Source of the DNA: Planctomycetota bacterium
GTDB lineage: Bacteria; Planctomycetota; Phycisphaerae; Phycisphaerales; UBA1924
Assembly (NCBI GenBank): GCA_033763975.1
Contig: JANRJM010000008.1
Coordinates: 62,001 to 126,000 of the forward strand
DNA: 64,000 nt
Direction: 5' to 3'
The number at the start of each line of letters is the position of its first letter. The stretch's first letter is position 1. The translations under genes were made by a program, and so were the position numbers. This document shows positions 1-64,000 of this stretch, in pieces. Under the pieces are notes generated by a model that did not search any database, was not told the origin of the DNA, and saw only the letters and a program-made list of their open reading frames with translations.

Positions 1-365
1 CGTGTTATGTAAAGGCGCAGGACCTCGGCCCCGCCCACGCCAACGAGTGGAACAAGATCGCGACCATCGAAGACGCGCTCGGCAACCCCGCCAACGCCGA
101 GCGCGCCGCCGAGGCGTCCTTGAACCTCGACCCCAACCAGGCGCTCGTGTGGAGCATGCTCGGCACGTACAAGGGCCGCCGGGGTGAACTCCGCGGCGCG
201 ATCACCTGCTTCGAGAACGCGCTCAAGATCGACCCGGCGCAAACCCGCGCCGCCGAGAACCTCGCGCGCGCCAAGGCCTACCTCCAGCAGGCGGCTCCCA
301 AGGCCACCACACCGCCGACCACCCCCACGGCCCCCACCACGCCCATTCCCCCGCCGCCTCGGTGA
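1..365 (+). CDS. TPR-repeat protein, C-terminal part
   Basis: The reading frame is open from the left edge of the window, so the start lies outside. The visible 120 residues contain at least two tetratricopeptide helices: an Asn/Ala-rich unit, then one with the pattern LNLDPNQALVWSMLG, then ALKIDPAQTRAAENLARAK. TPRs are protein-protein interaction scaffolds. The chain ends in a Pro/Thr-rich tail of about 30 residues, likely unstructured. The partner and cellular role cannot be read from this fragment. It converges on the minus-strand gene ending at 383, with only 17 bp between the stops. Confidence 0.7.
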   Translation, partial: CYVKAQDLGPAHANEWNKIATIEDALGNPANAERAAEASLNLDPNQALVWSMLGTYKGRRGELRGAITCFENALKIDPAQTRAAENLARAKAYLQQAAPKATTPPTTPTAPTTPIPPPPR

Positions 366-382
366 CGCGCGCGGCCCGCGCC

Positions 383-2419
383 TCAGCCCGGGGGCTGGTT
401 GTCGGGATCCTCCGCATCGGGCGAGATCGGCAGCGGCTCACGCGGCGTGGGCAGCACACGGTCTCCCGGCTGGCGATGGATCAGATAGTCCAGCCCCGCG
501 ATCGAACCGGGCACGAGCACACTGGGCCCAGCGGCCGGATCGAACACGCCTCCGTCGTCCACGCCGTCCGCCGCCGCGCTGTACAGCACGTACCCGCCGC
601 CCTCGCGCCGATACCCGAGCGTCTTGCCCGACCATGGGTCGCGGAGCGTGTCGGCGTCGAGCCCGTCGAGTTCGGCGAGCGTCGCCGGGTACGCGCCCGT
701 CGCGAGCCGGCTGCGTTCCAACGCCAGCATGATGCGCGTGGCGCGACGATGGAGCGCCGCCATCGTCGATGGCGCGATCAAGCGGTCGGGCGTCGGCGCC
801 AGCAACGCCATCAGCAAGAGATTGGTCTCATCCGCGGGCGCGAGCGCAGTCCGCTCGTGCGGCTCCGTCTCGATCTTCCCGCGAAGCACCGCGAAGCGAA
901 GATCCATCGCGCGAAGGTTGGACCGGTACGTCCCCAGACGCCCGCTCGGCAGATGGGACCCGAACGAGATCGCCTTGAGCGGTCTCGACCAGCGTTCGAG
1001 CCGCACGCGCGATGGATCCTCGAACACCCAGGCGATCGTGTCCTGTTGCACGAGACGTTCGCCCTCGATCATGCTGCTCGAGGGCAGGTGCGACTGCTGG
1101 CGCACGAACGCGCCTTCCGCCGCCTGCACCGTCCCCGCATCAGGCCGTGACGCGACGAAGTCCTTCAGCCGCTCGAACGCCAGGGCCTCGATCGCGAACG
1201 CGACCAGCCAATCCAACAGCAAGATCTGCGACTTCAGAATGCGCGACATCGCCAGCGAAGACTCGTACGCAGACACCCACTCGCGCTCGTCCTCGTCGGC
1301 GAGCGCGAGCGTCATCCGCCCGGCGTTGATCCGCGCGAACTCACGCGCCACGCCCAGTTCGGGCAGCAGCATCCCGAGACTGGGCGCTCCGGGAGGGAGT
1401 GTGATCGGCCGCACCGCGAACGGGCGCGTCGCCATCTCGTCCAGTTTGTCGAACACGCCCGCCGCGCGATACTGCCCGAGCAGGTCGATCGCCAGCACGC
1501 GCCCGCGCTCGTTGCGCTCGTCGACGTGTGCCTGGCCCGACACCGACCGGTCGTAGAGCGCGCCGAACGACGGATACACGCCGTCGGCCCCGGCCATCGC
1601 GGCCGCCGCGCGCCAGGTGTTCGCGTCGGTCTGTTCCTTCCGCATGCGGGCCTGGTCGAACGAATCCCACGCGTTGGGGTCGCCTTCCTTCGTGCCCGGG
1701 GGTTGCTGCGACAGCACAAACTCAACGAGGCCCGGCGCGCCCGGGCGCTCGCGCGCCGCCACCCCGGCCTGCCAGCGGATGAACACCTCGTACCCCAGCG
1801 CGAGCACCAGCAGCAGCACGACCGGCGTCGCCAAGGCCCACGTGATGCGCGTGCGCAGACGCCGGCGCTCCTCGGGCGTGCGCACGCGTCCGCCGGCCTT
1901 GGTCATCTCGGGCGAGGGCATGAACAGCCGCACGCCCGCCTCGTTCACCTGCACCTCGCCGAGCGATTCGTCGGGCGTCGCGTGGAACCCGCACTCGGGG
2001 CACAACACGCGCCCGTCGGCCACAAGCGGGATCCCCGTCAGCCCGTACCCGCACGCCGGGCACGTGCCGCGCGTGCTCAGCACGCGCCGGATGCCGCGCC
2101 GCAGCAGCACGTCGCGCGTCACCAGCCAGCCGGCGCCGCCCAGCCCGATCACCAGCACGAACACGCCGGCCATCATCGCGAGGTACGCGGCATCCGTGAG
2201 GCGCAGCGAGTCCCCGCCCAGGACATACTCGGAGTATGCCCACGCGACACCGGCCCCGCACGCCATCCCAAGGACCGTCGCGATGCCCTGCAGCAGCACG
2301 CGCAGCGCACGACGCCCCAGGCGGCGCTTCGTCGCTCGAACGAACCCCGCGCATTGCTCGTCGCTGAAGGCGTCCAGCTCCGGGAACGCGCGGTACACCC
2401 TGGACATCGGCAGGCGCAT
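383..2419 (-). CDS. Membrane protein with zinc ribbon and pseudopilin-like C-terminus
   Basis: A 678-residue protein of unknown function. Two hydrophobic segments lie near residues 40-62 and 78-100, followed by a CPACGYGLTG...CPECG zinc ribbon near residue 118 and a third hydrophobic segment near 195-215. This zinc ribbon is common in planctomycete membrane proteins. The long remainder is presumably extracytoplasmic and ends in a module (YPATLAELDGL, DPWSGKTLGYRREGGGYVLYS, DGVDDGG) that resembles the C-terminal part of type II secretion pseudopilin GspG. The downstream-transcribed neighbour at 2480-3934 has the same kind of ending, so the two look like diverged paralogues. The chosen ATG has GGAGG 13 nt upstream; an ATG at 2407 is an alternative start. 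No catalytic motif is recognised. Confidence 0.75.
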   Translation of the reverse strand: MRLPMSRVYRAFPELDAFSDEQCAGFVRATKRRLGRRALRVLLQGIATVLGMACGAGVAWAYSEYVLGGDSLRLTDAAYLAMMAGVFVLVIGLGGAGWLVTRDVLLRRGIRRVLSTRGTCPACGYGLTGIPLVADGRVLCPECGFHATPDESLGEVQVNEAGVRLFMPSPEMTKAGGRVRTPEERRRLRTRITWALATPVVLLLVLALGYEVFIRWQAGVAARERPGAPGLVEFVLSQQPPGTKEGDPNAWDSFDQARMRKEQTDANTWRAAAAMAGADGVYPSFGALYDRSVSGQAHVDERNERGRVLAIDLLGQYRAAGVFDKLDEMATRPFAVRPITLPPGAPSLGMLLPELGVAREFARINAGRMTLALADEDEREWVSAYESSLAMSRILKSQILLLDWLVAFAIEALAFERLKDFVASRPDAGTVQAAEGAFVRQQSHLPSSSMIEGERLVQQDTIAWVFEDPSRVRLERWSRPLKAISFGSHLPSGRLGTYRSNLRAMDLRFAVLRGKIETEPHERTALAPADETNLLLMALLAPTPDRLIAPSTMAALHRRATRIMLALERSRLATGAYPATLAELDGLDADTLRDPWSGKTLGYRREGGGYVLYSAAADGVDDGGVFDPAAGPSVLVPGSIAGLDYLIHRQPGDRVLPTPREPLPISPDAEDPDNQPPG

Positions 2420-2479
2420 GCGGGACCGTCTACCTCCACCGCCTTGCGCGGGTTGCGAAGCCCCGACCCCGCCGCCGCC

Positions 2480-3934
2480 TCATCGCTCCGCCGACTCGCG
2501 GTTCAGCAGGAAATCCAGCCCCGCGCCGCCCGCGCTCTGCGATCGGAGCGGCTCGGCAAAGTCCACCTTCCCTCCGTCGTCCGTCCCGTCCGGGCCCGCG
2601 GCGTACAGCACGAACCGCCGCCCGCCCTCGTACGGCCCCTTCGACGGCGGCATGTATCCCAGCGCGTGCCCGGTGTACGGGTCGACAGGCACGCCCGCGA
2701 CGAACGCCGGCACGAGCGCCGCCAGTGTCTCCGGGGGCGCGCCCAGCGCTCGCTCCGCCCGCGCGAGCGCCAGTAGCGCCCGCGTGCCGCTCCGATCGGC
2801 TTCGAACATGTCCCGCGACGCCAACGCCTTGTCCAGCGCCGGCATCAGAATGCCCAGCAGCAGGTTCTCGTTGCGAATGGTGTCCAGACGCTCCCACCCG
2901 CCCGCGCCGCGACGCGCGGCGGGCAGCATCGCCGCCAGTTCGTCGACCAGGTCATACGCCTCCTCGGACAGGCGCTGCTGCGTTGCCCGATCGGGCATGC
3001 CCGGCCCGAGCGCACGCCCCTCCGGCACCACGCGGGTGCGCACGTCGGGCACAACCGCCCCGTCCGTCGACCCCCGCAGATACGCCAGCCCCTCCGGCCC
3101 CGTGAAGTACACGAACTCGATCGTGTCCGACGCCAGCAGCCGCTCCGCGCGCAACGCGCGGCTCAACGGCGCCACGGCCTGCTCCTCGATGAGCGACGCC
3201 AGCCGTGCCAGCGACGCGTCGTCCAGGCGCCCGGTGAGGATCCCCTGCCGGATCACCTCCAACGCGCGAGACTGCACCGCGAAACCCACCAGGTGCGCGA
3301 TGATCGGGCCCTGGCGCGAGCCGTGCACGCCCAGCGCCAGGATCTCGCCCACCCGCTCCACAAACGCCTCGGCGTCGCCCGCCTCCAGCGCGATGACCGC
3401 CCGCGCCGAGTTCAGCCGCGTCAACGACCGCAGACGACCGAGCTGCGGCAACTTCGTGTCGATCAGCGGCCCGCTCGCCTCGTGCACCGGGACTGCGCGC
3501 GGCAGCGCCGCCGCCTTTGCGATCAGCGCGCCCACGCCCGCCGCCTCCAGTCCCTCCACGCCCCGGCGCGCGGCGTCGCGCTGCGCGGGCGTTGCGTCCT
3601 TGCTCCACAGCGCGTCGAACTGAACACCGTCGCCCGACTCGAGCAGCGACCGCTCCACCTCCAGCACCCGCGCACCCGCTTCCTCGATCACCGCCAGCGC
3701 GTCCTCGCCCGTCGCAGGCTGGTCCTCGCGTAGCAGGGCGGCATACGCCGCGTGCGATCGCGCAAAGATCGCGTCCAGCGTGTCCGTCGTTCCGGGCGCG
3801 ACCGGCGCTGGCGCTCCCGCAGCCGACGGCCCCGGCGCCACGCCCGGCGCCGGCTGCCGATCGCACCCGGCCACGCCGATCAGCCCGGCCAGCAACCCCG
3901 CGAGGCTCGCCCCGCCTCTCCTGGATCGTCGCAT
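2480..3934 (-). CDS. Lipoprotein with pseudopilin-like C-terminus
   Basis: The ATG at 3934 has GGGGAGG five bases upstream, giving a 484-residue protein with a lipoprotein signal (charged MRRSRR start, hydrophobic stretch, lipobox ending VAGC). It is therefore probably anchored in a membrane facing the periplasm. The mature part is helical and of unknown function. The last 80 residues (LAALVPAFVAGVPVDPYTG, GYMPPSKGPYEGGRRFVLYA, DGTDDGG) mirror the end of the next gene on the same strand and resemble the GspG C-terminal fold. The 60-bp gap suggests co-transcription with that gene. Function is unknown. Confidence 0.75.
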   Translation of the reverse strand: MRRSRRGGASLAGLLAGLIGVAGCDRQPAPGVAPGPSAAGAPAPVAPGTTDTLDAIFARSHAAYAALLREDQPATGEDALAVIEEAGARVLEVERSLLESGDGVQFDALWSKDATPAQRDAARRGVEGLEAAGVGALIAKAAALPRAVPVHEASGPLIDTKLPQLGRLRSLTRLNSARAVIALEAGDAEAFVERVGEILALGVHGSRQGPIIAHLVGFAVQSRALEVIRQGILTGRLDDASLARLASLIEEQAVAPLSRALRAERLLASDTIEFVYFTGPEGLAYLRGSTDGAVVPDVRTRVVPEGRALGPGMPDRATQQRLSEEAYDLVDELAAMLPAARRGAGGWERLDTIRNENLLLGILMPALDKALASRDMFEADRSGTRALLALARAERALGAPPETLAALVPAFVAGVPVDPYTGHALGYMPPSKGPYEGGRRFVLYAAGPDGTDDGGKVDFAEPLRSQSAGGAGLDFLLNRESAER

Positions 3935-3976
3935 GATGACCTCCCCGCCGACACCACGCGCCCGCACGCTCGGGGG

Positions 3977-4843
3977 CTACTTCGCCGGGTATTCGTACAC
4001 GCCCCGGCGCGACTTGTCGCCCAATCGCCCGGCCGTCACCAGTTGCTTGAGCAACGGGCACGCGCGGTACCGGTCGTTGTTCAGACCGTCGGCCAGCACG
4101 TCCATGATGTGCACGCACGTGTCGAGCCCGATGAAGTCCGCCAGGCGCAGCGGGCCCATGGGGAAGTTGCACCCGAGCTTCATGATCCCGTCGATCGCCT
4201 CGGGCTCGGCCACGCCCTCCATCCACGCGTAGAACGCCTCATTGATCATCGGCATCAGCACGCGGTTGCTCACGAACCCCGCGCGGTCGCTCGCCTTCAG
4301 GGGCGTCTTGCCCATCTTCGTCGCCAACTGGATCGTCCGCTCCACCACCCCCGGCGCCGTCTGCATCGCGGGGATGACCTCCACCAGCGCCATCAGCGGC
4401 ACGGGATTGAAGAAGTGCATGCCGACGACCCGCGACGCCGCGCCCCCGGCCGCCGCCGCGATCTGCGTGATGCTGATGCTGCTCGTGTTCGTCGCGAGCA
4501 CGACGTCCTCGCGCGGGAACATCGCCGCCAGCTTCGCGAACAAATCCTTCTTGACCGCCGCGTCCTCGACGATCGCCTCGACGACCCAGTCGGCCCCGCT
4601 CAGCGCATCCAGGCTCGTGACGAACCGGACCCGCCCCGCCGCGCCGTCCGCGTCGGCCTGCGAGATCTTCTGCTTCTCGACCAGCTTCGCGAGGCTCTTG
4701 GCGTGCACGCCCTTGCACTTCTCGATCGCGCCGGGGAAGGCGTCGAACACCACGCACTCGATCCCCGCCATCGCCGCGACCTGCGCGATGCCCCCGCCCA
4801 TCTGCCCCGCACCGATCACGCCCAGCGTCTTCACGTCCGCCAT
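3977..4843 (-). CDS. 3-hydroxybutyryl-CoA dehydrogenase
   Basis: Catalyses the NAD(P)-dependent interconversion of 3-hydroxyacyl-CoA and 3-oxoacyl-CoA, in butyrate/PHB or beta-oxidation metabolism in the cytoplasm. The 288-residue length matches the free-standing family (about 282). The N-terminal Rossmann motif GAGQMGGGIAQ is at residues 9-19. The strand NTSSISITQIA follows, then the catalytic-His segment GMHFFNPVPLMALVEVI, and the C-terminal helical domain contains DRAGFVSNRVLMPMINEAF. The ATG at 4843 is preceded by GGGAGGG; longer versions of the frame lack family similarity. A TACGCT box lies 24 nt upstream of the ATG. No thiolase or crotonase is adjacent, so the exact pathway is not shown by context. 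Confidence 0.92.
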   Translation of the reverse strand: MADVKTLGVIGAGQMGGGIAQVAAMAGIECVVFDAFPGAIEKCKGVHAKSLAKLVEKQKISQADADGAAGRVRFVTSLDALSGADWVVEAIVEDAAVKKDLFAKLAAMFPREDVVLATNTSSISITQIAAAAGGAASRVVGMHFFNPVPLMALVEVIPAMQTAPGVVERTIQLATKMGKTPLKASDRAGFVSNRVLMPMINEAFYAWMEGVAEPEAIDGIMKLGCNFPMGPLRLADFIGLDTCVHIMDVLADGLNNDRYRACPLLKQLVTAGRLGDKSRRGVYEYPAK

Positions 4844-4914
4844 CGCACCCTCCCGCAAAGCCCCAGCGTAGCACGGCGCGTCCGTCCCCCGCCCGCCGCG
4901 TCTCGCGTCGGCAC

Positions 4915-4920
4915 TATCCT
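4915..4920 (+). promoter_or_regulatory. TANNNT -10-like box 5 nt before a start codon
   Basis: TATCCT lies directly upstream of the ATG at 4926, with 5 nt between. No Shine-Dalgarno sequence precedes that ATG. Transcription from such a box would begin at or within 2 nt of the ATG, giving a leaderless mRNA. This is one of five such arrangements in the window. Confidence 0.4.
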
Positions 4921-4925
4921 CGCGC

Positions 4926-5237
4926 ATGCCCTCCATCGCCCAACTCGAGAAGCTCCTCGCCGCCGATCCCAACGACCCCTTCGTGCTCTACGCCCTCGCC
5001 CAGGAGCACGCCAAGCACGGCGCCACCGACACCGCCGTCGACTTCTTCGACCGCTGCCTCGCGGCCGATCCCACCTACCTCTACGCGTACTACCACAAGG
5101 CCCGCGTGCAGCTCGAAGCCGGGCGCGCCGACGACGCCCGCGCCGCCCTGCGCACCGGCATCGCCGCCGCGACCCAGGCCGGCGACGCCAAGGCGCTCAA
5201 CGAACTCCGCGCGCTCGCGCTCGACGCGGAGGACTAG
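4926..5237 (+). CDS. Small TPR protein
   Basis: A 103-residue protein made almost entirely of tetratricopeptide helices: PFVLYALAQEHAKHGATDTA, then AADPTYLYAYYHKARVQLE, then ARAALRTGIAAA. It has no signal peptide or membrane segment, so it is presumably cytoplasmic and binds another protein. It stands immediately upstream of a recX-like gene, with 30 bp between them, but has no evident functional link to it. The ATG follows a TATCCT box without a ribosome binding site. Confidence 0.8.
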   Translation: MPSIAQLEKLLAADPNDPFVLYALAQEHAKHGATDTAVDFFDRCLAADPTYLYAYYHKARVQLEAGRADDARAALRTGIAAATQAGDAKALNELRALALDAED

Positions 5238-5267
5238 TCGCCGAGAGGTAACCGCGGACGCGCAGGC

Positions 5268-5834
5268 GTGGAAGACGCGCCGCCGACAACACGCCGTCAC
5301 GAGCCGAGATCACGCACCGTGCCCACCCGCCCGCTCACTCCCGACGAAAAGGCCTATCGCGCGGCGTTGCGCCTGCTCCGCGTGCAGGACCGCAGCACCG
5401 CCGAGCTGCGCGCCCGCCTGGCGAAGTTCCCGCCCGCCGCCGTCGAGCGCACCATCGCGCGCCTGGTCGCCTCGAACCTCCTGAACGACGACGCCCTGGC
5501 CCGGCGCATCGCCGACGCCGCCGGCGAACGGGGCGAATCGCACGCCCTCATGCGCGACCGTGCGCGCCGGCGCTCCCTCCCCGCCCGCGCCGCGGCCCGG
5601 GCGATCCACGCCGCCCCCACCGACGCCGCCCTCGCGCTCGCCGCCGCCCGGGCCGCCGCCGCCCGCCTGCCCGCCTCGCTCGATGCGCACGCCCGCTGGC
5701 GCCGCGTGCTCGGCGCGCTCGCGCGGCGCGGGCACGACGCCGAGGCCTCGCTCGACGCGGCCCGCGCCGTGCTCGGCGAGCCCCCCGACCCCTCCGACGC
5801 GCACCCGTCCGACGCGGACTCCGCTACCCTGTAG
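5268..5834 (+). CDS. recX: RecX-family regulatory protein
   Basis: RecX proteins bind RecA filaments and limit RecA activity. The sequence shows the typical order of short three-helix repeats: EKAYRAALRLLRVQDRSTAELRARLAKFP, then VERTIARLVASNLLNDDALARRIADAA, then a third, more degenerate Ala/Arg-rich unit. The length (188 residues, or 171 from the GTG at 5319) fits the family. Both candidate starts are GTG; neither has a strong ribosome binding site, so the N-terminus is uncertain. recA is not in the window. The extreme Ala/Arg composition weakens the C-terminal similarity. Confidence 0.72.
   Translation: MEDAPPTTRRHEPRSRTVPTRPLTPDEKAYRAALRLLRVQDRSTAELRARLAKFPPAAVERTIARLVASNLLNDDALARRIADAAGERGESHALMRDRARRRSLPARAAARAIHAAPTDAALALAAARAAAARLPASLDAHARWRRVLGALARRGHDAEASLDAARAVLGEPPDPSDAHPSDADSATL
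5825..5830 (+). promoter_or_regulatory. TANNNT -10-like box 6 nt before a GTG start
   Basis: TACCCT is followed by 6 nt and then the GTG at 5837. It overlaps the end of the recX-like gene. No ribosome binding site precedes the GTG, consistent with a leaderless transcript for the lipoprotein gene. Confidence 0.35.
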
Positions 5835-5836
5835 CC

Positions 5837-6421
5837 GTGACCACCACGCACCTCGCCCTCGTCGTCGCCGGGGCCTGCACGCTCGCGCTGGGCGGCTGCC
5901 TCGCCGACGCCAACAACCGCCACACGCTCGGCCGCCTCAACGACCCCGCGAACGCCGTCGAGCTCGAGGCGTTCCGCGATCGTGCGGGCGCGACGACCCC
6001 CGACGCCGCTCGCGCGCACGACGAGCCCGGCCCTCGCACGCTCGACCGCTCCGCCTGGACGCCGCAGGAAGTCCTCGTTCCCGTCGACGGCACGTACGGC
6101 TATCCGCGCTACGCCCGCCCGCCGCGCTGGACCGACGACACCGCCCGCCAGCGCGGCGACCCCGTCACCGTCTCCACCGCCCTCGAACTCGAGGGCGACA
6201 CGCTCGACGTCCGCGTCGCCGAGACCGCCGCGTCGCCCTTCCTCGCCGCCTGGGACGGCGTCCTGCTCATCCCGCGGTTCTTCTACCTCCCGCCGTGGCA
6301 GGAAGTCCGCCACCTTCCCCGCTCGTACTGGCGCGTCCCCGCGGCCCGGCAGGCCACGTCCGTCACCGCGCCCGTCGAACAACCCGCCGACACCGCGCCA
6401 ACGCGGGAACTCAACCGGTGA
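5837..6421 (+). CDS. Hypothetical lipoprotein
   Basis: A 194-residue protein starting with a lipoprotein signal (hydrophobic ALVVAGACTLALGGC, lipobox LGGC, lipidated Cys near residue 21). The mature part has no recognised domain; it is polar, then contains a segment rich in aromatic residues (LLIPRFFYLPPWQEVRHLPRSYW) near the end. The stop overlaps the start of the rhodanese gene by 4 bp (GTGA), so the two are probably translated together. The chain is probably membrane-anchored on the periplasmic side. Function unknown. Confidence 0.7.
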   Translation: MTTTHLALVVAGACTLALGGCLADANNRHTLGRLNDPANAVELEAFRDRAGATTPDAARAHDEPGPRTLDRSAWTPQEVLVPVDGTYGYPRYARPPRWTDDTARQRGDPVTVSTALELEGDTLDVRVAETAASPFLAAWDGVLLIPRFFYLPPWQEVRHLPRSYWRVPAARQATSVTAPVEQPADTAPTRELNR

Positions 6422-6810
6422 CGCACCCCCACCGCGTCCACCCCGACTACGAGGTCTCGCCCGCCGACGCGCACGCGAGCCTCTCGCGCCGGGCCTGCGT
6501 GCTCGTGGACTGTCGCACCCAGCCGGAGTGGGACCTGGTCCGGGTGCCCGGCAGCGTGCACGTGCCGCTCGATGAACTGGGCGCCCGCGCCGACGAGATC
6601 GACGTCCCGCCCGGCGTGCCCGTCTACGTCATCTGCCACCACGGGCGGCGCTCGCTCGACGGCGCGATGATCCTCCGCGCCAGCGGCATCGAATCGCTCA
6701 AAGACGCCCGCTCGGTCGCGGGCGGCATCGACCTCTGGTCGCAAGCCGCCGACACCGCCGTGCCCCGCTACGAGCGTGCCCCGGGCGTGCTGCGCCTGCG
6801 CACGCCGTGA
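6418..6810 (+). CDS. Rhodanese-domain protein
   Basis: Single-domain rhodanese (sulfurtransferase fold) of 130 residues. Visible family marks are VLVDCRTQPEWDLVRVPGSVHVPLDEL (the substrate-side loop CAHAR-like region), the active-site loop VYVICHHGRRS with the catalytic Cys, and ARSVAGGIDLW near the end. Such proteins carry a persulfide on the Cys and hand sulfur to acceptors, or act in thiosulfate and cyanide detoxification. The start is the GTG that overlaps the stop of the upstream lipoprotein gene; longer frames upstream lie in the shadow of that gene. Confidence 0.88.
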   Translation: MTHPHRVHPDYEVSPADAHASLSRRACVLVDCRTQPEWDLVRVPGSVHVPLDELGARADEIDVPPGVPVYVICHHGRRSLDGAMILRASGIESLKDARSVAGGIDLWSQAADTAVPRYERAPGVLRLRTP

Positions 6811-6887
6811 GCCACGACGAACCTCGCTGCGCGCGTGTCTTGGCGCGCGTCAACGCTCACGTGCCGCCATGTCGCCCGCCACCAACG

Positions 6888-6920
6888 AAAACGCCCCGGG
6901 GCTTTGAGGGCCCCGGGGCG
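6888..6920 (-). terminator. Rho-independent terminator of the secreted EF-hand gene
   Basis: An inverted repeat with 10-11 bp arms (CGCCCCGGGG at 6892-6901 and CCCCGGGGCG at 6911-6920) is followed on the minus strand by TTTT. It lies about 60 nt past the stop of the minus-strand gene ending at 6979. The plus-strand side has no T tract. Confidence 0.75.
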
Positions 6921-6978
6921 CGGAGTTCACACAGTACTTACAAGCCGGCCTGTGCCGACTTTCTGGCGTTCCGCCCAC

Positions 6979-8976
6979 TTACGGGCAGGGGGCGCCACCG
7001 ACGACCTGCTCGAGCGCAGCGATGTCGTCCTGGTCGACGTTGCCGTCGCGGTTGAAGTCAGGGTCGACGCCGCCACCCAGGCAGGTGGGGTCGCCGGCGA
7101 CCGCCTGCGCGAGGCAGGAGATGTCGTCCTGGTCGACGTTGCCGTCCTGGTTGACGTCGGGGTCACAGGGGGTGGTGGGCGTGCCGCCGGTGTAGATGTC
7201 GGCGCCGAGGGTCAGGTTCGAGCCCGAGGTCCCGCGGACGTGGAAGCGCCCGTCGTTGATGGGCTGGAGGTCCTGGGTCGCGAAGAGGGCCGAAGCCATG
7301 TAGTAGGTGCCGGCGGGCAGGGTGCCGTTCAGGCCTTCGAAGGTGTTGACGGCCGGCGGGTAGGTGCGCGGGCCGCTGCCGGCGCCGAAGGAGAACTGCG
7401 GGAGGGCCGCCTCGCCCTCGTCGTCCGAGAAGGCGACCAGGTCGCCGTTGGAGTTGAAGATGTACGCGACGCCATCGGCGATGGGAGTCGAGAGACGGGC
7501 GAAGTCGATGTCGAGGAACGAGTCACCGGCGCCGGCGGTGGCGGTGAGCTCGAACCGCGACCACAGCACGCCGCGCAGGCCGGAATCGGTCGCCGTGCCC
7601 TGGCGGAAGTCGGGGTAGACGATCGGGCCGCCGGGGGGCGAGGCCGCGTAGTCCTGGTGGTTGATCAGGGGGGTCACGCTGGCGGGGGCCGGCGCGCCGT
7701 TGGTGTTGGTGCGGATGTTGAGGGTGAAGGCGCCGTTGGTCCCGACCGGGCTCACGCCGAAGGCGTTCGCGCCGAACGAGGAGCCGGTGGGCGCCACGGC
7801 GAGGTAGTACGTGCCGGCGGCGAGCTGCCCGTCGCGACCGTCGTACTGCAGTCCGTCGGCGACTTCCGCGCGACGACCGACGCCGAACGTCAGCTGGGCG
7901 TTGTTGCCCGAGCCGTCGTTGTCGTCCGAGCCGCTCTGGCCGGCCAGGTTGCCGTCAGCGCCGTACAGGCCGATGGCGACGTCCGAGCCCGAGCCCTCGG
8001 AGTCGATGTCGAAGTACTTCAGCGCGACGTCTTCGGCGCCCTGGGCGACGCAGACCTGGTACCACTGGACGCCCGTGCCGCCGGCGTTGTTCACGACGGT
8101 CGTGCCGTCGGTCACGCAGCCGAGGTCGATGCCCGTGGGCGGGGGCGGCGGGGGGATGTCGCCGAACAGGCGGATGACCAGCCCGCGCACCGGAGCGCCC
8201 GCGTTCGTCTCGCGGTGCTCGTGCGCGCCGGCGCCGGCGCCGGTGATGATCGGGGTGCCGCCGGCGAACACGCTGTTGCCGTTGATGTCACGCCCGTAGC
8301 TCGACACGCTCGCGCCGACGCGCGTCGTGGGCTCCAGACCCCACACCGGGAACGCCCACTGCGTGCCCGTGCCCGCGGAGGCGAAGGGGAGCAGCGTGTT
8401 CGTGCCCGTCTGCACGAAGCGGGTCTGGATGTAGATCTGGTTCGTCCCGTCCGGAACCGGCAGCGGAACCGTCAGCGCCGAGGTCACCGACCAGATGAAC
8501 CCGCAGTCCAGGCCGCCAGCCGCGATCGGGATGCGAACCGTCCCGAACGGGGTCGCGGGCGTCAGCATGTTCGGGGCGGTGAAGTCCGCCGCCGTGTAGA
8601 AGTCCATCACCACGTCGAACGGGTTCACGGGGCCAGTGCCGCTCCCGTTGCCGCACGCGGTGCCCGAGGTCTGCACGAACCAGTTGATGCTGGTGATCGC
8701 GCGCCCGGTCAGCCCGGCCCAGGGGCCGGGAGCCAGGTTCACGTCGTCCAGCGCGTTCGTCGTGCCGAGCACCACGAGCTGCCCGCCGCCGCCGAACACG
8801 TTGCTGCCGTTGTCATACACCACGCCGATGGCCCGGTCGCCGAACGGCGGGGCGCCGTCCTGGTTGATCACCACGTGACCGCCGAACGGCGCCGGCGTGG
8901 TGCTCTCGCTCACCTGAGCCAGGGCCGCGGGGCACAGCGTGCCGGCGGCCAACGCGATCAGAAGACTCTTCCGCAT
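6979..8976 (-). CDS. Large secreted protein with dockerin-like EF-hand tail
   Basis: A 665-residue exported protein. The ATG at 8976 has GAGGAG 8 nt upstream and opens a Sec signal peptide (MRKSLLIALAAGTLCPAALA, cleavage before Q). The body is rich in Gly, Thr, Asn and Asp, with beta-strand-like repeats; segments such as GTYYLAVAPTG and GTYYMASALFA recall pre-peptidase C-terminal (PPC-like) domains. The last 60 residues hold two calcium-binding loops, DVNQDGNVDQDDI and DFNRDGNVDQDDI, in the spacing of a type I dockerin. No enzymatic domain is recognised. It is presumably at the cell surface or released. A terminator follows the gene; a gene-free region precedes it. Confidence 0.82.
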   Translation of the reverse strand: MRKSLLIALAAGTLCPAALAQVSESTTPAPFGGHVVINQDGAPPFGDRAIGVVYDNGSNVFGGGGQLVVLGTTNALDDVNLAPGPWAGLTGRAITSINWFVQTSGTACGNGSGTGPVNPFDVVMDFYTAADFTAPNMLTPATPFGTVRIPIAAGGLDCGFIWSVTSALTVPLPVPDGTNQIYIQTRFVQTGTNTLLPFASAGTGTQWAFPVWGLEPTTRVGASVSSYGRDINGNSVFAGGTPIITGAGAGAHEHRETNAGAPVRGLVIRLFGDIPPPPPPTGIDLGCVTDGTTVVNNAGGTGVQWYQVCVAQGAEDVALKYFDIDSEGSGSDVAIGLYGADGNLAGQSGSDDNDGSGNNAQLTFGVGRRAEVADGLQYDGRDGQLAAGTYYLAVAPTGSSFGANAFGVSPVGTNGAFTLNIRTNTNGAPAPASVTPLINHQDYAASPPGGPIVYPDFRQGTATDSGLRGVLWSRFELTATAGAGDSFLDIDFARLSTPIADGVAYIFNSNGDLVAFSDDEGEAALPQFSFGAGSGPRTYPPAVNTFEGLNGTLPAGTYYMASALFATQDLQPINDGRFHVRGTSGSNLTLGADIYTGGTPTTPCDPDVNQDGNVDQDDISCLAQAVAGDPTCLGGGVDPDFNRDGNVDQDDIAALEQVVGGAPCP

Positions 8977-9501
8977 TGCATGAACTCCTCTTGTCGTGTC
9001 CCACATGGGGGACTGTTCTCACCAACCACCGAGGCAGCCACGCCGCCCCGGCCTCACCCTCGCTCCGTTCGAGGGATACTGCGCTTCGACTCACACCGCG
9101 ACCGGCCCCGGACTTGGCATGGGACCTCTCGCGGGTACTTTTCGACCACCCCTCCCCTTCGCTTCGGCGTTTTCTGGGACTCTCGCTCCTTGGACGCCTG
9201 TCCCACACAACTCGGACCAGAAACCAAGCCGGAACCCCGCACACACACGCGAAGGTCCACCCCCGAGATATCTTCACGCAATCTACTTCTCCGCCCAGAT
9301 TTCGCAAGCAGAATGCGCCCGCGCATCCGCGAAATTTTGCCAAGGTCTGACATTCCGCGCTTGAAGTCAGGTACGCGTTCGGTGCTCCGCGGCCCGCTCT
9401 TCCGCCGCGGCACCGATCGCCTCAACGCGTTCCGCCCAAACATCTTGCACGCTTTCGCCCGCGGCCGCGCTACCCGCCGCATCGCCCTCGCGCCCGGCGT
9501 C
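8977..9501. other. Gene-free region upstream of the secreted EF-hand gene
   Basis: About 525 bp without a credible gene. It is clearly less GC-rich than its surroundings, above all at 9200-9370, and the short open frames on both strands lack the strong G/C third-position bias of real genes here. It should hold the promoter of the minus-strand gene starting at 8976. No convincing -35/-10 pair could be fixed by eye. A weak hairpin (GTCCC/GGGAC) lies 10-25 bp beyond the ribosome binding site of that gene. Confidence 0.6.
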
Positions 9502-10740
9502 CTATAACCGGACCGGCTTCCCCGCACGCCGTTCCGCCATGGACCGCACGAACTCGTCGAACAAGTACCCCGAGTCGTGCGGCCCGGGCGACGCCTCCGG
9601 GTGGTACTGCACGCTGAACACCGGGCGGTCCTTCAGCCGGAACCCCGCCAGCGTCTGGTCGTTCAGGTGCACGTGCGTCACCTCGCCGCCCGCCGCCTCG
9701 ATCGACCGCGTATCCACCGCGAACCCGTGGTTCTGGCTGGTGATCTCCACACGCCCGGACCGCGTGTTCAAGATCGGCTGATTCGCCCCGCGATGCCCGA
9801 ACTTGAGCTTGTAGGTCGTGCCGCCCGCCGCGAGCGCGAGCAACTGGTGCCCGAGGCAGATCCCGAACATCGGGACCGCCTGCGCCGCCGGCTCGTGCAG
9901 CAGGTCGCGCAGCGTCGCGATCGTCGCCTCGACCGCCGCCGGGTCGCCCGGGCCGTTCGAGATGAACACCCCGTCGATCTCCCCCGCGCGGTACTTGCGG
10001 ACGATCTCCGCCGCCGGCGTGTCGTGCGGCACCACCAGCACCTCGCACCCGCGCGACGCCAGGTTCCGCAGGATGTTCGCCTTCGCGCCGCAGTCGAGCG
10101 TCAGCACGCGGAACGAGCCCTTGCCCGGCTCGGATGAACCGCGGCCGAACGCGCTCGCCGCCGGCGTCGCCGCCGGCGCCCAGTCGCCCAGCGTCTGGCT
10201 CCAGGTCCGCCCGCTCGTGCACCCCACCCGCGGCACGAGATTCTGCCCCGCCATCGACGGCGCACGGCGCGCCGCCTCAACCAGCTCCGCGTCCGTCCGG
10301 TCCTGGCGGTCCGTCAGCACGCCGGCCATCGCCCCGCCCCCGCGCAGCCGGCGGGTGAGCGCCCGGGTGTCGATCCCCGTGATGCCCAACACGCCGTGGC
10401 GCGCCAGGTACGCGTCCAGCGACTCCGAGGCCCGGTAGTTCGAGTGCGTCGCGGCGAGTTCTCGCACGACAAACCCCGCGACCTGCACGCCGCGCGATTC
10501 CACATCCTCGCTGTTCACGCCGTAGTTCCCGATCATCGGGAACGTCTGCACGAGGATCTGCCCGGAATACGACGGGTCGGTGAGCGACTCCTGGTAGCCG
10601 CACATGGCCGTGTTGAACACGACCTCGCCGACGGATTCGACGCCCCGCCCGCGGGCCCCGAACGGCGAACCGACATAGACCGACCCATCCGCGAGCGCCA
10701 GGCGTGCGACCGGGGACGATACCGTGACGTGTGTGTTCAT
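9502..10740 (-). CDS. carA: Carbamoyl-phosphate synthase, small subunit
   Basis: Glutaminase subunit of carbamoyl-phosphate synthase: it hydrolyses glutamine and channels ammonia to CarB, feeding pyrimidine and arginine synthesis. The N-terminal CPSase domain is marked by GEVVFNTAMCGYQESLTDPSYSGQ and FPMIGNYGVN. The C-terminal class I glutamine amidotransferase has ISNGPGDP, the nucleophile in FGICLGHQLLALA, and the HPE of VQYHPEASPGPHD. The 412-residue length is slightly above the usual 380. ATG at 10740 is chosen because family similarity begins just after it. carB is not adjacent. The gene starts 21 bp from the divergent priA start. Arginine genes lie about 30 kb away in the window. Confidence 0.95.
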   Translation of the reverse strand: MNTHVTVSSPVARLALADGSVYVGSPFGARGRGVESVGEVVFNTAMCGYQESLTDPSYSGQILVQTFPMIGNYGVNSEDVESRGVQVAGFVVRELAATHSNYRASESLDAYLARHGVLGITGIDTRALTRRLRGGGAMAGVLTDRQDRTDAELVEAARRAPSMAGQNLVPRVGCTSGRTWSQTLGDWAPAATPAASAFGRGSSEPGKGSFRVLTLDCGAKANILRNLASRGCEVLVVPHDTPAAEIVRKYRAGEIDGVFISNGPGDPAAVEATIATLRDLLHEPAAQAVPMFGICLGHQLLALAAGGTTYKLKFGHRGANQPILNTRSGRVEITSQNHGFAVDTRSIEAAGGEVTHVHLNDQTLAGFRLKDRPVFSVQYHPEASPGPHDSGYLFDEFVRSMAERRAGKPVRL

Positions 10741-10761
10741 CAAAGCGGGAGCGTAGCGCGC

Positions 10762-13152
10762 GTGCACGAAGAGTTATTCGCGACAGGTGACGACCCGCGG
10801 CACGCCGCCCCGGCCGGGTACGCGCGCGTCGCGCTCGAACACGCCTTCGACACCGACGACGCGACCCTCACCTACGCCTTCGACGCCGACGCCCCGTCCG
10901 TCGGCGAGCGCGTCGAGGTTCCGCTCGGACGCGGCGTGCGGCGGGTCGCGGGCATCGTCGTCGATGTCGGGGGCCCCGAACTCCTCGGCACGCTCTCCCC
11001 GACGCGCGTCCGCCTCATCGCCCGGCGCACGCACGCCCGCCTGCCGCCCGACCTGGTCGCGCTCGCCCGGTGGATCGCCGAGTACTACGCCTGCCCGCTG
11101 GGCATCGTCCTCGCCGGCATGATGCCCGCCGCCGTCAAGGTCGAGCGGCGTGCCCGCACCGTGACCCTCGTCGACCTCGCGCCGGACATCGATCCCGTCG
11201 AGCCCGACGCCCCCGACGGTGCACCGCCGGACGCGCCCGCCCGTGCCGCGCCCGCCCGCCCCGCGCTCCGCGCGACGGCCCGGGTCGCCCTGGAGCGCCT
11301 GCTCGGGGCGCCCCGCGACCTCTGGCCCATGCCGCTCGCACGCGCCATCGCGCTCGCCGAGGTCAAGTCGCGGGCGCCGCTCGACTCGCTCGCGCGCGCG
11401 GGCCGCCTGCGCCTGTGGGACGATGTCCGCACCGCCGACGACCTCACCGACCCCGACTCGCTCGCGCCCGCCCGGCCCCGCGCGCCCGTGCCGGAACTCA
11501 CCCCCGAGCAGCACGCCGCCGTCGAGGGGATCGCCGCCTCGCCCGGCTTCGGCGTGCACCTGCTGCGGGGCGTGACGGGCTCGGGCAAGACCGAGGTCTA
11601 CCTGCGGCTCATCGAGCGCACTTTGCGCGCCGGGCGCGCCGCGATCGTGCTCGTCCCCGAGATCTCGCTCACGCCCCAGACCGTCTCGCGGTTCACCGAC
11701 CGCTTCGGCCCCGCGCTCGTCACCGCGCTGCACTCGGGCCTCACGCCCGCGCAGCGCCGGCGCGCCTGGCTCCGGGCGGCCGCCGGCGCGGCACGCGTCG
11801 TCGTCGGCGCCCGCTCCGCGATGTTCGCGCCCGTCGTCAACCTCGGCATGATCGTCGTCGACGAAGAGCACGACGCGTCGTACAAGCAGGACCGCGCGCC
11901 CCGCTACCACGCGCGCGACGCCGCCGTCCAGCGCGCCCACCAGGCCGGCGTCCCGATCGTGCTCGGCTCGGCCACGCCCGCGCTCGAATCCTGGCACAAC
12001 GCCCGCACCGGCAAGTACCGCCTGTGGACGCTGCCCGCGCGCGTCGGGGGCGGCACGCTCCCGCAGGTCGACATCGTGGACATGACCCAGGAACGCCGCG
12101 CACGGCGCGCCGCGGGGCTCGACGACGGGCGCGTCCACCTGCTCGGACCCACGCTCGAGGCGGCCCTCGAACGCACGCTCCGCGCGGGCGGCCAAGCCAT
12201 CCTGCTGCTCAACCGGCGCGGGCTCGCGCGCTACGTCTGGTGCCGAAACACCGCCTGCGGGCACGTGCTCGCCTGCGACCACTGCGACGCGTCGCTCGTC
12301 GTGCACCGCACCGGCGACGCGCCCGGCGGGGGCATCGTGCGCTGCCACCACTGCGACGCGGCCCAGCGCGTGCCGCCCGTCTGCCCGCTGTGCGCGTCGA
12401 AGATGTCGCTCTTCGGCTGGGGCACGCAGCGCGCCGAGGACGAACTCGCCGGCAAGTTCGCCTCGCTCGGGCTCGAGGTCGGCGCGACGCTGCTGCGGCT
12501 CGATTCCGACGAGGTCCGCTCCGCCGCCGACTACGCGCGGGCGCTGGGTGCGTTCGAGCGCGGCGAGGCCCGCGTGCTGCTGGGCACCCAGATGATCGCC
12601 AAGGGGCTCGACTTCCCCAACGTCCGCCTCGTCGGCGTCATCGACGCCGACACCTCCATCTCCACGCCCGACTTCCGCGCCGCCGAGCGCACCTTCCAGC
12701 TCGTGAGCCAGGTCGCGGGGCGCGCCGGGCGCGGCGTCGCCCCGGGCCTCGTCATCGTCCAGACCCTGCGCCCCGACGAACCCGCGATCGTCCTCGCCTC
12801 GCGCCACGACTTCGAGTCGTTCGCGGCGCTCGAGCTCGCGGCGCGCGAACGCACCGACCTCCCGCCCTTTGCGCGCCTCGCGCGCGTCATCTGCCGCGAC
12901 GAGAACCCCGCCCGCGCGCGCGAGGCCGCCCAGGCGCTCGCCGACCGGTTCCTCGCCGAAGGCACGCTCCGCGTGCGCGGGCCCATGCCGTGCGTCATCG
13001 CGCGCATCGCGGGCGAGCACCGGATCGCGGTCGAGCTGCTCGCGCCGCGTGCCGGGCCCATCCAGCGGGCCCTCGCCGGCGCGAGGGCCGCGGGCCTCCT
13101 GCACGCCGACAGCCGCACGCAGGTCGATGTCGACCCCGCGGCACTACTCTGA
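10762..13152 (+). CDS. priA: Primosomal protein N' (replication restart helicase)
   Basis: PriA recognises stalled forks and reloads the replicative helicase. The 796-residue protein shows an N-terminal DNA-binding domain ([34 protein letters not shown]), Walker [13 protein letters not shown] near residue 270, the DEEH Walker B variant ([21 protein letters not shown]) near 365, the [10 protein letters not shown] motif III, a zinc-binding insert with paired cysteines ([28 protein letters not shown]) near 495-555, and the later motifs [14 protein letters not shown] and QVAGRAGRG. The GTG start has GGGAG 10 nt upstream and is 21 bp from divergent carA. murD follows after 4 bp. Confidence 0.95.
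13145..13150 (+). promoter_or_regulatory. TANNNT -10-like box 6 nt before murD
   Basis: TACTCT overlaps the last codons of priA and is followed by 6 nt and the GTG at 13157. No ribosome binding site precedes the GTG. This could give murD its own leaderless transcript in addition to read-through from priA. Confidence 0.35.
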
Positions 13153-13156
13153 ACGC

Positions 13157-14620
13157 GTGCCCGACCCCGCCCCCGCGCCCCACGCGTCCACCGCCCCAAC
13201 GCCGGCATCGCCGACCAGCGACGGCGCCCTGCCCGGCAAGCGCGTGACGGTGATGGGCCTGGGACGCTTCGGGGGCGGGCTGGGCGTCGCGACGTTCCTC
13301 GCCTCGCGCGGGGCGCACGTGCACGTCACCGATCTCGAGCCCGCCGACGCCCTGGCGACGCCGCTCGCCTCGCTCGCGCCGCTCGTCGAGCGCGGCGTCG
13401 TCACGCTCCGCCTGGGCGCGCACGACGAGCGCGACTTCACCACGTGCGACCTGGTCATCGCGAACCCGGCGGTGCCCCACCCCTGGGACAACCGGTTCCT
13501 ACGGGCCGCCCAGGCCGCGGGCGTGCCGATCACCACCGAGGTCGGCCTGCTCGTCGAGCGTCTGAGGCGTGATCGCGTCATCGGCGTGACGGGCTCGGCG
13601 GGCAAGAGCACGACGAGCGCGATGATCGCGCACGCGCTGAATGCCGCGGGCGTTCGCACGCACCTCGCGGGCAACATCGGGGGATCGCTGCTGCAGAGCC
13701 TGGCGCACGTGGCGCCGACCGATCGCGTCGTGCTCGAACTCTCGTCGTTCATGCTGCACTGGCTGGGCGAAGGCGCCCGCGCCTGGTCGCCCGGCATCGG
13801 CGTGCTCACGAACCTCGCGCCCAACCACCTCGATTGGCACGGGTCGTTCGAGCACTACCGCGACAGCAAGCTGGCCATCTTCCGCCAGCAGCGGGCGGGC
13901 GACGCGGGCGTCGTCGTGGGGCGAGACCTCGCGGCTTCTCTGGGGCCAACACCCGCGCCGCTGCACGTGATCGACCCGCCCGACGCCCGCCAAGACGCCC
14001 GCCCCGACAACTGGCCCGACGCGCACCCGTCGCTGCGCCCGCCGTCGCTCATGGTGCCGGGCGCGCACAACCGGCTGAACGCGGTGGTCGCGTCGTACGC
14101 CGTGGCGTTGGCCGTCGCGGGTGCGCACGCGGCCCCGGGCGAGCCCGCGTTCGACGACGCCGCCCGCGCCGCGGCGGGCTCGCTGGCGACCTTCCCGGGC
14201 CTCCCCCACCGCCTGCAGTTCGTCGCCGAGCACGCCGGCGTGCGCTACTACAACGACAGCAAGGCGACCACGCCCGAGGCCGCCCTGCTCGCGGTCCGCG
14301 CGTTCCCCGACACCTCGCGCGTGCACCTGATCGCGGGCGGGTACGACAAGGGCTCGGACCTCGCGCCCGTCGGCGCGCTCGCGCCGTCGCTCGCGGGGCT
14401 GTACGCGATCGGCGCGACCGGACGGGCGATCGCCGCCGCCGGCGCCGGGCGGGCCATCGAGTGCGCCACGCTCGACCGGGCGATCCTCGCGGCCCGCGCC
14501 CGCGCCCGCCCGGGCGACATCGTGCTCCTCAGCCCGGCGTGCGCGTCGTGGGACCAGTTCACCAACTACGAAGCGCGGGGCGAGCACTTCGCACGCCTCG
14601 CGCGGGAGATCGCTCCATGA
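13157..14620 (+). CDS. murD: UDP-N-acetylmuramoyl-L-alanine--D-glutamate ligase
   Basis: Cytoplasmic Mur ligase that adds D-glutamate to UDP-MurNAc-L-Ala in peptidoglycan precursor synthesis. The 487-residue sequence has the N-terminal Rossmann-like domain ([20 protein letters not shown]), the ATP loop [19 protein letters not shown] (Gly-Lys-Ser-Thr core), [22 protein letters not shown], and the C-terminal domain with [42 protein letters not shown] and [19 protein letters not shown]. It is away from the rsmH-ftsI cluster at 24-28.6 kb. The N-terminal 28 residues before the Rossmann strand are Ala/Pro-rich and may not all be translated. Its stop overlaps the next start (ATGA). Confidence 0.94.
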
Positions 14621-15480
14621 TGCGCCCCGCGCGCCTCGCCGTGCTCGTTGCGTTGGCTGTCGGCGCGTCGTTGCCCGCGTGCCGCTCGGCCACACGGCGC
14701 GAGCCCCCGCGCCGCGACGCGGAGGCCCGCGCGCACACGCCTTCCCCCGCCTCGCCCGCCACGCCCGACACACCGCCCGCGCCCGACACACCGGCCCCGC
14801 CCGCCGCTGCGCCACCCGCGCCACCCGCGCCCGCCGCAGATGACGCCGCGTGGCGCGAGGTCTTCCCGCACGTCCGCGTGCACATCGCCCGGCGTGAGGT
14901 CGAGTTCGACGGCGTCGTGCCCATCGACCCGCACAACCCGCAGACGCCCCGCATCTTCCTCGAAGCGCTCGCCTGCACCGCCGACACCAAGGAGCACGAG
15001 TCGCTCGTCATGACCCGCGCCCGCCCCTCGCACGTGCACGCGGCGTTGCTGCTCGTCGGGCTGCAGCCCGGCGCGCCCGGGCGCTGGGACTGGACCGGCG
15101 ACACCATCCGGGCCATCCCGCCCACGGGCCCGCGCGTGCGCGTCGAGGTGCACGTTGCGCGAGACGGGCGCGATGTCGCCGAGCCCCTGGCGTCGTGGGC
15201 CGTCAGCGCACGCACCGGCGAGTCGCTCGTATCGCACGACGCGGGGCACGGGCTGGTCTTCGCGGGCTCGCAGATGATCACGCGCGCGGGCGACAGCGTG
15301 TACCGCGCCGATGCCGAAGGCTGCATCGTCGGCCTCACGACCTTCGGGGGCGAGACCATCGCCTGGACGGCGATGCACCACCACGACACCGCCGTCGAAG
15401 ACCCCGCGTGGATCGCCGATCCCGCCCGCCTGCCTCCCTTCGGCTCGCCCGTGCGCGTGCGCATCACCCCGGCGGACTAA
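14617..15480 (+). CDS. YdjY-domain lipoprotein
   Basis: A 287-residue exported lipoprotein. The signal [22 protein letters not shown] ends in a lipobox-like LPAC, followed by a 60-residue Pro/Ala/Thr-rich linker. The C-terminal 200 residues match the YdjY family known from planctomycetes ([52 protein letters not shown]). YdjY function is not established. It overlaps the murD stop by 4 bp, so expression is probably coupled; whether it has an envelope role with murD is inference. Confidence 0.82.
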
Positions 15481-15584
15481 CGCGAAACGCAGTTCGCCCC
15501 GCCGCGATCGACCACGGCGCGGCCCGCTCTTCGGCGCGTTTGCCAACCCGCGCGCCCGCCCCGCGTCGCTTACTCGTCCTGGCG

Positions 15585-16964
15585 TTACTCGTCAGACTCG
15601 CGCAGCGTGATCGTCTTCTGCACGCCCTCGGCGTCGACGATCTGGACCCGCACGGGCCGGCCCGCGAGCAACCCCTGCGACAGCAGTTCGGTCGCCGCTT
15701 CGTCGGCGTCCTTCACGGGCTTGCCCGCGACCGACCGCACGATCATGCCGCGCTCCAGCCCGGCGCCCTGCGCACCCATGCCGGGCGCCACTTCCCACAC
15801 CACCGCGCCCTCGCTCACGTCGCGCAGCACCAGCCCGAACCCGCTCGCGAGTTCGCGCTGATACTCCGCCGCGCGTGCCCGGCGCGGGAACTCGCCCAGC
15901 GTCACCTTGATCTCAACGACCTCGTCGTCGCGCCGCACCTCCAGCGCCGCGACCTGCCCGGGGCTCAAGGACGAGATCTCCCCGCGCAGCGACTCGGACC
16001 CCACCACCGGCGACCCGTTGATCCGCACGATGACATCGCCCACCTGCACGCCCGCGCGCGCCGCCGGCCCGCCGGGCGTCACGTCCGTCACCGGCACTCC
16101 CGACACCCCCGCGTCGTACGCGTCGTTCGGGAACGAGATGCCCAGGAACCCCGACAGCACCGGCCCGCCCGCGATCAACTGCGGCACGCGCGACTCGATC
16201 ATCGCCAGCGGGATCGCGAACGAGATCCCCGCGCTCTGCCCCTCCGTGCTCCCGCGGCTTTCCGCCGCCGTCGCGATCGCCACGTTCATCCCCACCAGCC
16301 GCCCACGCACATCCACCAGCGGCCCGCCCGAGTTCCCCGGGTTCACCGCCGCGTCCGTCTGGATGAAGTTCGACAGCCCCGCAAACCCCATCGCCGTCCG
16401 CGCCGACCGCCCCAGCGCCGACACCACGCCCTCCGACATCGAGAACTTGAACCCGAATGGCGACCCGAACGCGAACACCCGCTCGCCCTTCATCACCCGA
16501 TCGCCCGTCGCGCGGCGGATCGGAATCAGGTGCGGCCCCTGCTCCACGCGCAGCACCGCGATGTCGCTGGGCGCGTCCGTTCCCACCAGCGTCGCGCGCG
16601 ACACCCGCCCGTCGAAGAACTGCACCTGCATGCTCGTAGCGCCGGCCACCACGTGCGCGTTCGTCACCACGTGCCCATTCTCGTCGTACACCCAGCCCGA
16701 GCCCGACGTGCTGCGGAACCGCCCCTCGGCGCCCGCGACCTGGATGTGCACCACGCTGGGCTCGACCGCCGCCGCCACCTCGCGCACCGCCGCGTTCACC
16801 CGCTCCAGGATGTCGTCGGTATCCAGCGTCTCGCGCGCCAGGGTCACGCGGGCCCGCGTCTGCGCCGACGAGATCGCGTGGATCGCGCCGGGCACCGCGA
16901 ACAGCACCACCGCGCTCGATGCGAGCACCACGAACGCCGGCCCGAACGAAACGATCCGTCGCAT
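15585..16964 (-). CDS. HtrA/DegP-type serine protease with PDZ domains
   Basis: Exported, trypsin-like quality-control protease. An N-terminal hydrophobic segment (FVVLASSAVVLFAVPGAIHA) acts as a signal or anchor. The S1C protease domain carries the catalytic triad His (NAHVVAG), Asp (APSDIAVLRV) and Ser (NPGNSGGPLVDVRG). Two PDZ domains follow, one from about GFLGISFPNDAYD to the SLSPGQ segment, the second ending in ARESDE-type sequence (LRESDE). 459 residues is standard length. ATG at 16964 is preferred for the clean signal peptide; a GTG at 17012 would add 16 residues. No two-component or sigma-E gene is adjacent. Confidence 0.92.
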   Translation of the reverse strand: MRRIVSFGPAFVVLASSAVVLFAVPGAIHAISSAQTRARVTLARETLDTDDILERVNAAVREVAAAVEPSVVHIQVAGAEGRFRSTSGSGWVYDENGHVVTNAHVVAGATSMQVQFFDGRVSRATLVGTDAPSDIAVLRVEQGPHLIPIRRATGDRVMKGERVFAFGSPFGFKFSMSEGVVSALGRSARTAMGFAGLSNFIQTDAAVNPGNSGGPLVDVRGRLVGMNVAIATAAESRGSTEGQSAGISFAIPLAMIESRVPQLIAGGPVLSGFLGISFPNDAYDAGVSGVPVTDVTPGGPAARAGVQVGDVIVRINGSPVVGSESLRGEISSLSPGQVAALEVRRDDEVVEIKVTLGEFPRRARAAEYQRELASGFGLVLRDVSEGAVVWEVAPGMGAQGAGLERGMIVRSVAGKPVKDADEAATELLSQGLLAGRPVRVQIVDAEGVQKTITLRESDE

Positions 16965-17106
16965 GCGCCGTCCCCGCTCCGCCCGCTCCACCGGCGGCTC
17001 AGCCCCTTCCACGTACGCCGCGCACGGCGCATCGGATCGCCCGCGCCCGCCCGCCCCGCCAAGATCGACCGTTTCCCGCCCCCGCTTGGGCGCGGACGGC
17101 CAGCAC

Positions 17107-17934
17107 TCAGGGCTTCGCCACGGGGGCCGAACGGATTCCCGCCCCGTTCGATTGCACCGTCCGCGTCTCCACGCGCTTCACCCACGCCTCACCAGCCGCC
17201 TGGATCATCGGGCCCAACTGCGCCACCGGCTCGGCGAACGGGGGCGGGCGGTCCGTCATCCCCAGCAGGTCCTGCAGCACCAGCACCTGCCCGTGGCAGG
17301 CCGGGCCCGCCCCGATCCCGATCAACGGCGCGGTCGTCGCCTCCATCACCCGGCGCGTCACGTCGGCGGGCACCGCTTCGATCAGCAGCATCACCGCGCC
17401 CGCCTGCTCCAGCGCGATCGCATCGTGCACCACGCGGTCCGCCTCCGCCGGCGTCCGGCCCGCCGCCGCGTACCCGCCGCTCAGCCCCGCCGACTGCGGG
17501 CGGCTTCCCACGTGCGCACACACCGGCACGCCCGCCCGCGCCATCCGCGACACCAGCGGCGCGAACGACTCGTCCGCCTCGATCTTCACCACGTCCGCCA
17601 GGCCCTCGACCATGAACCGCCCCGCGTTCCGCAGCGCGTCGTCCGCCGACGCCTGGTAACTCATGAACGGCATGTCCGCCATCACCATCGCCGAACCCGC
17701 CCCGCGCTTCACCCCCGCCGTCAGCGCGATCAGCACGTCCAGCGGCATGTGGATCGTCCGGTCAAAGCCCAGCACCATCTCCGCCGCCGTATCGCCCACC
17801 AGCAGCACGTGCACGCCCGCACGGTCCAGCCACCGCGCGGTCGTCGCGTCGTAGCACGTGAGGCACGCGAACGGGCGGCCTTCGCGCGCGAGCGTGCGGA
17901 TGGTGCGGATCGTCACCGGGGGGCGGGTGCTCAC
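17107..17934 (-). CDS. panB: 3-methyl-2-oxobutanoate hydroxymethyltransferase
   Basis: First step of pantothenate synthesis: transfers a hydroxymethyl group from 5,10-methylene-tetrahydrofolate to 2-oxoisovalerate, giving ketopantoate. The 275-residue TIM barrel shows FACLTCYDATTARWLDRAGV, LLVGDTAAEMVLGFDRTI, ADMPFMSYQAS, VKIEAD, AHVGSRPQSAG, LIEAVPADV and GIGAGPACHGQVLVLQDLLG, all family signatures including metal- and substrate-binding Asp/Glu. The GTG at 17934 fits the family start. panC is not in the window. It lies 40 bp upstream of the end of the prepilin gene, same strand. Confidence 0.96.
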   Translation of the reverse strand: MSTRPPVTIRTIRTLAREGRPFACLTCYDATTARWLDRAGVHVLLVGDTAAEMVLGFDRTIHMPLDVLIALTAGVKRGAGSAMVMADMPFMSYQASADDALRNAGRFMVEGLADVVKIEADESFAPLVSRMARAGVPVCAHVGSRPQSAGLSGGYAAAGRTPAEADRVVHDAIALEQAGAVMLLIEAVPADVTRRVMEATTAPLIGIGAGPACHGQVLVLQDLLGMTDRPPPFAEPVAQLGPMIQAAGEAWVKRVETRTVQSNGAGIRSAPVAKP

Positions 17935-17974
17935 GCCCGATCCTATGGCCCCGTCAGCACGCCCCCCGCGCATC

Positions 17975-18736
17975 CTACCGGGGGCGGTTCAGCCAGCCCC
18001 ACTCCGCGGCGCTCGAACTGCCGATCGGGAACATCTGGCTGCGCACGTGCACGCGCAGGTGGTTCGCCCGAAGGTCGTTGGGCTCTTCCAGGTTGTTCCG
18101 CCCGCCGGTCGGAGACTCGAACGCCCCCACCGACCCGTCGAGGTACGCGATGTTCCCCTGCCGCGTGTGCCGGCGCGAGAACTGATCGTTGTTGGCGAAA
18201 CTCCCGTCATCGTTCGCCACGTTGTACCACCACTCGTCCTCTTCGATGAGAATCGGGATGCCCGGGAAGTACTTGCGGGGCGAGAGCGTGTTCATGGGCG
18301 ACTCGGGGTAACTCACCTTCCAGTCGATGTCGACCCGCGCGCCCGCGAACCGGATCGGCATCGTGTAGTCGTACCACTGGTTCGCCCGGCGCCCCGTCGG
18401 GCACACGAACGTCTGGTCCTGCGAACTCATGTACGGGTACAGCACCGACGTCTGCACCGGGTGCGTCCAGTTCGTGGGCTGGGCGTTGTACCGCTGGTTG
18501 TTCCGCCCGCACCAGTCCAGGTTGATCGGCCCCTGCCAGTACGCGCCGGGGATCACCTTGTAGTCCGCCGCGTACGTCCAGAACGACAGCCCCACCTGGC
18601 GGATGTTCGAGCGGCACACGACGAACCGCCCCGCCTCGCGGGCCTTGCCCAGGCTGGGCAGCAGGATCCCGATGAGCAGCGCGATGATCGCGATCACCAC
18701 CAGCAGTTCGATCAGCGTGAACCCCGCGCGACGCAT
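17975..18736 (-). CDS. Prepilin-type N-terminal methylation protein
   Basis: A 253-residue pseudopilin-like protein. The ATG at 18736 follows GGGAGG and opens MRRAGFTLIELLVVIAIIAL, a type IV prepilin leader with the G/F cleavage-methylation site and Glu5. The rest (VCRSNIRQVGLSFWTYAADYKVIPG..., HTRQGNIAYLDGSVGAFES) follows the planctomycete H-X9-DG-type family that exists in many copies per genome. It is probably processed by a prepilin peptidase and assembled in an envelope filament or secretion pseudopilus. Which copy does what is unknown. A TATTCT box lies roughly 20 nt upstream of the ATG. Confidence 0.88.
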   Translation of the reverse strand: MRRAGFTLIELLVVIAIIALLIGILLPSLGKAREAGRFVVCRSNIRQVGLSFWTYAADYKVIPGAYWQGPINLDWCGRNNQRYNAQPTNWTHPVQTSVLYPYMSSQDQTFVCPTGRRANQWYDYTMPIRFAGARVDIDWKVSYPESPMNTLSPRKYFPGIPILIEEDEWWYNVANDDGSFANNDQFSRRHTRQGNIAYLDGSVGAFESPTGGRNNLEEPNDLRANHLRVHVRSQMFPIGSSSAAEWGWLNRPR

Positions 18737-18808
18737 GGAGACCTCCCGCGCCGCCAGAATACCACGCACCCGCCCGCCGGACAGCGCCGCACGCTACGCT
18801 CCGCACGA

Positions 18809-19813
18809 ATGAGACGAATACTCCATGTCGGCGTCGGTCCCCTCGGGCAGCGGATCCTCGAAGATCTCCACGAGCGCGGGCTTGGCCAGGTCATCGGCGT
18901 TGTCGATTCCGCCCCGGCCTTGCGGGGAAAGTCGCTCGCCGACGTCGTCCCCCGCGCCGACCACCGCCTCCACGTCCTCCCGGACCTCGAGGCCTTCGAC
19001 GACTGGAACCGTCTTGACGCCGCCATCGTCACCACCCGCTCCGATCTGCCCTCGTGCATGGACACGTTCCGAGAACTCCTCGCCCGCGGCGTCGCCGTGG
19101 TCAGCACCTGCGAGGAACTCGTCTACCCCTGGCTCCGCCACGTCGCCCTCGCCGAGGAACTCCAGGACCTCGCCCGGCGCACCGGCGGACGCATCCTCGG
19201 CACCGGCGTGAACCCCGGGTTCCTCATGGACGCGCTCCCGACGTTCATGACCGGCGTCAGCCGCTCGGTCCGCTCCATCACCTGCCACCGCGTGCAGGAC
19301 GCCTCGTCGCGGCGCGTCCCGTTTCAGCAGAAGATCGGCGCCGGGCTCGACGACGCCCAGTTCGCCGCGCGCGTGCGCGAGGGCGTGCTGCGCCACGTGG
19401 GCCTGGGCGAGAGCATGCACTTCATCGCGCACTACACGGGCCTGCGCATCGAGCGCTGGGAAGAGGACATCCAGCCCGTGCACGCCACGCGCGACCTCGT
19501 CTGCGCGCTGGGACCCATCCCCAAGGGACGCTGCGCGGGCGTCCGGCAGACGGCCCGCGCGTATGCCGACGAGCGCGAGATTCTGCACCTGGAGTTCCAG
19601 GCCGCCATCGGCCAGCCCGACCCGCACGACAGCATCCGCATCCACGGCGAGCCGGAGATCCACGTCACGATCCCCGGGGGCGTCCACGGCGACATCGCCA
19701 CCAGCGCGATCACCCTGAACGCGCTGCCCAGCCTGCTCGCCTCCCCGCCGGGCCTGCACACCATGGCCACCATCCCGATGCCCGCCCACCTGCCCCGCCT
19801 CTCAATCTCCTGA
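18809..19813 (+). CDS. Dihydrodipicolinate reductase-like / amine dehydrogenase-family oxidoreductase
   Basis: A 334-residue protein with an N-terminal Rossmann nucleotide motif (ILHVGVGPLGQRILEDLHERG), AAIVTTRSDLPSCMDTFRELL, and GVNPGFLMDALPTFMTGVSRSVRSITCHRVQDASSRR. This is the family of 2,4-diaminopentanoate dehydrogenase and related DapB-like enzymes. The substrate cannot be set from sequence. A PLP-dependent oxoamine synthase follows after 35 bp, suggesting a two-step conversion of an amino acid derivative. A TACGCT box is 8 nt before the ATG. True DapB is shorter (about 270), so lysine synthesis is less likely. Confidence 0.75.
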   Translation: MRRILHVGVGPLGQRILEDLHERGLGQVIGVVDSAPALRGKSLADVVPRADHRLHVLPDLEAFDDWNRLDAAIVTTRSDLPSCMDTFRELLARGVAVVSTCEELVYPWLRHVALAEELQDLARRTGGRILGTGVNPGFLMDALPTFMTGVSRSVRSITCHRVQDASSRRVPFQQKIGAGLDDAQFAARVREGVLRHVGLGESMHFIAHYTGLRIERWEEDIQPVHATRDLVCALGPIPKGRCAGVRQTARAYADEREILHLEFQAAIGQPDPHDSIRIHGEPEIHVTIPGGVHGDIATSAITLNALPSLLASPPGLHTMATIPMPAHLPRLSIS

Positions 19814-19848
19814 ACAAGCCGGACCGATCCTCAGGGAGGAGGACCGCC

Positions 19849-20988
19849 ATGGCCCGTCTGCACGTCACCACCGCCGGACCCACCACCATCACCGTCGACG
19901 GGCGCGACCTCATCGCCTTCGGCGGGTGCAACTACCTCGGGCTCTCGCACCACCCCCAGGTCATCGCGGCCCTCACCGACGGCGCCGCCCGCTACGGCAT
20001 CTCCACCACCGCCTCGCGCGAGACCACCGGCAACACCCAGGCCCACGACGACCTCGAGCGCGATCTCGCCCGCTGGATGGGCCAGCAGAGCGCCATCCTC
20101 GCCGCCGAGGGCTACACCGCCAACATCGCGCTCGCCCAGGCCCTCGCCCGCACGCACGGCGTCGCGCTCATGGACGCCCGCGCCCACCGCAGCCTCCGCA
20201 GCGCCGCCACCGCCGCGGGCATGCAGGTCTTCGAGTACGAGCACCTCAACGCCGACGCCGCCGCCTCGCTCGCCGCCATGTTCGCCGACCAGGGCGTCGC
20301 GATCCTCACCGACGGTGTCTTCGCCGCCGACGGCGCCATCGCCCCGCTCCCGGATCTCCTCGCCGCCCTCCCCCCGCAGCGCGCCACGCTCGTCGTCGAC
20401 GACTGTCACGGCGTGTGCGTCCTGGGCGAACGCGGCTCGGGCACCGTCGAGCACTACGGCCTGCGCGACCCCCGCATCGTCATCACCACCACGCTCGCCA
20501 AGGGCGTGGGCTGCTACGGCGGTGCCATCATCGGCCCCCGCACGGTCGTCGACGCCGTCCGCGAGTACGCCGATGTCTACCGTCGCTCGACGCCCGTACC
20601 CCCGCCGCTGGCGTGCGCCGCCCGCGCCGCGGTCGCGCTGGTGCAGAACGACCCCGCGCTGCTCGCCTCCTTGCGGCGCAACACCGACCACCTCCGCGAC
20701 GGGCTGCGCGACCTGGGGCTCTGCCACCGCAGCGACGACGTCCCGATCTTTACGTTCACGCTCGATCCGGCTGAACGGATGAACGACATGGCCGCCGATC
20801 TGGTCCGCCTGGGCCTGTACGCCCCGTGCATCGAGTACCCCGGCGGGCCGGCGGAGCGGTTCTTCCGCCTCACGGTGTCGGCGGCGCACCAGCCTTCCCA
20901 GATTGACCAACTTCTCGGCGGGCTTGCCCAGGTTTCCAGGCTGTCGCTCGCCGCCACGCCCGACGCCCTCGCGTTACCGAAGTCTTAA
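19849..20988 (+). CDS. Alpha-oxoamine synthase-family PLP enzyme (BioF/Kbl-like)
   Basis: A 379-residue fold-type I aminotransferase-like protein. Members join an amino acid with an acyl-CoA (8-amino-7-oxononanoate synthase, 2-amino-3-ketobutyrate CoA ligase, aminolevulinate synthase). Visible marks: FGGCNYLGLSHHPQVI, GISTTASRETTGNTQAHDDLE, VVDDCHGVCVLGERGSG (PLP-contacting Asp and His) and the Schiff-base Lys in TTTLAKGVGCYGGAI. A strong GGAGGAGG precedes the ATG. With no bio genes nearby and an amine-dehydrogenase-like gene just upstream, biotin synthesis is not indicated. The exact reaction is unknown. Confidence 0.82.
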   Translation: MARLHVTTAGPTTITVDGRDLIAFGGCNYLGLSHHPQVIAALTDGAARYGISTTASRETTGNTQAHDDLERDLARWMGQQSAILAAEGYTANIALAQALARTHGVALMDARAHRSLRSAATAAGMQVFEYEHLNADAAASLAAMFADQGVAILTDGVFAADGAIAPLPDLLAALPPQRATLVVDDCHGVCVLGERGSGTVEHYGLRDPRIVITTTLAKGVGCYGGAIIGPRTVVDAVREYADVYRRSTPVPPPLACAARAAVALVQNDPALLASLRRNTDHLRDGLRDLGLCHRSDDVPIFTFTLDPAERMNDMAADLVRLGLYAPCIEYPGGPAERFFRLTVSAAHQPSQIDQLLGGLAQVSRLSLAATPDALALPKS

Positions 20989-21072
20989 CGCACCTGGACT
21001 CGTCCCCGGCGGACACCCCGGGATAATCCCCTTCCCCGCGGAGAAGGTTCGCGGGCCAAGGAGAGAGAGCCC

Positions 21073-21858
21073 ATGCGTATTGCTGCTTCGTTCGTGGCTG
21101 TCGGCGCGCTCGCGTCGATCGCCGCCGGTCAGATTTCGTACACGGGCGGCGTGTACAGCCAGAACTTCGACGGCCTGCCCTCCTCCGGCACGCTCACCCA
21201 GACCGGGCGCGGGCCGCACGCCCTCAACCCGATCTTCGGGGACGCCTCCCTCGACGGCTGGTTCGGCGGCAACCCCGGCGGAAGCAACGGCAACACCGAG
21301 TTCCGCGCGCAGGACGGCAGCCTCGCCGGCAGTGCCGGCCGCGGCGTGGTCTCGTTCGGCACCACCGGCTCGGGCGAGCGCGCCCTGGGCGCCCTCCCTA
21401 CCAGCAACCAGATCTCCCACTTCGGCGCGCTCTTCACCAACAACACCGGCGCCACCCTCACCGACATCACCATCTCGTACACCGGCGAGCAGTGGCGCCG
21501 CGGCGACGTCGCCGACCCGCAGTTCCTGGGCTTCTTCTACGGCCTGGGCTCGAGCATCGCCGACGCGATGACCGCGGAGAGCGCGCTGAGCTTCTCCTCG
21601 GCCAACACGCAGGCCGCCCCCCTCGAGGTCGCCCTCAACGGCAACGACCCGATGAACAAGACGCTCGTCACCGCGACGATCTCGGGCGTCAACTGGACCC
21701 CCGGTTCGACGCTGGCCATCCGCTGGCTCATCAGCGAGCAGTCGGGCCAGGACGACGGGCTCGCCGTCGACGATTTCTCGCTCCGCGCGGTGCCGGCCCC
21801 CGGCGCGGGCGCGCTGCTCGGCCTGGGCGCGATCGTCGCCCTGCGCCGCCGCCGCTAA
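21073..21858 (+). CDS. Secreted PEP-CTERM-like protein
   Basis: A 261-residue exported protein: Sec signal (MRIAASFVAVGALASIAAG), a Gly/Ser/Thr-rich beta-type body, and a C-terminal sorting tail VPAPGAGALLGLGAIVALRRRR, which is the Pro motif, hydrophobic helix and arginine cluster of PEP-CTERM-type proteins. Such tails are removed by an exosortase-like enzyme and direct the protein to the surface. AAGGAGAGAG precedes the ATG and a GATAAT -10-like box lies about 50 nt upstream. A terminator follows the gene. No exosortase is in the window. Function of the body is unknown. Confidence 0.85.
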   Translation: MRIAASFVAVGALASIAAGQISYTGGVYSQNFDGLPSSGTLTQTGRGPHALNPIFGDASLDGWFGGNPGGSNGNTEFRAQDGSLAGSAGRGVVSFGTTGSGERALGALPTSNQISHFGALFTNNTGATLTDITISYTGEQWRRGDVADPQFLGFFYGLGSSIADAMTAESALSFSSANTQAAPLEVALNGNDPMNKTLVTATISGVNWTPGSTLAIRWLISEQSGQDDGLAVDDFSLRAVPAPGAGALLGLGAIVALRRRR

Positions 21859-21927
21859 GCGGATCGCCCGGTGATCGACCGGTCGGAACACCGGCCGAGC
21901 GCGTCGCTGGTTTCTGCACGATTTTTC

Positions 21928-21964
21928 ACGCCGCCCCTGTCAACGCGGGGGCGGCGTTCGTTTT
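21928..21964 (+). terminator. Rho-independent terminator of the PEP-CTERM-like gene
   Basis: A 10-bp stem (ACGCCGCCCC at 21928-21937, GGGGCGGCGT at 21948-21957) is followed by TCGTTTT on the plus strand, 70 nt after the stop. Confidence 0.78.
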
Positions 21965-21989
21965 GGGGCCCGTCGCGTCGGTGCGTATG

Positions 21990-23084
21990 TCAGCGCGGTT
22001 CGCCCAGGCGCGCCGCGATGACGTGCGCGTCGTACGCCGCGACCGAGCGGTCGTGGATGCGCAGGCGCCACGGGAACCGGTCGATCTCACCCACGATGCG
22101 CACGCCCTGGATCGACGCGGGGTGCGCGCCGGGCGTGAGCAGTTGGCGCAGCAGTGGTTCGCTCCGCCCGGCGTGGACGGCCCGCTGCGAGTGCCCGCCG
22201 ATCCACGCCTCGACGGGCGTGACGACGCCCTCCCAGTCGTACGGCGTCGAGAGCACGAGCCCCGCGCCGGGCGCGCCCACGCGGGCCAGTTCGCGCAGCA
22301 CGCCGAGCGGCGAGGGCGTCGCGTCAACGACATTCAGCGCGGTCACCAGCCCGCACGACGCGTCGGCCAAGGGCAATGCGGCGGCGTCGCAGACCCAGAA
22401 GTCCACGCGATCGGCGCCCGGAAAATCGGCGCGGAAGGTGCGGCGCTGGTGCACGATGCCCACGTCCCGGCGCGGGTACGACACCTCGCCCCGCGACAGC
22501 ACGCGCCGGGCGAGGCGCAGCAGTGCCACGTTGACGTCTACTCCGAGCACCAGACCGGGACGCGACGACGCGAGCTCGAACGTGGCGCGCCCCGTGGCGC
22601 AGCCGACGTCAAGGCTCGGCGTTGGCGGCAGAGGCGCAGGGCCCAGCAGGCCCAGCCCCGCGCGGAGCGTGCGCAGGGCGGCCCCGGGCGGGGCGGGCTC
22701 GTCGGGGGCTTCGTCGGGGTCGAGGTCGGCGTAGTGGTCGCGCGCGTAGATGGAGAGATACCGGCGCGAGAGCGTGTACGCGGTGCCCGGCCCGGCGCAG
22801 TCGGCGAGCATGGACTCGGCGAGATCGGAGAGGTCGTCGCGCGCGGTCAGGGCGGCGAAGTTGTCGCTCACGAAACGCCGCACGTCGGGCACGATGATGG
22901 GCGCGCCGTCGAGGATCGGGTACTCGCAGGCGCACGGCGCGTGCGCGCAGACGAGCGACCCCTCGGCGATGTCGGTCCCGTCGCGTCGCGCGACCGAGCC
23001 GACCGCCAGACGATGGAGCGAGCCGTCACGCGCGCGGCAGAGCGGGCAGACGGGCGCGAAGGCCTCGACGTGCGTCTCTCGCAC
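21990..23084 (-). CDS. SAM-dependent methyltransferase with N-terminal Cys cluster
   Basis: A 364-residue class I methyltransferase. The N-terminus has a Trm112-like zinc site (PVCPLCRARDG, then LVCAHAPCACEYPILDGAPIIVPD). The SAM-binding loop is SLDVGCATGRATFELASSRPGLVLGVDVN near residues 158-186, and motif IV-like NVVDATPSPLGVLRELARVG follows. The substrate is unknown. The GTG start lies 1 nt past the stop of the PAAR gene, so the two are almost certainly one operon; the methyltransferase may modify a spike-associated factor, but that is inference only. Its 3' end faces the PEP-CTERM gene terminator. Confidence 0.8.
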   Translation of the reverse strand: MRETHVEAFAPVCPLCRARDGSLHRLAVGSVARRDGTDIAEGSLVCAHAPCACEYPILDGAPIIVPDVRRFVSDNFAALTARDDLSDLAESMLADCAGPGTAYTLSRRYLSIYARDHYADLDPDEAPDEPAPPGAALRTLRAGLGLLGPAPLPPTPSLDVGCATGRATFELASSRPGLVLGVDVNVALLRLARRVLSRGEVSYPRRDVGIVHQRRTFRADFPGADRVDFWVCDAAALPLADASCGLVTALNVVDATPSPLGVLRELARVGAPGAGLVLSTPYDWEGVVTPVEAWIGGHSQRAVHAGRSEPLLRQLLTPGAHPASIQGVRIVGEIDRFPWRLRIHDRSVAAYDAHVIAARLGEPR

Positions 23085-23085
23085 G

Positions 23086-23472
23086 CTAGCCCCCGATGCT
23101 GACGGTGGTCGCGCAGGGCGGCTGGATGGTGCCCGTGGGCGACGGGATGGGCGCGACGCACGAGGTGTGCGAGGTCATGTCGCCCGAGCGCGCCGCGGGC
23201 AGTTTCATGATCATGACCGTCGCGGAGCCCTTGGCGATCATGCCCGGGCCGGCGGGCACGCAGGAAGGCAGCATGCACGGCGCGGACATGTCGGTGGCGC
23301 GGGCGGCGGGCTGGTTCGCGATCATGACGGTCGCGGCCCCCGGCGGGATGATCGCCAGCGGCAACGCCGGGTGCGCCACCGGCGTGGGCACGGGGGCGGG
23401 CGGGTGGATGGGCGCGTGGCAGTGCGGGGCATCCTGCTTCATCATGTCGCCGACGCGGGCTGCTGCGGGCAT
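23086..23472 (-). CDS. PAAR-domain spike-tip protein
   Basis: A 128-residue protein of PAAR repeats: MPAAARVGDMMKQ, GAATVMIANQPAARATDMS, GSATVMIMKLPAARSGDMTSH and a final TVSIGG strand. PAAR proteins form the sharp metal-bound tip on VgrG-like spikes of type VI secretion systems, extracellular contractile systems and phage tails. A Pro-rich insert with Cys and His residues (HCHAPIHPPAP) follows the first strand. GGGAGG precedes the ATG. No sheath, tube, baseplate or ClpV gene is in the window, so this is an orphan locus. Divergent from it, 72 bp away, is a gene resembling a VgrG C-terminal needle. Confidence 0.87.
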   Translation of the reverse strand: MPAAARVGDMMKQDAPHCHAPIHPPAPVPTPVAHPALPLAIIPPGAATVMIANQPAARATDMSAPCMLPSCVPAGPGMIAKGSATVMIMKLPAARSGDMTSHTSCVAPIPSPTGTIQPPCATTVSIGG

Positions 23473-23533
23473 GGTCCACCTCCCGAGAGCGAGTGTACTC
23501 CGGGCCCCGCGCCGTCGCGATGGGCCGGGCCGC

Positions 23534-23539
23534 TAGACT
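23534..23539 (+). promoter_or_regulatory. TANNNT -10-like box 5 nt before a start codon
   Basis: TAGACT is followed by 5 nt and the ATG at 23545, with no ribosome binding site. It lies in the 72-bp divergent gap beside the PAAR gene and would also drive rsmH. Confidence 0.4.
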
Positions 23540-23544
23540 CCGGC

Positions 23545-24099
23545 ATGGGCGATCCTGGCAACGAGCGCGGTGCGATCCGGCGGGTGCCCCCTGCGGCGAG
23601 CGACGCCGCCCGGGTGTTGCCGTCGGGGCGGACGGTGGAGGTCGGCGCGGACGAGCGGGGGGAGCGGATCGAGGTGCGTTCGCCCGACGGCGTGCTGGAG
23701 ATCGCCATCGCGCTTACGGCGCAGGGGCCGGTGCTGCAGGTGCGCGGGGCGCGCCTGGAAATCGAGAGCACGGACGCGGTGGCGCTGAAGTGCCGCGAGT
23801 TTTCCGTCCATGCGGATGAAGGGATGAAACTCTCGACGGGCGGGACGCTCGATGTGCGCGCGCAGGGCGAGATCGGCATGACGACGATGGCCGACGCCCG
23901 TCTTGACGCGGCGGTGATCCACCTGAACTGCGGCGACCGATCGGCGTACCCGGACGGGCAGCCGGGGTACGTGCCGCCGGTGTTCGAGCTGCCGGCGTTG
24001 CCCGCGGTGGGGCCCGCGGTGGGGCCCGCGGCACCGGCGGGGCGCGACGGGGCGGGCGAGTGCTGCGGGGGCGGCGCGTGCGGCCATGACCACGCCTGA
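23545..24099 (+). CDS. VgrG C-terminal (DUF2345-like) beta-needle protein
   Basis: A 184-residue protein whose middle consists of short alternating strands (RIEVRSPDGVLEIAIALT, VLQVRGARLEIESTDAVALKC, FSVHADEGMKLSTGGTLDVRAQGEIGMTTMADARLDAAVIHLNC). This is like the repeated triple-stranded beta-prism at the end of VgrG/gp5 spikes. A Pro/Ala linker leads to a Cys/His-rich tail (ECCGGGACGHDHA) that could bind metal. No gp27-like or OB-fold part of VgrG is present. It is divergent from a PAAR gene, the natural capping partner. Its last 14 bp overlap the start of rsmH, so the two are translationally linked. The family call is by pattern and is moderate. Confidence 0.6.
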   Translation: MGDPGNERGAIRRVPPAASDAARVLPSGRTVEVGADERGERIEVRSPDGVLEIAIALTAQGPVLQVRGARLEIESTDAVALKCREFSVHADEGMKLSTGGTLDVRAQGEIGMTTMADARLDAAVIHLNCGDRSAYPDGQPGYVPPVFELPALPAVGPAVGPAAPAGRDGAGECCGGGACGHDHA

Positions 24100-25015
24100 G
24101 GCGCCGGGCCATGTGCCGGTGCTGGCACGCGAGGTGGTCGACCTGCTCGACCCGCGCGCGGGCGAGACGTACGTGGATTGCACGGCCGGCCTGGGCGGGC
24201 ACGCGGCGTTGATCGCCCCGCGCCTGTCGCCCGGCGGACGCGTGTTCCTGACGGACGTGGACCCGGCGAATCTGAACGCGGCGGCGGCACGGGTGCGAGC
24301 GGCGGCGCCGGGGGTCGAGGTTGGTACGTTGCAGGTGAACTTCGCGGTGCTGCCGCACGAGTTGGCGGCGCGGGGCGTGCGGGCCGACCTCGTGCTCGCG
24401 GACCTGGGGTTCGCGTCGACGCAGGTGGATGACCCGGCGCGCGGGCTGTCGTTCATGCGGGAGGGGCCGCTGGACATGCGGCTGGACCCGACGCTGCCGG
24501 TGAGCGCGGCGGAGTTGGTGAACTCGCTGGCGGAGAGCGAGTTGGTGCGGATTCTGGAGGAGTTCGGGGAAGAGCGGCAGGCGCGTCGGGTGGCGCGGGC
24601 GATGGTCGCGGCACGCGCGAAGAGCCCGTTGCGGACGACGACCGAACTGGCGGAGGTGGTGCGCCGGGTGGTGCCGCGATCGGGGCCGACGGACCCGGCG
24701 ACGCGGACGTTCCAGGCGCTGCGGATCGCGGTGAACGACGAGTTGGGGAACCTGGAGGCGCTGCTGGCGGCGGTCGAACGGGACGGGCGATCGGGATCGG
24801 CGGGGTGGCTTTCGGGGGAGGCGCGGGTGGGCGTGATCTCGTTTCATTCGTTGGAAGACCGGGCGGTGAAGGAGGCGTTCGGGCGCTGCACGGACGGCGG
24901 GTGGGACGAGGTCTCGCACGGGGTGGTGATGGCGGGCGAGGGCGAGCGCGAGGCGAACCCGCGGGCGCGGTCGGCGAAGCTGCGGGTGGTGCGCCGGGCG
25001 GGCGCGCCGAAGTGA
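24086..25015 (+). CDS. rsmH: 16S rRNA m4C1402 methyltransferase
   Basis: RsmH (MraW) methylates N4 of C1402 in 16S rRNA and is normally the second gene of the division/cell-wall cluster. The 309 residues show GHVPVLAREVVDLLDPRAGETYVDCTAGLGGHA (substrate and SAM motif I), LADLGFASTQVDDPARGLSFMREGPLDMRLD, EFGEERQARRVARAMV, ATRTFQALRIAVNDEL and ISFHSLEDRAVKEAF, all strong family signatures. It overlaps the upstream beta-needle gene by 14 bp. mraZ is not found in front of it, where it would normally stand. Confidence 0.96.
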   Translation: MTTPEAPGHVPVLAREVVDLLDPRAGETYVDCTAGLGGHAALIAPRLSPGGRVFLTDVDPANLNAAAARVRAAAPGVEVGTLQVNFAVLPHELAARGVRADLVLADLGFASTQVDDPARGLSFMREGPLDMRLDPTLPVSAAELVNSLAESELVRILEEFGEERQARRVARAMVAARAKSPLRTTTELAEVVRRVVPRSGPTDPATRTFQALRIAVNDELGNLEALLAAVERDGRSGSAGWLSGEARVGVISFHSLEDRAVKEAFGRCTDGGWDEVSHGVVMAGEGEREANPRARSAKLRVVRRAGAPK

Positions 25016-25168
25016 CAGCGGGTTTTCCGGCGGGACGGGCAAGAATGCCGAAGAACTGAACTACAGTGCGGGTTGTCGGACGTTGGGGCCCGGTTACGGA
25101 TGACCGAGCCGCACGACGCGCTCTCGCTGGCAGGCCAGGCCGGCCCGGACAATGCAAGGACGCACGCC

Positions 25169-26059
25169 GTGACCCGTGAACTGAAACTCGCGTTGATCGT
25201 CGGATTTTCGCTGGTGCTGGTGGTGACGGTGCTGATCAGCGACCATCTGTCGCGGGCCCGCACGAGCACGCTGGACACGACCATCGCGGAGCGCCCGGCG
25301 CTGACGCCCGAGGCCGGCGGCGAGCCCGATGTGTACGAATCCACCGACGCGCCGGCCCCGGCGCGGACGCTGGCCTCGGGCGAGGAGCGGGCGGAGCCGA
25401 AGCCCGACGTGCCGGCCGAGCCCCCGGCGGTCGAGCTGACGATGTCGCGCACCGGGACGCGCGACGTGGCGTCGGGGGGCAATGGGTCCGACAGCGAGTT
25501 CGACGCGATCCGGCGGATGATCGAAGAAGCGGGCGGACGGATCGAGAACGGGACGATCTACCTCCCCCCGGCGGTGAAGGTGCAGCCTGGCGCCCCGGCG
25601 GGCGAGAAGCCCCAGACGCCCCCGGTCGCGCCGCCCCCGACGGCGGTGCCCACGACGCCCCCGCCCGCGGCGGCGGTGCCGACGCGCGAGTACGTGGTGA
25701 AGTCGGGAGACACGGCGTACCGCATCGCGAAGCGCGAACTGGGCGACGGCGAGCAGTGGCGGACGATCGTGTCGCTCAACGCGGGGCGGGTCTCGGCCGA
25801 CGGGCGGGTGCGCCTGGGCCAGAAGCTGCTGCTCCCCGCGAAGGCCGGGGCGGCGGGTCCGAAGGACACGCCGCGGGCCGGGACGCCGACGCCGTCGAAG
25901 CGAACGTACACGGTGCGCAAGGGCGACACGCTGGGTGAGATCGCGTCGCGCGAACTGAAGTCGTCGCGCCGGGCGAAGGAGATCCTGGAGTTGAACCGCG
26001 ACGTGATCCGCAACCCGGACGTGGTGCCGGCGGGCACGGTCTTGAAGATGCCCGGCTGA
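25169..26059 (+). CDS. Membrane-anchored double-LysM protein
   Basis: A 296-residue protein with one N-terminal transmembrane helix (LALIVGFSLVLVVTVLI) right after the start, a long Pro/Ala/Glu-rich spacer, and two LysM domains (EYVVKSGDTAYRIAKRELGD...VRLGQKLLLP and TYTVRKGDTLGEIASRELK...VPAGTVLKMPG). LysM binds peptidoglycan or chitin-like glycans, so this likely tethers the inner membrane to the wall. The GTG at 25169 has AAGGA 8 nt upstream; ATG 25100 or TTG 25073 would only add a hydrophilic extension. Its place between rsmH and ftsL-like suggests a division or wall role. Confidence 0.85.
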   Translation: MTRELKLALIVGFSLVLVVTVLISDHLSRARTSTLDTTIAERPALTPEAGGEPDVYESTDAPAPARTLASGEERAEPKPDVPAEPPAVELTMSRTGTRDVASGGNGSDSEFDAIRRMIEEAGGRIENGTIYLPPAVKVQPGAPAGEKPQTPPVAPPPTAVPTTPPPAAAVPTREYVVKSGDTAYRIAKRELGDGEQWRTIVSLNAGRVSADGRVRLGQKLLLPAKAGAAGPKDTPRAGTPTPSKRTYTVRKGDTLGEIASRELKSSRRAKEILELNRDVIRNPDVVPAGTVLKMPG

Positions 26060-26107
26060 TGCGGGCGCGCGCGGGGTGTTCGGCGGAGCACGGGACGGGA
26101 GGGACGG

Positions 26108-26608
26108 GTGTTCGCCAAGTGCGTGGTGCTGATCCTCGCGGTGGGCGCGTGCGGGTGTGCGCTGCTGGCGCTGCGCCAGTCGCGCCTGCAGGTGGCGAGC
26201 GAACTGGCGCGGACGCAGCTTCGGATCAGCGCGGCGGATGAGCGGCTGTGGTCGCTGCGCTCGCAGGTGGCGGAGCGGACGAACCCGCGGAACATCGAGG
26301 TGCTGGCGCGCGGGCTGGGGCCGCTCAAGCCGATCGTTGAGCCCGCGAACCTGCCGGTGGCGCAGGGCGCCGGGCCCGACGCGACGCGTGGGGCGGGCGC
26401 GAACACGGACGCGGGACGCGGGCCGGGCGTCGGGCCGGGCGTCGGACCGGGCTCGGAGGCGGGCGTGTCGCCCGGGGGCGGCGGCCCAACGGACACTCGC
26501 CCGTCTGAATCTCGCCCCTCAGAGGTGCGCCCGGCGAACGAGCCCCCGGCGAGCACGCCGGCTCGACCCCCCCGGGGTGTGCGCATTGCGCGGCGGGGGC
26601 GGCCGTGA
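26108..26608 (+). CDS. FtsL-like small bitopic division protein
   Basis: A 166-residue protein with a single N-terminal transmembrane segment (CVVLILAVGACGCALLAL), then a heptad-like helix (LQVASELARTQLRISAADERLWSLRSQVAERTNPRNIEVLARGLG), and a disordered Gly/Pro/Ser tail of 80 residues. Size, topology, coiled coil and position directly before ftsI match FtsL, which links FtsB/FtsQ to FtsW/FtsI. FtsL sequences are poorly conserved, so the call rests on architecture and synteny. GGGAGGG precedes the GTG, and its end overlaps the start of ftsI by 4 bp. Confidence 0.7.
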   Translation: MFAKCVVLILAVGACGCALLALRQSRLQVASELARTQLRISAADERLWSLRSQVAERTNPRNIEVLARGLGPLKPIVEPANLPVAQGAGPDATRGAGANTDAGRGPGVGPGVGPGSEAGVSPGGGGPTDTRPSESRPSEVRPANEPPASTPARPPRGVRIARRGRP

Positions 26609-28611
26609 CGGGCACGCCGCCGACCGGAGGCCGGGCTCGCGCGGTGACGGGCGTGGTGCTCGCGGGCATCTCGCTGGCGTTCGTCGTGCTGCTGGCGCGG
26701 GTGGCGCAGTTGCAACTGTCGCCCGATGCGCGGCTGGTGGCGGAGATGACGCCCCGCGAGAGCGTGCGCCGTGAGCCGGCGCTGCGGGGCGACCTGCTGG
26801 ACCGCAACGGTCGGGTGCTGGCCTCGACGCGCCTGGGCACGCGGGTCGTGGTCGACCCGGTGAACCTGAACCCCGAAACGCTCGACGCGGACATCGTGCG
26901 GCTGGCCGACGCGATGGAACTGCCCCCGGACGAGGTCGGCACGCGGATCGTCACGGCGATCGACAAGAACCGCGAGCGGACGGGGCTTCCCGGCGAGCGG
27001 GGCAAGGTGCGGTACCTGCCCATCGGAAGCGTGCTGAACGAGTCGCAGGCGGCGGCGGTGCGGGATCTCAAGCTGCGGGGCGTGATGCTGGAACGCCGCC
27101 AGGTGCGGACGTACGCGGGCGGGCCGGAATCCGCGGCGATCGTGGGGAAGGTGGGGTTCGAAGAGACGGGGCTGATGGGCGCGGAGCGCCTGCTGGAGAA
27201 CGACCTTGCGGGCGACGCGGGGTCGATCCGGTTCGTGCGCGACGCCTCGGGGCGCCCGCTGTGGATGAACCCGGGATCGGTCGATCCGCCGACGTCGGGC
27301 GCGGACGTGCGGCTGTCGATCGACATCGAGTTGCAGCGGATCGCGCACGAGGAACTCGCGCGCCGGGTGGAGGAGATGGACGCGGCCGGCGGACGCCTCG
27401 TGATGGCGGACCCGACGACGGGCGAGATCCTGGCGATGGTGGACATCGTGCGGGAGATGCCTGGGCTGCGTCCGTTCCCGTGGATCGACGTGACGCCCCA
27501 GGCGCCGCCCGCGCGGGGGCAGCGCCGGGTGCGCCCGCCGCCGGACCCGCCGCTGCCCGAGGCGCGGTACGTGACGATTCCCGACGATCCGGGACGCCGG
27601 GTGCATCCGTCGCTGGCGCGGAACCGGTGCATCGAGGACATCTACGAGCCGGGCTCGACGTTCAAGCCGTTCGTCTGGGCGACGGTGACGGAGCTCGGAC
27701 GGGCGCGGCTCGACGAAGTCTTCGACACGCACGACGGGAGCTGGGTGGTGCCGGGGATCGGTCGCCCGGTGTTCGACGTGACGAAGCGTCCGGAGATGAC
27801 GTGGCGCGACGTGCTGGTGCTGTCGTCGAACATCGGGATGATCCAGGGCGCGGCGCGCCTGACACCCGAGGAGCTGCACGACTGCGTGAAGCGGTTCGGG
27901 TTCGGCTCGCCGACGGGGATCGGGCTGCCCGGGCGTGCCTTCCCGGGCGAGGCGACGGGGCTGGTGACGCCGCTGAGCCGCTGGACGAAGTACACGCACT
28001 CGTCGGTGCCGTGGGGGCACGAGGTGGGCGTGACGCCGGTGCAGATGGTGCGGGCGTTCAGCGCGTTCGCGCGGAGCGGCGAGAAGGCCGGGACTTTGCC
28101 CCGTTTGCGGCTGAGCGCGCCATCGACGGGCGAGCCCGAGGGCGTGACGTACCGGGTGCTGCCGGCGGACCTGGCGCTCATGACGCGCGACATCATGCGC
28201 GACGTCGTGACGAACATGGAACGCGGGATGACGGTGCGCCAGGAAGAGATCCCCAAGGGGGGCTGGCGGTACTCGATGTTCGGGAAGTCCGGGACGGCGG
28301 ATATCCCGATCGGCAAGGCCCCCGCCGGCAAGCGCCCGCCCCGCACGGCGAAGGGGTTCTACCCCGGGCAGCTCAACTCGAGTTTTATCGCGGGTGCACC
28401 GGCGGAAAACCCGCGCATCGTGGTGATCGTGGTGATCGACGATCCGGGCCCGAAGCCGGACCGGCGGCAGATGTACGGCTCGGCGGCGGCCGGGCCGGCG
28501 GTGCGCCGCGTGGTGGATCGAGCGCTCACGTACCTCGGCGTGCCGGCGTCGCCGACGGGCGAGCCGGTGGCGCAGGCCGCGGGCGCTTCGGGGGCCGCGG
28601 GCGCCCGGTGA
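26605..28611 (+). CDS. ftsI: Septal peptidoglycan transpeptidase (PBP class B)
   Basis: FtsI-type penicillin-binding protein that cross-links septal peptidoglycan. 668 residues: N-terminal transmembrane helix (VVLAGISLAFVVLLARVAQL), dimerisation/pedestal domain beginning RGDLLDRNGRVLAST, and the transpeptidase with the three active-site motifs, Ser-X-X-Lys in EPGSTFKPFVWATV near residue 350, SSN in VLSSNIGMIQGA near 410, and KSGT in FGKSGTADIP near 560. The 4-bp overlap with the ftsL-like gene shows coupling. A disordered Ala/Gly tail ends the protein. murE, normally next, is absent; the next gene is convergent. Confidence 0.94.
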   Translation: MTGTPPTGGRARAVTGVVLAGISLAFVVLLARVAQLQLSPDARLVAEMTPRESVRREPALRGDLLDRNGRVLASTRLGTRVVVDPVNLNPETLDADIVRLADAMELPPDEVGTRIVTAIDKNRERTGLPGERGKVRYLPIGSVLNESQAAAVRDLKLRGVMLERRQVRTYAGGPESAAIVGKVGFEETGLMGAERLLENDLAGDAGSIRFVRDASGRPLWMNPGSVDPPTSGADVRLSIDIELQRIAHEELARRVEEMDAAGGRLVMADPTTGEILAMVDIVREMPGLRPFPWIDVTPQAPPARGQRRVRPPPDPPLPEARYVTIPDDPGRRVHPSLARNRCIEDIYEPGSTFKPFVWATVTELGRARLDEVFDTHDGSWVVPGIGRPVFDVTKRPEMTWRDVLVLSSNIGMIQGAARLTPEELHDCVKRFGFGSPTGIGLPGRAFPGEATGLVTPLSRWTKYTHSSVPWGHEVGVTPVQMVRAFSAFARSGEKAGTLPRLRLSAPSTGEPEGVTYRVLPADLALMTRDIMRDVVTNMERGMTVRQEEIPKGGWRYSMFGKSGTADIPIGKAPAGKRPPRTAKGFYPGQLNSSFIAGAPAENPRIVVIVVIDDPGPKPDRRQMYGSAAAGPAVRRVVDRALTYLGVPASPTGEPVAQAAGASGAAGAR

Positions 28612-28650
28612 TGGCGACGCGGCGGGCGGCGACCTCAGGGTTGAACTCGG

Positions 28651-29763
28651 CTACTCGGTGATCGGCGACCGGCCGGCGACGACGCGCTCGCGCGATCCGA
28701 CGCGGACGACCTGGGCGATGAACGCACGGTACGAGGCATCGAACTCCGCGGCGCTCCCGCCGAAGTAGATCGGGAACAGGTCGACGCCGGTACGGCGGAG
28801 TTGGTACGACGAGGCGGCGCGCCCGCCGGCCTCGCGTCGGATGCGCCGGCCGAGGTCGCCGCTGGCCGCGTCCTCCAGCAACTGGCGGAGCCCGGCGCGG
28901 TGTCGCCCGTCCTCGCCCTCGGCGAGGAAGTGGATCATCGCCCAGACCTGCGCGTAGTAGACGAGGGCGGCGTCGGGGTCGTCGCCGATGATGTCCTGCG
29001 GGGTCGTCTGCTGGAGTCGCTCCAGCGGCATGAGCTCGCCCGCGGCGTGGGCGCGCCGGAGCTTCTCGAAGCGCTCGATGTTCTTCCACGGGAGGAACGT
29101 GGGCGTCAGGCGTTCCTGGTCGGCCCAGCGGAAGCCCTCCATGTAGGTCGCGAGCCCTTCCTCGAAGCTCACCGGCAGGGGCGAGCGGAACGTCTTCTGC
29201 GTGTACTGGTGCCAGCCCTCGTGCGCGGTGATGGCGAAGGTGTCGGAGGGGCCGATGTCGTAGAGAATGGCCCGCCCGTTGGCGGCGAACCCGCCCCGCG
29301 GGATCCGCAGGTACACCTCGGCGTCGCGCCCCATGACGCGCTGCGTGACCCGCGCCCACTGCGGGCGGCTGGCCATCAGGTACGTTTCCATCACCTCGGC
29401 GGGGCGGGGCAGGTCGGCCAGGTGCGTGCTGTAGTGGATCAGCGCACGCTCCAGGAACACGGGCACACGCTCGGCGACGGCGTAGCGCGTCGCGGTGGTG
29501 TACACGCGGTACGAGGGGGTGCGCACCAGCACGCCGTCCTTGCCCTCGAACGACCAGAGTTCGGTCGAGAGGATCACCGGGGCGGGCACGACCGGCGCCG
29601 GGCGCGGCGCGGGGGCCACGGGGCGCTCGGAGATCGTCGCCGGGGCGGCCCGGGGAGACGGCGCGCACGACGGCGCGAGCGCGCCGGATACGCCGAGCAG
29701 GAGCGCGGCGGCGCGAGCGCGGACGAGGCTCGACGGCGGGATGAGGGCGTGCCGGGGGATCAC
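28651..29763 (-). CDS. Putative HExxH metalloprotease-like lipoprotein (DUF1570-type)
   Basis: A 370-residue exported protein. The N-terminal hydrophobic stretch (AAALLLGVSGALAPSC) resembles a lipoprotein signal with an atypical lipobox. The core has a zinc-binding HEGWH motif (FAITAHEGWHQYTQKTF) and, 20 residues on, EEGLATYMEGF, which can supply the third ligand Glu as in gluzincins. Planctomycete DUF1570 proteins have the same HEGWHQ/EGLA pair. Proteolytic activity is not proven for the family. The GTG start overlaps the valS stop by 4 bp, making it the second gene of a valS operon. Confidence 0.72.
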   Translation of the reverse strand: MIPRHALIPPSSLVRARAAALLLGVSGALAPSCAPSPRAAPATISERPVAPAPRPAPVVPAPVILSTELWSFEGKDGVLVRTPSYRVYTTATRYAVAERVPVFLERALIHYSTHLADLPRPAEVMETYLMASRPQWARVTQRVMGRDAEVYLRIPRGGFAANGRAILYDIGPSDTFAITAHEGWHQYTQKTFRSPLPVSFEEGLATYMEGFRWADQERLTPTFLPWKNIERFEKLRRAHAAGELMPLERLQQTTPQDIIGDDPDAALVYYAQVWAMIHFLAEGEDGRHRAGLRQLLEDAASGDLGRRIRREAGGRAASSYQLRRTGVDLFPIYFGGSAAEFDASYRAFIAQVVRVGSRERVVAGRSPITE

Positions 29764-32700
29764 AACGCCTCCAGGGCGGCGCGGGCCGCGTCGAGTTCTT
29801 TCGAGATCTTGGTCAGTTGATCGCGCGTCTGCTGCACCATCGCGGGCGGGGCCTTGTCGGTGTATCCAGGATTCGACAGGCGGCCTTCGAGGGTTGCCTT
29901 CGACTTCGTGAGATCGGCCACGGCGCGCGAGAGGCGCGTGCGTTCGGCGTCGGTGTCGACCTCGTCGGCGAGGTCCGACAGACGCAGTTCGCGCGTGTCG
30001 AGGGTGATGGGCACGCCGGGCCCGGCGGGGGGCGCACCGGTGATCGTGCCCAGGTTGCAGAGCGTCGCGACGAGGCGCTCGCCCTCGCCGAGGGTGGCGC
30101 GCAGGTCGTCGGGGATGTGCAGCGTGATGGCACGCTTGAAGACAACGTTGTGCTGGGCGCGCACCTCGCGGATGGCGGTGACCAACTGCTGCACGCGGGC
30201 GAAGCGCGACTCGGCGTCGGCGTCGACGAGCGACGGATCGGCCTGGGGCCAGCCGGCGGTGGCGAGGAGGCCCGCAGTGCGGGGCGCTTCGAGCGTGAGG
30301 CCACGCACGGGGCTCGCCGGCACGCCCGCGAGGGCCTCGAAGATCGTCTCGGTCACGAAGGGCATCACCGGGTGCAGCAGACGCAGGATGGCGTCGAGCG
30401 TGGCGCGCAGCACGCCCTGCTGGGCCGGGTTCTCGGCGACGGTGGGCTTGACGGCCTCGAGGTACCAGTCGCAGAAGTCGTTCCAGAGGAGCGTGTAGCA
30501 GGTCTGGGCGTAGTCGGCGAACTCGTAGTTCGCGAGCGCGCGGTCGCAGTCGGCGATCGCCCGCGCGAGGCGCGAGAGCATCCAGCGGTCGGGGAGCGGG
30601 AGCGAGCCGCCCGCGTGTGCCCCTGTCTCGCTGTCTCGCGGTGCTGCGTGCTCGCTGCCGCCCAGCTTTTCCATCGCGAAGCGCGTGGCGTTCCACAGTT
30701 TGGTCGCGAAGTTCCGCCCGAGGTCGAACTTCGGGCTGGTGTTGCGCCCGTCCTGGCCCTTGGTGACGGGCAGGCGGACGTCCTGGGTGTTCGTCGCCAT
30801 GTGGCAGAGCGTGAAGCGCATCGCGTCGGCGCCGTGCGTCGCGATGATGTCGAGCGGATCAACGCCGTTGCCCAGGCTCTTGGACATCTTGCGGCCTTCG
30901 CCGTCCTGGATGACGGCGTGGATGAAGACGTCGCGGAAGGGGGGAGGGCCGGAGGAAGTGGCAGAGTGGCCAGGTGACGAAGTGGCAGAGTGAGGAGCAT
31001 CCGTCACCTTGCCACTCTGCCACTTTGCCACTTCGCCACTTCTCAGGTACCGGTTGAACATGGTCATCCGGCTGACCCAGAGGGTGATGATCTCGCGGGC
31101 GGTGCAGAGCGCGCTGGTGGGGTTGAAGGCGTCGAGGAGCGCGGGGAAGTCGGCGAGCCCGGTGTCCCTGGCGGCCTGCGGGCCGTCGGGCCAGCCGAGG
31201 GTGGAGAGCGGCCAGAGGGCTGAGGAGAACCAGGTGTCGAGGACGTCGGGGTCTTGAACGAAGCCGTGCCGCTCGACATGAGCGATGTGCGGATCGTTGG
31301 GATCCAGGAAGCAGATGAACACATCCGCGCTGCCGTCTCCGCGTTCGCTTCGGCGCCACTCGATGTCGGCGGCGAGCACGCCGTCATCAAGCATCGTGGC
31401 GAGCAAGTTCTGCTCGGACTCGCTGACGTGCTCCTTGCTCCACACCGGAATCCGGTGCCCCCACCACAACTGGCGCGAGATGCACCAGTCGCGGATGTTG
31501 TCGTGCCAGTGCTCGAAGGTCTTGGCGTAGCGCGCGGGGAAGAAGCGCATGGTGCCATCGCCGGCGTCGAGCGACGAGTCCGAAGCGCTCGCACCGGCGG
31601 GAGCGGACGACGCCGCGGACCGCTGCTGCGACGCCAGGGCCGCGTTGGCGCGGGCCGCCAGGCGCGGATCGGTGACCTTCACGTACCACTGATCGCTCAG
31701 GTACGGCTCGATGATCGCCTTGCTGCGGTCGCTGTGCTTCACGCTGTGTCGATGGGGCTTCTGGCCTTCGAGCAGGCCGCGGGCCTCGAACTCCCTCACC
31801 ACGAGCTTGCGCGCGTCGCGCATGGACTTGCCGACGAAGAGGTGCGCGTCGCCGATGTCGGTCCAGCCGTGCGAGGCGCTGACCTTGCCGTCGGGCGACA
31901 TCATGTTGACGGCGCCGAGCGCGTGCCGCTGGCCGATCTCGGCGTCGTTGGGGTCGTGCGCGGGCGTCACCTTCAGGAACCCGGTGGCCATGGCGGCCTT
32001 GGGGTCGGCCTTTTCCTCGTCGGTGCGCGCGTAGCGCTCGGGCAGCACGACGTACGAGTCTTCGACGATGGGGATGACGCGCCCGAGGAGCGGGAGTTCG
32101 CAGCAGAGGCCCTTGAGGGCCTTGGCGCGCGGGTCGTGCGGGTTGATGGCGACGCCGGTGTCGCCGAGGTACGTCTCGGGGCGGGTGGTGGCGACGGTGA
32201 TCCAGGCTTCGGCGTCGGGCGGCTGGGTGTCGGCGTCGGGATAGCCGCGGGACGCGAGTTCGCCCCAGGTGACGGGTGTTGGATGGGCGGCGTCGGGCGC
32301 AGCATCGCCCACGCGGAGCGTGGGCGTACCCCGCACGAGCGGGTAGCGGAGGTAGTAGAACGCGCCGTCGATTTCCTCGTCGTAGCACTCGTCGTCGGCG
32401 ACGGCGGTCTGGAGGACGGGGTCCCAGTTCACGAGGCGCTTGCCGCGGTAGATGAGCCCGTCGCGGAAGAGGCGGAAGAACGCCTCGCGCACGGCCCGTG
32501 CGCACACGCTGTCCATGGTGAAGCGCTGGCGGTCCCAGTCGCACGAGCAGCCCATGGCCTGCAACTGCCCGGTGATGGTCGCTTCGTACTCGTCCTTGAA
32601 GGCCTGGATCTTCGCGACGAACTCGTCGCGCGAGAAGTCGGTGCGGCGTTTCTTCTCGTCCTGCCAGACGCGCTTCTCGACGACGGCCTGCGTGGCGATG

Positions 32701-32993
32701 CCGGCGTGATCGGTGCCGGGCATCCAGAGGGTCTCGAAGCCCCGCATGCGGTGCGCGCGGACGAGGATGTCCTGAAGGGTGTTGTTGAGGGCGTGGCCCA
32801 GGTGCAACGCCGCGGTGACGTTGGGCGGGGGGATGAGCACGCAGTAGGGGCGGGCCTCGCCCCGCAGCACGCGGTGCGGGTCGGCGTGGAAGGCGCGCGC
32901 GTCGATCCAGCGCCGCCATGCACGCCCCTCGTGCTCGGCGGGGCGATACTGTTTTGGCAGGTCGGCGCGGGCCGATGGCGCGTCGGTGGACAT
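29760..32993 (-). CDS. valS: Valyl-tRNA synthetase
   Basis: Class Ia synthetase charging tRNA-Val, with CP1 editing of mischarged Thr. 1077 residues. Marks in order: PPPNVTAALHLGHALNNTLQDILVR (HIGH motif near residue 60), MPGTDHAGIATQAVVE, the editing domain (VATTRPETYLGDTGVAINPHDPR), WCISRQLWWGHRIP, and GEGRKMSKSLGNGVDPLDII (KMSKS) near residue 700. The anticodon-binding domain follows, then a C-terminal coiled coil (TRLSRAVADLTKSKATLEGRL, LDAARAALEAL). About 33 residues before KMSKS there is an in-frame low-complexity insertion encoded by an inverted repeat (see the repeat entry). A second extra segment near residues 457-475 is rich in Ala and Ser. The start lies 35 bp from the divergent TPR gene. 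Confidence 0.96.
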   Translation of the reverse strand: MSTDAPSARADLPKQYRPAEHEGRAWRRWIDARAFHADPHRVLRGEARPYCVLIPPPNVTAALHLGHALNNTLQDILVRAHRMRGFETLWMPGTDHAGIATQAVVEKRVWQDEKKRRTDFSRDEFVAKIQAFKDEYEATITGQLQAMGCSCDWDRQRFTMDSVCARAVREAFFRLFRDGLIYRGKRLVNWDPVLQTAVADDECYDEEIDGAFYYLRYPLVRGTPTLRVGDAAPDAAHPTPVTWGELASRGYPDADTQPPDAEAWITVATTRPETYLGDTGVAINPHDPRAKALKGLCCELPLLGRVIPIVEDSYVVLPERYARTDEEKADPKAAMATGFLKVTPAHDPNDAEIGQRHALGAVNMMSPDGKVSASHGWTDIGDAHLFVGKSMRDARKLVVREFEARGLLEGQKPHRHSVKHSDRSKAIIEPYLSDQWYVKVTDPRLAARANAALASQQRSAASSAPAGASASDSSLDAGDGTMRFFPARYAKTFEHWHDNIRDWCISRQLWWGHRIPVWSKEHVSESEQNLLATMLDDGVLAADIEWRRSERGDGSADVFICFLDPNDPHIAHVERHGFVQDPDVLDTWFSSALWPLSTLGWPDGPQAARDTGLADFPALLDAFNPTSALCTAREIITLWVSRMTMFNRYLRSGEVAKWQSGKVTDAPHSATSSPGHSATSSGPPPFRDVFIHAVIQDGEGRKMSKSLGNGVDPLDIIATHGADAMRFTLCHMATNTQDVRLPVTKGQDGRNTSPKFDLGRNFATKLWNATRFAMEKLGGSEHAAPRDSETGAHAGGSLPLPDRWMLSRLARAIADCDRALANYEFADYAQTCYTLLWNDFCDWYLEAVKPTVAENPAQQGVLRATLDAILRLLHPVMPFVTETIFEALAGVPASPVRGLTLEAPRTAGLLATAGWPQADPSLVDADAESRFARVQQLVTAIREVRAQHNVVFKRAITLHIPDDLRATLGEGERLVATLCNLGTITGAPPAGPGVPITLDTRELRLSDLADEVDTDAERTRLSRAVADLTKSKATLEGRLSNPGYTDKAPPAMVQQTRDQLTKISKELDAARAALEAL
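30950..31047. repeat. Palindromic GTGGC-repeat insertion inside valS
   Basis: Read on the plus strand, GTGGCAGAGTGGCCAGGTGA then AAGTGGCAGAGTG is answered after a short middle by CCTTGCCACTCTGCCACTTT and GCCACTTCGCCACTT. The two halves are built from 7-9 bp GTGGC units in opposite orientation, forming an imperfect inverted repeat of about 98 bp. It stays in frame and adds about 33 residues (SGEVAKWQSGKV...SATSSGPP) between FNRYL and PFRDVFIH, adjacent positions in ordinary ValS. This resembles protein-coding palindromic elements reported in other bacteria. Confidence 0.65.
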
Positions 32994-33028
32994 CGCGGAG
33001 AGGGTACGCGAGCCGAGAGTGAACGGGC

Positions 33029-34072
33029 ATGCGCGACGGGCGACGAACGACGACGACGAGCGGAACCCGCTACCTGGCGGCGGGCGCGGTGGTCGTCGCG
33101 CTGGGGCTCGGCGGCGCGGCGCTCGTGCTTTGGGGTGACGCGGCGCCCCGGCGTGCGGACGGGGATACCACGGGCGCGGGCGAGGGTGCGGCGCCCCCAG
33201 CGCTCGCGCCGGGGGCGCTCGACGAGGTGCTGACGTCGGCGCGCGGGCTGATCGACCGGGGCGAGTTCCAGAAGGCGCTGACGGTGCTCGAGTCGGCGCT
33301 CGCGCAGCAGCCGGGCGAGCAGGCGCTGCACGTCATGCACGCCGAATCGCTGCTGGGCCTGCGCCGGCTGGAGGACGCGTACGGGGCGTACGAGCGGGCG
33401 CTGGCCAGCGGCACGCGCACGGGCGACCTGGAGTTCGCGGCGGGCACGACGGCGAGCATGATCGGGCGGCTGGATCGGGCCGAGGAGCATTACCAGGCCG
33501 CCCAGGCGCAGATGAAGGGCGACCACCGCCCGTCGCTGTTCCTGGCGCAGGTGCAGCTCAAGCTGCGCAAGGTGGACGAGGCGAAGGCGAGCCTGCTGAT
33601 CGCGGGGCGGCTGGAGCCGAACTCCGCGGTGGTGTGGGGCACGCTGGCGCAGGTGGCGCTCGACGAGAACAAGGCGACGCTGGCGCAGCAGCACGCGGCG
33701 AGGGCGCGCGAGCTCGAGCCCCGCGTCACGCTGTGGAGGCTGCTCGAAGCCCGCGCGCTGCGCCGCCAAGGCAAGGCGGAGGACGCGTTGCTGATCTTGA
33801 CCGCGCTGGAGCCGGCGGAACAGCGTCAGGGGCCCGTGCTGTCGCTCATCGGCGAGTGCTTCGGGCTGCTGGGGCGCCCGGCCGAGGCGGCGGCCCGGTA
33901 CGCGGCCGCGGCGGATGCGCTGCCGACCGACGGCCCGCTCGCGCTCGAGACGGCGCTGTGGTTCGAGCGCGCGGGCAACGCCGAGCGGGCGCTGCACTAC
34001 GCGCGGCACGCGCGGATGCTGGCGGTGCAGGAAGCCGCCCCGGTGGTGGAGCGGCTGTCGAAGGACGAGTGA
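33029..34072 (+). CDS. Membrane-anchored TPR protein
   Basis: A 347-residue protein with an N-terminal transmembrane helix (YLAAGAVVVALGLGGAALVLW) and about six tetratricopeptide units: ARGLIDRGEFQKALTVLESAL, ALHVMHAESLLGLRRLEDA, FAAGTTASMIGRLDRAEEHY, LFLAQVQLKLRKVDEAKASLL, VWGTLAQVALDENKATLAQQ, then LSLIGECFGLLGRPAEAAARYA. The repeats would face the periplasm and act as an assembly scaffold. It starts 35 bp from divergent valS, so their promoters must overlap. Specific role unknown. Confidence 0.82.
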   Translation: MRDGRRTTTTSGTRYLAAGAVVVALGLGGAALVLWGDAAPRRADGDTTGAGEGAAPPALAPGALDEVLTSARGLIDRGEFQKALTVLESALAQQPGEQALHVMHAESLLGLRRLEDAYGAYERALASGTRTGDLEFAAGTTASMIGRLDRAEEHYQAAQAQMKGDHRPSLFLAQVQLKLRKVDEAKASLLIAGRLEPNSAVVWGTLAQVALDENKATLAQQHAARARELEPRVTLWRLLEARALRRQGKAEDALLILTALEPAEQRQGPVLSLIGECFGLLGRPAEAAARYAAAADALPTDGPLALETALWFERAGNAERALHYARHARMLAVQEAAPVVERLSKDE

Positions 34073-34102
34073 CACGCCGGAGCGTGCCGGGCGGGTGCGT
34101 CT

Positions 34103-34414
34103 CTACGCGGGCGTGCGACGCAGCGTGGTGAGGCCCCGGACCAGTTCGACCACGCTGATCAGCGCGATGACGATGGCCCCGACGCGGAACCCGAAGTAGA
34201 ACTCCAAGACGCCCGCGAGCGCGAGAAAGCTCACGCCCGCGGCGAGGTCGGCGTAGCGGGGCGGCGCCAGCGTGCACACCACGATCACGCCGGCGACGGA
34301 CGAGCCCAACACCGGGTGCAGCCCCAGCAGGTACCACGCCACCGCGAGCAGGGCGAGCGAGACGCCGGCGGTCGCGAGGCGTGACCCGACGGCGCTGGCA
34401 AGAGGGGACGACAT
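34103..34414 (-). CDS. Small membrane protein, three or four helices
   Basis: A 103-residue hydrophobic protein with helices near residues 15-32 (AGVSLALLAVAWYLLGLH), 35-48, 54-72 and 75-92 (GAIVIALISVVELVRGL). AGGAG lies 7 nt before the ATG. No family is recognised. It converges on the TPR gene with 30 bp between stops. Strong hydrophobicity and the ribosome binding site support a real gene. Confidence 0.6.
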   Translation of the reverse strand: MSSPLASAVGSRLATAGVSLALLAVAWYLLGLHPVLGSSVAGVIVVCTLAPPRYADLAAGVSFLALAGVLEFYFGFRVGAIVIALISVVELVRGLTTLRRTPA

Positions 34415-34667
34415 CGGCGCGCTCCTGGTGCGCCCCAAGGTACCCGTGGTGTGGCGGCGAGGTTGCGGCGGCGGGCGGGGACGGTGTGAGTCTGGGCAAC
34501 CCGGGCAGGTTGGGGGTGGCGCGGGGCGAGGGCGATTGGGGCGGCGGGCCACGGCGCGGCGCAAGTCTTGCGATTCTCGTGCAATACGGCCGGCGGGCGC
34601 ACGTAGACTCGGCGGGGGTTCACCGTACCGCGCCGAAACGCGGGCGGAACCGAGAGGAGAGAGAGAC

Positions 34668-35288
34668 ATGGATCGGATGATGATGGCGGTTGGTGCGCTC
34701 GCGCTCGCGTCGGGCGTGTCGTCGGGCGCGGTCACGGGCGTGGGCGGCGCGGCGACGGTGATCGCGCCGCCGGCGTCGACGGTTCTGGGCGCGAACCAGA
34801 GCAACACGCAGGCGTGGGTGTTCACGGAGGGCACCGTGGTGCTGGCGTCGGCGCTGACGCTCAACGCGACCACGCCGGGGATGTACACGAGCGCGGGGTC
34901 GCTGACGCCGGGCAGCGTGGCGGCGGGCACGACGGTGCAGAGCCACTACCTGTACACGGACCCGGACGGCAGCGCCGCGCGGACGTACGAGGGGTTTGTC
35001 GAGTTCGATCAGCCGATCCTGGGCGTGATCGTGCTGCGTTCGAACCTGAACGCGTCGGACGCGGCGCTGGGCGCGCCGGGCACGGCGTACGCGGACAACG
35101 CGGCACGCGGGCTGGAACTCGGGTCGAACGCGGACGCGTTCGCGATCACTGTGTCGCAGTTCCGCGTGAACTTCCGGTTCGTGACGAGCACGGCGACGGA
35201 CGACATCCGGATCATCACGGCGCCGGCGCCGGCGGGCGCGGCGCTGGCCGGGCTGTGCGGGCTGGTCGCGCTGCGTCGGCGTCGCTGA
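34668..35288 (+). CDS. Secreted PEP-CTERM-like protein
   Basis: A 206-residue exported protein. The ATG at 34668 follows AGGAGA; the signal is MDRMMMAVGALALASGVSSGA. The body is beta-rich (STVLGANQSNTQAWVFTEG..., VEFDQPILGVIVLRSNLNASD). The sorting tail APAPAGAALAGLCGLVALRRRR matches the PEP-CTERM-type ending of the protein at 21073-21858. A TAGACT box about 60 nt upstream is a candidate -10. A terminator follows directly and reaches into the end of prfB. Body function unknown. Confidence 0.83.
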   Translation: MDRMMMAVGALALASGVSSGAVTGVGGAATVIAPPASTVLGANQSNTQAWVFTEGTVVLASALTLNATTPGMYTSAGSLTPGSVAAGTTVQSHYLYTDPDGSAARTYEGFVEFDQPILGVIVLRSNLNASDAALGAPGTAYADNAARGLELGSNADAFAITVSQFRVNFRFVTSTATDDIRIITAPAPAGAALAGLCGLVALRRRR

Positions 35289-35325
35289 GTGTGGGCGGAG
35301 GACGAGGAGGGGCGTTCCTGCACCG

Positions 35326-35355
35326 AGCCCGGGCCGCGCTAGGCCCGGGCTTTTT
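35326..35355 (+). terminator. Rho-independent terminator overlapping the prfB 3' end
   Basis: Ten-bp stem AGCCCGGGCC (35326-35335) and GGCCCGGGCT (35342-35351), loop of six, then TTTTT on the plus strand. It ends the PEP-CTERM-like gene. Its right arm lies inside the last codons of minus-strand prfB, whose TAG stop falls in the loop. Confidence 0.8.
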
Positions 35356-36458
35356 CTTTCTCGGCGCGCCGGCGCTTGAGCTCGGCGTCGATGAACGGGG
35401 CGATCTCGCCGCGGAGGACGGCCTCGTAGTCGGTCTCTTCGTAGCCGGTGCGGTGGTCCTTCACGCGGTTGTCGTAGAAGACGTAGGAGCGGATCTGGGT
35501 GCCCCACCCCTGCTGGAGCTGGCCGCCCTGGGCGGCGGCGATCTCGGCCTCGCGCTTGTCCTCGGCGATCTGCTGGAGCTTGGCCTGGAGGACGCGGAGG
35601 GCCTGGGCGCGGTTCTGGGGCTGGTCGCGGTAGGTGCTGGCGACGACCTGGATGCCGGTGGGCTTGTGGACGACGCGGATGGCGGTGGCGACCTTGTTGA
35701 CGTTCTGCCCGCCCGGGCCGCTGGCGCGGACGAAGGGGATGATGTCGACCTCGTTCTCGGGGATGGTGACGTCGACGTCCTCGAACTCCGGGGTGACTTC
35801 GACGGAGCAGAACGAGGTCTGACGCTTGCCCTGGGCGTTGAAGGGTGAGACACGGGCGAGGCGGTGCGAGCCGCGTTCGCACTTGAGGTAGCCGAAGGCG
35901 AAGGGGCCCTTGACGTGGAGGGTGACGGAGTCGATGCCGACCTCGGCACCGAAGCCCTTGTCGACCTCCTCGAACTCGTAGCCCATTTTCTCGCAGTAGA
36001 AGATGTACATGCGGAAGAGCATCTCGGCCCAGTCGTTGGCCTCGGTGCCGCCGACGCCGGCGGAGATGGTGAGGAAGCAGTTCTTGGCGTCGTGCTCGCC
36101 GGCGAGGAGGGAGCGGAGTTCGACCTTCTCCATGCGCCGGGTGAGGTCGAAGAGCTTCTCGTCGGCCTCGGCGAGGAGGTCCTTGTCGCCGGCCTCGCGG
36201 GACATCTCGTAGGCGACCTTGGCGTCCTCGAACTCGCGCATCAGGGCGGAGAGCGGGTCGATCTGGGCCTTGAGGGTCTTGACGGAGGAGACGACCTTTC
36301 GGGCGCGGTCCTGGCTGTTCCAGAACCCGTCGGAGCCCATCTCGGCCTCGAGGCCCCGCAGGTTTTCGAGCTTGCCCGCGTAGTTAAAGCGAGTCGCGGA
36401 TCGTCACGATCCGCGCCTCGAGGTCGTCGATGACGGGCTGGTGGGCGTCGTAGTGCAT
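35339..36458 (-). CDS. prfB: Peptide chain release factor 2, made by programmed +1 frameshift
   Basis: RF2 releases peptides at UGA and UAA. The frame from the ATG at 36458 (GGAG 6 nt upstream) encodes MHYDAHQPVIDDLEARIVTI then RDSL and stops at UAA (36386-36384), codon 25. A +1 shift at CUU continues NYAGKLENLRGLEAEMGSDGFW and runs to 35339. This aligns with E. coli RF2, where the in-frame stop follows LRGYL at the same place. The main chain has the peptidyl-hydrolysis motif SGPGGQNVNK (GGQ), GVGGTEANDWAEML, RGSHRLARVSPFN and, for the codon-recognition region, CSVEVTPEFEDVD. Total about 372 residues. The autoregulatory stop is UAA rather than the usual UGA. Confidence 0.93.
36383..36415 (-). 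promoter_or_regulatory. RF2 programmed frameshift site with upstream hairpin
   Basis: The slippery segment on the minus strand is CTT TAA C (36389-36383). Five nt before CTT lies a perfect 9-bp inverted repeat with a TGA loop (arms CGCGGATCG and CGATCCGCG, 36415-36395). In E. coli a Shine-Dalgarno-like AGGGGG stands near this position; none is visible here. Low RF2 would slow termination at UAA and favour the shift into the RF2 frame. The hairpin as a substitute stimulator is inference. Confidence 0.8.
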
Positions 36459-36531
36459 GGTGAACTCCGGTTCGGGGGGGATGCTACGCGTGCGGATGGG
36501 GCGCGGGTTGGCCTACGGTTGGCGACGCGAC

Positions 36532-36615
36532 GCCGGAGTGGCGGAATGGCAGACGCGACGGATTCAAAATCCGTTACCCCTTAAAGGTGTGTGGGTTCAA
36601 GTCCCTCCTCCGGCA
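36532..36615 (+). tRNA. tRNA-Leu (anticodon CAA)
   Basis: Acceptor arms GCCGGAG (36532-36538) and CTCCGGC (36608-36614) pair fully, with discriminator A at 36615. The anticodon stem ACGGA/TCCGT encloses the loop TTCAAAA, giving anticodon CAA, which reads UUG. A long variable arm (TACCCCTTAAAGGTGT region) marks a type II tRNA as expected for leucine, and the T loop is GTTCAAGTC. CCA is not encoded. It stands between divergent prfB and the DUF3467 leader. Confidence 0.95.
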
Positions 36616-36677
36616 TTGGGCGGCGCGGCGGGCGACGGGTCGGGCCCGCGGCGCCTGAACGCGGCGGGCGGGCGGAC

Positions 36678-36815
36678 TAGACTCCCCTCCCCGAACGGGG
36701 CTCCCGAGCGGGAGCGTGCCTCAGGGCCGGGCGCCCTGAGTCGCGGTGGAAGGTCCAACCTGTCGCGACCGACCGCAGCAGAGTCCCCGCGCGCCGCGGG
36801 GGAAAGGGTTTCGCC
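36678..36815 (+). promoter_or_regulatory. Hairpin-rich leader of the DUF3467 gene (candidate structured RNA)
   Basis: A TAGACT box (36678-36683) would start a transcript near 36690. From there five hairpins follow in 113 nt: CCCC/GGGG with a GAAC loop (36689-36700), CTCCC/GGGAG (36701-36714), CTCAGGGC/GCCCTGAG (36720-36740), GTCGCG/CGCGAC (36740-36769, with a possible inner stem) and CCCCGCG/CGCGGGG (36785-36801). The last one lies 14 nt before the ATG and the purine run GGGGAAAGGG overlaps its 3' side, so folding could mask the ribosome binding site. It does not match SRP, RNase P or tmRNA cores that I know. Confidence 0.45.
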
Positions 36816-37139
36816 ATGGCCGAGCAACCGCAGCAGCAGCAGGTTCAACTTCGCATCGATGAGTCGAAGATGAACACGACGTACGCGAACACGATCCGCA
36901 CGTCGACGACGAACGACGAGGTGGTGCTGGATTTCGGCATCAACCTGCCGATGCCGGGCCCGGACAACCAGCCGATGCTGATGTTCAGCGTGGGGTCGCG
37001 CGTGGTGATGAACTGGTCGGGCGCGAAGCGCCTGGCGATCTCGCTGGGCCAGGTCGTGCGCCAGTACGAGGAGCGCAACGGCGAGATCAACTTGAACCAG
37101 GGTCAGAACCGCCCCGGCGCGCCGCGCCTGTCGAACTGA
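36816..37139 (+). CDS. DUF3467 protein
   Basis: A 107-residue soluble protein of the DUF3467 family: LRIDESKMNTTYANTIRTST, TNDEVVLDFGINLP, and the helix AKRLAISLGQVVRQYEERNGEI. The family is widespread in bacteria and has no settled function. The Gln-rich start (AEQPQQQQ) and polar tail are probably disordered. It has an unusually long, hairpin-rich leader, which hints at post-transcriptional control, and is followed by a strong terminator, so it is a single-gene transcript. Confidence 0.87.
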   Translation: MAEQPQQQQVQLRIDESKMNTTYANTIRTSTTNDEVVLDFGINLPMPGPDNQPMLMFSVGSRVVMNWSGAKRLAISLGQVVRQYEERNGEINLNQGQNRPGAPRLSN

Positions 37140-37160
37140 TCGAACGCTCGATTTCTTCGT

Positions 37161-37197
37161 CAAGCACCCCGCCGCACGCGGGGTGCTTGCCGTTTTT
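37161..37197 (+). terminator. Rho-independent terminator of the DUF3467 gene
   Basis: Perfect 12-bp stem (CAAGCACCCCGC at 37161-37172, GCGGGGTGCTTG at 37178-37189) with a 5-nt loop, then CCGTTTTT. Confidence 0.88.
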
Positions 37198-37285
37198 GGG
37201 GGCGTGCGGGGCGTGCCGCGCGGTCGTACACTTTCAGGCACCGCGTTCAGGTTGTGTTGAGGCCGCGTGCAGGGATGAACAAGAC

Positions 37286-40060
37286 ATGATCCGACCGGCA
37301 ACGGAAGGCGGCGGAAAGCGGACGCGCCGTTCGGCGCGACGGCTGGCGTCCGGCGTGCTGTCGAACCTCGCCCGCGCGATCCGCGAGGTGCGCGCGAACG
37401 ACGATCTGGTGCAGGGGGACGAGAAGAGCGCCCAGCGTGTGCATGCCCTGCGGGTGTCGGCGCGGCGGGCGGGGGTGGTGCTCCGGGCGCTCGCGCCGCA
37501 CGATGAGCCGCGGGCGTGGCGCCGGGCGCGCCGGATGGCCCGACGACTCCGGCGTGCGGCCGGTGCGGTGCGCGAGTGCGACGTGCATCGCGCGCTGTTC
37601 GATGAACTGCTGGAGCGCGAGCGTGGGGCGGCGTCGCCCGAGACCACGCGCGGGGCGCGGGAGCACCTGTGCTCGGAGTGGGACGCGGCGGCGAAGGGGC
37701 TCCGCGAGGCGGTGGCGGCGTGCGGGGGCGGTGCCTTCGCGCGGGCGGCGCGCCGGGTGGTGAAGTCGTTGGATGCACCCGTCGAGCGATCGGGCGCGGC
37801 ACAGCGGGCGTGGGCGCGGACGCGGGCGCTGGCCGAGCGGTGCGTGGCGGCGTCGCGTGCGGACCTGTCGGGGCCCGAGGCGGTGCACGAACTGCGGCTG
37901 GCGGTGAAGCGGGTGCGGTATGCGCTGGAGCTGCTGGGTCCGGCGATGCCCGGGGCCGCGGGCACCGGTGCGCTGCTCGAGCAATTGGAGGCGGCGCAGC
38001 GCGTGTTCGGCGAGGCGAACGACGTGTCGACGCTGGTCGATCGGCTGGACCGGGACATGGCGGGCGGCGCGGAGGCGGAGGGGACATCGCACCTGCGGGC
38101 GCTGCGCGACCGCTTCGCGCGGGTGCGGGATCGACGGTTCGAGCGGGCGCTGGCGTGGTGGAGGTCGTCGGGCGTGGAGCGGGCGCTGGGGTCGCTCGCG
38201 CCGGAGCCCCCGGTGGTCGAGACGCCCGGGCCGCTGGTGCTGGCGGCCGGCGCGCCGCGCGAGGTGGGCCCACGCGGAGCGACGGTGGTGTCGGGGAGCA
38301 CGGCGATGGCGACGAAGGAAGGGCCGCTGAACGGGCGGGGCTCGCACTCGCGGGCGGGGCGCGCCGTTCGCGCGGGGAGCGTGCCCGGCGGAACGCCCGA
38401 GGAGAGCACCGCGGGGGCGCCGCGGCCGGGGGGCGGCGGAGAAAGCCAGCGGAGCCTGTTCCTGTCGGGGCGTCGGCTGGGCGTGATCGACATCGGGAGC
38501 AACAGCATCCGCCTGCTGTGCGTGGAGCTGTCGGACGAGCGGACGTGGAAGGTGCTGGGCGAAGAGCGGGCGATGACGCGCCTGGCGCAGGGGCTGGCGC
38601 GGGGCGGGGGGCTTTCCCCCGACGCGATGGCGCGATCGGTGGAGGCGATCGGGCGGTTCAAGGGGCTGGCGGAAGGGCTCGGGTGCGCGGTGGTGCGGGC
38701 GTTCGCGACGGCGGCGGTGCGCGAGGCGGACAACCGGGATGACTTCGTGTCGCTGGTGCGCGACCGGACGGGGCTGGCGCTGGAGATGGTGTCGGCGCTG
38801 GACGAGGGGAAGCTGACGTTCCGGAGCGTGGCGCGAGTGCTGGACCTGTCGCGGGGCACGTCGGCGGTGGTGGACATCGGCGGCGGCAGCCTGGAGGTGG
38901 TGCTCGCGCGGGACGAGGTGATCACGGCGAACCAGAGCATGCCGCTGGGCGCGGTGCGGCTGACGGAGGCGTTCGGCGGGGCGGACGCGTGCGCGGGGCG
39001 GGAGTACAAGGACATGCGTCGGTTCATCGCGCGGCAGATCGCGCGGCGCGTGCCCGAGCCGGCGACGCCCCCGAGCGTTCTGGTGGGGTGCGGCGGCACG
39101 TTCACGACACTGCTGACGCTGGGGGCGGCGTCGCGCGGGGTGATGCTGGACCGCGCGAGCCCGGCGCTGGCGTCGCTGGGGCCGGTGAGCCTGGTTCAAC
39201 TGCGCGGGATGATCGAGTCGCTGCGCGAGGTGAACCTGGAAGAGCGGCTGCGCGTGCCGGGGCTGCCGTCGGACCGGGCGGACATCGTGATCGCGGGGTT
39301 CACGGTGATCGAGCGGCTGATGACGCACCTGGGGGTGTCGCAGGTGCACGTGCACCCGGGCGGGTTCCGCGAGGGGCTGATGCTGCGGATGATCGACGAT
39401 GACCTCGTCGAGTTCGAGCGTGCGGCGCTGAACGCGTCGGACGACGACCACATGGCGTGGGTGCGGGCGTTCGCGCAGCGCTGCGGGTACGAGCGGGCGC
39501 ACAGCGAGCAGGTGGCGCGCCTGGCGCTGCGCCTGTACGACCAGTTCCGCGAGGAGAGCGACCTGATCCGCGGGCTGGGGGGCGAACGGCACGAGCGCCT
39601 GCTGCTCGAGGCGGCGGCGGTGCTGCACGACGTGGGGATCATGGTCGAGTACCCGCGGCATCACAAGCACTCGCGGACGATCATCCGCCACGCCGACCTG
39701 CGCGGGTTCACGCCCCGGGAGATCGAGCTGATCGCGCTGGTCGCGCGGTACCACAGGCGGGCGACGCCCCAGCCAAAGCACGACGGGTTCAAGGGGCTGT
39801 CAGAGCCGGACCGGGCTTTGGTGCGCCGGCTGGCGGGGATCTTGCGCGTGGCGGACGGACTGGACCGCGCGCACGCGCAGCAGGCGGCCGACGTGCGGGT
39901 GCGATTCGGCAAGGGCGAGGTCACGCTGGAGGTCGAAAGCCAGGGCGACGCGCGGACCGACATCGAGGCGGCGGACGCCAAGGCCGACCTGCTGCGCGAT
40001 GTGCTGGGCGTCGGGCTGTCGATCGTGGCGGTGGGCAATGCGCCGGCGACGCCGGAATAG
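37286..40060 (+). CDS. CHAD domain fused to Ppx/GppA exopolyphosphatase
   Basis: A 924-residue fusion. Residues about 20-320 form a CHAD domain, an all-helical fold with conserved His and basic residues (VHALRVSARRAGVVLRAL, VHELRLAVKRVRYALELLG, FGEANDVSTLVDRL), known to bind inorganic polyphosphate. A disordered Gly/Ser/Pro linker runs to about 390. The rest is a full exopolyphosphatase/pppGpp phosphatase: LGVIDIGSNSIRLLCVEL near 396 (phosphate loop), ATAAVREADNRDDF, VVDIGGGSLEVVLA, VGCGGTFTTLL, VHPGGFREGLMLRM, and an HD-type C-terminal domain (HSEQVARLALRLYDQF, AAVLHDVGIMVEYPRHHKHS). The fusion could hold the polymer by CHAD while PPX trims it. No ppk is in the window. ATG 37286 follows AGGG. 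Confidence 0.9.
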   Translation: MIRPATEGGGKRTRRSARRLASGVLSNLARAIREVRANDDLVQGDEKSAQRVHALRVSARRAGVVLRALAPHDEPRAWRRARRMARRLRRAAGAVRECDVHRALFDELLERERGAASPETTRGAREHLCSEWDAAAKGLREAVAACGGGAFARAARRVVKSLDAPVERSGAAQRAWARTRALAERCVAASRADLSGPEAVHELRLAVKRVRYALELLGPAMPGAAGTGALLEQLEAAQRVFGEANDVSTLVDRLDRDMAGGAEAEGTSHLRALRDRFARVRDRRFERALAWWRSSGVERALGSLAPEPPVVETPGPLVLAAGAPREVGPRGATVVSGSTAMATKEGPLNGRGSHSRAGRAVRAGSVPGGTPEESTAGAPRPGGGGESQRSLFLSGRRLGVIDIGSNSIRLLCVELSDERTWKVLGEERAMTRLAQGLARGGGLSPDAMARSVEAIGRFKGLAEGLGCAVVRAFATAAVREADNRDDFVSLVRDRTGLALEMVSALDEGKLTFRSVARVLDLSRGTSAVVDIGGGSLEVVLARDEVITANQSMPLGAVRLTEAFGGADACAGREYKDMRRFIARQIARRVPEPATPPSVLVGCGGTFTTLLTLGAASRGVMLDRASPALASLGPVSLVQLRGMIESLREVNLEERLRVPGLPSDRADIVIAGFTVIERLMTHLGVSQVHVHPGGFREGLMLRMIDDDLVEFERAALNASDDDHMAWVRAFAQRCGYERAHSEQVARLALRLYDQFREESDLIRGLGGERHERLLLEAAAVLHDVGIMVEYPRHHKHSRTIIRHADLRGFTPREIELIALVARYHRRATPQPKHDGFKGLSEPDRALVRRLAGILRVADGLDRAHAQQAADVRVRFGKGEVTLEVESQGDARTDIEAADAKADLLRDVLGVGLSIVAVGNAPATPE

Positions 40061-40180
40061 CGCGGGCGTGAGACGGGCTGGGCTGGGCACGGGCTTGGCA
40101 CGGCGCGCTTTGGGCTGATGTCGCCGACACGCCCGGTGGACGAACTACGCTTGCCCCATTGCGGACGGAAAGGCGGTCGC

Positions 40181-41257
40181 GTGACGATCCGGGCGGTCAT
40201 CGTGGGTGCGGGCGGGTACAGCGGCGCGGAGCTGGTCTCCATCCTGCTGGGGCACCCGCACGCGGAAATCGTGGGGCTGTTCGCCTCGGCGAAGCGCGAG
40301 GGCGAGGGCGCGCGGGCGCTGTCGGAGACGTTCGGCCGGTTCCGCGGGCGGCTGGATCTGCCCGTGCGTGCGACGACGGTGGAAGACATCGCGGCGTGCC
40401 GCCCGGACGCGGTGTTCCTTGCGACGCCCCACGAGGCGAGCGTGGACCTGGCGCCGCGCCTGCTTGACAGCGGCGCGACGAAGGTCGTGCTGGACCTGTC
40501 GGCGGGGTTCCGGCTGGCGGACGCCTCGCTGTATCCGACGTACTACGGGTTCGAGCACGCGCACGCGGCGTGGCTGGGGCGGACGGTGTACGGGCTGGTG
40601 GAACTGACGCGCCCGCGGCTGGCGGGGGCGAGCCTCGTCGCGGTGCCGGGGTGCTACCCGACGTCGGCGATCCTGCCGCTGGCGCCGCTGGTGCGCGCGG
40701 GGGCGATCGCGACGCGCGCGGACGGGCGCGTGGCACGCCCGGTGATCGACGCGACGAGCGGGGTGAGCGGGGCGGGGCGCGGGCTGGCGCTGCGTTCGCT
40801 GTTCTGCGAGGTGCACCAGCAGGCGTACGGCGTGCTGACGCACCGGCACCAGCCGGAGATCGACGCGTACGCGGGCGTGCCGACGGTGTTCACGCCGCAC
40901 CTGGGGGCGTACGAGCGGGGCATCCTCGCGACGATCCACGTGGAGTTGGCGCCGGGCTGGACGGGGGCGCGCGTGCGCGAGTGTCTTGACGCGGCGTACG
41001 GGCGCGAGGCGTTCGTGCGCCTGTGCCCGGCGGGGGTGTGGCCGAGCGTGGCGGACGTGCGCGGGACGAACTTCTGCGACATCGCGGTGGCGGTGGACGA
41101 GGGCTGGGGGCACGCGGTGCTGTGCAGCGCGCTGGACAATCTCGTGAAGGGAGCGTCGGGGCAGGCGGTGCAGTGCATGAACGCGCGGTTCGGGCTCCCG
41201 GAGACGGACGGCCTTTTGCCGGGCGGGCGCACGCCGGGCGGCGGGGGCGCGTCGTGA
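40181..41257 (+). CDS. argC: N-acetyl-gamma-glutamyl-phosphate reductase
   Basis: Third step of arginine synthesis: NADPH reduction of N-acetylglutamyl phosphate to the semialdehyde. 358 residues. Rossmann motif IVGAGGYSGAELVSILLGHPHAEI, FLATPHEASVDLAPRLLDSG, LDLSAGFRL, the catalytic Cys in VAVPGCYPTSAILPLAPLV, and the GVSGAGRGL and HRHQPEI segments are all typical. GGAAAGG precedes the GTG start, and a TACGCT box lies 29 nt upstream. Its stop overlaps argB by 4 bp, heading a four-gene arginine cluster. Confidence 0.96.
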   Translation: MTIRAVIVGAGGYSGAELVSILLGHPHAEIVGLFASAKREGEGARALSETFGRFRGRLDLPVRATTVEDIAACRPDAVFLATPHEASVDLAPRLLDSGATKVVLDLSAGFRLADASLYPTYYGFEHAHAAWLGRTVYGLVELTRPRLAGASLVAVPGCYPTSAILPLAPLVRAGAIATRADGRVARPVIDATSGVSGAGRGLALRSLFCEVHQQAYGVLTHRHQPEIDAYAGVPTVFTPHLGAYERGILATIHVELAPGWTGARVRECLDAAYGREAFVRLCPAGVWPSVADVRGTNFCDIAVAVDEGWGHAVLCSALDNLVKGASGQAVQCMNARFGLPETDGLLPGGRTPGGGGAS

Positions 41258-42063
41258 GCGGACGGGTCGTCGTCATCAAGGTGGGCGGCACGACGCTGGA
41301 GGACCGGCGCTCGGGGCCCGGGCTGTGGCGGGCGATCGCCGCGCTGCACGCGGGGCGCGCGCCCGACGGGGGCGTCGTGCTCGTGCACGGCGGGGGCAAG
41401 GCCGTCGATCGGCACCTGGACCGCCTGGGGTTCACGACCGAACGGCGCGAGGGGATCCGGATCACGCCGCCGGAGCAGGTGGAGGAGATCGCGGCGGTGC
41501 TGGCGGGGCGGATCAACAAGTCGCTGGTCGGGGCGCTGGCGCGCGCGGGGGCGCGGGGCGTGGGGCTGTGCCTGGGCGACGGCGGTGCGGTGCCGACGCG
41601 CGCGGCGCGCCGGTACACGTTCGACCCGGGGCGCGTGGGCGAGGTGGTGGACGGTCGGGCGGAGACGGGCAACCTGCTGCGGCACCTGCTCGCCGGGGGC
41701 TTTTTGCCGGTGCTGTGCTCGATCGGGCTGGACGAGGCGGGCGAGTACCTGAACGTGAACGCGGACGACGCGGCGGCGGGCGTGGCGGCGATGCTGGGGG
41801 CCGAGGCGCTCGTCTTGTGCACCGACGTGCCGGGCATCCTGGACGAGCGCGGGCAGGTGGTGCCGGAGGTAGACGGCGCGGGCATCGACGCGCTGATCGC
41901 GGGCGGCGTGGTGACGGGGGGCATGGTGCCCAAGGTGCGGGCCGCCCGGGATGCTGCACGGCGGGTCGGCGCGCCCGTGGTGATTCTGTCGGGGAACGAC
42001 CCGGGCGCGCTGGAAGCGTGGGCGTCGGGCGGGCGGGTCGGCACGCGGGTGCTGGCCTCGTAA
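41254..42063 (+). CDS. argB: Acetylglutamate kinase
   Basis: Second step of arginine synthesis: phosphorylates N-acetylglutamate. 269 residues of the amino-acid kinase fold, with VVVIKVGGTTLED at the start, VLVHGGGKAVDRHLDRLG, LCLGDGGAV, LNVNADDAAAGVAAMLGAEALVLCTDVPGILD and GGMVPKVRAA. The segment after HGGGKAV (GFTTERREGIRITPPEQVEEIA) is closer to the arginine-insensitive or LysW-type variants than to E. coli, but neighbours argC and argF support arginine. GTG start overlaps the argC stop. Confidence 0.92.
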   Translation: MSGRVVVIKVGGTTLEDRRSGPGLWRAIAALHAGRAPDGGVVLVHGGGKAVDRHLDRLGFTTERREGIRITPPEQVEEIAAVLAGRINKSLVGALARAGARGVGLCLGDGGAVPTRAARRYTFDPGRVGEVVDGRAETGNLLRHLLAGGFLPVLCSIGLDEAGEYLNVNADDAAAGVAAMLGAEALVLCTDVPGILDERGQVVPEVDGAGIDALIAGGVVTGGMVPKVRAARDAARRVGAPVVILSGNDPGALEAWASGGRVGTRVLAS

Positions 42064-42144
42064 TGTTGGGGCCTGTCCGCCCCGCGGGCGCGTGTGCGCC
42101 CGGGCACGCGGACCCGATCGCCCCAGTGTGCTGAGATCTGCGCC

Positions 42145-43158
42145 ATGACGATGCACCCGCCCGCGCCCGCGACGACCTCGGCGCCCATCTCCACAGCGGC
42201 GGACCTGCGCGGGCGCGATGTGCTGACGCTCGCGAACTTCCGCGCGGAGGCGGTGCGGGGGATCTTCGAGCGGGCGGCGGCGATGAAGCGCGACCCGGGG
42301 CCGTTCCGCCGGTCGCTCGACGGGATCGCGGTGGCGATGCTGTTCGAGAAGCCCTCGCTGCGGACGAAGATGTCGTTCGAGGTGGGGATCGCGATGCTGG
42401 GCGGGCACCCGGTGTTCATGGACCACGCGTCGCAGCGGCTGGGGGCGCGCGAGTCGGTGCGGGACTACGGGAAGAACCTTGAGCGCTGGGTGAAGTGCAT
42501 CGTGGCGCGGGTGTACGCGCAGACGGCCCTGGAGGAGATGGCCGAGGCGGCCTCGTGCCCGGTCATCAACGCGCTCTCCGATCGGTACCACCCGTGCCAG
42601 GCGCTGGCGGACCTGTTCACGCTCTGGGAGCGCGCGGGGCACGACGCGGGGCGGCTGCGCGAGACGCGCGTGGCCTATCTGGGCGACGGGAACAACGTGT
42701 GCGCGTCGCTCATGCACGCGGCGTGCCTGCTGGGCGTGCCGATGACGGTGATCACGCCCCCGGGGTACGCCCCCGCGCCCGACGTCGTGCGCGAGTGCGA
42801 GGCCTTCGCGGCGCGGGAAGGCTCGACGCTTCGCGTCACGACCGACCCCGCGGCGGTGCAGGGGCACGACGCGGTGTACACCGACGTGTGGGTGTCGATG
42901 GGCCAGGCGGGGGGCGTGGACGAGGTGACGCGCCGGCGGAAGATCTTCTCGAAGTATCAGGTGAACGCGGAGGCGATGGCGCTGGCGTCGCGCGGACGCC
43001 CCTCACCGGCGGTGTTCATGCACTGCCTGCCGGCGCAGCGCGGGCTCGAGGTGACGGACGAGGTGATCGACGCGCCGACGTCGGTGGTGTACGACCAGGC
43101 GGAGAACCGGATGTGGGCGCAGAACGCGTTGCTGACGCTCATGTTCGCGCCGAGATGA
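42145..43158 (+). CDS. argF: Ornithine carbamoyltransferase
   Basis: Transfers the carbamoyl group from carbamoyl phosphate to ornithine, giving citrulline. 337 residues. The carbamoyl-phosphate loop reads FEKPSLRTKMSFE (canonical STRTR/SLRTR, here SLRTK). HPCQALADLFTLWE, YLGDGNNVCASLMHAA, the ornithine-binding DVWVSMG and the HCLPA motif identify OTCase rather than the N-succinyl- or N-acetylornithine variants. It lies 81 bp after argB. A 7-bp inverted repeat just past the stop (43157-43177) lacks a T tract. Confidence 0.94.
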   Translation: MTMHPPAPATTSAPISTAADLRGRDVLTLANFRAEAVRGIFERAAAMKRDPGPFRRSLDGIAVAMLFEKPSLRTKMSFEVGIAMLGGHPVFMDHASQRLGARESVRDYGKNLERWVKCIVARVYAQTALEEMAEAASCPVINALSDRYHPCQALADLFTLWERAGHDAGRLRETRVAYLGDGNNVCASLMHAACLLGVPMTVITPPGYAPAPDVVRECEAFAAREGSTLRVTTDPAAVQGHDAVYTDVWVSMGQAGGVDEVTRRRKIFSKYQVNAEAMALASRGRPSPAVFMHCLPAQRGLEVTDEVIDAPTSVVYDQAENRMWAQNALLTLMFAPR

Positions 43159-43256
43159 CGCCGGCGTGATCGGCGTCGTGAGTACGATGCGGCCGTCGTG
43201 CCGGCGCGTTCGCCGGTTCCCCGCGTCCACCCGCACTTGTTTTCATCCCCACCACC

Positions 43257-44474
43257 ATGACCACTCGCATCGCACTCGCGTACTCCGGCGGCCTCGACAC
43301 CTCCTGCATCGTGCCCTGGCTGCGGGAGAACATCCCCGGCGCCGAGGTCGTCTGCGTCGTGGGCGACGTGGGCCAGGGCGAGGAGGAGCTCGCGGGCGTC
43401 GAGGAGAAGGCCAGGAAGTCGGGCGCGGCGGAGTGCCATGTCGTCGATCTCAAGAAGGAGTTCGTCGACGAGTTCGTCATGCCCACGATGATCGCGGGGG
43501 CGATCTACGAGGGGCGGTACCTGCTGGGCACGGCGATCGCCCGCCCGGTGCTGGCGCGCGGGCAGGTGCACGTGGCGAAGCGCACGGGGTGCACCGCCCT
43601 GGCGCACGGGTGCACGGGCAAGGGCAACGACCAGGTGCGCTTCGAGAGCGCGTACGCGGCGCTCGCGCCCGAGATGCAGGTCATCGCGCCGTGGCGGCAC
43701 GACGCGTGGAAGCTCTCGGGGCGCCTGGCGATGCTGGAGTACCTGAAAGAGCGGAACATCCCCACCACCGCGAGCGCGACGAAGATCTACTCGCGCGATC
43801 GGAACCTGTGGCACATCAGCCACGAGGGCGGCGCGATCGAAGACCCGTGGAACGCGCCGCCCGAGGACGCGTGGATGCTGACGGTCGATCCGAAGCGGGC
43901 GCCGGAAGCGCCCGCGGAGGTGACACTGACGTTCGAGGCCGGGCGGCCGGTGGCGCTCAACGGCACGCGGCTGGAGGCATGGCGGATCATCGGCGAGCTG
44001 AACACGCTGGCGGGCGCGCACGGCGTGGGGCGGGTGGACCTGGTGGAGAACCGGCGCGTGGGGATGAAGAGCCGCGGGCTGTACGAGACGCCCGGCGGGA
44101 CGGTGATCGTGGAAGGTCTGCGGGCGCTGGAGGAGCTGGTGCTGGACCGCGAGACGCTGCACTACCGCGAGCACCTGGGGCTGACGTTCGCGGAGCTGGT
44201 GTACGACGGGCGGTGGTTCACGCCGCTGCGCGAGGCGCTGTGGGCGTGCGCGTCGTCGATGGCGCAGCGCGTGGACGGGGAGGTGGTGGTGCGTCTGTCG
44301 AAGGGCGTGGCGACGGCGGTCCGCCGGCGCAGCCCGCACTCGCTGTACGCGGAGAAGATGGTGAGTTTCGAGGGCGAAGAGGTGTACAGCCAGAAGGACG
44401 CGGGCGGGTTTATCCGGCTGCTGAGCCTGCCGGAGCGGATCCGCGCGCTGCACGACGCCCGCGCGAAGGTCTGA
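43257..44474 (+). CDS. argG: Argininosuccinate synthase
   Basis: ATP-dependent joining of citrulline and aspartate. 405 residues, standard for the family. RIALAYSGGLDTSCIVPWLRENI contains the SGGxDT ATP pyrophosphatase loop; ALAHGCTGKGNDQVRFE, APWRHDAWKLSGR, SRDRNLWHISHEGGAIEDPW and GRVDLVENRRVGMKSRGLYETPGG are hallmark segments. A TACGAT box lies about 70 nt before the ATG, so argG may have its own promoter in addition to read-through. argH is not in the window. Confidence 0.97.
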   Translation: MTTRIALAYSGGLDTSCIVPWLRENIPGAEVVCVVGDVGQGEEELAGVEEKARKSGAAECHVVDLKKEFVDEFVMPTMIAGAIYEGRYLLGTAIARPVLARGQVHVAKRTGCTALAHGCTGKGNDQVRFESAYAALAPEMQVIAPWRHDAWKLSGRLAMLEYLKERNIPTTASATKIYSRDRNLWHISHEGGAIEDPWNAPPEDAWMLTVDPKRAPEAPAEVTLTFEAGRPVALNGTRLEAWRIIGELNTLAGAHGVGRVDLVENRRVGMKSRGLYETPGGTVIVEGLRALEELVLDRETLHYREHLGLTFAELVYDGRWFTPLREALWACASSMAQRVDGEVVVRLSKGVATAVRRRSPHSLYAEKMVSFEGEEVYSQKDAGGFIRLLSLPERIRALHDARAKV

Positions 44475-44588
44475 GAACCTGCGCCCCCCGGGCGGGTATC
44501 CGGGCGCCGCGGCGCCTCGCCGCACAGCGAAGCGCGTTTGGGCGGGCGGTCCCACAGTTCGCCGGGCGCTGCGGTCGATACTGGGCAC

Positions 44589-46628
44589 GTGGGAGAAACG
44601 TCGGCCCAGCTCGGGACACCGAACGCCCTTGCGGGGGCGCTGGCGTCGCTCGCGACCGCGGCACAGGCGGTGCGGCTGTACGGCGCGGACCACGCCGCGG
44701 CGCGCGATCGGGTCGGCATCGCGGCGCAGGCCCTCGCGGGGCTGGCGGACTGGCCATGGACGGTGACGGTGTCGGCGGAAGCGCTCACGCGCGACGGGGA
44801 GGACGTCGCGACGGCCCCGTGCACGCACGAGCTGGCGAAGGTCCTGCACGCGTCGGGCGTGGGCGCGGTGCGCGCGACGCGCGCTCCCTCGCAGGCGGAG
44901 GTTTCGGCGGTGGCGGCGTGGCTGGGCACGCTGCCGGCGCCCCACGGGGCCGACGCGCCGCCCGCGCCGGGGGAAGAGTGGATCCGGTTCTTGCGCGTTG
45001 ATGCCCGGTCGCTCGCGTTCGTCGAAGGGCAGGGCGACGGCGCCGGCGGCGGGCAAGACTGGCAATCGCTGTGCCTGGCGCTCGCGTCGAGGTCGTCGGA
45101 CCCGGTGGCGTCGGAGGCCGTGAACGACCTCGAGCGGCGCGTGGGGGCGGCGTCGGACGCGGAGCGCGCGCATGTGACGGAAGCGATGCAGGTGCTCGCG
45201 GAGGGCGTGCCCGGGGAGATGGCCCGCGAGCGGCTCGACCGGCTGTCGAACTCGCTGGGCTCGGTGAATCCGGACCTGCGGCGCTCGCTGCTCGCGGTGG
45301 GCATCTCGATGGACTCGCCGGGCGTGCTGCGTGCGGCGTCGCGCCTGCCCGTTGAGGACGTGGTCGCGGCGGTCCGGGCGATCGACCGGCCCGGGTACAC
45401 GCCCCCGCCCGCGGCGCTGCGCCTCATCCGGAGCCTCGCCGGGCAGGCGGGGGCGACGCAGCGTGCCGAGAGCGCGTTGCCCACGATCGGCGCGGCGCTC
45501 GCGGAACTGATGGTGTCGCGGTCGACGGACGAGTTCTGCCCGGAGGACTACTCGGCGAACCTGGACCGGGCGGCGACGGGCGTGGGCGTGGGCGTTGCGC
45601 TGCCGGACGTCAAGCCCCTGTCGCTGCAGGTGCGGTGCTGCGAGATCGCGGCGGACCTGCTCGCGGCGGGGTACGCCGACGAGCGCACGGCGCAGCACTG
45701 CCGCGTGGTGGAGCGCAGCGTGGACGCGCTGCGCGGCGCGGGGCGGCTGGACCTGCTGCTGGACGTGGCGACGCACACGCGCGTGCTGCGCGGCGCAGCG
45801 CACGAGGGGGCGGCGGACGCCGCGGCGCGACTGCTGGCGGCGCTGCCGGTCGAGGCCCTGGCGCGCGACCAGGTCGACCGGCTGGGGATCGACGACGGCT
45901 CGCTGGCGGCGATGGCGCGGGTGATCCGGCTCGAGGCGGAGAGCACGCTCGCGCGCATCGCCGAGCGGGTGGCGTCGGGCGATCTGGCCCCGGACCACCC
46001 GCACGTGCGCTGGAGCGTGTCGCTGGCGTCGGCGGCGTCGCTGCGGGCGGTCGCGTCGCGCAGCGGGGAGCACGCCATCGCGCGCGCGGGGCTGCTGGCG
46101 CTGCTGGGCTCGTGCCCGGCGGCGACGCTTCTGGAGGTGATCGAGCCGCTGCTCGACACGCCCGACGCGGACCTGCTGCTGGAGGTGCTGCGGACGCTGG
46201 ACAACCGGCTGGCGCTGTGGCCGGCGGGCGTGCAGCGCCGCGCGCTGCTGCACGCGGACGACCGAATCCGCGAGCTGGGCGCCCAGCGTCTGGAGCGCGA
46301 CCCGGAGGCGTGCGCGATCGACGTGCTGACGGGCCTGCTGGGCGGGACGCTGACCGGCGCACTGCCGTCGGACGCGACCCTGCGGGGATGCGTGCGGGCG
46401 CTCGTGGCGCGCGGGCCCGAGGGGCTCGCGGCGCTGGCGGGCGTGCTCGACGCGCTCAGCACGTCGCTCTCGCAGCGGAAGGTGGCCATCGCGCTCTACA
46501 TCGCGACGGCGCTGCGTCCGTTCGCGGATCGGGGGCGGGTGGGCGAGTCGCTGCGGCGCTGGAAGCGCTCGCCGGGCGGGCGGATCATGCGGCTGCTGAC
46601 GGAAAACCCGCTGCGGAGGGCGGCATGA
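44589..46628 (+). CDS. Helical-repeat protein with N-terminal YGADH module
   Basis: A 679-residue, largely alpha-helical protein rich in Ala, Leu and Arg, with units like AALAELMVSR, RCCEIAADLLAAGYADERT, LLDVATHTRVLRGAAHEGAAD, LLALLGSCPAATLLEVIEPLLDT and LLEVLRTLDNRLALWPA that suggest HEAT-type repeats. No catalytic motif is seen. The first 110 residues (RLYGADHAAARDRVGIAAQAL, then a CTHELAKVLHASGVGAVRATR strand-helix part) match the N-terminus of the next gene (RLYGADHRVARERFEAAREAL). The next gene is HD-GYP and overlaps by 4 bp (ATGA), so both likely act in one signalling unit. The GTG start at 44589 is chosen as the first before the shared module. Confidence 0.72.
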   Translation: MGETSAQLGTPNALAGALASLATAAQAVRLYGADHAAARDRVGIAAQALAGLADWPWTVTVSAEALTRDGEDVATAPCTHELAKVLHASGVGAVRATRAPSQAEVSAVAAWLGTLPAPHGADAPPAPGEEWIRFLRVDARSLAFVEGQGDGAGGGQDWQSLCLALASRSSDPVASEAVNDLERRVGAASDAERAHVTEAMQVLAEGVPGEMARERLDRLSNSLGSVNPDLRRSLLAVGISMDSPGVLRAASRLPVEDVVAAVRAIDRPGYTPPPAALRLIRSLAGQAGATQRAESALPTIGAALAELMVSRSTDEFCPEDYSANLDRAATGVGVGVALPDVKPLSLQVRCCEIAADLLAAGYADERTAQHCRVVERSVDALRGAGRLDLLLDVATHTRVLRGAAHEGAADAAARLLAALPVEALARDQVDRLGIDDGSLAAMARVIRLEAESTLARIAERVASGDLAPDHPHVRWSVSLASAASLRAVASRSGEHAIARAGLLALLGSCPAATLLEVIEPLLDTPDADLLLEVLRTLDNRLALWPAGVQRRALLHADDRIRELGAQRLERDPEACAIDVLTGLLGGTLTGALPSDATLRGCVRALVARGPEGLAALAGVLDALSTSLSQRKVAIALYIATALRPFADRGRVGESLRRWKRSPGGRIMRLLTENPLRRAA

Positions 46629-47743
46629 TCACCCCGGCGACGCCGATCTTCGCGGCGCTCGGGGGCGCGGTGACGGCCCGGCGCCTCTACGGCGCGGACC
46701 ATCGCGTGGCGCGCGAACGCTTCGAGGCGGCGCGCGAGGCGCTGGGGACGTGGCTGGCGGCGGAGCGGAGCCTGACGCTCCACGTCGTCGAGTCGTGCCT
46801 GCTCGGGCCCGGGGGCGTGGTCGAGTGCGACCCGTCGCTCGGGCAGGCGGTCATCCGCCTCGTGCGCGATCGCGGCGCGTCGTCGGTGCGGCTTGAGCAC
46901 GGGCTGGACGGGGCCGATTTCGAATGGCTGGTGCGCACGCTGTCCGACCCGGACGATGTCTGCCCGGCGCCGGCGTGCGTGCGGCTCGGGCATGCGCACC
47001 GGCTGCAGGCCGCCCCGACGGGGAGCGCGGTCGCGCCAGACCTCGTCGCCGAGCTCAAGGCCGCCGTGCGCGATGATGCCCCCGCCGACCCCGGGCTGGC
47101 GGGCGCGGAGGCGCAGGGGCTCGAACGCGTGGCGGCGGGCATCTGCATGGCGGTGGCGGACTCGCACGGCACGATGCTGGAACTGGCGGCCCTCAAGGGG
47201 CACGACGAGTACACCTTCGTGCACACCGTGAACGTCGCGCTGCTGGCGGGGGCGCTGGCCGAGGCGTGCGGGCTCTCGCCCCGGCTTGTGCACGACGTGA
47301 CGCAGGCGGCCCTGACGCACGACGTGGGCAAGCGGGTGATCCGCCACCAGATTCTCGGCAAGCGGACGGCCCTCACGACCGACGAGCGCGAACTGATGCA
47401 GCAGCACCCGGTGGAGGGCGCCCGCGTGCTGCTCGGGCAGGCGGGCGTTCCCGACGTCTCGCCGATCGTCGCGTACGAGCACCACATGCACCTGGACGGC
47501 ACGGGATATCCCACGCCCGCGCGCGGGCGCCGGCCGCACCTGGTGTCGCAGATCGTGCAGCAGGCGGACGTGTTCGACGCGCTGCGCACGCACCGACCCT
47601 ACCGCAGCGCGATGACCGCCGACGGCGCGTGCGCGGTGCTTCTCCAGGGGGCGGGCACCAAGTACGACCGCGCCCTCGTGGACGTCTTCATCGACCGCGT
47701 GATCGCGCGAGAGGCGCGGCGCACGGACGCTCCCGCGGCGTGA
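46625..47743 (+). CDS. HD-GYP domain protein (putative c-di-GMP phosphodiesterase)
   Basis: A 372-residue protein. Residues about 190-350 form an HD-GYP domain with the metal-binding residues in FVHTVNVALLAGALA, THDVGKRVIRHQIL, VIVAYEHHMHLDGTGYP-like sequence (IVAYEHHMHLDGTGYP) and IVQQADVFDALRTHRPYRSAM. HD-GYP enzymes hydrolyse cyclic di-GMP or related nucleotides. The N-terminal YGADH module is shared with the upstream helical-repeat protein and probably senses or dimerises. No signal peptide or membrane helix is present, so it is cytoplasmic. Start overlaps the upstream stop. Confidence 0.88.
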   Translation: MITPATPIFAALGGAVTARRLYGADHRVARERFEAAREALGTWLAAERSLTLHVVESCLLGPGGVVECDPSLGQAVIRLVRDRGASSVRLEHGLDGADFEWLVRTLSDPDDVCPAPACVRLGHAHRLQAAPTGSAVAPDLVAELKAAVRDDAPADPGLAGAEAQGLERVAAGICMAVADSHGTMLELAALKGHDEYTFVHTVNVALLAGALAEACGLSPRLVHDVTQAALTHDVGKRVIRHQILGKRTALTTDERELMQQHPVEGARVLLGQAGVPDVSPIVAYEHHMHLDGTGYPTPARGRRPHLVSQIVQQADVFDALRTHRPYRSAMTADGACAVLLQGAGTKYDRALVDVFIDRVIAREARRTDAPAA

Positions 47744-47892
47744 GGCACGGCGCTGGGGGCTCGACGGCGCGGGTACCGTTGGTACAGTGCGGGCGGGCCC
47801 GGCGATGGGCGCCGGGCGCGATCGAGATGGGATCGTCTCGTGTGCCGGGCGCGTGATGTCTGCGCCGACCACGGGCGGGAGCGAGGTTCGCG

Positions 47893-49197
47893 ATGTTGAC
47901 CGACCACGACGTGACCACGCCCACCGGCGCGCGGGCGCTGCGTGCCTTCCCGGCGGGGTCGAACGGCGAGTTCAACCTGCCGCCGGATCTCGTGCGGGTG
48001 ATCGAGCGGGGGCGCGGGTGTCGGCTGTGGGACGCGGACGGGCGTGAGATGCTCGATTTTTCCATGGGCTGGGGGTCGGTGCTGCCGGGGCATGCGCGGG
48101 AAGAAGTGGTGAGCGCGGTGCGGGAGCGGGCGCCGCTGGGGACGAACTTCTCGTACGTCAACACCGAGTCGCTGGCGCTGGCAGAGTCGCTGCTGGAGAT
48201 CCAGCCGGCGGGCGATGAACGGCGCGTGCGGTTCTGCGCCAGCGGCACGGAGGGCACGATGCACGCCCTGCGCCTGGCGCGGGCGTTCACAGGCAGGCGG
48301 CTCGCGCTCAAGTTCGAAGGGGCGTACCACGGCTCGAACGACGAGGGCGTGACGAGCCTGTTCCCCTCGGGCACGACGGCGTTCCCGTCGCCCGAGCCGT
48401 CGAGCGCGGGCGTGAACTTCCGCGACACGATCGTCGCGCCGTACAACGACCTCGACGCGACGCGCGCGACGATCGCGGCGCACGCGTCGGAACTGGCGTG
48501 CGTGATCGTCGAGCCCCTGCACCGTTGCCTCGCGCCGCGGGCGGGTTTTCTGGCGGGGCTGCGCGAGGCGTGCGATCGGCACGGCGTGCTGCTGGTCTTC
48601 GACGAGGTCGTGACCGGCTTCCGCCTGGCGTTCGGCGGGGCGCAGGCGTACTACGGCGTGCCGGCGGACATGGTGGCGTACGGCAAGGCGCTGGGCGGGG
48701 GCATGCCGATCGGCGCGTTCGTCGGGCGGGCGGAGATCATGGACCTGGCGCGCGAGGACCGGGCGGGCGAGGCCGAGTACGTGTGGACGGCGTCGACGCT
48801 GGGCGGGAACCCGGTGTCGACGGCGGCGGCCAACGCCGCGCTGGCGGTCTACCGGCGGGCCGACACGTACCCGCGCCTGCACGCGCTGGGCGAGGCGTTC
48901 CGCGAGGGGCTGCGGCGCGCGCTGCGCGACACGGGGCACGCGGGGCAGGTCATCGGCGACGGCCCGCTGGGGCAGATCGTGTTCTCGAGCGCGCCGGTGT
49001 TCGACTATCGCAGCACGATCGCGGGCGACCGGGCCAAGTCGCGCGCCATGATGCTGGGCCTGTTCCGCGCGGGCGTGTTCGTGAACCCGATGGGCACGAA
49101 GCTGTACCTCTCGCTGGCGCACGACGCGCCGGGGGGCGATGGCGACGCGGTGCCGGAGTTTCTCCGGCGCCTGACCGGCGTGCTGAAGGCGCTCTAG
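47893..49197 (+). CDS. Class III aminotransferase, glutamate-1-semialdehyde aminomutase-like
   Basis: A 434-residue PLP enzyme of the HemL-like branch. PAGSNGEFNLPPDLVRVIERGRGCRLWDADGREMLDFSMGWG at the start, RFCASGTEGTMHALRLARAFTGR, FEGAYHGSNDEGVTS, LLVFDEVVTGFRLAFGGAQAYYGV (PLP-contacting Asp) and the Schiff-base Lys in MVAYGKALGGGMPIGAFVG are visible. It could be a true aminomutase, but pairing with an alpha-ketoglutaric-semialdehyde-type dehydrogenase 62 bp downstream suggests amino-acid or amine catabolism. Substrate is uncertain. Promoter-like TACAGT lies more than 100 nt upstream. Confidence 0.82.
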   Translation: MLTDHDVTTPTGARALRAFPAGSNGEFNLPPDLVRVIERGRGCRLWDADGREMLDFSMGWGSVLPGHAREEVVSAVRERAPLGTNFSYVNTESLALAESLLEIQPAGDERRVRFCASGTEGTMHALRLARAFTGRRLALKFEGAYHGSNDEGVTSLFPSGTTAFPSPEPSSAGVNFRDTIVAPYNDLDATRATIAAHASELACVIVEPLHRCLAPRAGFLAGLREACDRHGVLLVFDEVVTGFRLAFGGAQAYYGVPADMVAYGKALGGGMPIGAFVGRAEIMDLAREDRAGEAEYVWTASTLGGNPVSTAAANAALAVYRRADTYPRLHALGEAFREGLRRALRDTGHAGQVIGDGPLGQIVFSSAPVFDYRSTIAGDRAKSRAMMLGLFRAGVFVNPMGTKLYLSLAHDAPGGDGDAVPEFLRRLTGVLKAL

Positions 49198-49259
49198 ACC
49201 GCACGCCCTTCGGCGACTCTCGCCCGCGGGAGGCGAACGATGCGCCCGGAGGTTACCTC

Positions 49260-50765
49260 ATGGACGAAGCGGGCTCGCGGCGCGCGGCGACGGCGGACGA
49301 GGTCGATCGGGCGGCGTGGCGCGCGTGGGAGGCGTTCGACGCCGCCCCGCCGGTCGACGCGCGAGCGCGGGCGCTCGACCTCGCGGCGGACGGGCTCGAC
49401 GCGCACCCGACGTTGGTCGGTACGGTGTGCGAGGAGACGGCGTACGCCGCGCCGCGTGTTCGCACGGAGTTGATCCGCACGAGCAACCAGCTCCGCGCGT
49501 TCGCGGCGCTGATCCGCGAGGGCTCGTGGGTCGAGGCGACGATCGACCACGGCGATCCGGCACGCACGCCCACGCCCAAGCCGGACCTGCGGCGGATGCT
49601 GCTGCCGCTGGGGCCGGTCGGCGTGTTCGGGGCGAGCAACTTCCCGCTCGCGTACGGCGTGGCGGGGGGCGACACGTCGGGCGCGCTGGCGGCGGGGTGC
49701 CCGGTCATCGTGAAGGAGCACAGCGCTCAGCCACGCACGGGCGAGGCGATCGCGGCGGTGGTTGAGGACGCGTGCGCACGCGCGGGCTTGCCGCCGGGGT
49801 TCTTCGTGTACCTGCCCGCGTCGGGCGAGCGCGCGATCGAGGTGGGCCTCGAGCTCGTGCGCCATCCGCGGGTGCGTGCGGTCGGGTTCACGGGGTCGGT
49901 GCAGGGCGGGATGTCGCTGGCGCGGGCCGCGAGCGAACGCCCCGAGCCCATCCCGGTCTACGCCGAGATGGGGAGCGTGAACCCGGTGTTCGTGCTGCCC
50001 GGGGCGGCGCGATCGCGCGGGGCGGCGATCGGCGCGATGCTCGGCGCGTCGGCGACGGCGTCGGGCGGGCAGATGTGCACGTGCCCGGGCCTGATCTTCG
50101 TGACGCCGCAGGCCGACGCGGTGGTCGAGGCGCTCCGCGGAGTCTTCGCGAGCGCCGGCCTCGTGACGATGCTGACACCCCGGACGGCGTCGTTGTTCGC
50201 GGAGCGGCTGGCGGACGTGCAGCAGGCCGGCGGGGCGCGGGTGGTGGCACGGGGCGGCGAGGGCGGCGAAGGCGGCGAAGGCGACGCGGCGCGGGCCGGC
50301 ACGCCGACGCTGCTCGAAGCGGGTCTGGACGCGTTCCTGAACGAGCCCACGCTGCGCGAGGAGTGCTTCGGGCCGTCGACGATCGTGGTCCGCTGCGAGC
50401 ACGAGCGCGACTTCGCACGGGGCGTCGGCGTGCTGCCCGGCTCGCTCACCGGCTCGGTCTTCGCCGACGACGCGGAGTGGTCGGGAGCGCGCGGGCTCGT
50501 CGGGGCGCTGCGCGAGCGCGTCGGGCGGCTCATCTTCAACGGCGTGCCCACAGGCGTGGAGGTGGTGCCCGCAATGAACCACACCGGGCCGTTCCCGGCG
50601 TGCAATCGCCCGGACACGACGGCGGTCGGGGCGTATTCGATCCGGCGCTGGTGCCGCCCGGTGTGCTTCCAGAACGCGCCCGCGGGGCTGCTCCCGGAGG
50701 AACTGCGGGACGGCAACCCGCGCGGGATCTGGCGGCTGGTGGATGGGGCGCGAGTGCGGGGGTAG
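49260..50765 (+). CDS. Aldehyde dehydrogenase, alpha-ketoglutaric semialdehyde type
   Basis: A 501-residue NAD(P)-dependent aldehyde dehydrogenase. Cofactor segment LPLGPVGVFGASNFPLAYGVAGGDTSGALAAGCPVIVKEH, then VGFTGSVQGG, general-base Glu in YAEMGSVNPVF, catalytic Cys in ASGGQMCTCPGLIFV, and ECFGPSTIVVRCE. This pattern is of the subfamily that oxidises 2,5-dioxopentanoate (sugar-acid and hydroxyproline catabolism). A Gly/Glu-rich loop (GGEGGEGGEGDAARAG) is a local expansion. GGAGG precedes the ATG. It is probably co-transcribed with the aminotransferase before it. Confidence 0.88.
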   Translation: MDEAGSRRAATADEVDRAAWRAWEAFDAAPPVDARARALDLAADGLDAHPTLVGTVCEETAYAAPRVRTELIRTSNQLRAFAALIREGSWVEATIDHGDPARTPTPKPDLRRMLLPLGPVGVFGASNFPLAYGVAGGDTSGALAAGCPVIVKEHSAQPRTGEAIAAVVEDACARAGLPPGFFVYLPASGERAIEVGLELVRHPRVRAVGFTGSVQGGMSLARAASERPEPIPVYAEMGSVNPVFVLPGAARSRGAAIGAMLGASATASGGQMCTCPGLIFVTPQADAVVEALRGVFASAGLVTMLTPRTASLFAERLADVQQAGGARVVARGGEGGEGGEGDAARAGTPTLLEAGLDAFLNEPTLREECFGPSTIVVRCEHERDFARGVGVLPGSLTGSVFADDAEWSGARGLVGALRERVGRLIFNGVPTGVEVVPAMNHTGPFPACNRPDTTAVGAYSIRRWCRPVCFQNAPAGLLPEELRDGNPRGIWRLVDGARVRG

Positions 50766-50788
50766 CGCGCACGGCGAACGCCGCCCGG

Positions 50789-50794
50789 TACACT
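50789..50794 (+). promoter_or_regulatory. TANNNT -10-like box 6 nt before a start codon
   Basis: TACACT is followed by 6 nt and the ATG at 50801, with no ribosome binding site, in the 35-bp gap after the aldehyde dehydrogenase gene. Confidence 0.4.
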
Positions 50795-50800
50795 GGCGGC

Positions 50801-53800
50801 ATGACGCAACGGACCGTGAACGTGTGGGCGGGGATGGTTGTGGCGGGCGTGCTCGCGACGTCGGCGGCGGGCCAGGTGCGCGTCGCGCGCCTGTTCACCG
50901 ACCACGCGGTGCTGCAGCAGAAGACGTCGGCGCCGATCTGGGGCTGGGCGACGCCCGGCGAGACGGTGCGCGTGCGCACGCCCTGGAACGGCGAGGGCGC
51001 CGAGGCGGTGGCCGACGCGCGCGGGCGCTGGCAGGCGCGCCTCGACACGCCCGCGGCGGACGGCACGCCGTTCTCGATCACGGTGAGCGGGTCGTCGACC
51101 GTCACGATCTCCGACGTCGTGCTCGGCGAGGTGTGGGTGTGCTCCGGGCAGTCGAACATGGAGTGGCCCCTGTCGCGCAGCGAGGACGGCGACGCGGCGA
51201 TCGCGCAGGCGGACCACCCGCTGATCCGCGTGCTGCAGGTCGACAACCGCGTGGCGGCCCGGCCTCGCACCGATGTGGATTCGCAGCACGGGTGGCGGGC
51301 GTGCACGCCCGCGACGGCCGGCGGGGTGAGCGCGGTGGCGTACTACTTCGCGCGGGACGTGCAGAAGGCGCTGGGGGTGCCGGTGGGCATCATCCAGGCC
51401 GACTGGGGCGGGACGCCGGTGCAGGCGTGGACCAGCGGGGAGGTCATCGCGGGCTTCTCGGAGTACGCGCAGGATCTCCGCGTCGTCGAGGCGATGGACC
51501 CGGACCCCAACGTGCGGGCTGCTCGGATGGCGGCCTTCGGCTCGTCGTGGTGGGACCGGCTGGACACGCACCGGGCGGGCCCCGGCAAGGCGTGGGCGGC
51601 GGCGGACTTCGACGACGCCTCGTGGGACGACGTGCAACTGCCCGCCCTGTTCGCGGGCGCGCTCGCGTCGCACGACGGGGCAGCGTACTTCCGGCGCTCG
51701 TTCGACTGGGCCGGCGGCGCGGGCGAGGCGACCATCTCGCTGGGGCCGGTGGACGATCGCGATGACGTGTACGTCAACGGCGTGCACGTCGGGGGAATCC
51801 GCGAGGACGGGCGCTGGAACTCGGCGCGGCAGTACACCATCCCCGCGGGCGTGCTGCGCGCGGGTCGAAACGTAGTGGGCGTGCGCGTCGTCGACACCGC
51901 GGGCCCGGGGGGCTTCCACGGCACGCCCGACCAGATGCGCGTCGCGGCCGGCGGGACGGGCGTGTCCCTCGCGGGCGCGTGGAAGGCGCGCCGGGGCCCG
52001 GCGATGTCGGACCTGCCGCCGATCGGCCAGGGCGCGACGATCTCGCAGTCGACCGCGAGCACGCTGTTCAACGGGATGGTCCACCCGTTGATTCCGACCG
52101 CGATCGGCGGCTTCCTGTGGTATCAGGGCGAATCAAACCGCAACGACCCGGCGCTCTACGCGCGGGTGTTCCCCGCGATGATCGAGGACTGGCGCGGGCG
52201 CTGGGGGCGGGGCGACCTGCCGTTCTACTTCGTGCAGATCGCGCCGTTCGACTATCCGGGGGACCAGGGGCAGACGGCGCTGCTGCGCGAGGCGCAGGCG
52301 AGCGCGCTCGCCCTGCCCCACACCGGCATGGTCGTGACGCTCGACGTGGGCGACGAGCGCGACATCCACCCCATCAAGAAGCGTGAGGTCGGCGAGCGCC
52401 TGGCGCGCGTCGCGCTTGCCGACACGTACGGCGTGTCGGGCGTCGTCGCGCACGCGCCGCGCTTCAGCGGGGCGACGTTCGAGAGCGGCGCCGCCACGGT
52501 GCGCTTCGACCTGGGCCCTTCCGCGGGCGTGCGGATGGCCGAGGGGCCGTCGGGCGACTTTGCGCTGGCCGGCGCCGACCGCGTGTTCTGCGTCGCCGAG
52601 GCGCAGGTCATCGCGCCCGGCGAGGTGCGGGTGCGGAGCGCACGCGTGCCCGCGCCGGTGGCGGTGCGGTACGGGTTCGACACCTCGCCCGCGGGGACAC
52701 TGCGCAGCGCCGAGGGGCTGCCGGTCGCGCCGTTCCGGTCCGACGGGTGGGAGACGCCCCCCGAGGGCTGGGCGCCGGCAGAGGATTTGGGCGCCACGCC
52801 CTACCTCACGACCGAGGCGGGGTTCACGCCCCTGTTCGACGGCTCGACGCTCGACGGCTGGGTGAACGTGAACACGGCGCCGTCGACCTGGCGCGTGGAG
52901 CGCGGGATGATCCGCTGCAGCGGCGTGCCGACGGGCGTGCTGCGCACGACGACGATGTACGAGAACTTCGTGCTCGAGCTCGAGTGGCGCCACCTGCGGG
53001 CGCAGGGCAACGCGGGGCTCTTCGTGTGGTCCGACGCGCTGACGGCGCGGGGCGTGCCCTTCACGCGGAGCGTGGAGGTGCAGGTGATGACGGGCTCCGA
53101 GGGAGAGTGGTGGACGAGCGACGGGGACATCTTTCCCATCCACGGCGCGACGATGACGCCGCTGACGCCGCGGCCCAAGGGGGGCAACCGCGCGTTCCCG
53201 ACGGAGAAGCGGATGCGCCCCTCGCCGCAGTGGAACCACTATCGCGTGGAGTGCGTGAACGGCGAGATCTCGCTCGCGGTGAACGGGAAGGTCGTGACGC
53301 GGGGGAAGGACATCTCGCCGCGCAAGGGGTTCATCTGCCTGGAGTCGGAGGGCACGCCGATCGACTTCCGGAACATCCGGATCAAGGAACTGCCGCCCGC
53401 GAGCAAGCCGCTCGCGCCGGAGATGGTCGCGGACGCGAGCGAGGGGTTCGTGCCGCTGTACAACGGCGTGGACTTCAGCGGGTGGAAGTTCGAGCCCGTG
53501 CACGAGGGGCACTTCACGGCGCGTGACTGGACGATCGCCTACGACGGGCGCGGGGCGGACCTGTGGTCGGCGCGGGCGTACCGCGACTTTGTGCTCATCG
53601 CCGATTGGCGGTGGTCGGGGCCGCCCGCCGACACGCTCCGCCCGGTGATCCTGCCGAGCGGCGAGGAGCAGAAGGACGCCGACGGCAAGAGCGTGATGGA
53701 GACCGTGAAGGACGCGGGCGACAGCGGCATCTACCTGCGCGGGTCGTCGAAGAGCCAGGTGAACATGTGGTGCTGGGGCATCGGGTCGGGCGAGGTGTAC

Positions 53801-54058
53801 GGGTACCGCACCGACGCGTCGCTGCCCGCGGACGTCCGCGCGGGCGTCACGCCCCGCCGGAAGGCCGACCGCCCGATCGGCGAGTGGAACCGCTTCGTCA
53901 TCACCATGAAGGGCGACCGGCTGACGGTGGTGCTCAACGGCGAGACGGTGATCGAGAACGCGCTGCTGCCGGGCGTGGCGCGCGAGGGGCCGATCGCGCT
54001 GCAGTCGCACGGCTCGCCGATCGAGTTCGCGAACATCCTGATCAAGGAGCTGGAATGA
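50801..54058 (+). CDS. Sialate O-acetylesterase-like domain fused to two DUF1080 domains
   Basis: A 1085-residue exported protein (signal [18 protein letters not shown]). Residues 20-660 are a SASA/SIAE-type SGNH esterase: catalytic Ser in [13 protein letters not shown] near 115, [18 protein letters not shown] near 440, and the late [15 protein letters not shown] that supplies Asp and His. An embedded beta domain ([13 protein letters not shown]..., [15 protein letters not shown]) is normal for the family. Then come two tandem DUF1080 (LamG-like) domains beginning [13 protein letters not shown] near 676 and [17 protein letters not shown] near 885. It would deacetylate and bind acetylated polysaccharides outside the cytoplasm. 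The gene overlaps the next one by 4 bp. Confidence 0.9.
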
Positions 54059-55083
54059 CCGTGCCGCACGTCCCCTCTCACATCACCCCCGCCCCGTCAT
54101 CGGACGCGCGGGCGGAACAGCCCTCGCGCCGCGCCTTCCTGGGGGGCGTGCTCGCGACCGGGGCCGGCCTGGTCGCGGCGCGTGCCGTGGCGTGCGCGGC
54201 CCAACCCGCGGAAGGTTCCAAGCCGATGACGCACGCCGCGCAGCCGGGGCCCTGGTTCACCATCTCGCTCGCCGAATGGTCGCTGCACCGTGCGCTCTAC
54301 GCGGGCACGATGACGAACCTCGACTTCCCGCGCATCGCGAAGGAGCAGTACTCGATCACGCAGGTCGAGTACGTCAACGCGTTCTTCAAGGACAAGGCCC
54401 GGGACGACGCGTACCTCAAGGACCTGCGGTCGCGCTGCGACTCGCTGGGCGTGACCAGCCTGCTCATCATGTGCGACGGCGAGGGCGCGCTGGGCGACCC
54501 GGACGACGCGAAGCGCACCACCGCCGTCACGAACCACCACAAGTGGGCGTACGCGGCGAAGTCGCTCGGGTGCCACTCCATCCGCGTCAACGCCCAGAGC
54601 GAGGGAACGCCCGAGGAGCAGGAGAAGCTCGCGGCCGACGGCCTGCGCCGCCTCACCGAGCACTGCGCCACGCTGGGCATCAACTGCATCGTCGAGAACC
54701 ACGGGGGGCTCTCGAGCCACGGCGACTGGCTCGCGCGCGTGATGAATCGCGTGGGGCACCCTCGCTGCGGCACGCTGCCCGACTTCGGCAACTTCTACGA
54801 GTACGACCGCTACCAAGGCGTCACCGACATGATGCCCTTCGCCAAGGGCGTCTCCGCCAAGTCGCACGAGTTCGACGCGCAGGGCAACGAGGTCCGCACC
54901 GACTACGTGCGCATGCTCGGCATCGTGAAGGCGGCGGGGTATCGCGGCGCCATCGGCGTGGAGTACGAGGGCGATAAGCACTCCGAGGCCGACGGGATCC
55001 GGCTCACCAAGGCGCTGCTCGAGCGCCTGCGCGTCGCGCCACCCGCCGCGGACGAACCCAAGGCGACGCCCGCGGGCGTATAG
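54055..55083 (+). CDS. Tat-exported sugar phosphate isomerase/epimerase-like TIM barrel
   Basis: A 342-residue protein with a twin-arginine signal ([20 protein letters not shown]). The rest is a xylose-isomerase-like TIM barrel: [97 protein letters not shown]. Glu and His residues at strand ends are as in metal-dependent members. Adjacency to DUF1080 domains is a common planctomycete theme, where these partners act on oxidised (3-keto) sugars. Start overlaps the upstream stop (ATGA). Substrate unproven. Confidence 0.85.
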
Positions 55084-55093
55084 GGCCGGCGGC

Positions 55094-56173
55094 CTATCGC
55101 CGCGACGGGGGCGCAGCGTCCGGCGCGGGGCCGCTCCATCGCAGGGCGCGGCGCGGGTCGATCACGCGCGTGACGCCGCCCTCGACGATCACGCACGCCC
55201 GCCCGCCGCACGCGCGGAGCAAGGGCGGCACATCGTCGGCGGGCACCAGGCACGCGGCGGTGGCGATCGCGTCGGCGATTTCACCCCGCGGGGCAACGAC
55301 GGTCGCCTGCGCACGGCGCGTGCTGCCCAGCCCCGTGCGCGGGTCCACGATGTGCGCGTAGCGCACGCGCCCGATCTCGACAAACTGCTCGGCATCGCCC
55401 GACGTCGACACGGCCGCGTTGGCGAGCACGAGCGTGCCCACAGCGGGCGCGTCCGGCGTTGCTCGCTCGCCCCGGATCTCGATGTGCCAGCCGTCACGCC
55501 CCGGCGGGGGCGAGCCCGCGACGACATCGCCGGCGAGCGAGACCAAGCAGCGCCCGTGCCCGCGCTCGCGCAGCACCTCGACCGCGCGCTGCGCGGCGTA
55601 TCCCTTGGCGATGCCCCCGAAGTCCAGGCCCATGCCGGCACGGGTAAGCATGACCGGCCCGGACTCGCCCGCGGGGAGCCGGACGGCGTGCCGATCTACC
55701 AGCGCGCGGGCGGCGTCGAGCTGGTCATGGTCGGGCAGTCGGCCATCACGGCGCGACGCACGCCACAATCGCACGAACGGCGCGACGGTCACGTCGAACG
55801 CGCCCGACGAGGCGTCGGAGACGATCGCGCCCACGCGGACGAGGTGGATGAGGTCCGCGGGCGAATCGACCGCGTGCCGCCCCGATGCCTCGCCTAGGCG
55901 CGTCACCACGCTGTCGCGCCGGTAGTCGCTGAGGATGGCGTCGAGGCGTGCGATCTCGGCGAAGGCGTCCTGCGCCGCCGCCTCGGCCGCGGACGCGTTG
56001 GGCGCGTAGAGCACGATGCGGGCCGGCACGCCCATCGAGACGCGCGCGAACTCGTGGCGCTCGAGCCGTCCCGCGCACGCGGGGAGCACCGCGAGCAGAA
56101 GAAGCACGCACACGAGCAGCCCGCGCACGCGCGGCGCGGATCGGCCCGGCGCCGGCCGCGCCGGCGGGCTCAC
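55094..56173 (-). CDS. apbE: ApbE-type FMN transferase, lipoprotein
   Basis: ApbE attaches FMN covalently to threonine in target proteins such as Rnf and Nqr subunits, and works in the periplasm. The 359-residue sequence has a lipoprotein signal (LLVCVLLLLAVLPACAG), FARVSMGVPARIVLYA, DAILSDYRRDSVVTRL, SSGAFDVTVAPFVRLWR, LDFGGIAKGYAAQRAVEVLRERG, CLVSLAGDVVAGSPPPGRDGWHIEI and AVSTSGDAEQFVEIGRVRYAHIVDPRTGLGS. The GTG start overlaps the astD stop by 4 bp, which places it in the ast-like operon. No Rnf/Nqr gene is in the window. Confidence 0.92.
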   Translation of the reverse strand: MSPPARPAPGRSAPRVRGLLVCVLLLLAVLPACAGRLERHEFARVSMGVPARIVLYAPNASAAEAAAQDAFAEIARLDAILSDYRRDSVVTRLGEASGRHAVDSPADLIHLVRVGAIVSDASSGAFDVTVAPFVRLWRASRRDGRLPDHDQLDAARALVDRHAVRLPAGESGPVMLTRAGMGLDFGGIAKGYAAQRAVEVLRERGHGRCLVSLAGDVVAGSPPPGRDGWHIEIRGERATPDAPAVGTLVLANAAVSTSGDAEQFVEIGRVRYAHIVDPRTGLGSTRRAQATVVAPRGEIADAIATAACLVPADDVPPLLRACGGRACVIVEGGVTRVIDPRRALRWSGPAPDAAPPSRR

Positions 56174-57738
56174 GCGTCGGCTTCCAGCCAGGCGGGGTCG
56201 AACATCATGCCCGGGGGCGGCGCGAGCGGGGCGTCGTCGTCGAGCCCGGCGACCGGGTACGCGCAGTAGTCGAGCGCGAACGCGCCGGCGGGGCGGTGAT
56301 TACCGGATAGGCCCAGCCCGCCGAAGGGCAGCTTGGAACTCGCGCCCGCGGTGCCCGTGTTCCAGTTGACGCAGCCGGCGCGCACGCGCTCGCGGAAGCG
56401 TGCCGCGGCGTCGGGGCGGCGCGTGAAGATCGACGCGGCGAGCCCGAAGTCGGTCGCGTTGGCCTGCTCGATCGCCTCGTCCTCGGTCTGGACGACGCAC
56501 ACGCGCAGGAACGGGCCGAACACCTCGACATCGGACCCCGGCGAACGGATCTTCCCGTCGGGGGCCGTCGCGCCGTCGCGCTCGAAGCGTTCGACGCGCA
56601 TGACGCCCGGTGACAGGAAGAACCCGCCGGCGTCGCTCTCGACGGGGCGGGGCTCGACGAGCAGCGACCCGCCCGCGCGGGTCAGGTCCGCGACCTGGCG
56701 CAGCACGTGGTCGCGCGATTCGCGCGAGATGAGCGGGCCGATGAAGACCGGGTGTGACGCCCCGGGGTCGCCGATGATGAGGCGCGACGCACCCCGGCAG
56801 ATGGCGGGGATGAGGCGGTCCGCCGCGCCCCGCTGCACGATCACGCGGCGCGCGCACGTGCAGCGCTGCCCGGCGGAGATGAACGCGGACCGCACGATCT
56901 CGGACGCGGCCCGGGCAAGGTCGGCGTCGTCGAGGACGACGACCGCGTTGTTGCCGCCCATCTCGAGCGCGAGGATGCGCCCCGGGCGGTCAAGGTTCGC
57001 CTGCATGATGCGCCGGCCGACGGGCCACGACCCGGTGAAGAGCACGCCGTCGATGTGCTCGTGCGCCACGATGCGCGACGCGACGTCGGCGCCGCCCTGC
57101 ACGAGGTTGAGCACGCCCCGGGGCGCGCCGGCCTCGCAGAGCGCGGCGTGGAGCAGCGTCGCGAGCATCTGCCCCACGAGCGGGGCCTTGTCGGAGGGCT
57201 TGAACACCACCGTGTTGCCCATGAGCAGCGCGGGCACGATGTGCCCGTTGGGCAGGTGCGCGGGAAAGTTGAACGGCCCCACCACCGCCATCACGCCGTG
57301 CGGGCGGAACCAGCATCGCCCGACGCGCCCCGGGGCGAGCGCGAGCTCAAACCCGCGGACGCGCGCCAGCCCCGCGTGCGCCGAGTCGTCGAGCGTGATG
57401 TCCACCTTCTGCGCGATGAGCTGCGCCTCGGCCTTCGCGTCCCACGCAACCTTGCCGACCTCGTCGCGGATGGCGTCGGCCAGCGCGGCCTCGTGCTCGC
57501 GCGCCAGCGCGCCGAACCGGCGCAGCACGCCCGCGCGGCGCTCGTGCGTCCAGGCGCTCCATTCGGCGAACGCCCCGCGCGCCGATTCCACCGCGCGATC
57601 GACGTGCGCCACGCTGCTCGACCCGCGCCACACCGCCTCGTGCGGGCGGGCGGGGTTGCACGACGTCAGCCCGTCCGGCGGGTGCTCGATCCACGCCCCG
57701 CCGAGCAGGTCGGCCGGCTGGTGCCACGCGATCGTCAC
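56170..57738 (-). CDS. astD: Succinylglutamate-semialdehyde dehydrogenase-like
   Basis: Aldehyde dehydrogenase, probably oxidising N-succinylglutamate semialdehyde to N-succinylglutamate (arginine succinyltransferase pathway). 522 residues. VMAVVGPFNFPAHLPNGHIVPALLMGNTVVFKPSDKAPLVGQ is a strong AstD signature; VLFTGSWPVGRRI, general-base Glu in ALEMGGNNAVVVLDDADLA, and catalytic Cys in ISAGQRCTCARRVIV follow. It overlaps astA upstream and apbE downstream by 4 bp each, showing tight coupling. Confidence 0.9.
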   Translation of the reverse strand: MTIAWHQPADLLGGAWIEHPPDGLTSCNPARPHEAVWRGSSSVAHVDRAVESARGAFAEWSAWTHERRAGVLRRFGALAREHEAALADAIRDEVGKVAWDAKAEAQLIAQKVDITLDDSAHAGLARVRGFELALAPGRVGRCWFRPHGVMAVVGPFNFPAHLPNGHIVPALLMGNTVVFKPSDKAPLVGQMLATLLHAALCEAGAPRGVLNLVQGGADVASRIVAHEHIDGVLFTGSWPVGRRIMQANLDRPGRILALEMGGNNAVVVLDDADLARAASEIVRSAFISAGQRCTCARRVIVQRGAADRLIPAICRGASRLIIGDPGASHPVFIGPLISRESRDHVLRQVADLTRAGGSLLVEPRPVESDAGGFFLSPGVMRVERFERDGATAPDGKIRSPGSDVEVFGPFLRVCVVQTEDEAIEQANATDFGLAASIFTRRPDAAARFRERVRAGCVNWNTGTAGASSKLPFGGLGLSGNHRPAGAFALDYCAYPVAGLDDDAPLAPPPGMMFDPAWLEADA

Positions 57739-58967
57739 GCCCGCGTCCTCGCGCCGGGCCTCGCGGTGCGCCCCGCGCGTGCGGTCGACGCCTTCGCGCG
57801 CGTCGCCTTCGCGCGGGCGGGTCGCACGGGCGTCTGCGCGCCCGCGCCCTCGTGCGGGAGTTCGTCGGGCACGATGCCCTTGAGGGGCGTCACGCCGATC
57901 TCGGCGCCCGCCTTCACGCGGAGCAGGTCCATCGCCTCGGCGCTCAGGCGCACGCCGTCGTCGGTGAGTTCGACCCAGTCTTCGGTGCAGCGGAACTCGC
58001 CGTCCTTGTCGAGGCTGCTCACGATCCCGCGGGCGGTGCGTCGCGGGGCGTCGGCGGCCTTGCCGGCCGTCAGGCGGCGCGTCTCACGCACGAGCGGGAT
58101 GTCATCGGTCGGCGCGTCGAGGTGCGGCCCGCCGTCGAACGGATCGACGAACCCGCGGTTGCGGAACCCCAGGCTCTCGAGCAGCCGCAGCGCCGGCAGC
58201 GTGTCGCGCCCGACGACGCCGATCTGGTTCTGCACTTCCAGCGGGAACAGCGACAGGTAGATCTCCTCTTTCGGCAGCAGATCGGAGATGAACCCCCGGT
58301 TGTGCTGGCAGAACCGGTCGGCCTCGCCGAAGCGCACCGGGATGAACTTGCGCCCGAAGTGGTCCCAGAAGACGTTGTCGCCCTCTTCGGACACCGGGCC
58401 CATCATCTCGGCCAGCACGCGGTCGGCGAACGCGGCCCGATGCAGGGCCATCCAGTGGAAGCGTGCGAACGACAGCAGGCGGCCCGGGCGCGCGGGGTGC
58501 CCGCGATAGGACGGCTGGATGATGAGCCCGCCGATCTCGGTGGGGCCGGATTCATCGCCGTACAACTGCCCGACCTTGTGCGTGCTGCCCCAGCCGAGGC
58601 GCTCGGAGCGGAAGGCCTTCTCGGAGATTTTGAACGTCCAGTTCGGGTTGCCCGGGCCGCCCTGGTGGGCGCGCACCTGCGACGTGCCGATCACGCCCCG
58701 CGTGTGCGTGTCCTCGATCGTGAGCATGAACAGCTCGGAGTCGTCGCCCGCATCGGCCCAGCCGGCGCCCGAACGGTGCGAGCGCCGACGCCGCCCGTGG
58801 GCGGCTTCCACCGGCACGCCGGCGGCCTTGCGGAAACACCGCGTCGACTGCTCGATCTTCGCCTGGATGATCGGCTCGTTCGGCGGCAGGTTGACGAAAT
58901 ACACCATCTTCGCCAGTTTCACCAGCGTCGAAACGTCGTCTGGCTTCGATCGACGGACGAGGAACAT
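57735..58967 (-). CDS. astA: Arginine/ornithine N-succinyltransferase-like
   Basis: Transfers succinyl from succinyl-CoA to the alpha-amino group of arginine or ornithine, first step of the AST pathway. From the ATG at 58967 it has 410 residues against about 340 in E. coli. Family marks: MFLVRRSKPDDVSTLVKLA, SLPPNE-like NLPPNEPIIQAKIEQS, GGLIIQPSYRGHPARPGRLLSFARFHWMALHR, VLAEMMGPVSEEGDNVFWDHFGRKFIPVRFGEAD and GFRNRGFVDPFDGGPHLDAP. Extra length comes from an Arg/Ser insert near residue 50 and a basic Ala/Arg/Thr tail. The longer open frame upstream is a shadow of the aminotransferase gene. Confidence 0.88.
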   Translation of the reverse strand: MFLVRRSKPDDVSTLVKLAKMVYFVNLPPNEPIIQAKIEQSTRCFRKAAGVPVEAAHGRRRRSHRSGAGWADAGDDSELFMLTIEDTHTRGVIGTSQVRAHQGGPGNPNWTFKISEKAFRSERLGWGSTHKVGQLYGDESGPTEIGGLIIQPSYRGHPARPGRLLSFARFHWMALHRAAFADRVLAEMMGPVSEEGDNVFWDHFGRKFIPVRFGEADRFCQHNRGFISDLLPKEEIYLSLFPLEVQNQIGVVGRDTLPALRLLESLGFRNRGFVDPFDGGPHLDAPTDDIPLVRETRRLTAGKAADAPRRTARGIVSSLDKDGEFRCTEDWVELTDDGVRLSAEAMDLLRVKAGAEIGVTPLKGIVPDELPHEGAGAQTPVRPARAKATRAKASTARAGRTARPGARTRA

Positions 58968-59083
58968 GCGCCCCCACTGGTTCGTGTTTTGTGCGGGAAC
59001 ACCCAAGAACTCGGGACCGCGCCCGCCGAGCCATCCTAGCAACCGGTGCCGCCACGGAACCCGAGGGGTCCGGACGCTTTCGC

Positions 59084-60550
59084 CTACACCGCCACCTTCG
59101 CCAAGCCGCGCTCGAGGCAGCCGAAGACGCGGGACCAGTGCTCCTCGCGCATGACGGGGAGCGGCGGGAGCATGCGCAGGTGGTACGGGCCGTGCCCGCA
59201 GTAGAACAGGATGAGCCCCTCGTCGAAGCACGCGCGGCAGGCGGCGTTGATCCTGGCCTTGTCGCCCCCGAAGGGCGTGAGGCGCATCATGCCGCCCGTG
59301 CCGCCGGCGAGCGCGTCGCCCCCGCCGCCCAGCGCGGGGACGGGCGGGAACCATTCGGGGCGTCGCGCGATGAGCTCGCGCGAGAGGCGGCGGAAGGTGT
59401 CGTGGTGGCGCGCGAACTCGCCTGAGTCGCCGTAGAACGGGCCGTCGCGCAGGCGTTCCAGAACGCGCGTGCCGACGCGGAACGAGACACCCTCGCCGGT
59501 GAACGTGCCCGAGAGCAGCCCGGCCTTGGGGTTGAACTCCTCGGTGAAGAGCGTCGCGCACGCCTGCGTCATCTTGCCGACGCAGAAGACGTCGACGTAC
59601 TCGCCCAGGTCGAAGAGCTCGTACGCGAACATCCGGGGCGTGCGTCCGAAGGTCTGGATCTCGTCGTCCCAGATGGGCACCTGGTGGGCGCGGCAGACGT
59701 CCATGAGCGCCTTGAAGAAGTCGCGATTCCCCACGTTGAACCCGCCCTCGCCCTGCACGAGCTCAAAGATGAAGCACGCGTGCTGCCCGGGGTAGCGGTG
59801 CAGGTACTGCTCCAGGTGCTTCACGCTCATGTCGATGAACCGCGTGGCGCCCATGCGCTCGGCGGCGACGGCGTCGTAGAAGGGCATGTAGTCCACGAGC
59901 GTGCTGAGCGGGAGGCCCTGGCGATAGTCCGGCGTGTCGCCGATCTGCGCCATCGTGATCGACCGCCCCATGAAGCAGTCCTGGAACGCCAGGACGCGCG
60001 GGGCCCCTCCGCGCTTCTGCATGCACACCTTCAGAGCGTTCTCGTTCGCCATCGCGCCGCTCGTGGCGAGGTACGAGTACTTCAGGCGGCTGGCGCGCTT
60101 CGCGAGCGAGAGCAGCGTCTGCGCGAACGTGAACGCCTCGGCGTTCGACAGGAGATTGCCGTGCTTCACGACGTCGTCGAGCCCGGCGGCGAGGGCCTGC
60201 CCGACGAGGTCGGCGTCGGAATGCCCGAAGAAGTGCACGCCGATGCCGCAGATCATGTCCCACTTCACCGACCCGTCGGCGAGTTCGACCAGCGGGCCGT
60301 TGCCGAGCCCGGAGCCGACGCAGGGGTAGAGCAGCGCGCGTCCGCGGACGTCGGCCGCGGTCTGGAGCAGCTCGTCGTACGACTGGCGCAGGCCAGGGTT
60401 GGGCGGGCGTTCGCCGGTGAGCAAGGCCGACTGCCGGCGCACCTCGGCGACGATCGCGTCGATCGCCGCACGCACCGCGGAGCTGTGGCGCAGTTGCGAT
60501 GCCTGCGTGGTGGAAGCGGGCGGGGCGGCGTGGGCGGCGGGGGCGTGCAT
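59084..60550 (-). CDS. Class III aminotransferase (AstC/ArgD-like position)
   Basis: A 488-residue PLP aminotransferase. GLGNGPLVELADGSVKWDMICGIGVHFFGHSDADLV, YLATSGAMANENALKVCMQKR, CFIFELVQGEGGFNVGNRDFF, IWDDEIQTFGRTPRMFAYELF (PLP-contacting Asp) and the Schiff-base Lys in CVGKMTQACATLF are visible. It is more distant from E. coli AstC/ArgD than usual, but its place before astA and astD suggests it transaminates N-succinylornithine. The ATG at 60550 has GGAG 6 nt upstream; a longer frame from 60595 is less likely. 117 bp separate it from astA. Confidence 0.85.
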   Translation of the reverse strand: MHAPAAHAAPPASTTQASQLRHSSAVRAAIDAIVAEVRRQSALLTGERPPNPGLRQSYDELLQTAADVRGRALLYPCVGSGLGNGPLVELADGSVKWDMICGIGVHFFGHSDADLVGQALAAGLDDVVKHGNLLSNAEAFTFAQTLLSLAKRASRLKYSYLATSGAMANENALKVCMQKRGGAPRVLAFQDCFMGRSITMAQIGDTPDYRQGLPLSTLVDYMPFYDAVAAERMGATRFIDMSVKHLEQYLHRYPGQHACFIFELVQGEGGFNVGNRDFFKALMDVCRAHQVPIWDDEIQTFGRTPRMFAYELFDLGEYVDVFCVGKMTQACATLFTEEFNPKAGLLSGTFTGEGVSFRVGTRVLERLRDGPFYGDSGEFARHHDTFRRLSRELIARRPEWFPPVPALGGGGDALAGGTGGMMRLTPFGGDKARINAACRACFDEGLILFYCGHGPYHLRMLPPLPVMREEHWSRVFGCLERGLAKVAV

Positions 60551-60651
60551 GCGGAACTCCGGAATGGTCCGTTCTCTATCGGCACGGACGAGCAAACGCT
60601 ACGCCGATTCCAGCCGCCGCTGCGGGAGCGCCCGACGGGCCCCGACGCGCT

Positions 60652-61872
60652 TCAGGCCATGCGCGTCGGCCCGCCCCGGGACGCCAGGCGGGCCAGCAGC
60701 ACCGACGCGAGCTGGCAGCGTTCCACCAGGCTCGCGACCTCGATCCATTCGTCGGTCGTGTGCAGCCCACCGCCCCGCACGCCCAGCGTGTCGATCGTCG
60801 GGAGTCCCGCGGCCTGCAGGGTGTTCCCGTCGCACACGCCCCCGGTAGACCCGAAGGGGAGTTGCTGCCCTAAGCCTTGCGCAACGTCGCGGGCCATTTC
60901 GGCCAGGGTCATCGTCCCGGGCGTCGCGGGCTTTGACGGGCGATTGAACGAACGCTCCACGCGCACGCTCGCGACGGCGTTCGGGCGGGCAAGATCATCG
61001 AGCCCCGAGGCGAGTTCGGCCTCGATCTCCGCGTTCTTGAACCGGACGTTTCCCCACGCGTGGCAACTGTCCGGCACGATGTTCGTGGCGACGCCGCCCT
61101 CGATCACGCCGATGCTCGCGATCTTGCCCCGATCGACGTCGACGAGGTCGTGCACGGCGCGGACGCACTCGGCCATCGAGACGATCGCGGACACGCCCTT
61201 GCGGAAGTCGCGCCCGACGTGGGCCGCCACGCCGCCGGTCTCGATGTAGAACTGCCCGCTGCCCGGACGCTCGACCACCAGGCCCCCGTCGGGGAGGGCG
61301 GGCTCGAAGACAAGCCCGACGTCGTGCCGAGCGGCCTCGGCGCGCAGCGCGCGGTCCGAGCAGTACGACCCGACCTCCTCATCGGAGTTCAGGACGAAGG
61401 ACCAGGATATCGGCACGCCGGCCTCGTGCAGCACCTCGAGCGCGTGCAGCGCCACGACGAGCCCGCCCTTCATGTCGGCGCAGCCCGGCCCGAAGCCCGT
61501 CCGCCCGTCGGCGCTCAGGGTCAACTCCCGGAATGGCCCGCGCGGGTCGTGCACGGTGTCGAGGTGCCCGCTGAGCAGGATGCGCATGCCCGGGGCGCGG
61601 TCGTCGGGACGCCGGCAGACGGCGGTGGGCGGCGCGCTCGAGTTCGCTCCCGCCCGCTCGATCCACGCCGGGCGCGAATCGCCGGGCACATGCTCGATGG
61701 CCGCGCCGAGCGCCCGCAGGCGCGATTCGAACCACGCGCGGGTGTCGTCCAGGCCGGGCGCGTGGTGCATCCCCGTGGGGATCGCGACCAGCGAGCGCAG
61801 GTCGGCGAGCATGGACGCGCTCCGCTGCGCCGCACGCCGCGAGAGATCATGTTCGGCGGTCGAGAGGGTCAT
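60652..61872 (-). CDS. M20-family amidohydrolase (carboxypeptidase G2/ArgE-like)
   Basis: A 406-residue zinc metallohydrolase. Metal ligands in LLSGHLDTVHDP (His, Asp), GFGPGCADMKGGLVVALHALEVL (Asp), NSDEEVGS (catalytic and ligand Glu), and the late HTTDEWIE His; the dimerisation insert includes ETGGVAAHVGRDFRKGVSAI. M20 members cleave N-acyl or glutamyl amide bonds. At the head of the ast-like cluster it may replace AstE by releasing succinate from succinylglutamate, or deacylate another intermediate; this is inference. Its start is 4 bp overlapped with the M48 gene stop region. Confidence 0.82.
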   Translation of the reverse strand: MTLSTAEHDLSRRAAQRSASMLADLRSLVAIPTGMHHAPGLDDTRAWFESRLRALGAAIEHVPGDSRPAWIERAGANSSAPPTAVCRRPDDRAPGMRILLSGHLDTVHDPRGPFRELTLSADGRTGFGPGCADMKGGLVVALHALEVLHEAGVPISWSFVLNSDEEVGSYCSDRALRAEAARHDVGLVFEPALPDGGLVVERPGSGQFYIETGGVAAHVGRDFRKGVSAIVSMAECVRAVHDLVDVDRGKIASIGVIEGGVATNIVPDSCHAWGNVRFKNAEIEAELASGLDDLARPNAVASVRVERSFNRPSKPATPGTMTLAEMARDVAQGLGQQLPFGSTGGVCDGNTLQAAGLPTIDTLGVRGGGLHTTDEWIEVASLVERCQLASVLLARLASRGGPTRMA

Positions 61873-63263
61873 GCGGCGTGCTCCAGCAGGTGCATCGCAG
61901 CGTACGCGAGGACCGTCCCCGCGATGACGATGCCCGTCGCCAGTTTAATGCGGCGCACGGTGCGGTCGATCGGCAGCGAGCCGCGCGGCAGGCCCACCAG
62001 CCCGCGCACGTGGGCGATGCGCCCGCCGATGGATCCGTGCCGGAACGAGAACCGGTCCGGGGGGATCGCGTTCAGGCTGGCCACGCCCTCGAGCGCGCTG
62101 CCCATGGCCCGCCCGGCCTCGGGCGTCACGACCGGCGCGTCGCCCGACAGGTGCAGCGCCCCGAAGGCGTCGGCCTGGCGTTCGAACCGGCGGCTGACGA
62201 ACCCGAACACGAGCCCGGCGAGCGCGAGCACGCCCAGCGAGAGCGGCCCGTCGTACGCGCGTGGGTCCGCCGGGCGCAGCAGCATCTCTAGGCCCCACAG
62301 CGCCCACCCCGCCGCGAACGTCGTCGCGAACAGCGACAGCGCGAGCCAGATCATGTGGTTGAGCTTCACGTGCGCCACCTCGTGCGCCACCACGCCCTCG
62401 ACCTGCTCGCGCGTCAGGCCTTCCAGCAGCGCGTCGGTGAACAGCATGTACCGGAAGGGGTACAGCACGCCGAGCACCGCGGCGTTGGCGACCGACCCGT
62501 GCGTGCGCCACAGCAGCGGGCCCCGCACGCGCACGCCGAATCGGCGGCACACTCCCACCGCCTGGTCGCGCAGCTCGCCGGCCGAGATCGGCACGGTGTC
62601 CCACAGCACGCGGACGATCGCGGGCGTCACGACCAGCACCACGCCCACGCCCAGCCAGGCCGCCGCCTCGAAGGCCCACCCCGGCAGGCGTCCCGCCATG
62701 CGCGACGCCGCGACCTGCACCGTCTCCTGCCACGCCGACACGAGCGTGAGGGGCACGAGCACCAGCAGCGCGGAGTGTCGCATCTGATGCCACACGAAGA
62801 GCCCGCGCGCCATCGGCGGGTACAGCGTCGCACCGGTGTGGAGGTGGCGCCAGAGGACGGCCTCCTTCAGCCGTCGCTCGACGGGCTCGATCGTCCACCA
62901 CGCCGCCAGCAGGAACGCGAACATCGGCGACACGATGAGGATCTCGTCGATCGCGATGAGATCGCCGACGCGGGCGCGCACGGCCTCTGGCCACCCGCCC
63001 GCGACGATCGCGCCGACAAGCGCGGCACCGGCCAGGAGGCGGGCGACGGCGTGGACGCGCTGCGCGAAGAACGCCGCCCGCACGCTGCCGTGCCGGTCCA
63101 TGCGCCGGGCGCTCCGCCACGCGACGCCCTGGAGCGTCGCCCAGAGCGCGCCGAGCGCCGCGAGGACGATCCAGGGCGCGACGGGCTGCGTGTGCGCATC
63201 GACCAGCGCGTCGTCATGGACGTGCAGGGCGACGAAGAGGGCAATCACGATGACCTGGACCAC
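61869..63263 (-). CDS. Integral-membrane M48 metallopeptidase
   Basis: A 464-residue membrane protein with several helices (VIVIALFVALHV at the start, PWIVLAALGALWATL, VARLLAGAALVGAIVAGGW, MFAFLLAAWWTI, WLGVGVVLVVTPAIVRVLW, LALSLFATTFAAGWALWGLEML, LSLGVLALAGLVFGFVSR). The zinc motif is HEVAH (QVEGVVAHEVAHVKLNH), with RRFERQADAFGA giving the third ligand. The layout matches Ste24/HtpX-type peptidases acting on membrane or prenylated substrates. The GTG at 63263 is the most upstream start after the preceding gene; the exact start is uncertain. It overlaps the M20 gene by 4 bp. Confidence 0.8.
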   Translation of the reverse strand: MVQVIVIALFVALHVHDDALVDAHTQPVAPWIVLAALGALWATLQGVAWRSARRMDRHGSVRAAFFAQRVHAVARLLAGAALVGAIVAGGWPEAVRARVGDLIAIDEILIVSPMFAFLLAAWWTIEPVERRLKEAVLWRHLHTGATLYPPMARGLFVWHQMRHSALLVLVPLTLVSAWQETVQVAASRMAGRLPGWAFEAAAWLGVGVVLVVTPAIVRVLWDTVPISAGELRDQAVGVCRRFGVRVRGPLLWRTHGSVANAAVLGVLYPFRYMLFTDALLEGLTREQVEGVVAHEVAHVKLNHMIWLALSLFATTFAAGWALWGLEMLLRPADPRAYDGPLSLGVLALAGLVFGFVSRRFERQADAFGALHLSGDAPVVTPEAGRAMGSALEGVASLNAIPPDRFSFRHGSIGGRIAHVRGLVGLPRGSLPIDRTVRRIKLATGIVIAGTVLAYAAMHLLEHAA

Positions 63264-63304
63264 GGGAACGGGATTGTTGGCGCCCCGCGCCGGGGCCCGT
63301 GGGG

Positions 63305-64000
63305 TCAGACCTTGACGATCGCCTCCCACGCCTCGTGCAGGCGCCGCACCGAGACGGGCACGGGCGTGCGGAGTTCCTGCGCGAAGAGCGAGACGCGCAG
63401 TTCCTCTACGAGCCAGCGGAACTCGCGCACGCGGGCGGGATCGAGCCCGAGCTCGCGCTCGCGCTTGGTGAGCTCGAGATAGCCGCGCCAGATGGGCATC
63501 ACCTCGCGCATGCGCTGGATGTCTCGCGCGACGCCCTGCCCCGCGAGGCGCTGGAGTCGCAGGTCGATCGCCGCCAGGTAGCGGGGCAGGTGGCGGAGGG
63601 AGTCCCAAGGGGTTGCGATGGGGAAGTTCGGGGGCAGCATCGCGGCGAGCTGCCCGCGCATGTCCTCGACGCTCTCGCTCCACGCGGCGGGGACCCGCCC
63701 CGACAGGCGCGACAGGACCGCCTGCGCGCCGCGCAGCACGAGTTCGCACGCGTCCGCGCACTCGCGCACGGACGCGCCGAGGTTCGAGACCGCCCGGCGC
63801 GACGCGCCGGTGAACTCGTCCTTCGTGCGCGGGAGGCGCTGCGTGGAGCCGAGCGCCCGCTCGACGACGAGTTCGTTGAACGCCGCCCGGAAGACGCGCG
63901 GGTCGCCGAGGATCGCCGCGAGCGCCGACAGGCGTTCGACGTCCGGGTGCCGGTGCGTGGCGCGCCGGACCTCGCCCTCGGCGTCGAGCATGAAGAGACG
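63305..64000 (-). CDS. hrpA: HrpA-type ATP-dependent RNA helicase, C-terminal part
   Basis: The frame is open at the right edge, so only the last 231 residues are seen. They match the DUF3418 C-terminal region of HrpA: RTKDEFTGASRRAVSNL, LPPNFPIATPWDSLRHLPRYLAAIDLRLQRLAGQGVARDIQRM, and REFRWLVEELRVSLFAQELRTPVPVSVRRLHEAWE. HrpA is a DEAH-box helicase used in mRNA processing and in rescuing stalled ribosomes. The helicase core lies outside the window. It is the first gene seen of a possible transcript running on to the M48 gene. Confidence 0.85.
   Translation of the reverse strand, partial: RLFMLDAEGEVRRATHRHPDVERLSALAAILGDPRVFRAAFNELVVERALGSTQRLPRTKDEFTGASRRAVSNLGASVRECADACELVLRGAQAVLSRLSGRVPAAWSESVEDMRGQLAAMLPPNFPIATPWDSLRHLPRYLAAIDLRLQRLAGQGVARDIQRMREVMPIWRGYLELTKRERELGLDPARVREFRWLVEELRVSLFAQELRTPVPVSVRRLHEAWEAIVKV

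Follow-up and report, generated by a model that had tools for sequence, protein, structure and literature searches.

A conserved arginine/ornithine succinyltransferase gene core with a probably exchangeable guanidino-removal step in Phycisphaerales

Analysis of a 64,000-nt stretch of DNA from a Planctomycetota bacterium (assembly GCA_033763975.1, contig JANRJM010000008.1, positions 62,001-126,000 of the forward strand; hereinafter, the window), along with the genomes of its relatives, suggests, with a probability of about 0.75, that an operon in this stretch encodes the core of an arginine succinyltransferase (AST) pathway that has been rebuilt and in which removal of the guanidino group is separate and exchangeable, and that the apbE gene at the end of the row is a chance neighbour. 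In the proposed pathway, AstA would succinylate arginine or ornithine at the alpha-amino group, a class III aminotransferase would convert N2-succinylornithine to the semialdehyde, AstD would oxidize the semialdehyde to N-succinylglutamate, and an M20 metallohydrolase would split the latter into glutamate and succinate. The exchangeable module would be AstB in some relatives and, in others, a ureohydrolase of the agmatinase/guanidino-acid hydrolase branch, which most likely would convert N2-succinylarginine to urea and succinylornithine or, less likely, act on free arginine. The analysis shows which genes are present, how they are conserved, how they co-occur or exclude one another and which folds they encode; the catalytic roles are all inferred.

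The gene row and its conservation

The five genes of the row are all intact and lie on the minus strand in the order given by the sequence-only reading, namely M20 hydrolase (60652..61872), class III aminotransferase (59084..60550 from the ATG, with a possible TTG start at 60595), astA (arginine/ornithine N-succinyltransferase; 57735..58967), astD (N-succinylglutamate 5-semialdehyde dehydrogenase; 56170..57738) and apbE (FAD:protein FMN transferase; 55094..56173); profile scores confirm the families assigned there (PF01546, PF00202, PF04958, the Aldedh/AstD type and PF02424, respectively). The mostly 4-bp overlaps described in that reading hold for astA/astD and astD/apbE (4 bp each), but the two remaining junctions are gaps: the M20 and aminotransferase genes are 56 bp apart if the latter starts at the TTG and 101 bp apart if it starts at the ATG, and 116 bp separate the aminotransferase gene from the astA ATG at 58967. 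Another 4-bp overlap joins the M20 gene to its upstream neighbour, which encodes an M48-family membrane peptidase and whose start is not fixed (61869..63380, minus strand; PF01435, 49.9 bits); an M48 peptidase gene is found upstream of the operon in many relatives' loci as well. A scan of the sequence for promoters and terminators yielded signals no commoner than in shuffles.

Of the 76 relatives' genomes in which the AstA locus was read, 45 have the M20, aminotransferase, astA and astD genes side by side (the loci of 12 of the 88 other AstA-positive genomes are not included in these synteny counts). This grouping is far beyond chance, and the four proteins constitute a conserved arginine/ornithine succinyltransferase core. 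ApbE, a clear member of the FMN transferase family (PF02424, 210.8 bits; cut-off, 25.6), is outside this core. It had been taken as part of the operon but adjoins ast genes in the window genome only: no apbE lies beside ast genes in the AstA loci of the 76 other genomes, and in a genome of the same genus (G153), the apbE counterpart adjoins the same downstream block, and the 40 kb read there contains no ast operon. Given the lack of a conserved ast neighbourhood and the synteny with G153, ApbE was rejected as a pathway component and is judged a chance neighbour.

The aminotransferase is a candidate N2-succinylornithine aminotransferase that would stand in for AstC. It belongs to Aminotran_3 (PF00202, 127.9 bits; cut-off, 30.5) and is not an AstC orthologue, scoring 65.4 bits on TIGR03246 and 65.1 bits on NF009047 (cut-offs, 609.95 and 630, respectively); its putative PLP lysine, K326 (numbered from the ATG), is invariant in 66 of 66 sequences. 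AstA is assigned to its family by PF04958 (276.9 bits; cut-off, 29.4) and matches the arginine N-succinyltransferase alpha chain (1yle, E = 2.8e-23), although it reaches only 188.8 of the 391 bits set for the equivalog model TIGR03244; it carries an insertion and a basic C-terminal tail. The AstD protein is also a member of its family: the best curated match is NF006992 (474.3 bits, just under the cut-off of 514), TIGR03240 gives 453.5 bits (cut-off, 579.3), the top three PDB matches are solved AstD structures (4kna, E = 1.5e-101), and the putative catalytic residues C293 and E259 are invariant in 70 of 70 sequences.

Removal of the guanidino group

The absence of AstB, first noticed in the window, extends to the entire 3.27 Mb assembly (96.95% complete), in which PF04996 has no matches, with positive controls in E. 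coli and Caulobacter; the proposal that AstB may lie elsewhere is thus not borne out by the genome-wide search. Among the 89 AstA-positive genomes, AstB is present in 45, an 'agmatinase'-type ureohydrolase in 40, both in none, and neither in four, the window genome being one of these. A Fisher test of this exclusion takes no account of kinship; on the tree of the core (76 rows, comprising 37 with AstB, 36 with the ureohydrolase and 3 with neither; the second-AstA-copy loci L065, L066, L081 and L083 left out), there are 8 changes between AstB and the ureohydrolase, and all 7 informative independent pairs are opposite (p = 0.0156). The ureohydrolase gene is often found downstream of astD in the relatives: 22 of the 40 are within 7.5 kb of astA, and 21 of these are on the same strand and downstream.

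The ureohydrolase scores above the cut-off of the agmatinase model TIGR01230 (193 vs 174.3 bits), the name of which does not show that agmatine is the substrate. Its nearest solved relatives are 3-guanidinopropionase, guanidinobutyrase, proclavaminate amidinohydrolase and human AGMAT/GDAH; according to one report, the human 'agmatinase' prefers guanidino acids over agmatine (PMC9772407). In the literature searched, none of the guanidino acid hydrolases was found recorded as acting on N2-succinylarginine. An E-value-based call of this class as 'true arginase' was discarded, the proteins having proved agmatinase-like, and the counts given here come from a dedicated alignment.

The likeliest reading is that the relatives' ureohydrolase does the job of AstB, perhaps directly on N2-succinylarginine; the two could also exclude each other through lineage or physiology rather than through a shared step. 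Most of the AstB-less relatives carry this dedicated ureohydrolase, so arginine is still a possible source in them. A more specific version, to which we give slightly less than even odds, is that Phycisphaerales-type bacteria possess an undescribed N2-succinylarginine ureohydrolase, annotated as agmatinase, that has been repeatedly exchanged with AstB (about 8 swaps), that the AstC and AstE steps are performed by unrelated enzymes, the latter by the M20 protein in the majority of genomes, with a C45 Ntn-hydrolase in its place in a single clade, and that the window species runs the core with neither guanidino-removing enzyme. Because the ureohydrolase is absent from the window genome, the exchange half of the main explanation rests on the relatives, and for this apparently core-only genome three accounts remain: it would take ornithine, or the ureohydrolase has been lost, or the gene lies in an unassembled part.

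An assembly gap that conceals the ureohydrolase or AstB, which would make the window species the standard variant of its family, has close to an even chance. The genome is 96.95% complete, the window operon nests among five ureohydrolase carriers with a support of 100, and within the family, all 26 other genomes that have AstA but not AstB carry the ureohydrolase. However, the usual slot after astD is gaplessly assembled and occupied by apbE, a dedicated ureohydrolase search of the window genome gave no matches at E 1e-60, and the two arginase-family genes of this genome encode an agmatinase-family protein and a HutG-like protein.

A somewhat less probable explanation, and a close rival to a ureohydrolase acting on N2-succinylarginine, is that AstA succinylates ornithine made by an arginase-type ureohydrolase or coming from another source; under this reading, the 'agmatinase' of the relatives would function as an arginase, with the window species using ornithine of other origin. 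An AstA-type enzyme that accepts ornithine is known, namely AruFG of Pseudomonas aeruginosa (PMC9007349), and plant arginases match the ureohydrolase profile (6vsu, 142.7 bits); nevertheless, the ureohydrolase scores far below the cut-off of the RocF arginase model TIGR01229 (53.7 vs 227.6 bits) and is nearest to the guanidino-acid hydrolases, not to arginases, in both sequence and structure (Z of 34.9 for 1gq6 and at most 28.6 for arginases, with a structure model of only fair quality, pLDDT 71.2). Core-only operons seem to be real, given that both AstB and the ureohydrolase are missing from G026 and from G061, a genome assembled in one contig and 98% complete. G111, which also lacks both, has a RocF-like arginase. 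Yet a RocF-like arginase coexists with AstB (G055 and G105; 2 of 4 loci), which the agmatinase-type ureohydrolase never does, and AstA columns track the swap no better than AstD controls (top mutual information of 0.52 vs 0.58 bits, in the f1, f2 and f4 rows only). Arginine deiminase was rejected as a source of ornithine, with no PF02274 matches in the window genome. According to the report on AruFG, the citrullinase CtlX, a distant relative of arginine deiminases, supplies AruFG with ornithine and so provides an entry that bypasses AstB (PMC9007349); the window genome differs in having no PF02274 match, although that search may miss so distant a relative.

The M20 hydrolase as candidate desuccinylase

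AstE is missing from the window genome, as surmised from the operon: PF04952 has no matches, and the sole AstE-fold match (PF24827, 38 bits) is an M14/MpaA-like amidase. Matches to PF24827 are found in 65 of the 121 genomes of the order, AstA-negative ones included. AstE-fold proteins were rejected as the true desuccinylase of the order; three of the many such proteins of the relatives have DoeB as their best match (68-82 bits; cut-off, 402.7), and their scores on AstE-type models do not exceed 21.6 bits.

The M20 protein is a metallohydrolase of this family by score (PF01546, 80.9 bits; cut-off, 24.6), fold and residues. Its predicted structure (pLDDT 94.6) best matches carboxypeptidase G2 (1cg2; Z of 45.9), with the same fold predicted over 381 residues at 27% identity, and H103, D105, D133, E165, E166, E190 and H371, which we take to be the metal-binding and catalytic positions, are invariant in 24 of 24 sequences. 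Carboxypeptidase G2 cuts N-acyl-glutamates; it differs from the ast-linked M20 proteins at four positions that are invariant in the latter, R202, R221, K314 and N350, three of them basic, which are T, A, F and A in carboxypeptidase G2. The window protein is also a close relative of NF005602 (PRK07338), falling just below the curated cut-off (336 vs 357 bits), whereas M20 proteins from ast operons of Legionella, Marinobacterium and Thalassospira score 506-551 bits; the family name gives no function beyond 'hydrolase'.

The M20 protein is encoded in 81 of the 121 genomes of the order, as a single copy in each; all 81 are among the 89 AstA-positive genomes, and none of the 32 AstA-negative genomes has it. 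Eight AstA-positive genomes have no copy of it, and in 28 of the 76 genomes the AstA locus as read (some loci being short) has no M20 gene, most of these genomes having it elsewhere. A single locus combines M20, aminotransferase, AstA, AstD and AstB in 4 of the 76 genomes. Beyond the order, M20 relatives adjoin astA/astD/astB in Legionella, Marinobacterium, Kordiimonas, Thalassospira and others, across several phyla. Among 46 M20 loci outside the close group of the window protein, chosen by M20 alone, 34 contain astA, 27 contain astB and none contains an E. coli-type astE; the AstE model is above the cut-off in none of the 31 genomes with such loci.

The suggestion that the M20 protein could take the AstE step gains from this analysis: it is the best candidate because of the co-occurrence with AstA and its place in complete, AstB-containing operons elsewhere. 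Given its restriction to AstA-positive genomes, its presence in astB-bearing loci and the lack of AstE in the 31 genomes, the M20 protein is very probably an N-succinylglutamate desuccinylase. M20 proteins are versatile and the window protein is under the curated-model cut-off, but an ordinary peptidase or acetylornithine-type deacylase, with another protein performing the succinylglutamate step, is improbable in view of its confinement, as a single copy in all 81 genomes, to AstA-positive genomes and of the AstB-containing M20 operons in several phyla with AstE above the cut-off in 0 of 31 genomes.

Relation to known systems and implications

The window operon shares with the AST pathway (astCADBE/aruCFGDBE) members of the AstA and AstD families and the proposed order of the chemistry. 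Unlike that pathway, it lacks AstC, AstB and AstE, two of whose places are filled by a class III aminotransferase of another type and by an M20 protein, and the guanidino step appears exchangeable or absent in operons of this type. The literature searched, which lacks most subscription papers and so cannot prove novelty, yielded no paper that ascribes the hydrolysis of succinylglutamate to an M20 protein or that of succinylarginine to a ureohydrolase.

If the assignment of the M20 protein is right, a widespread amino-acid pathway would use a desuccinylase of a different fold, named only 'hydrolase' in NCBIfam, in several phyla, with Legionella and alphaproteobacteria among the carriers, and therefore pathway-gap tools that seek AstE would report arginine breakdown as incomplete in these bacteria. 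The exchange of AstB with the ureohydrolase, if true, would suggest a new activity, open to testing, for proteins currently called agmatinases and would be a clear natural example of a single metabolic step at which the enzyme has been replaced repeatedly. Taken together, these results suggest that the arginine route in these bacteria has been rebuilt with unrelated enzymes at several steps, a new mode of arginine breakdown that standard annotation misses.

Gene order and conservation of the ast core

On the reverse strand of the window, genes for an M20 hydrolase (60652-61872), a class III aminotransferase (59084-60550, or from a TTG start at 60595), AstA (57735-58967) and AstD (56170-57738) are followed by apbE (55094-56173), the families being confirmed with Pfam and NCBIfam. 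The sequence-only reading described mostly 4-bp overlaps; this holds for two of the four junctions, while the other two have gaps, one of 56 or 101 bp and one of 116 bp. The AstA protein carries an insertion rich in Arg and a C-terminal tail rich in Lys, Arg and Ala, and the genome search hits it in two pieces. Upstream, on the same strand, the gene for an M48 membrane peptidase (61869-63380) overlaps the M20 gene by 4 bp; the peptidase is likewise retained ahead of the ast core in different families of the order (cluster c9, 21 loci).

AstA is present in 89 of the 121 Phycisphaerales genomes, including that of the window. Among the AstA loci read, which cover 76 of the 88 other AstA-positive genomes, astD is found in 69/76, the aminotransferase in 65/76, M20 in 48/76, all four core genes in 45/76, and an AstB close to that of E. 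coli in 10/76. The M20, aminotransferase, astA, astD and astB genes all occur among the AstA loci read in G034, G055, G115 and G118; in G055, this set is spread over two loci, with astD beside a second AstA copy. Two very distant AstA paralogues (54-58 bits; L065, G083:C7:133442-134518, and L066, G036:C14:31673-32740) are not at an ast operon.

The M20 hydrolase and the desuccinylase step

The proposal that M20 stands in for AstE is well supported. In a genome-wide search with M20 alignment A1, a single copy was found in 81 genomes, each of which has AstA, and no copy in the 32 genomes without AstA; the AstA-positive genomes without M20 are G016, G018, G030, G039, G075, G084, G111 and G117. 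The AstE step is assigned to M20 mainly because, outside the order, it often sits in loci with astA, astD and astB in which no E. coli-type astE was found. A scan of genome contigs with the M20 alignment gave at least 588 relatives, of which the best 80 were kept. Of the 34 loci that are nearest to that of the window, 25 had astA at >150 bits, and several of the remaining nine lie on short contigs. The other 46 of these best 80 loci, from Oceanospirillaceae, Legionella, Marinobacterium, Kordiimonas, Thalassospira, Novosphingobium, Pirellulaceae, Chlamydiae and others, contain astA in 34 cases (it was not seen in 10) and astD and astB in 27 cases each; no E. coli-type astE was found at any of the 46. 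The AstE model TIGR03242 exceeded its cut-off (305.65) in 0 of 31 of these M20 genomes (best 31.5 bits), with E. coli, as the search control, scoring above it. The cultured control genome of Caulobacter vibrioides matches the AstA and AstB models and not those of AstE. Three scanned ast-linked M20 proteins, from Legionella, Marinobacterium and Thalassospira, score 506-551 bits against NF005602 (cut-off 357), a family named simply 'hydrolase'.

The best structural match of the M20 model (pLDDT 94.6, pTM 0.92) is carboxypeptidase G2 (1cg2; Z 45.9, rmsd 3.6 over 381 residues, 27% identity), followed at Z 35-39 by a putative acetylornithine deacetylase, a tripeptidase and DapE succinyl-diaminopimelate desuccinylases. 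H103, D105, D133, E165, E166, E190 and H371 are unchanged in 24/24 sequences; in M20 enzymes, these positions serve metal binding and catalysis. R202, R221, K314 and N350 are unchanged in all 30 sequences of alignment A5, whereas carboxypeptidase G2 has T, A, F and A at the aligned positions; the three extra basic residues would fit N-succinylglutamate as the substrate because this compound has three carboxylates.

Within family f2, M20 is missing from a single clade (G018, G075, G084, G117). At 4/4 loci of this clade, the M20 slot immediately upstream of the aminotransferase gene encodes a C45-type Ntn acyltransferase/hydrolase (L100:6444-7496, L104:6410-7483, L105:11404-12468 and L109:6094-7170; the L109 protein scores 160 bits, cut-off 85). 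This C45/AAT Ntn-hydrolase is a candidate second replacement of AstE, and its independent substitution for M20 in this position favours a reading of the slot as that of the desuccinylase.

Proposed exchange of AstB for a ureohydrolase

A first arginase-family search suggested a strong ureohydrolase match near the operon in AstB-less genomes. The orthologous group (alignment A3; threshold E 1e-60) comprises 40/121 genomes, all AstA-positive, at E 1e-138 or better. AstB and the ureohydrolase do not occur together in any of the 89 AstA-positive genomes: 45 encode just AstB, 40 just the ureohydrolase, and the remaining four (that of the window, G026, G061 and G111) encode neither. Among AstA-negative genomes, G113 alone has AstB. 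Fisher's test gives p 4e-21 for this exclusion, with kinship ignored; on a quick tree built from the three core proteins, 8 changes of label occur, and 7/7 informative independent pairs are opposite (two-sided p 0.0156). Swaps occur even within genera, namely, g2 (G062 versus G001, G007, G012, G017 and G074) and g55 (G051 and G108 versus G045 and G090). The ureohydrolase gene lies within 7.5 kb of astA in 22/40 genomes, in 21 of these 22 downstream on the same strand, often directly after astD.

We lean towards N2-succinylarginine as the likely substrate, given the relatives of the enzyme, the precedent for acylated arginine, the coexistence of arginase with AstB and the lack of a swap signal in AstA; a close rival is an arginase-type enzyme supplying ornithine to AstA. 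The ureohydrolase exceeds the cut-off of the agmatinase model (193 bits; cut-off 174.3) and falls below that of RocF arginase (53.7; 227.6). Its profile is nearest to the solved chains of 3-guanidinopropionase, proclavaminate amidinohydrolase and guanidinobutyrase (277-287 bits), followed by agmatinases (best 229-240) and arginases (at most 142.7). In the structure search with a fair model, proclavaminate amidinohydrolase, which acts on an N2-substituted arginine derivative, ranks top (Z 34.9), with formimidoylglutamase and guanidinopropionase close behind and arginases at 28.6 or less. Human 'agmatinase' has been shown to cleave guanidino acids, not agmatine (PMC9772407), and peptide arginases act on arginine within a peptide (PMC10028609), so N2-acylated arginine as a substrate has precedent. 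RocF-like enzymes occur at four loci (L122, L126, L129 and L141), and G055 and G105 carry both such an enzyme and AstB; thus, plain arginase and AstB are not mutually exclusive. Alignment columns of AstA distinguish genomes with AstB from genomes with the ureohydrolase no better than those of AstD do, and hence give no sign of a change in AstA substrate at the swaps.

ApbE and the guanidino step in the window genome

The puzzle of an ApbE in this operon dissolves. An ApbE match was found in 26/41 family genomes searched. In G153, the one further member of the genus among the genomes examined, an apbE counterpart (55% identity) has homologues of the two genes that come next in the window (62% and 59% identity) within the 7 kb that follow it, and the ast operon was not found in the 40 kb read; the 4-bp apbE/astD overlap therefore most probably reflects a chance local arrangement.

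In the window genome (3.27 Mb, 19 contigs, 96.95% complete), genome searches found neither the ureohydrolase nor AstB (PF04996), and apbE fills the slot after astD. PF04952 and arginine deiminase (PF02274) have no match there either, and the single PF24827 match is an M14/MpaA-like protein. Of its two arginase-family genes, one fits the agmatinase model (178.9 bits; cut-off 174.3) and the other scores 161.1 with HutG, below the cut-off of 229.15. The window operon is nested with five ureohydrolase carriers on the core-protein tree (support 100); that the guanidino-step gene was missed by the 97% complete assembly and that it was truly lost are judged about equally likely. Core-only operons do exist in other lineages, as G026 and G061 (one contig) have them, and their simplest substrate would be ornithine; the ornithine route proposed in the sequence-only reading may apply to the window genome. 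The core operon itself is genuine and conserved, and makes an informative variant of a known pathway.
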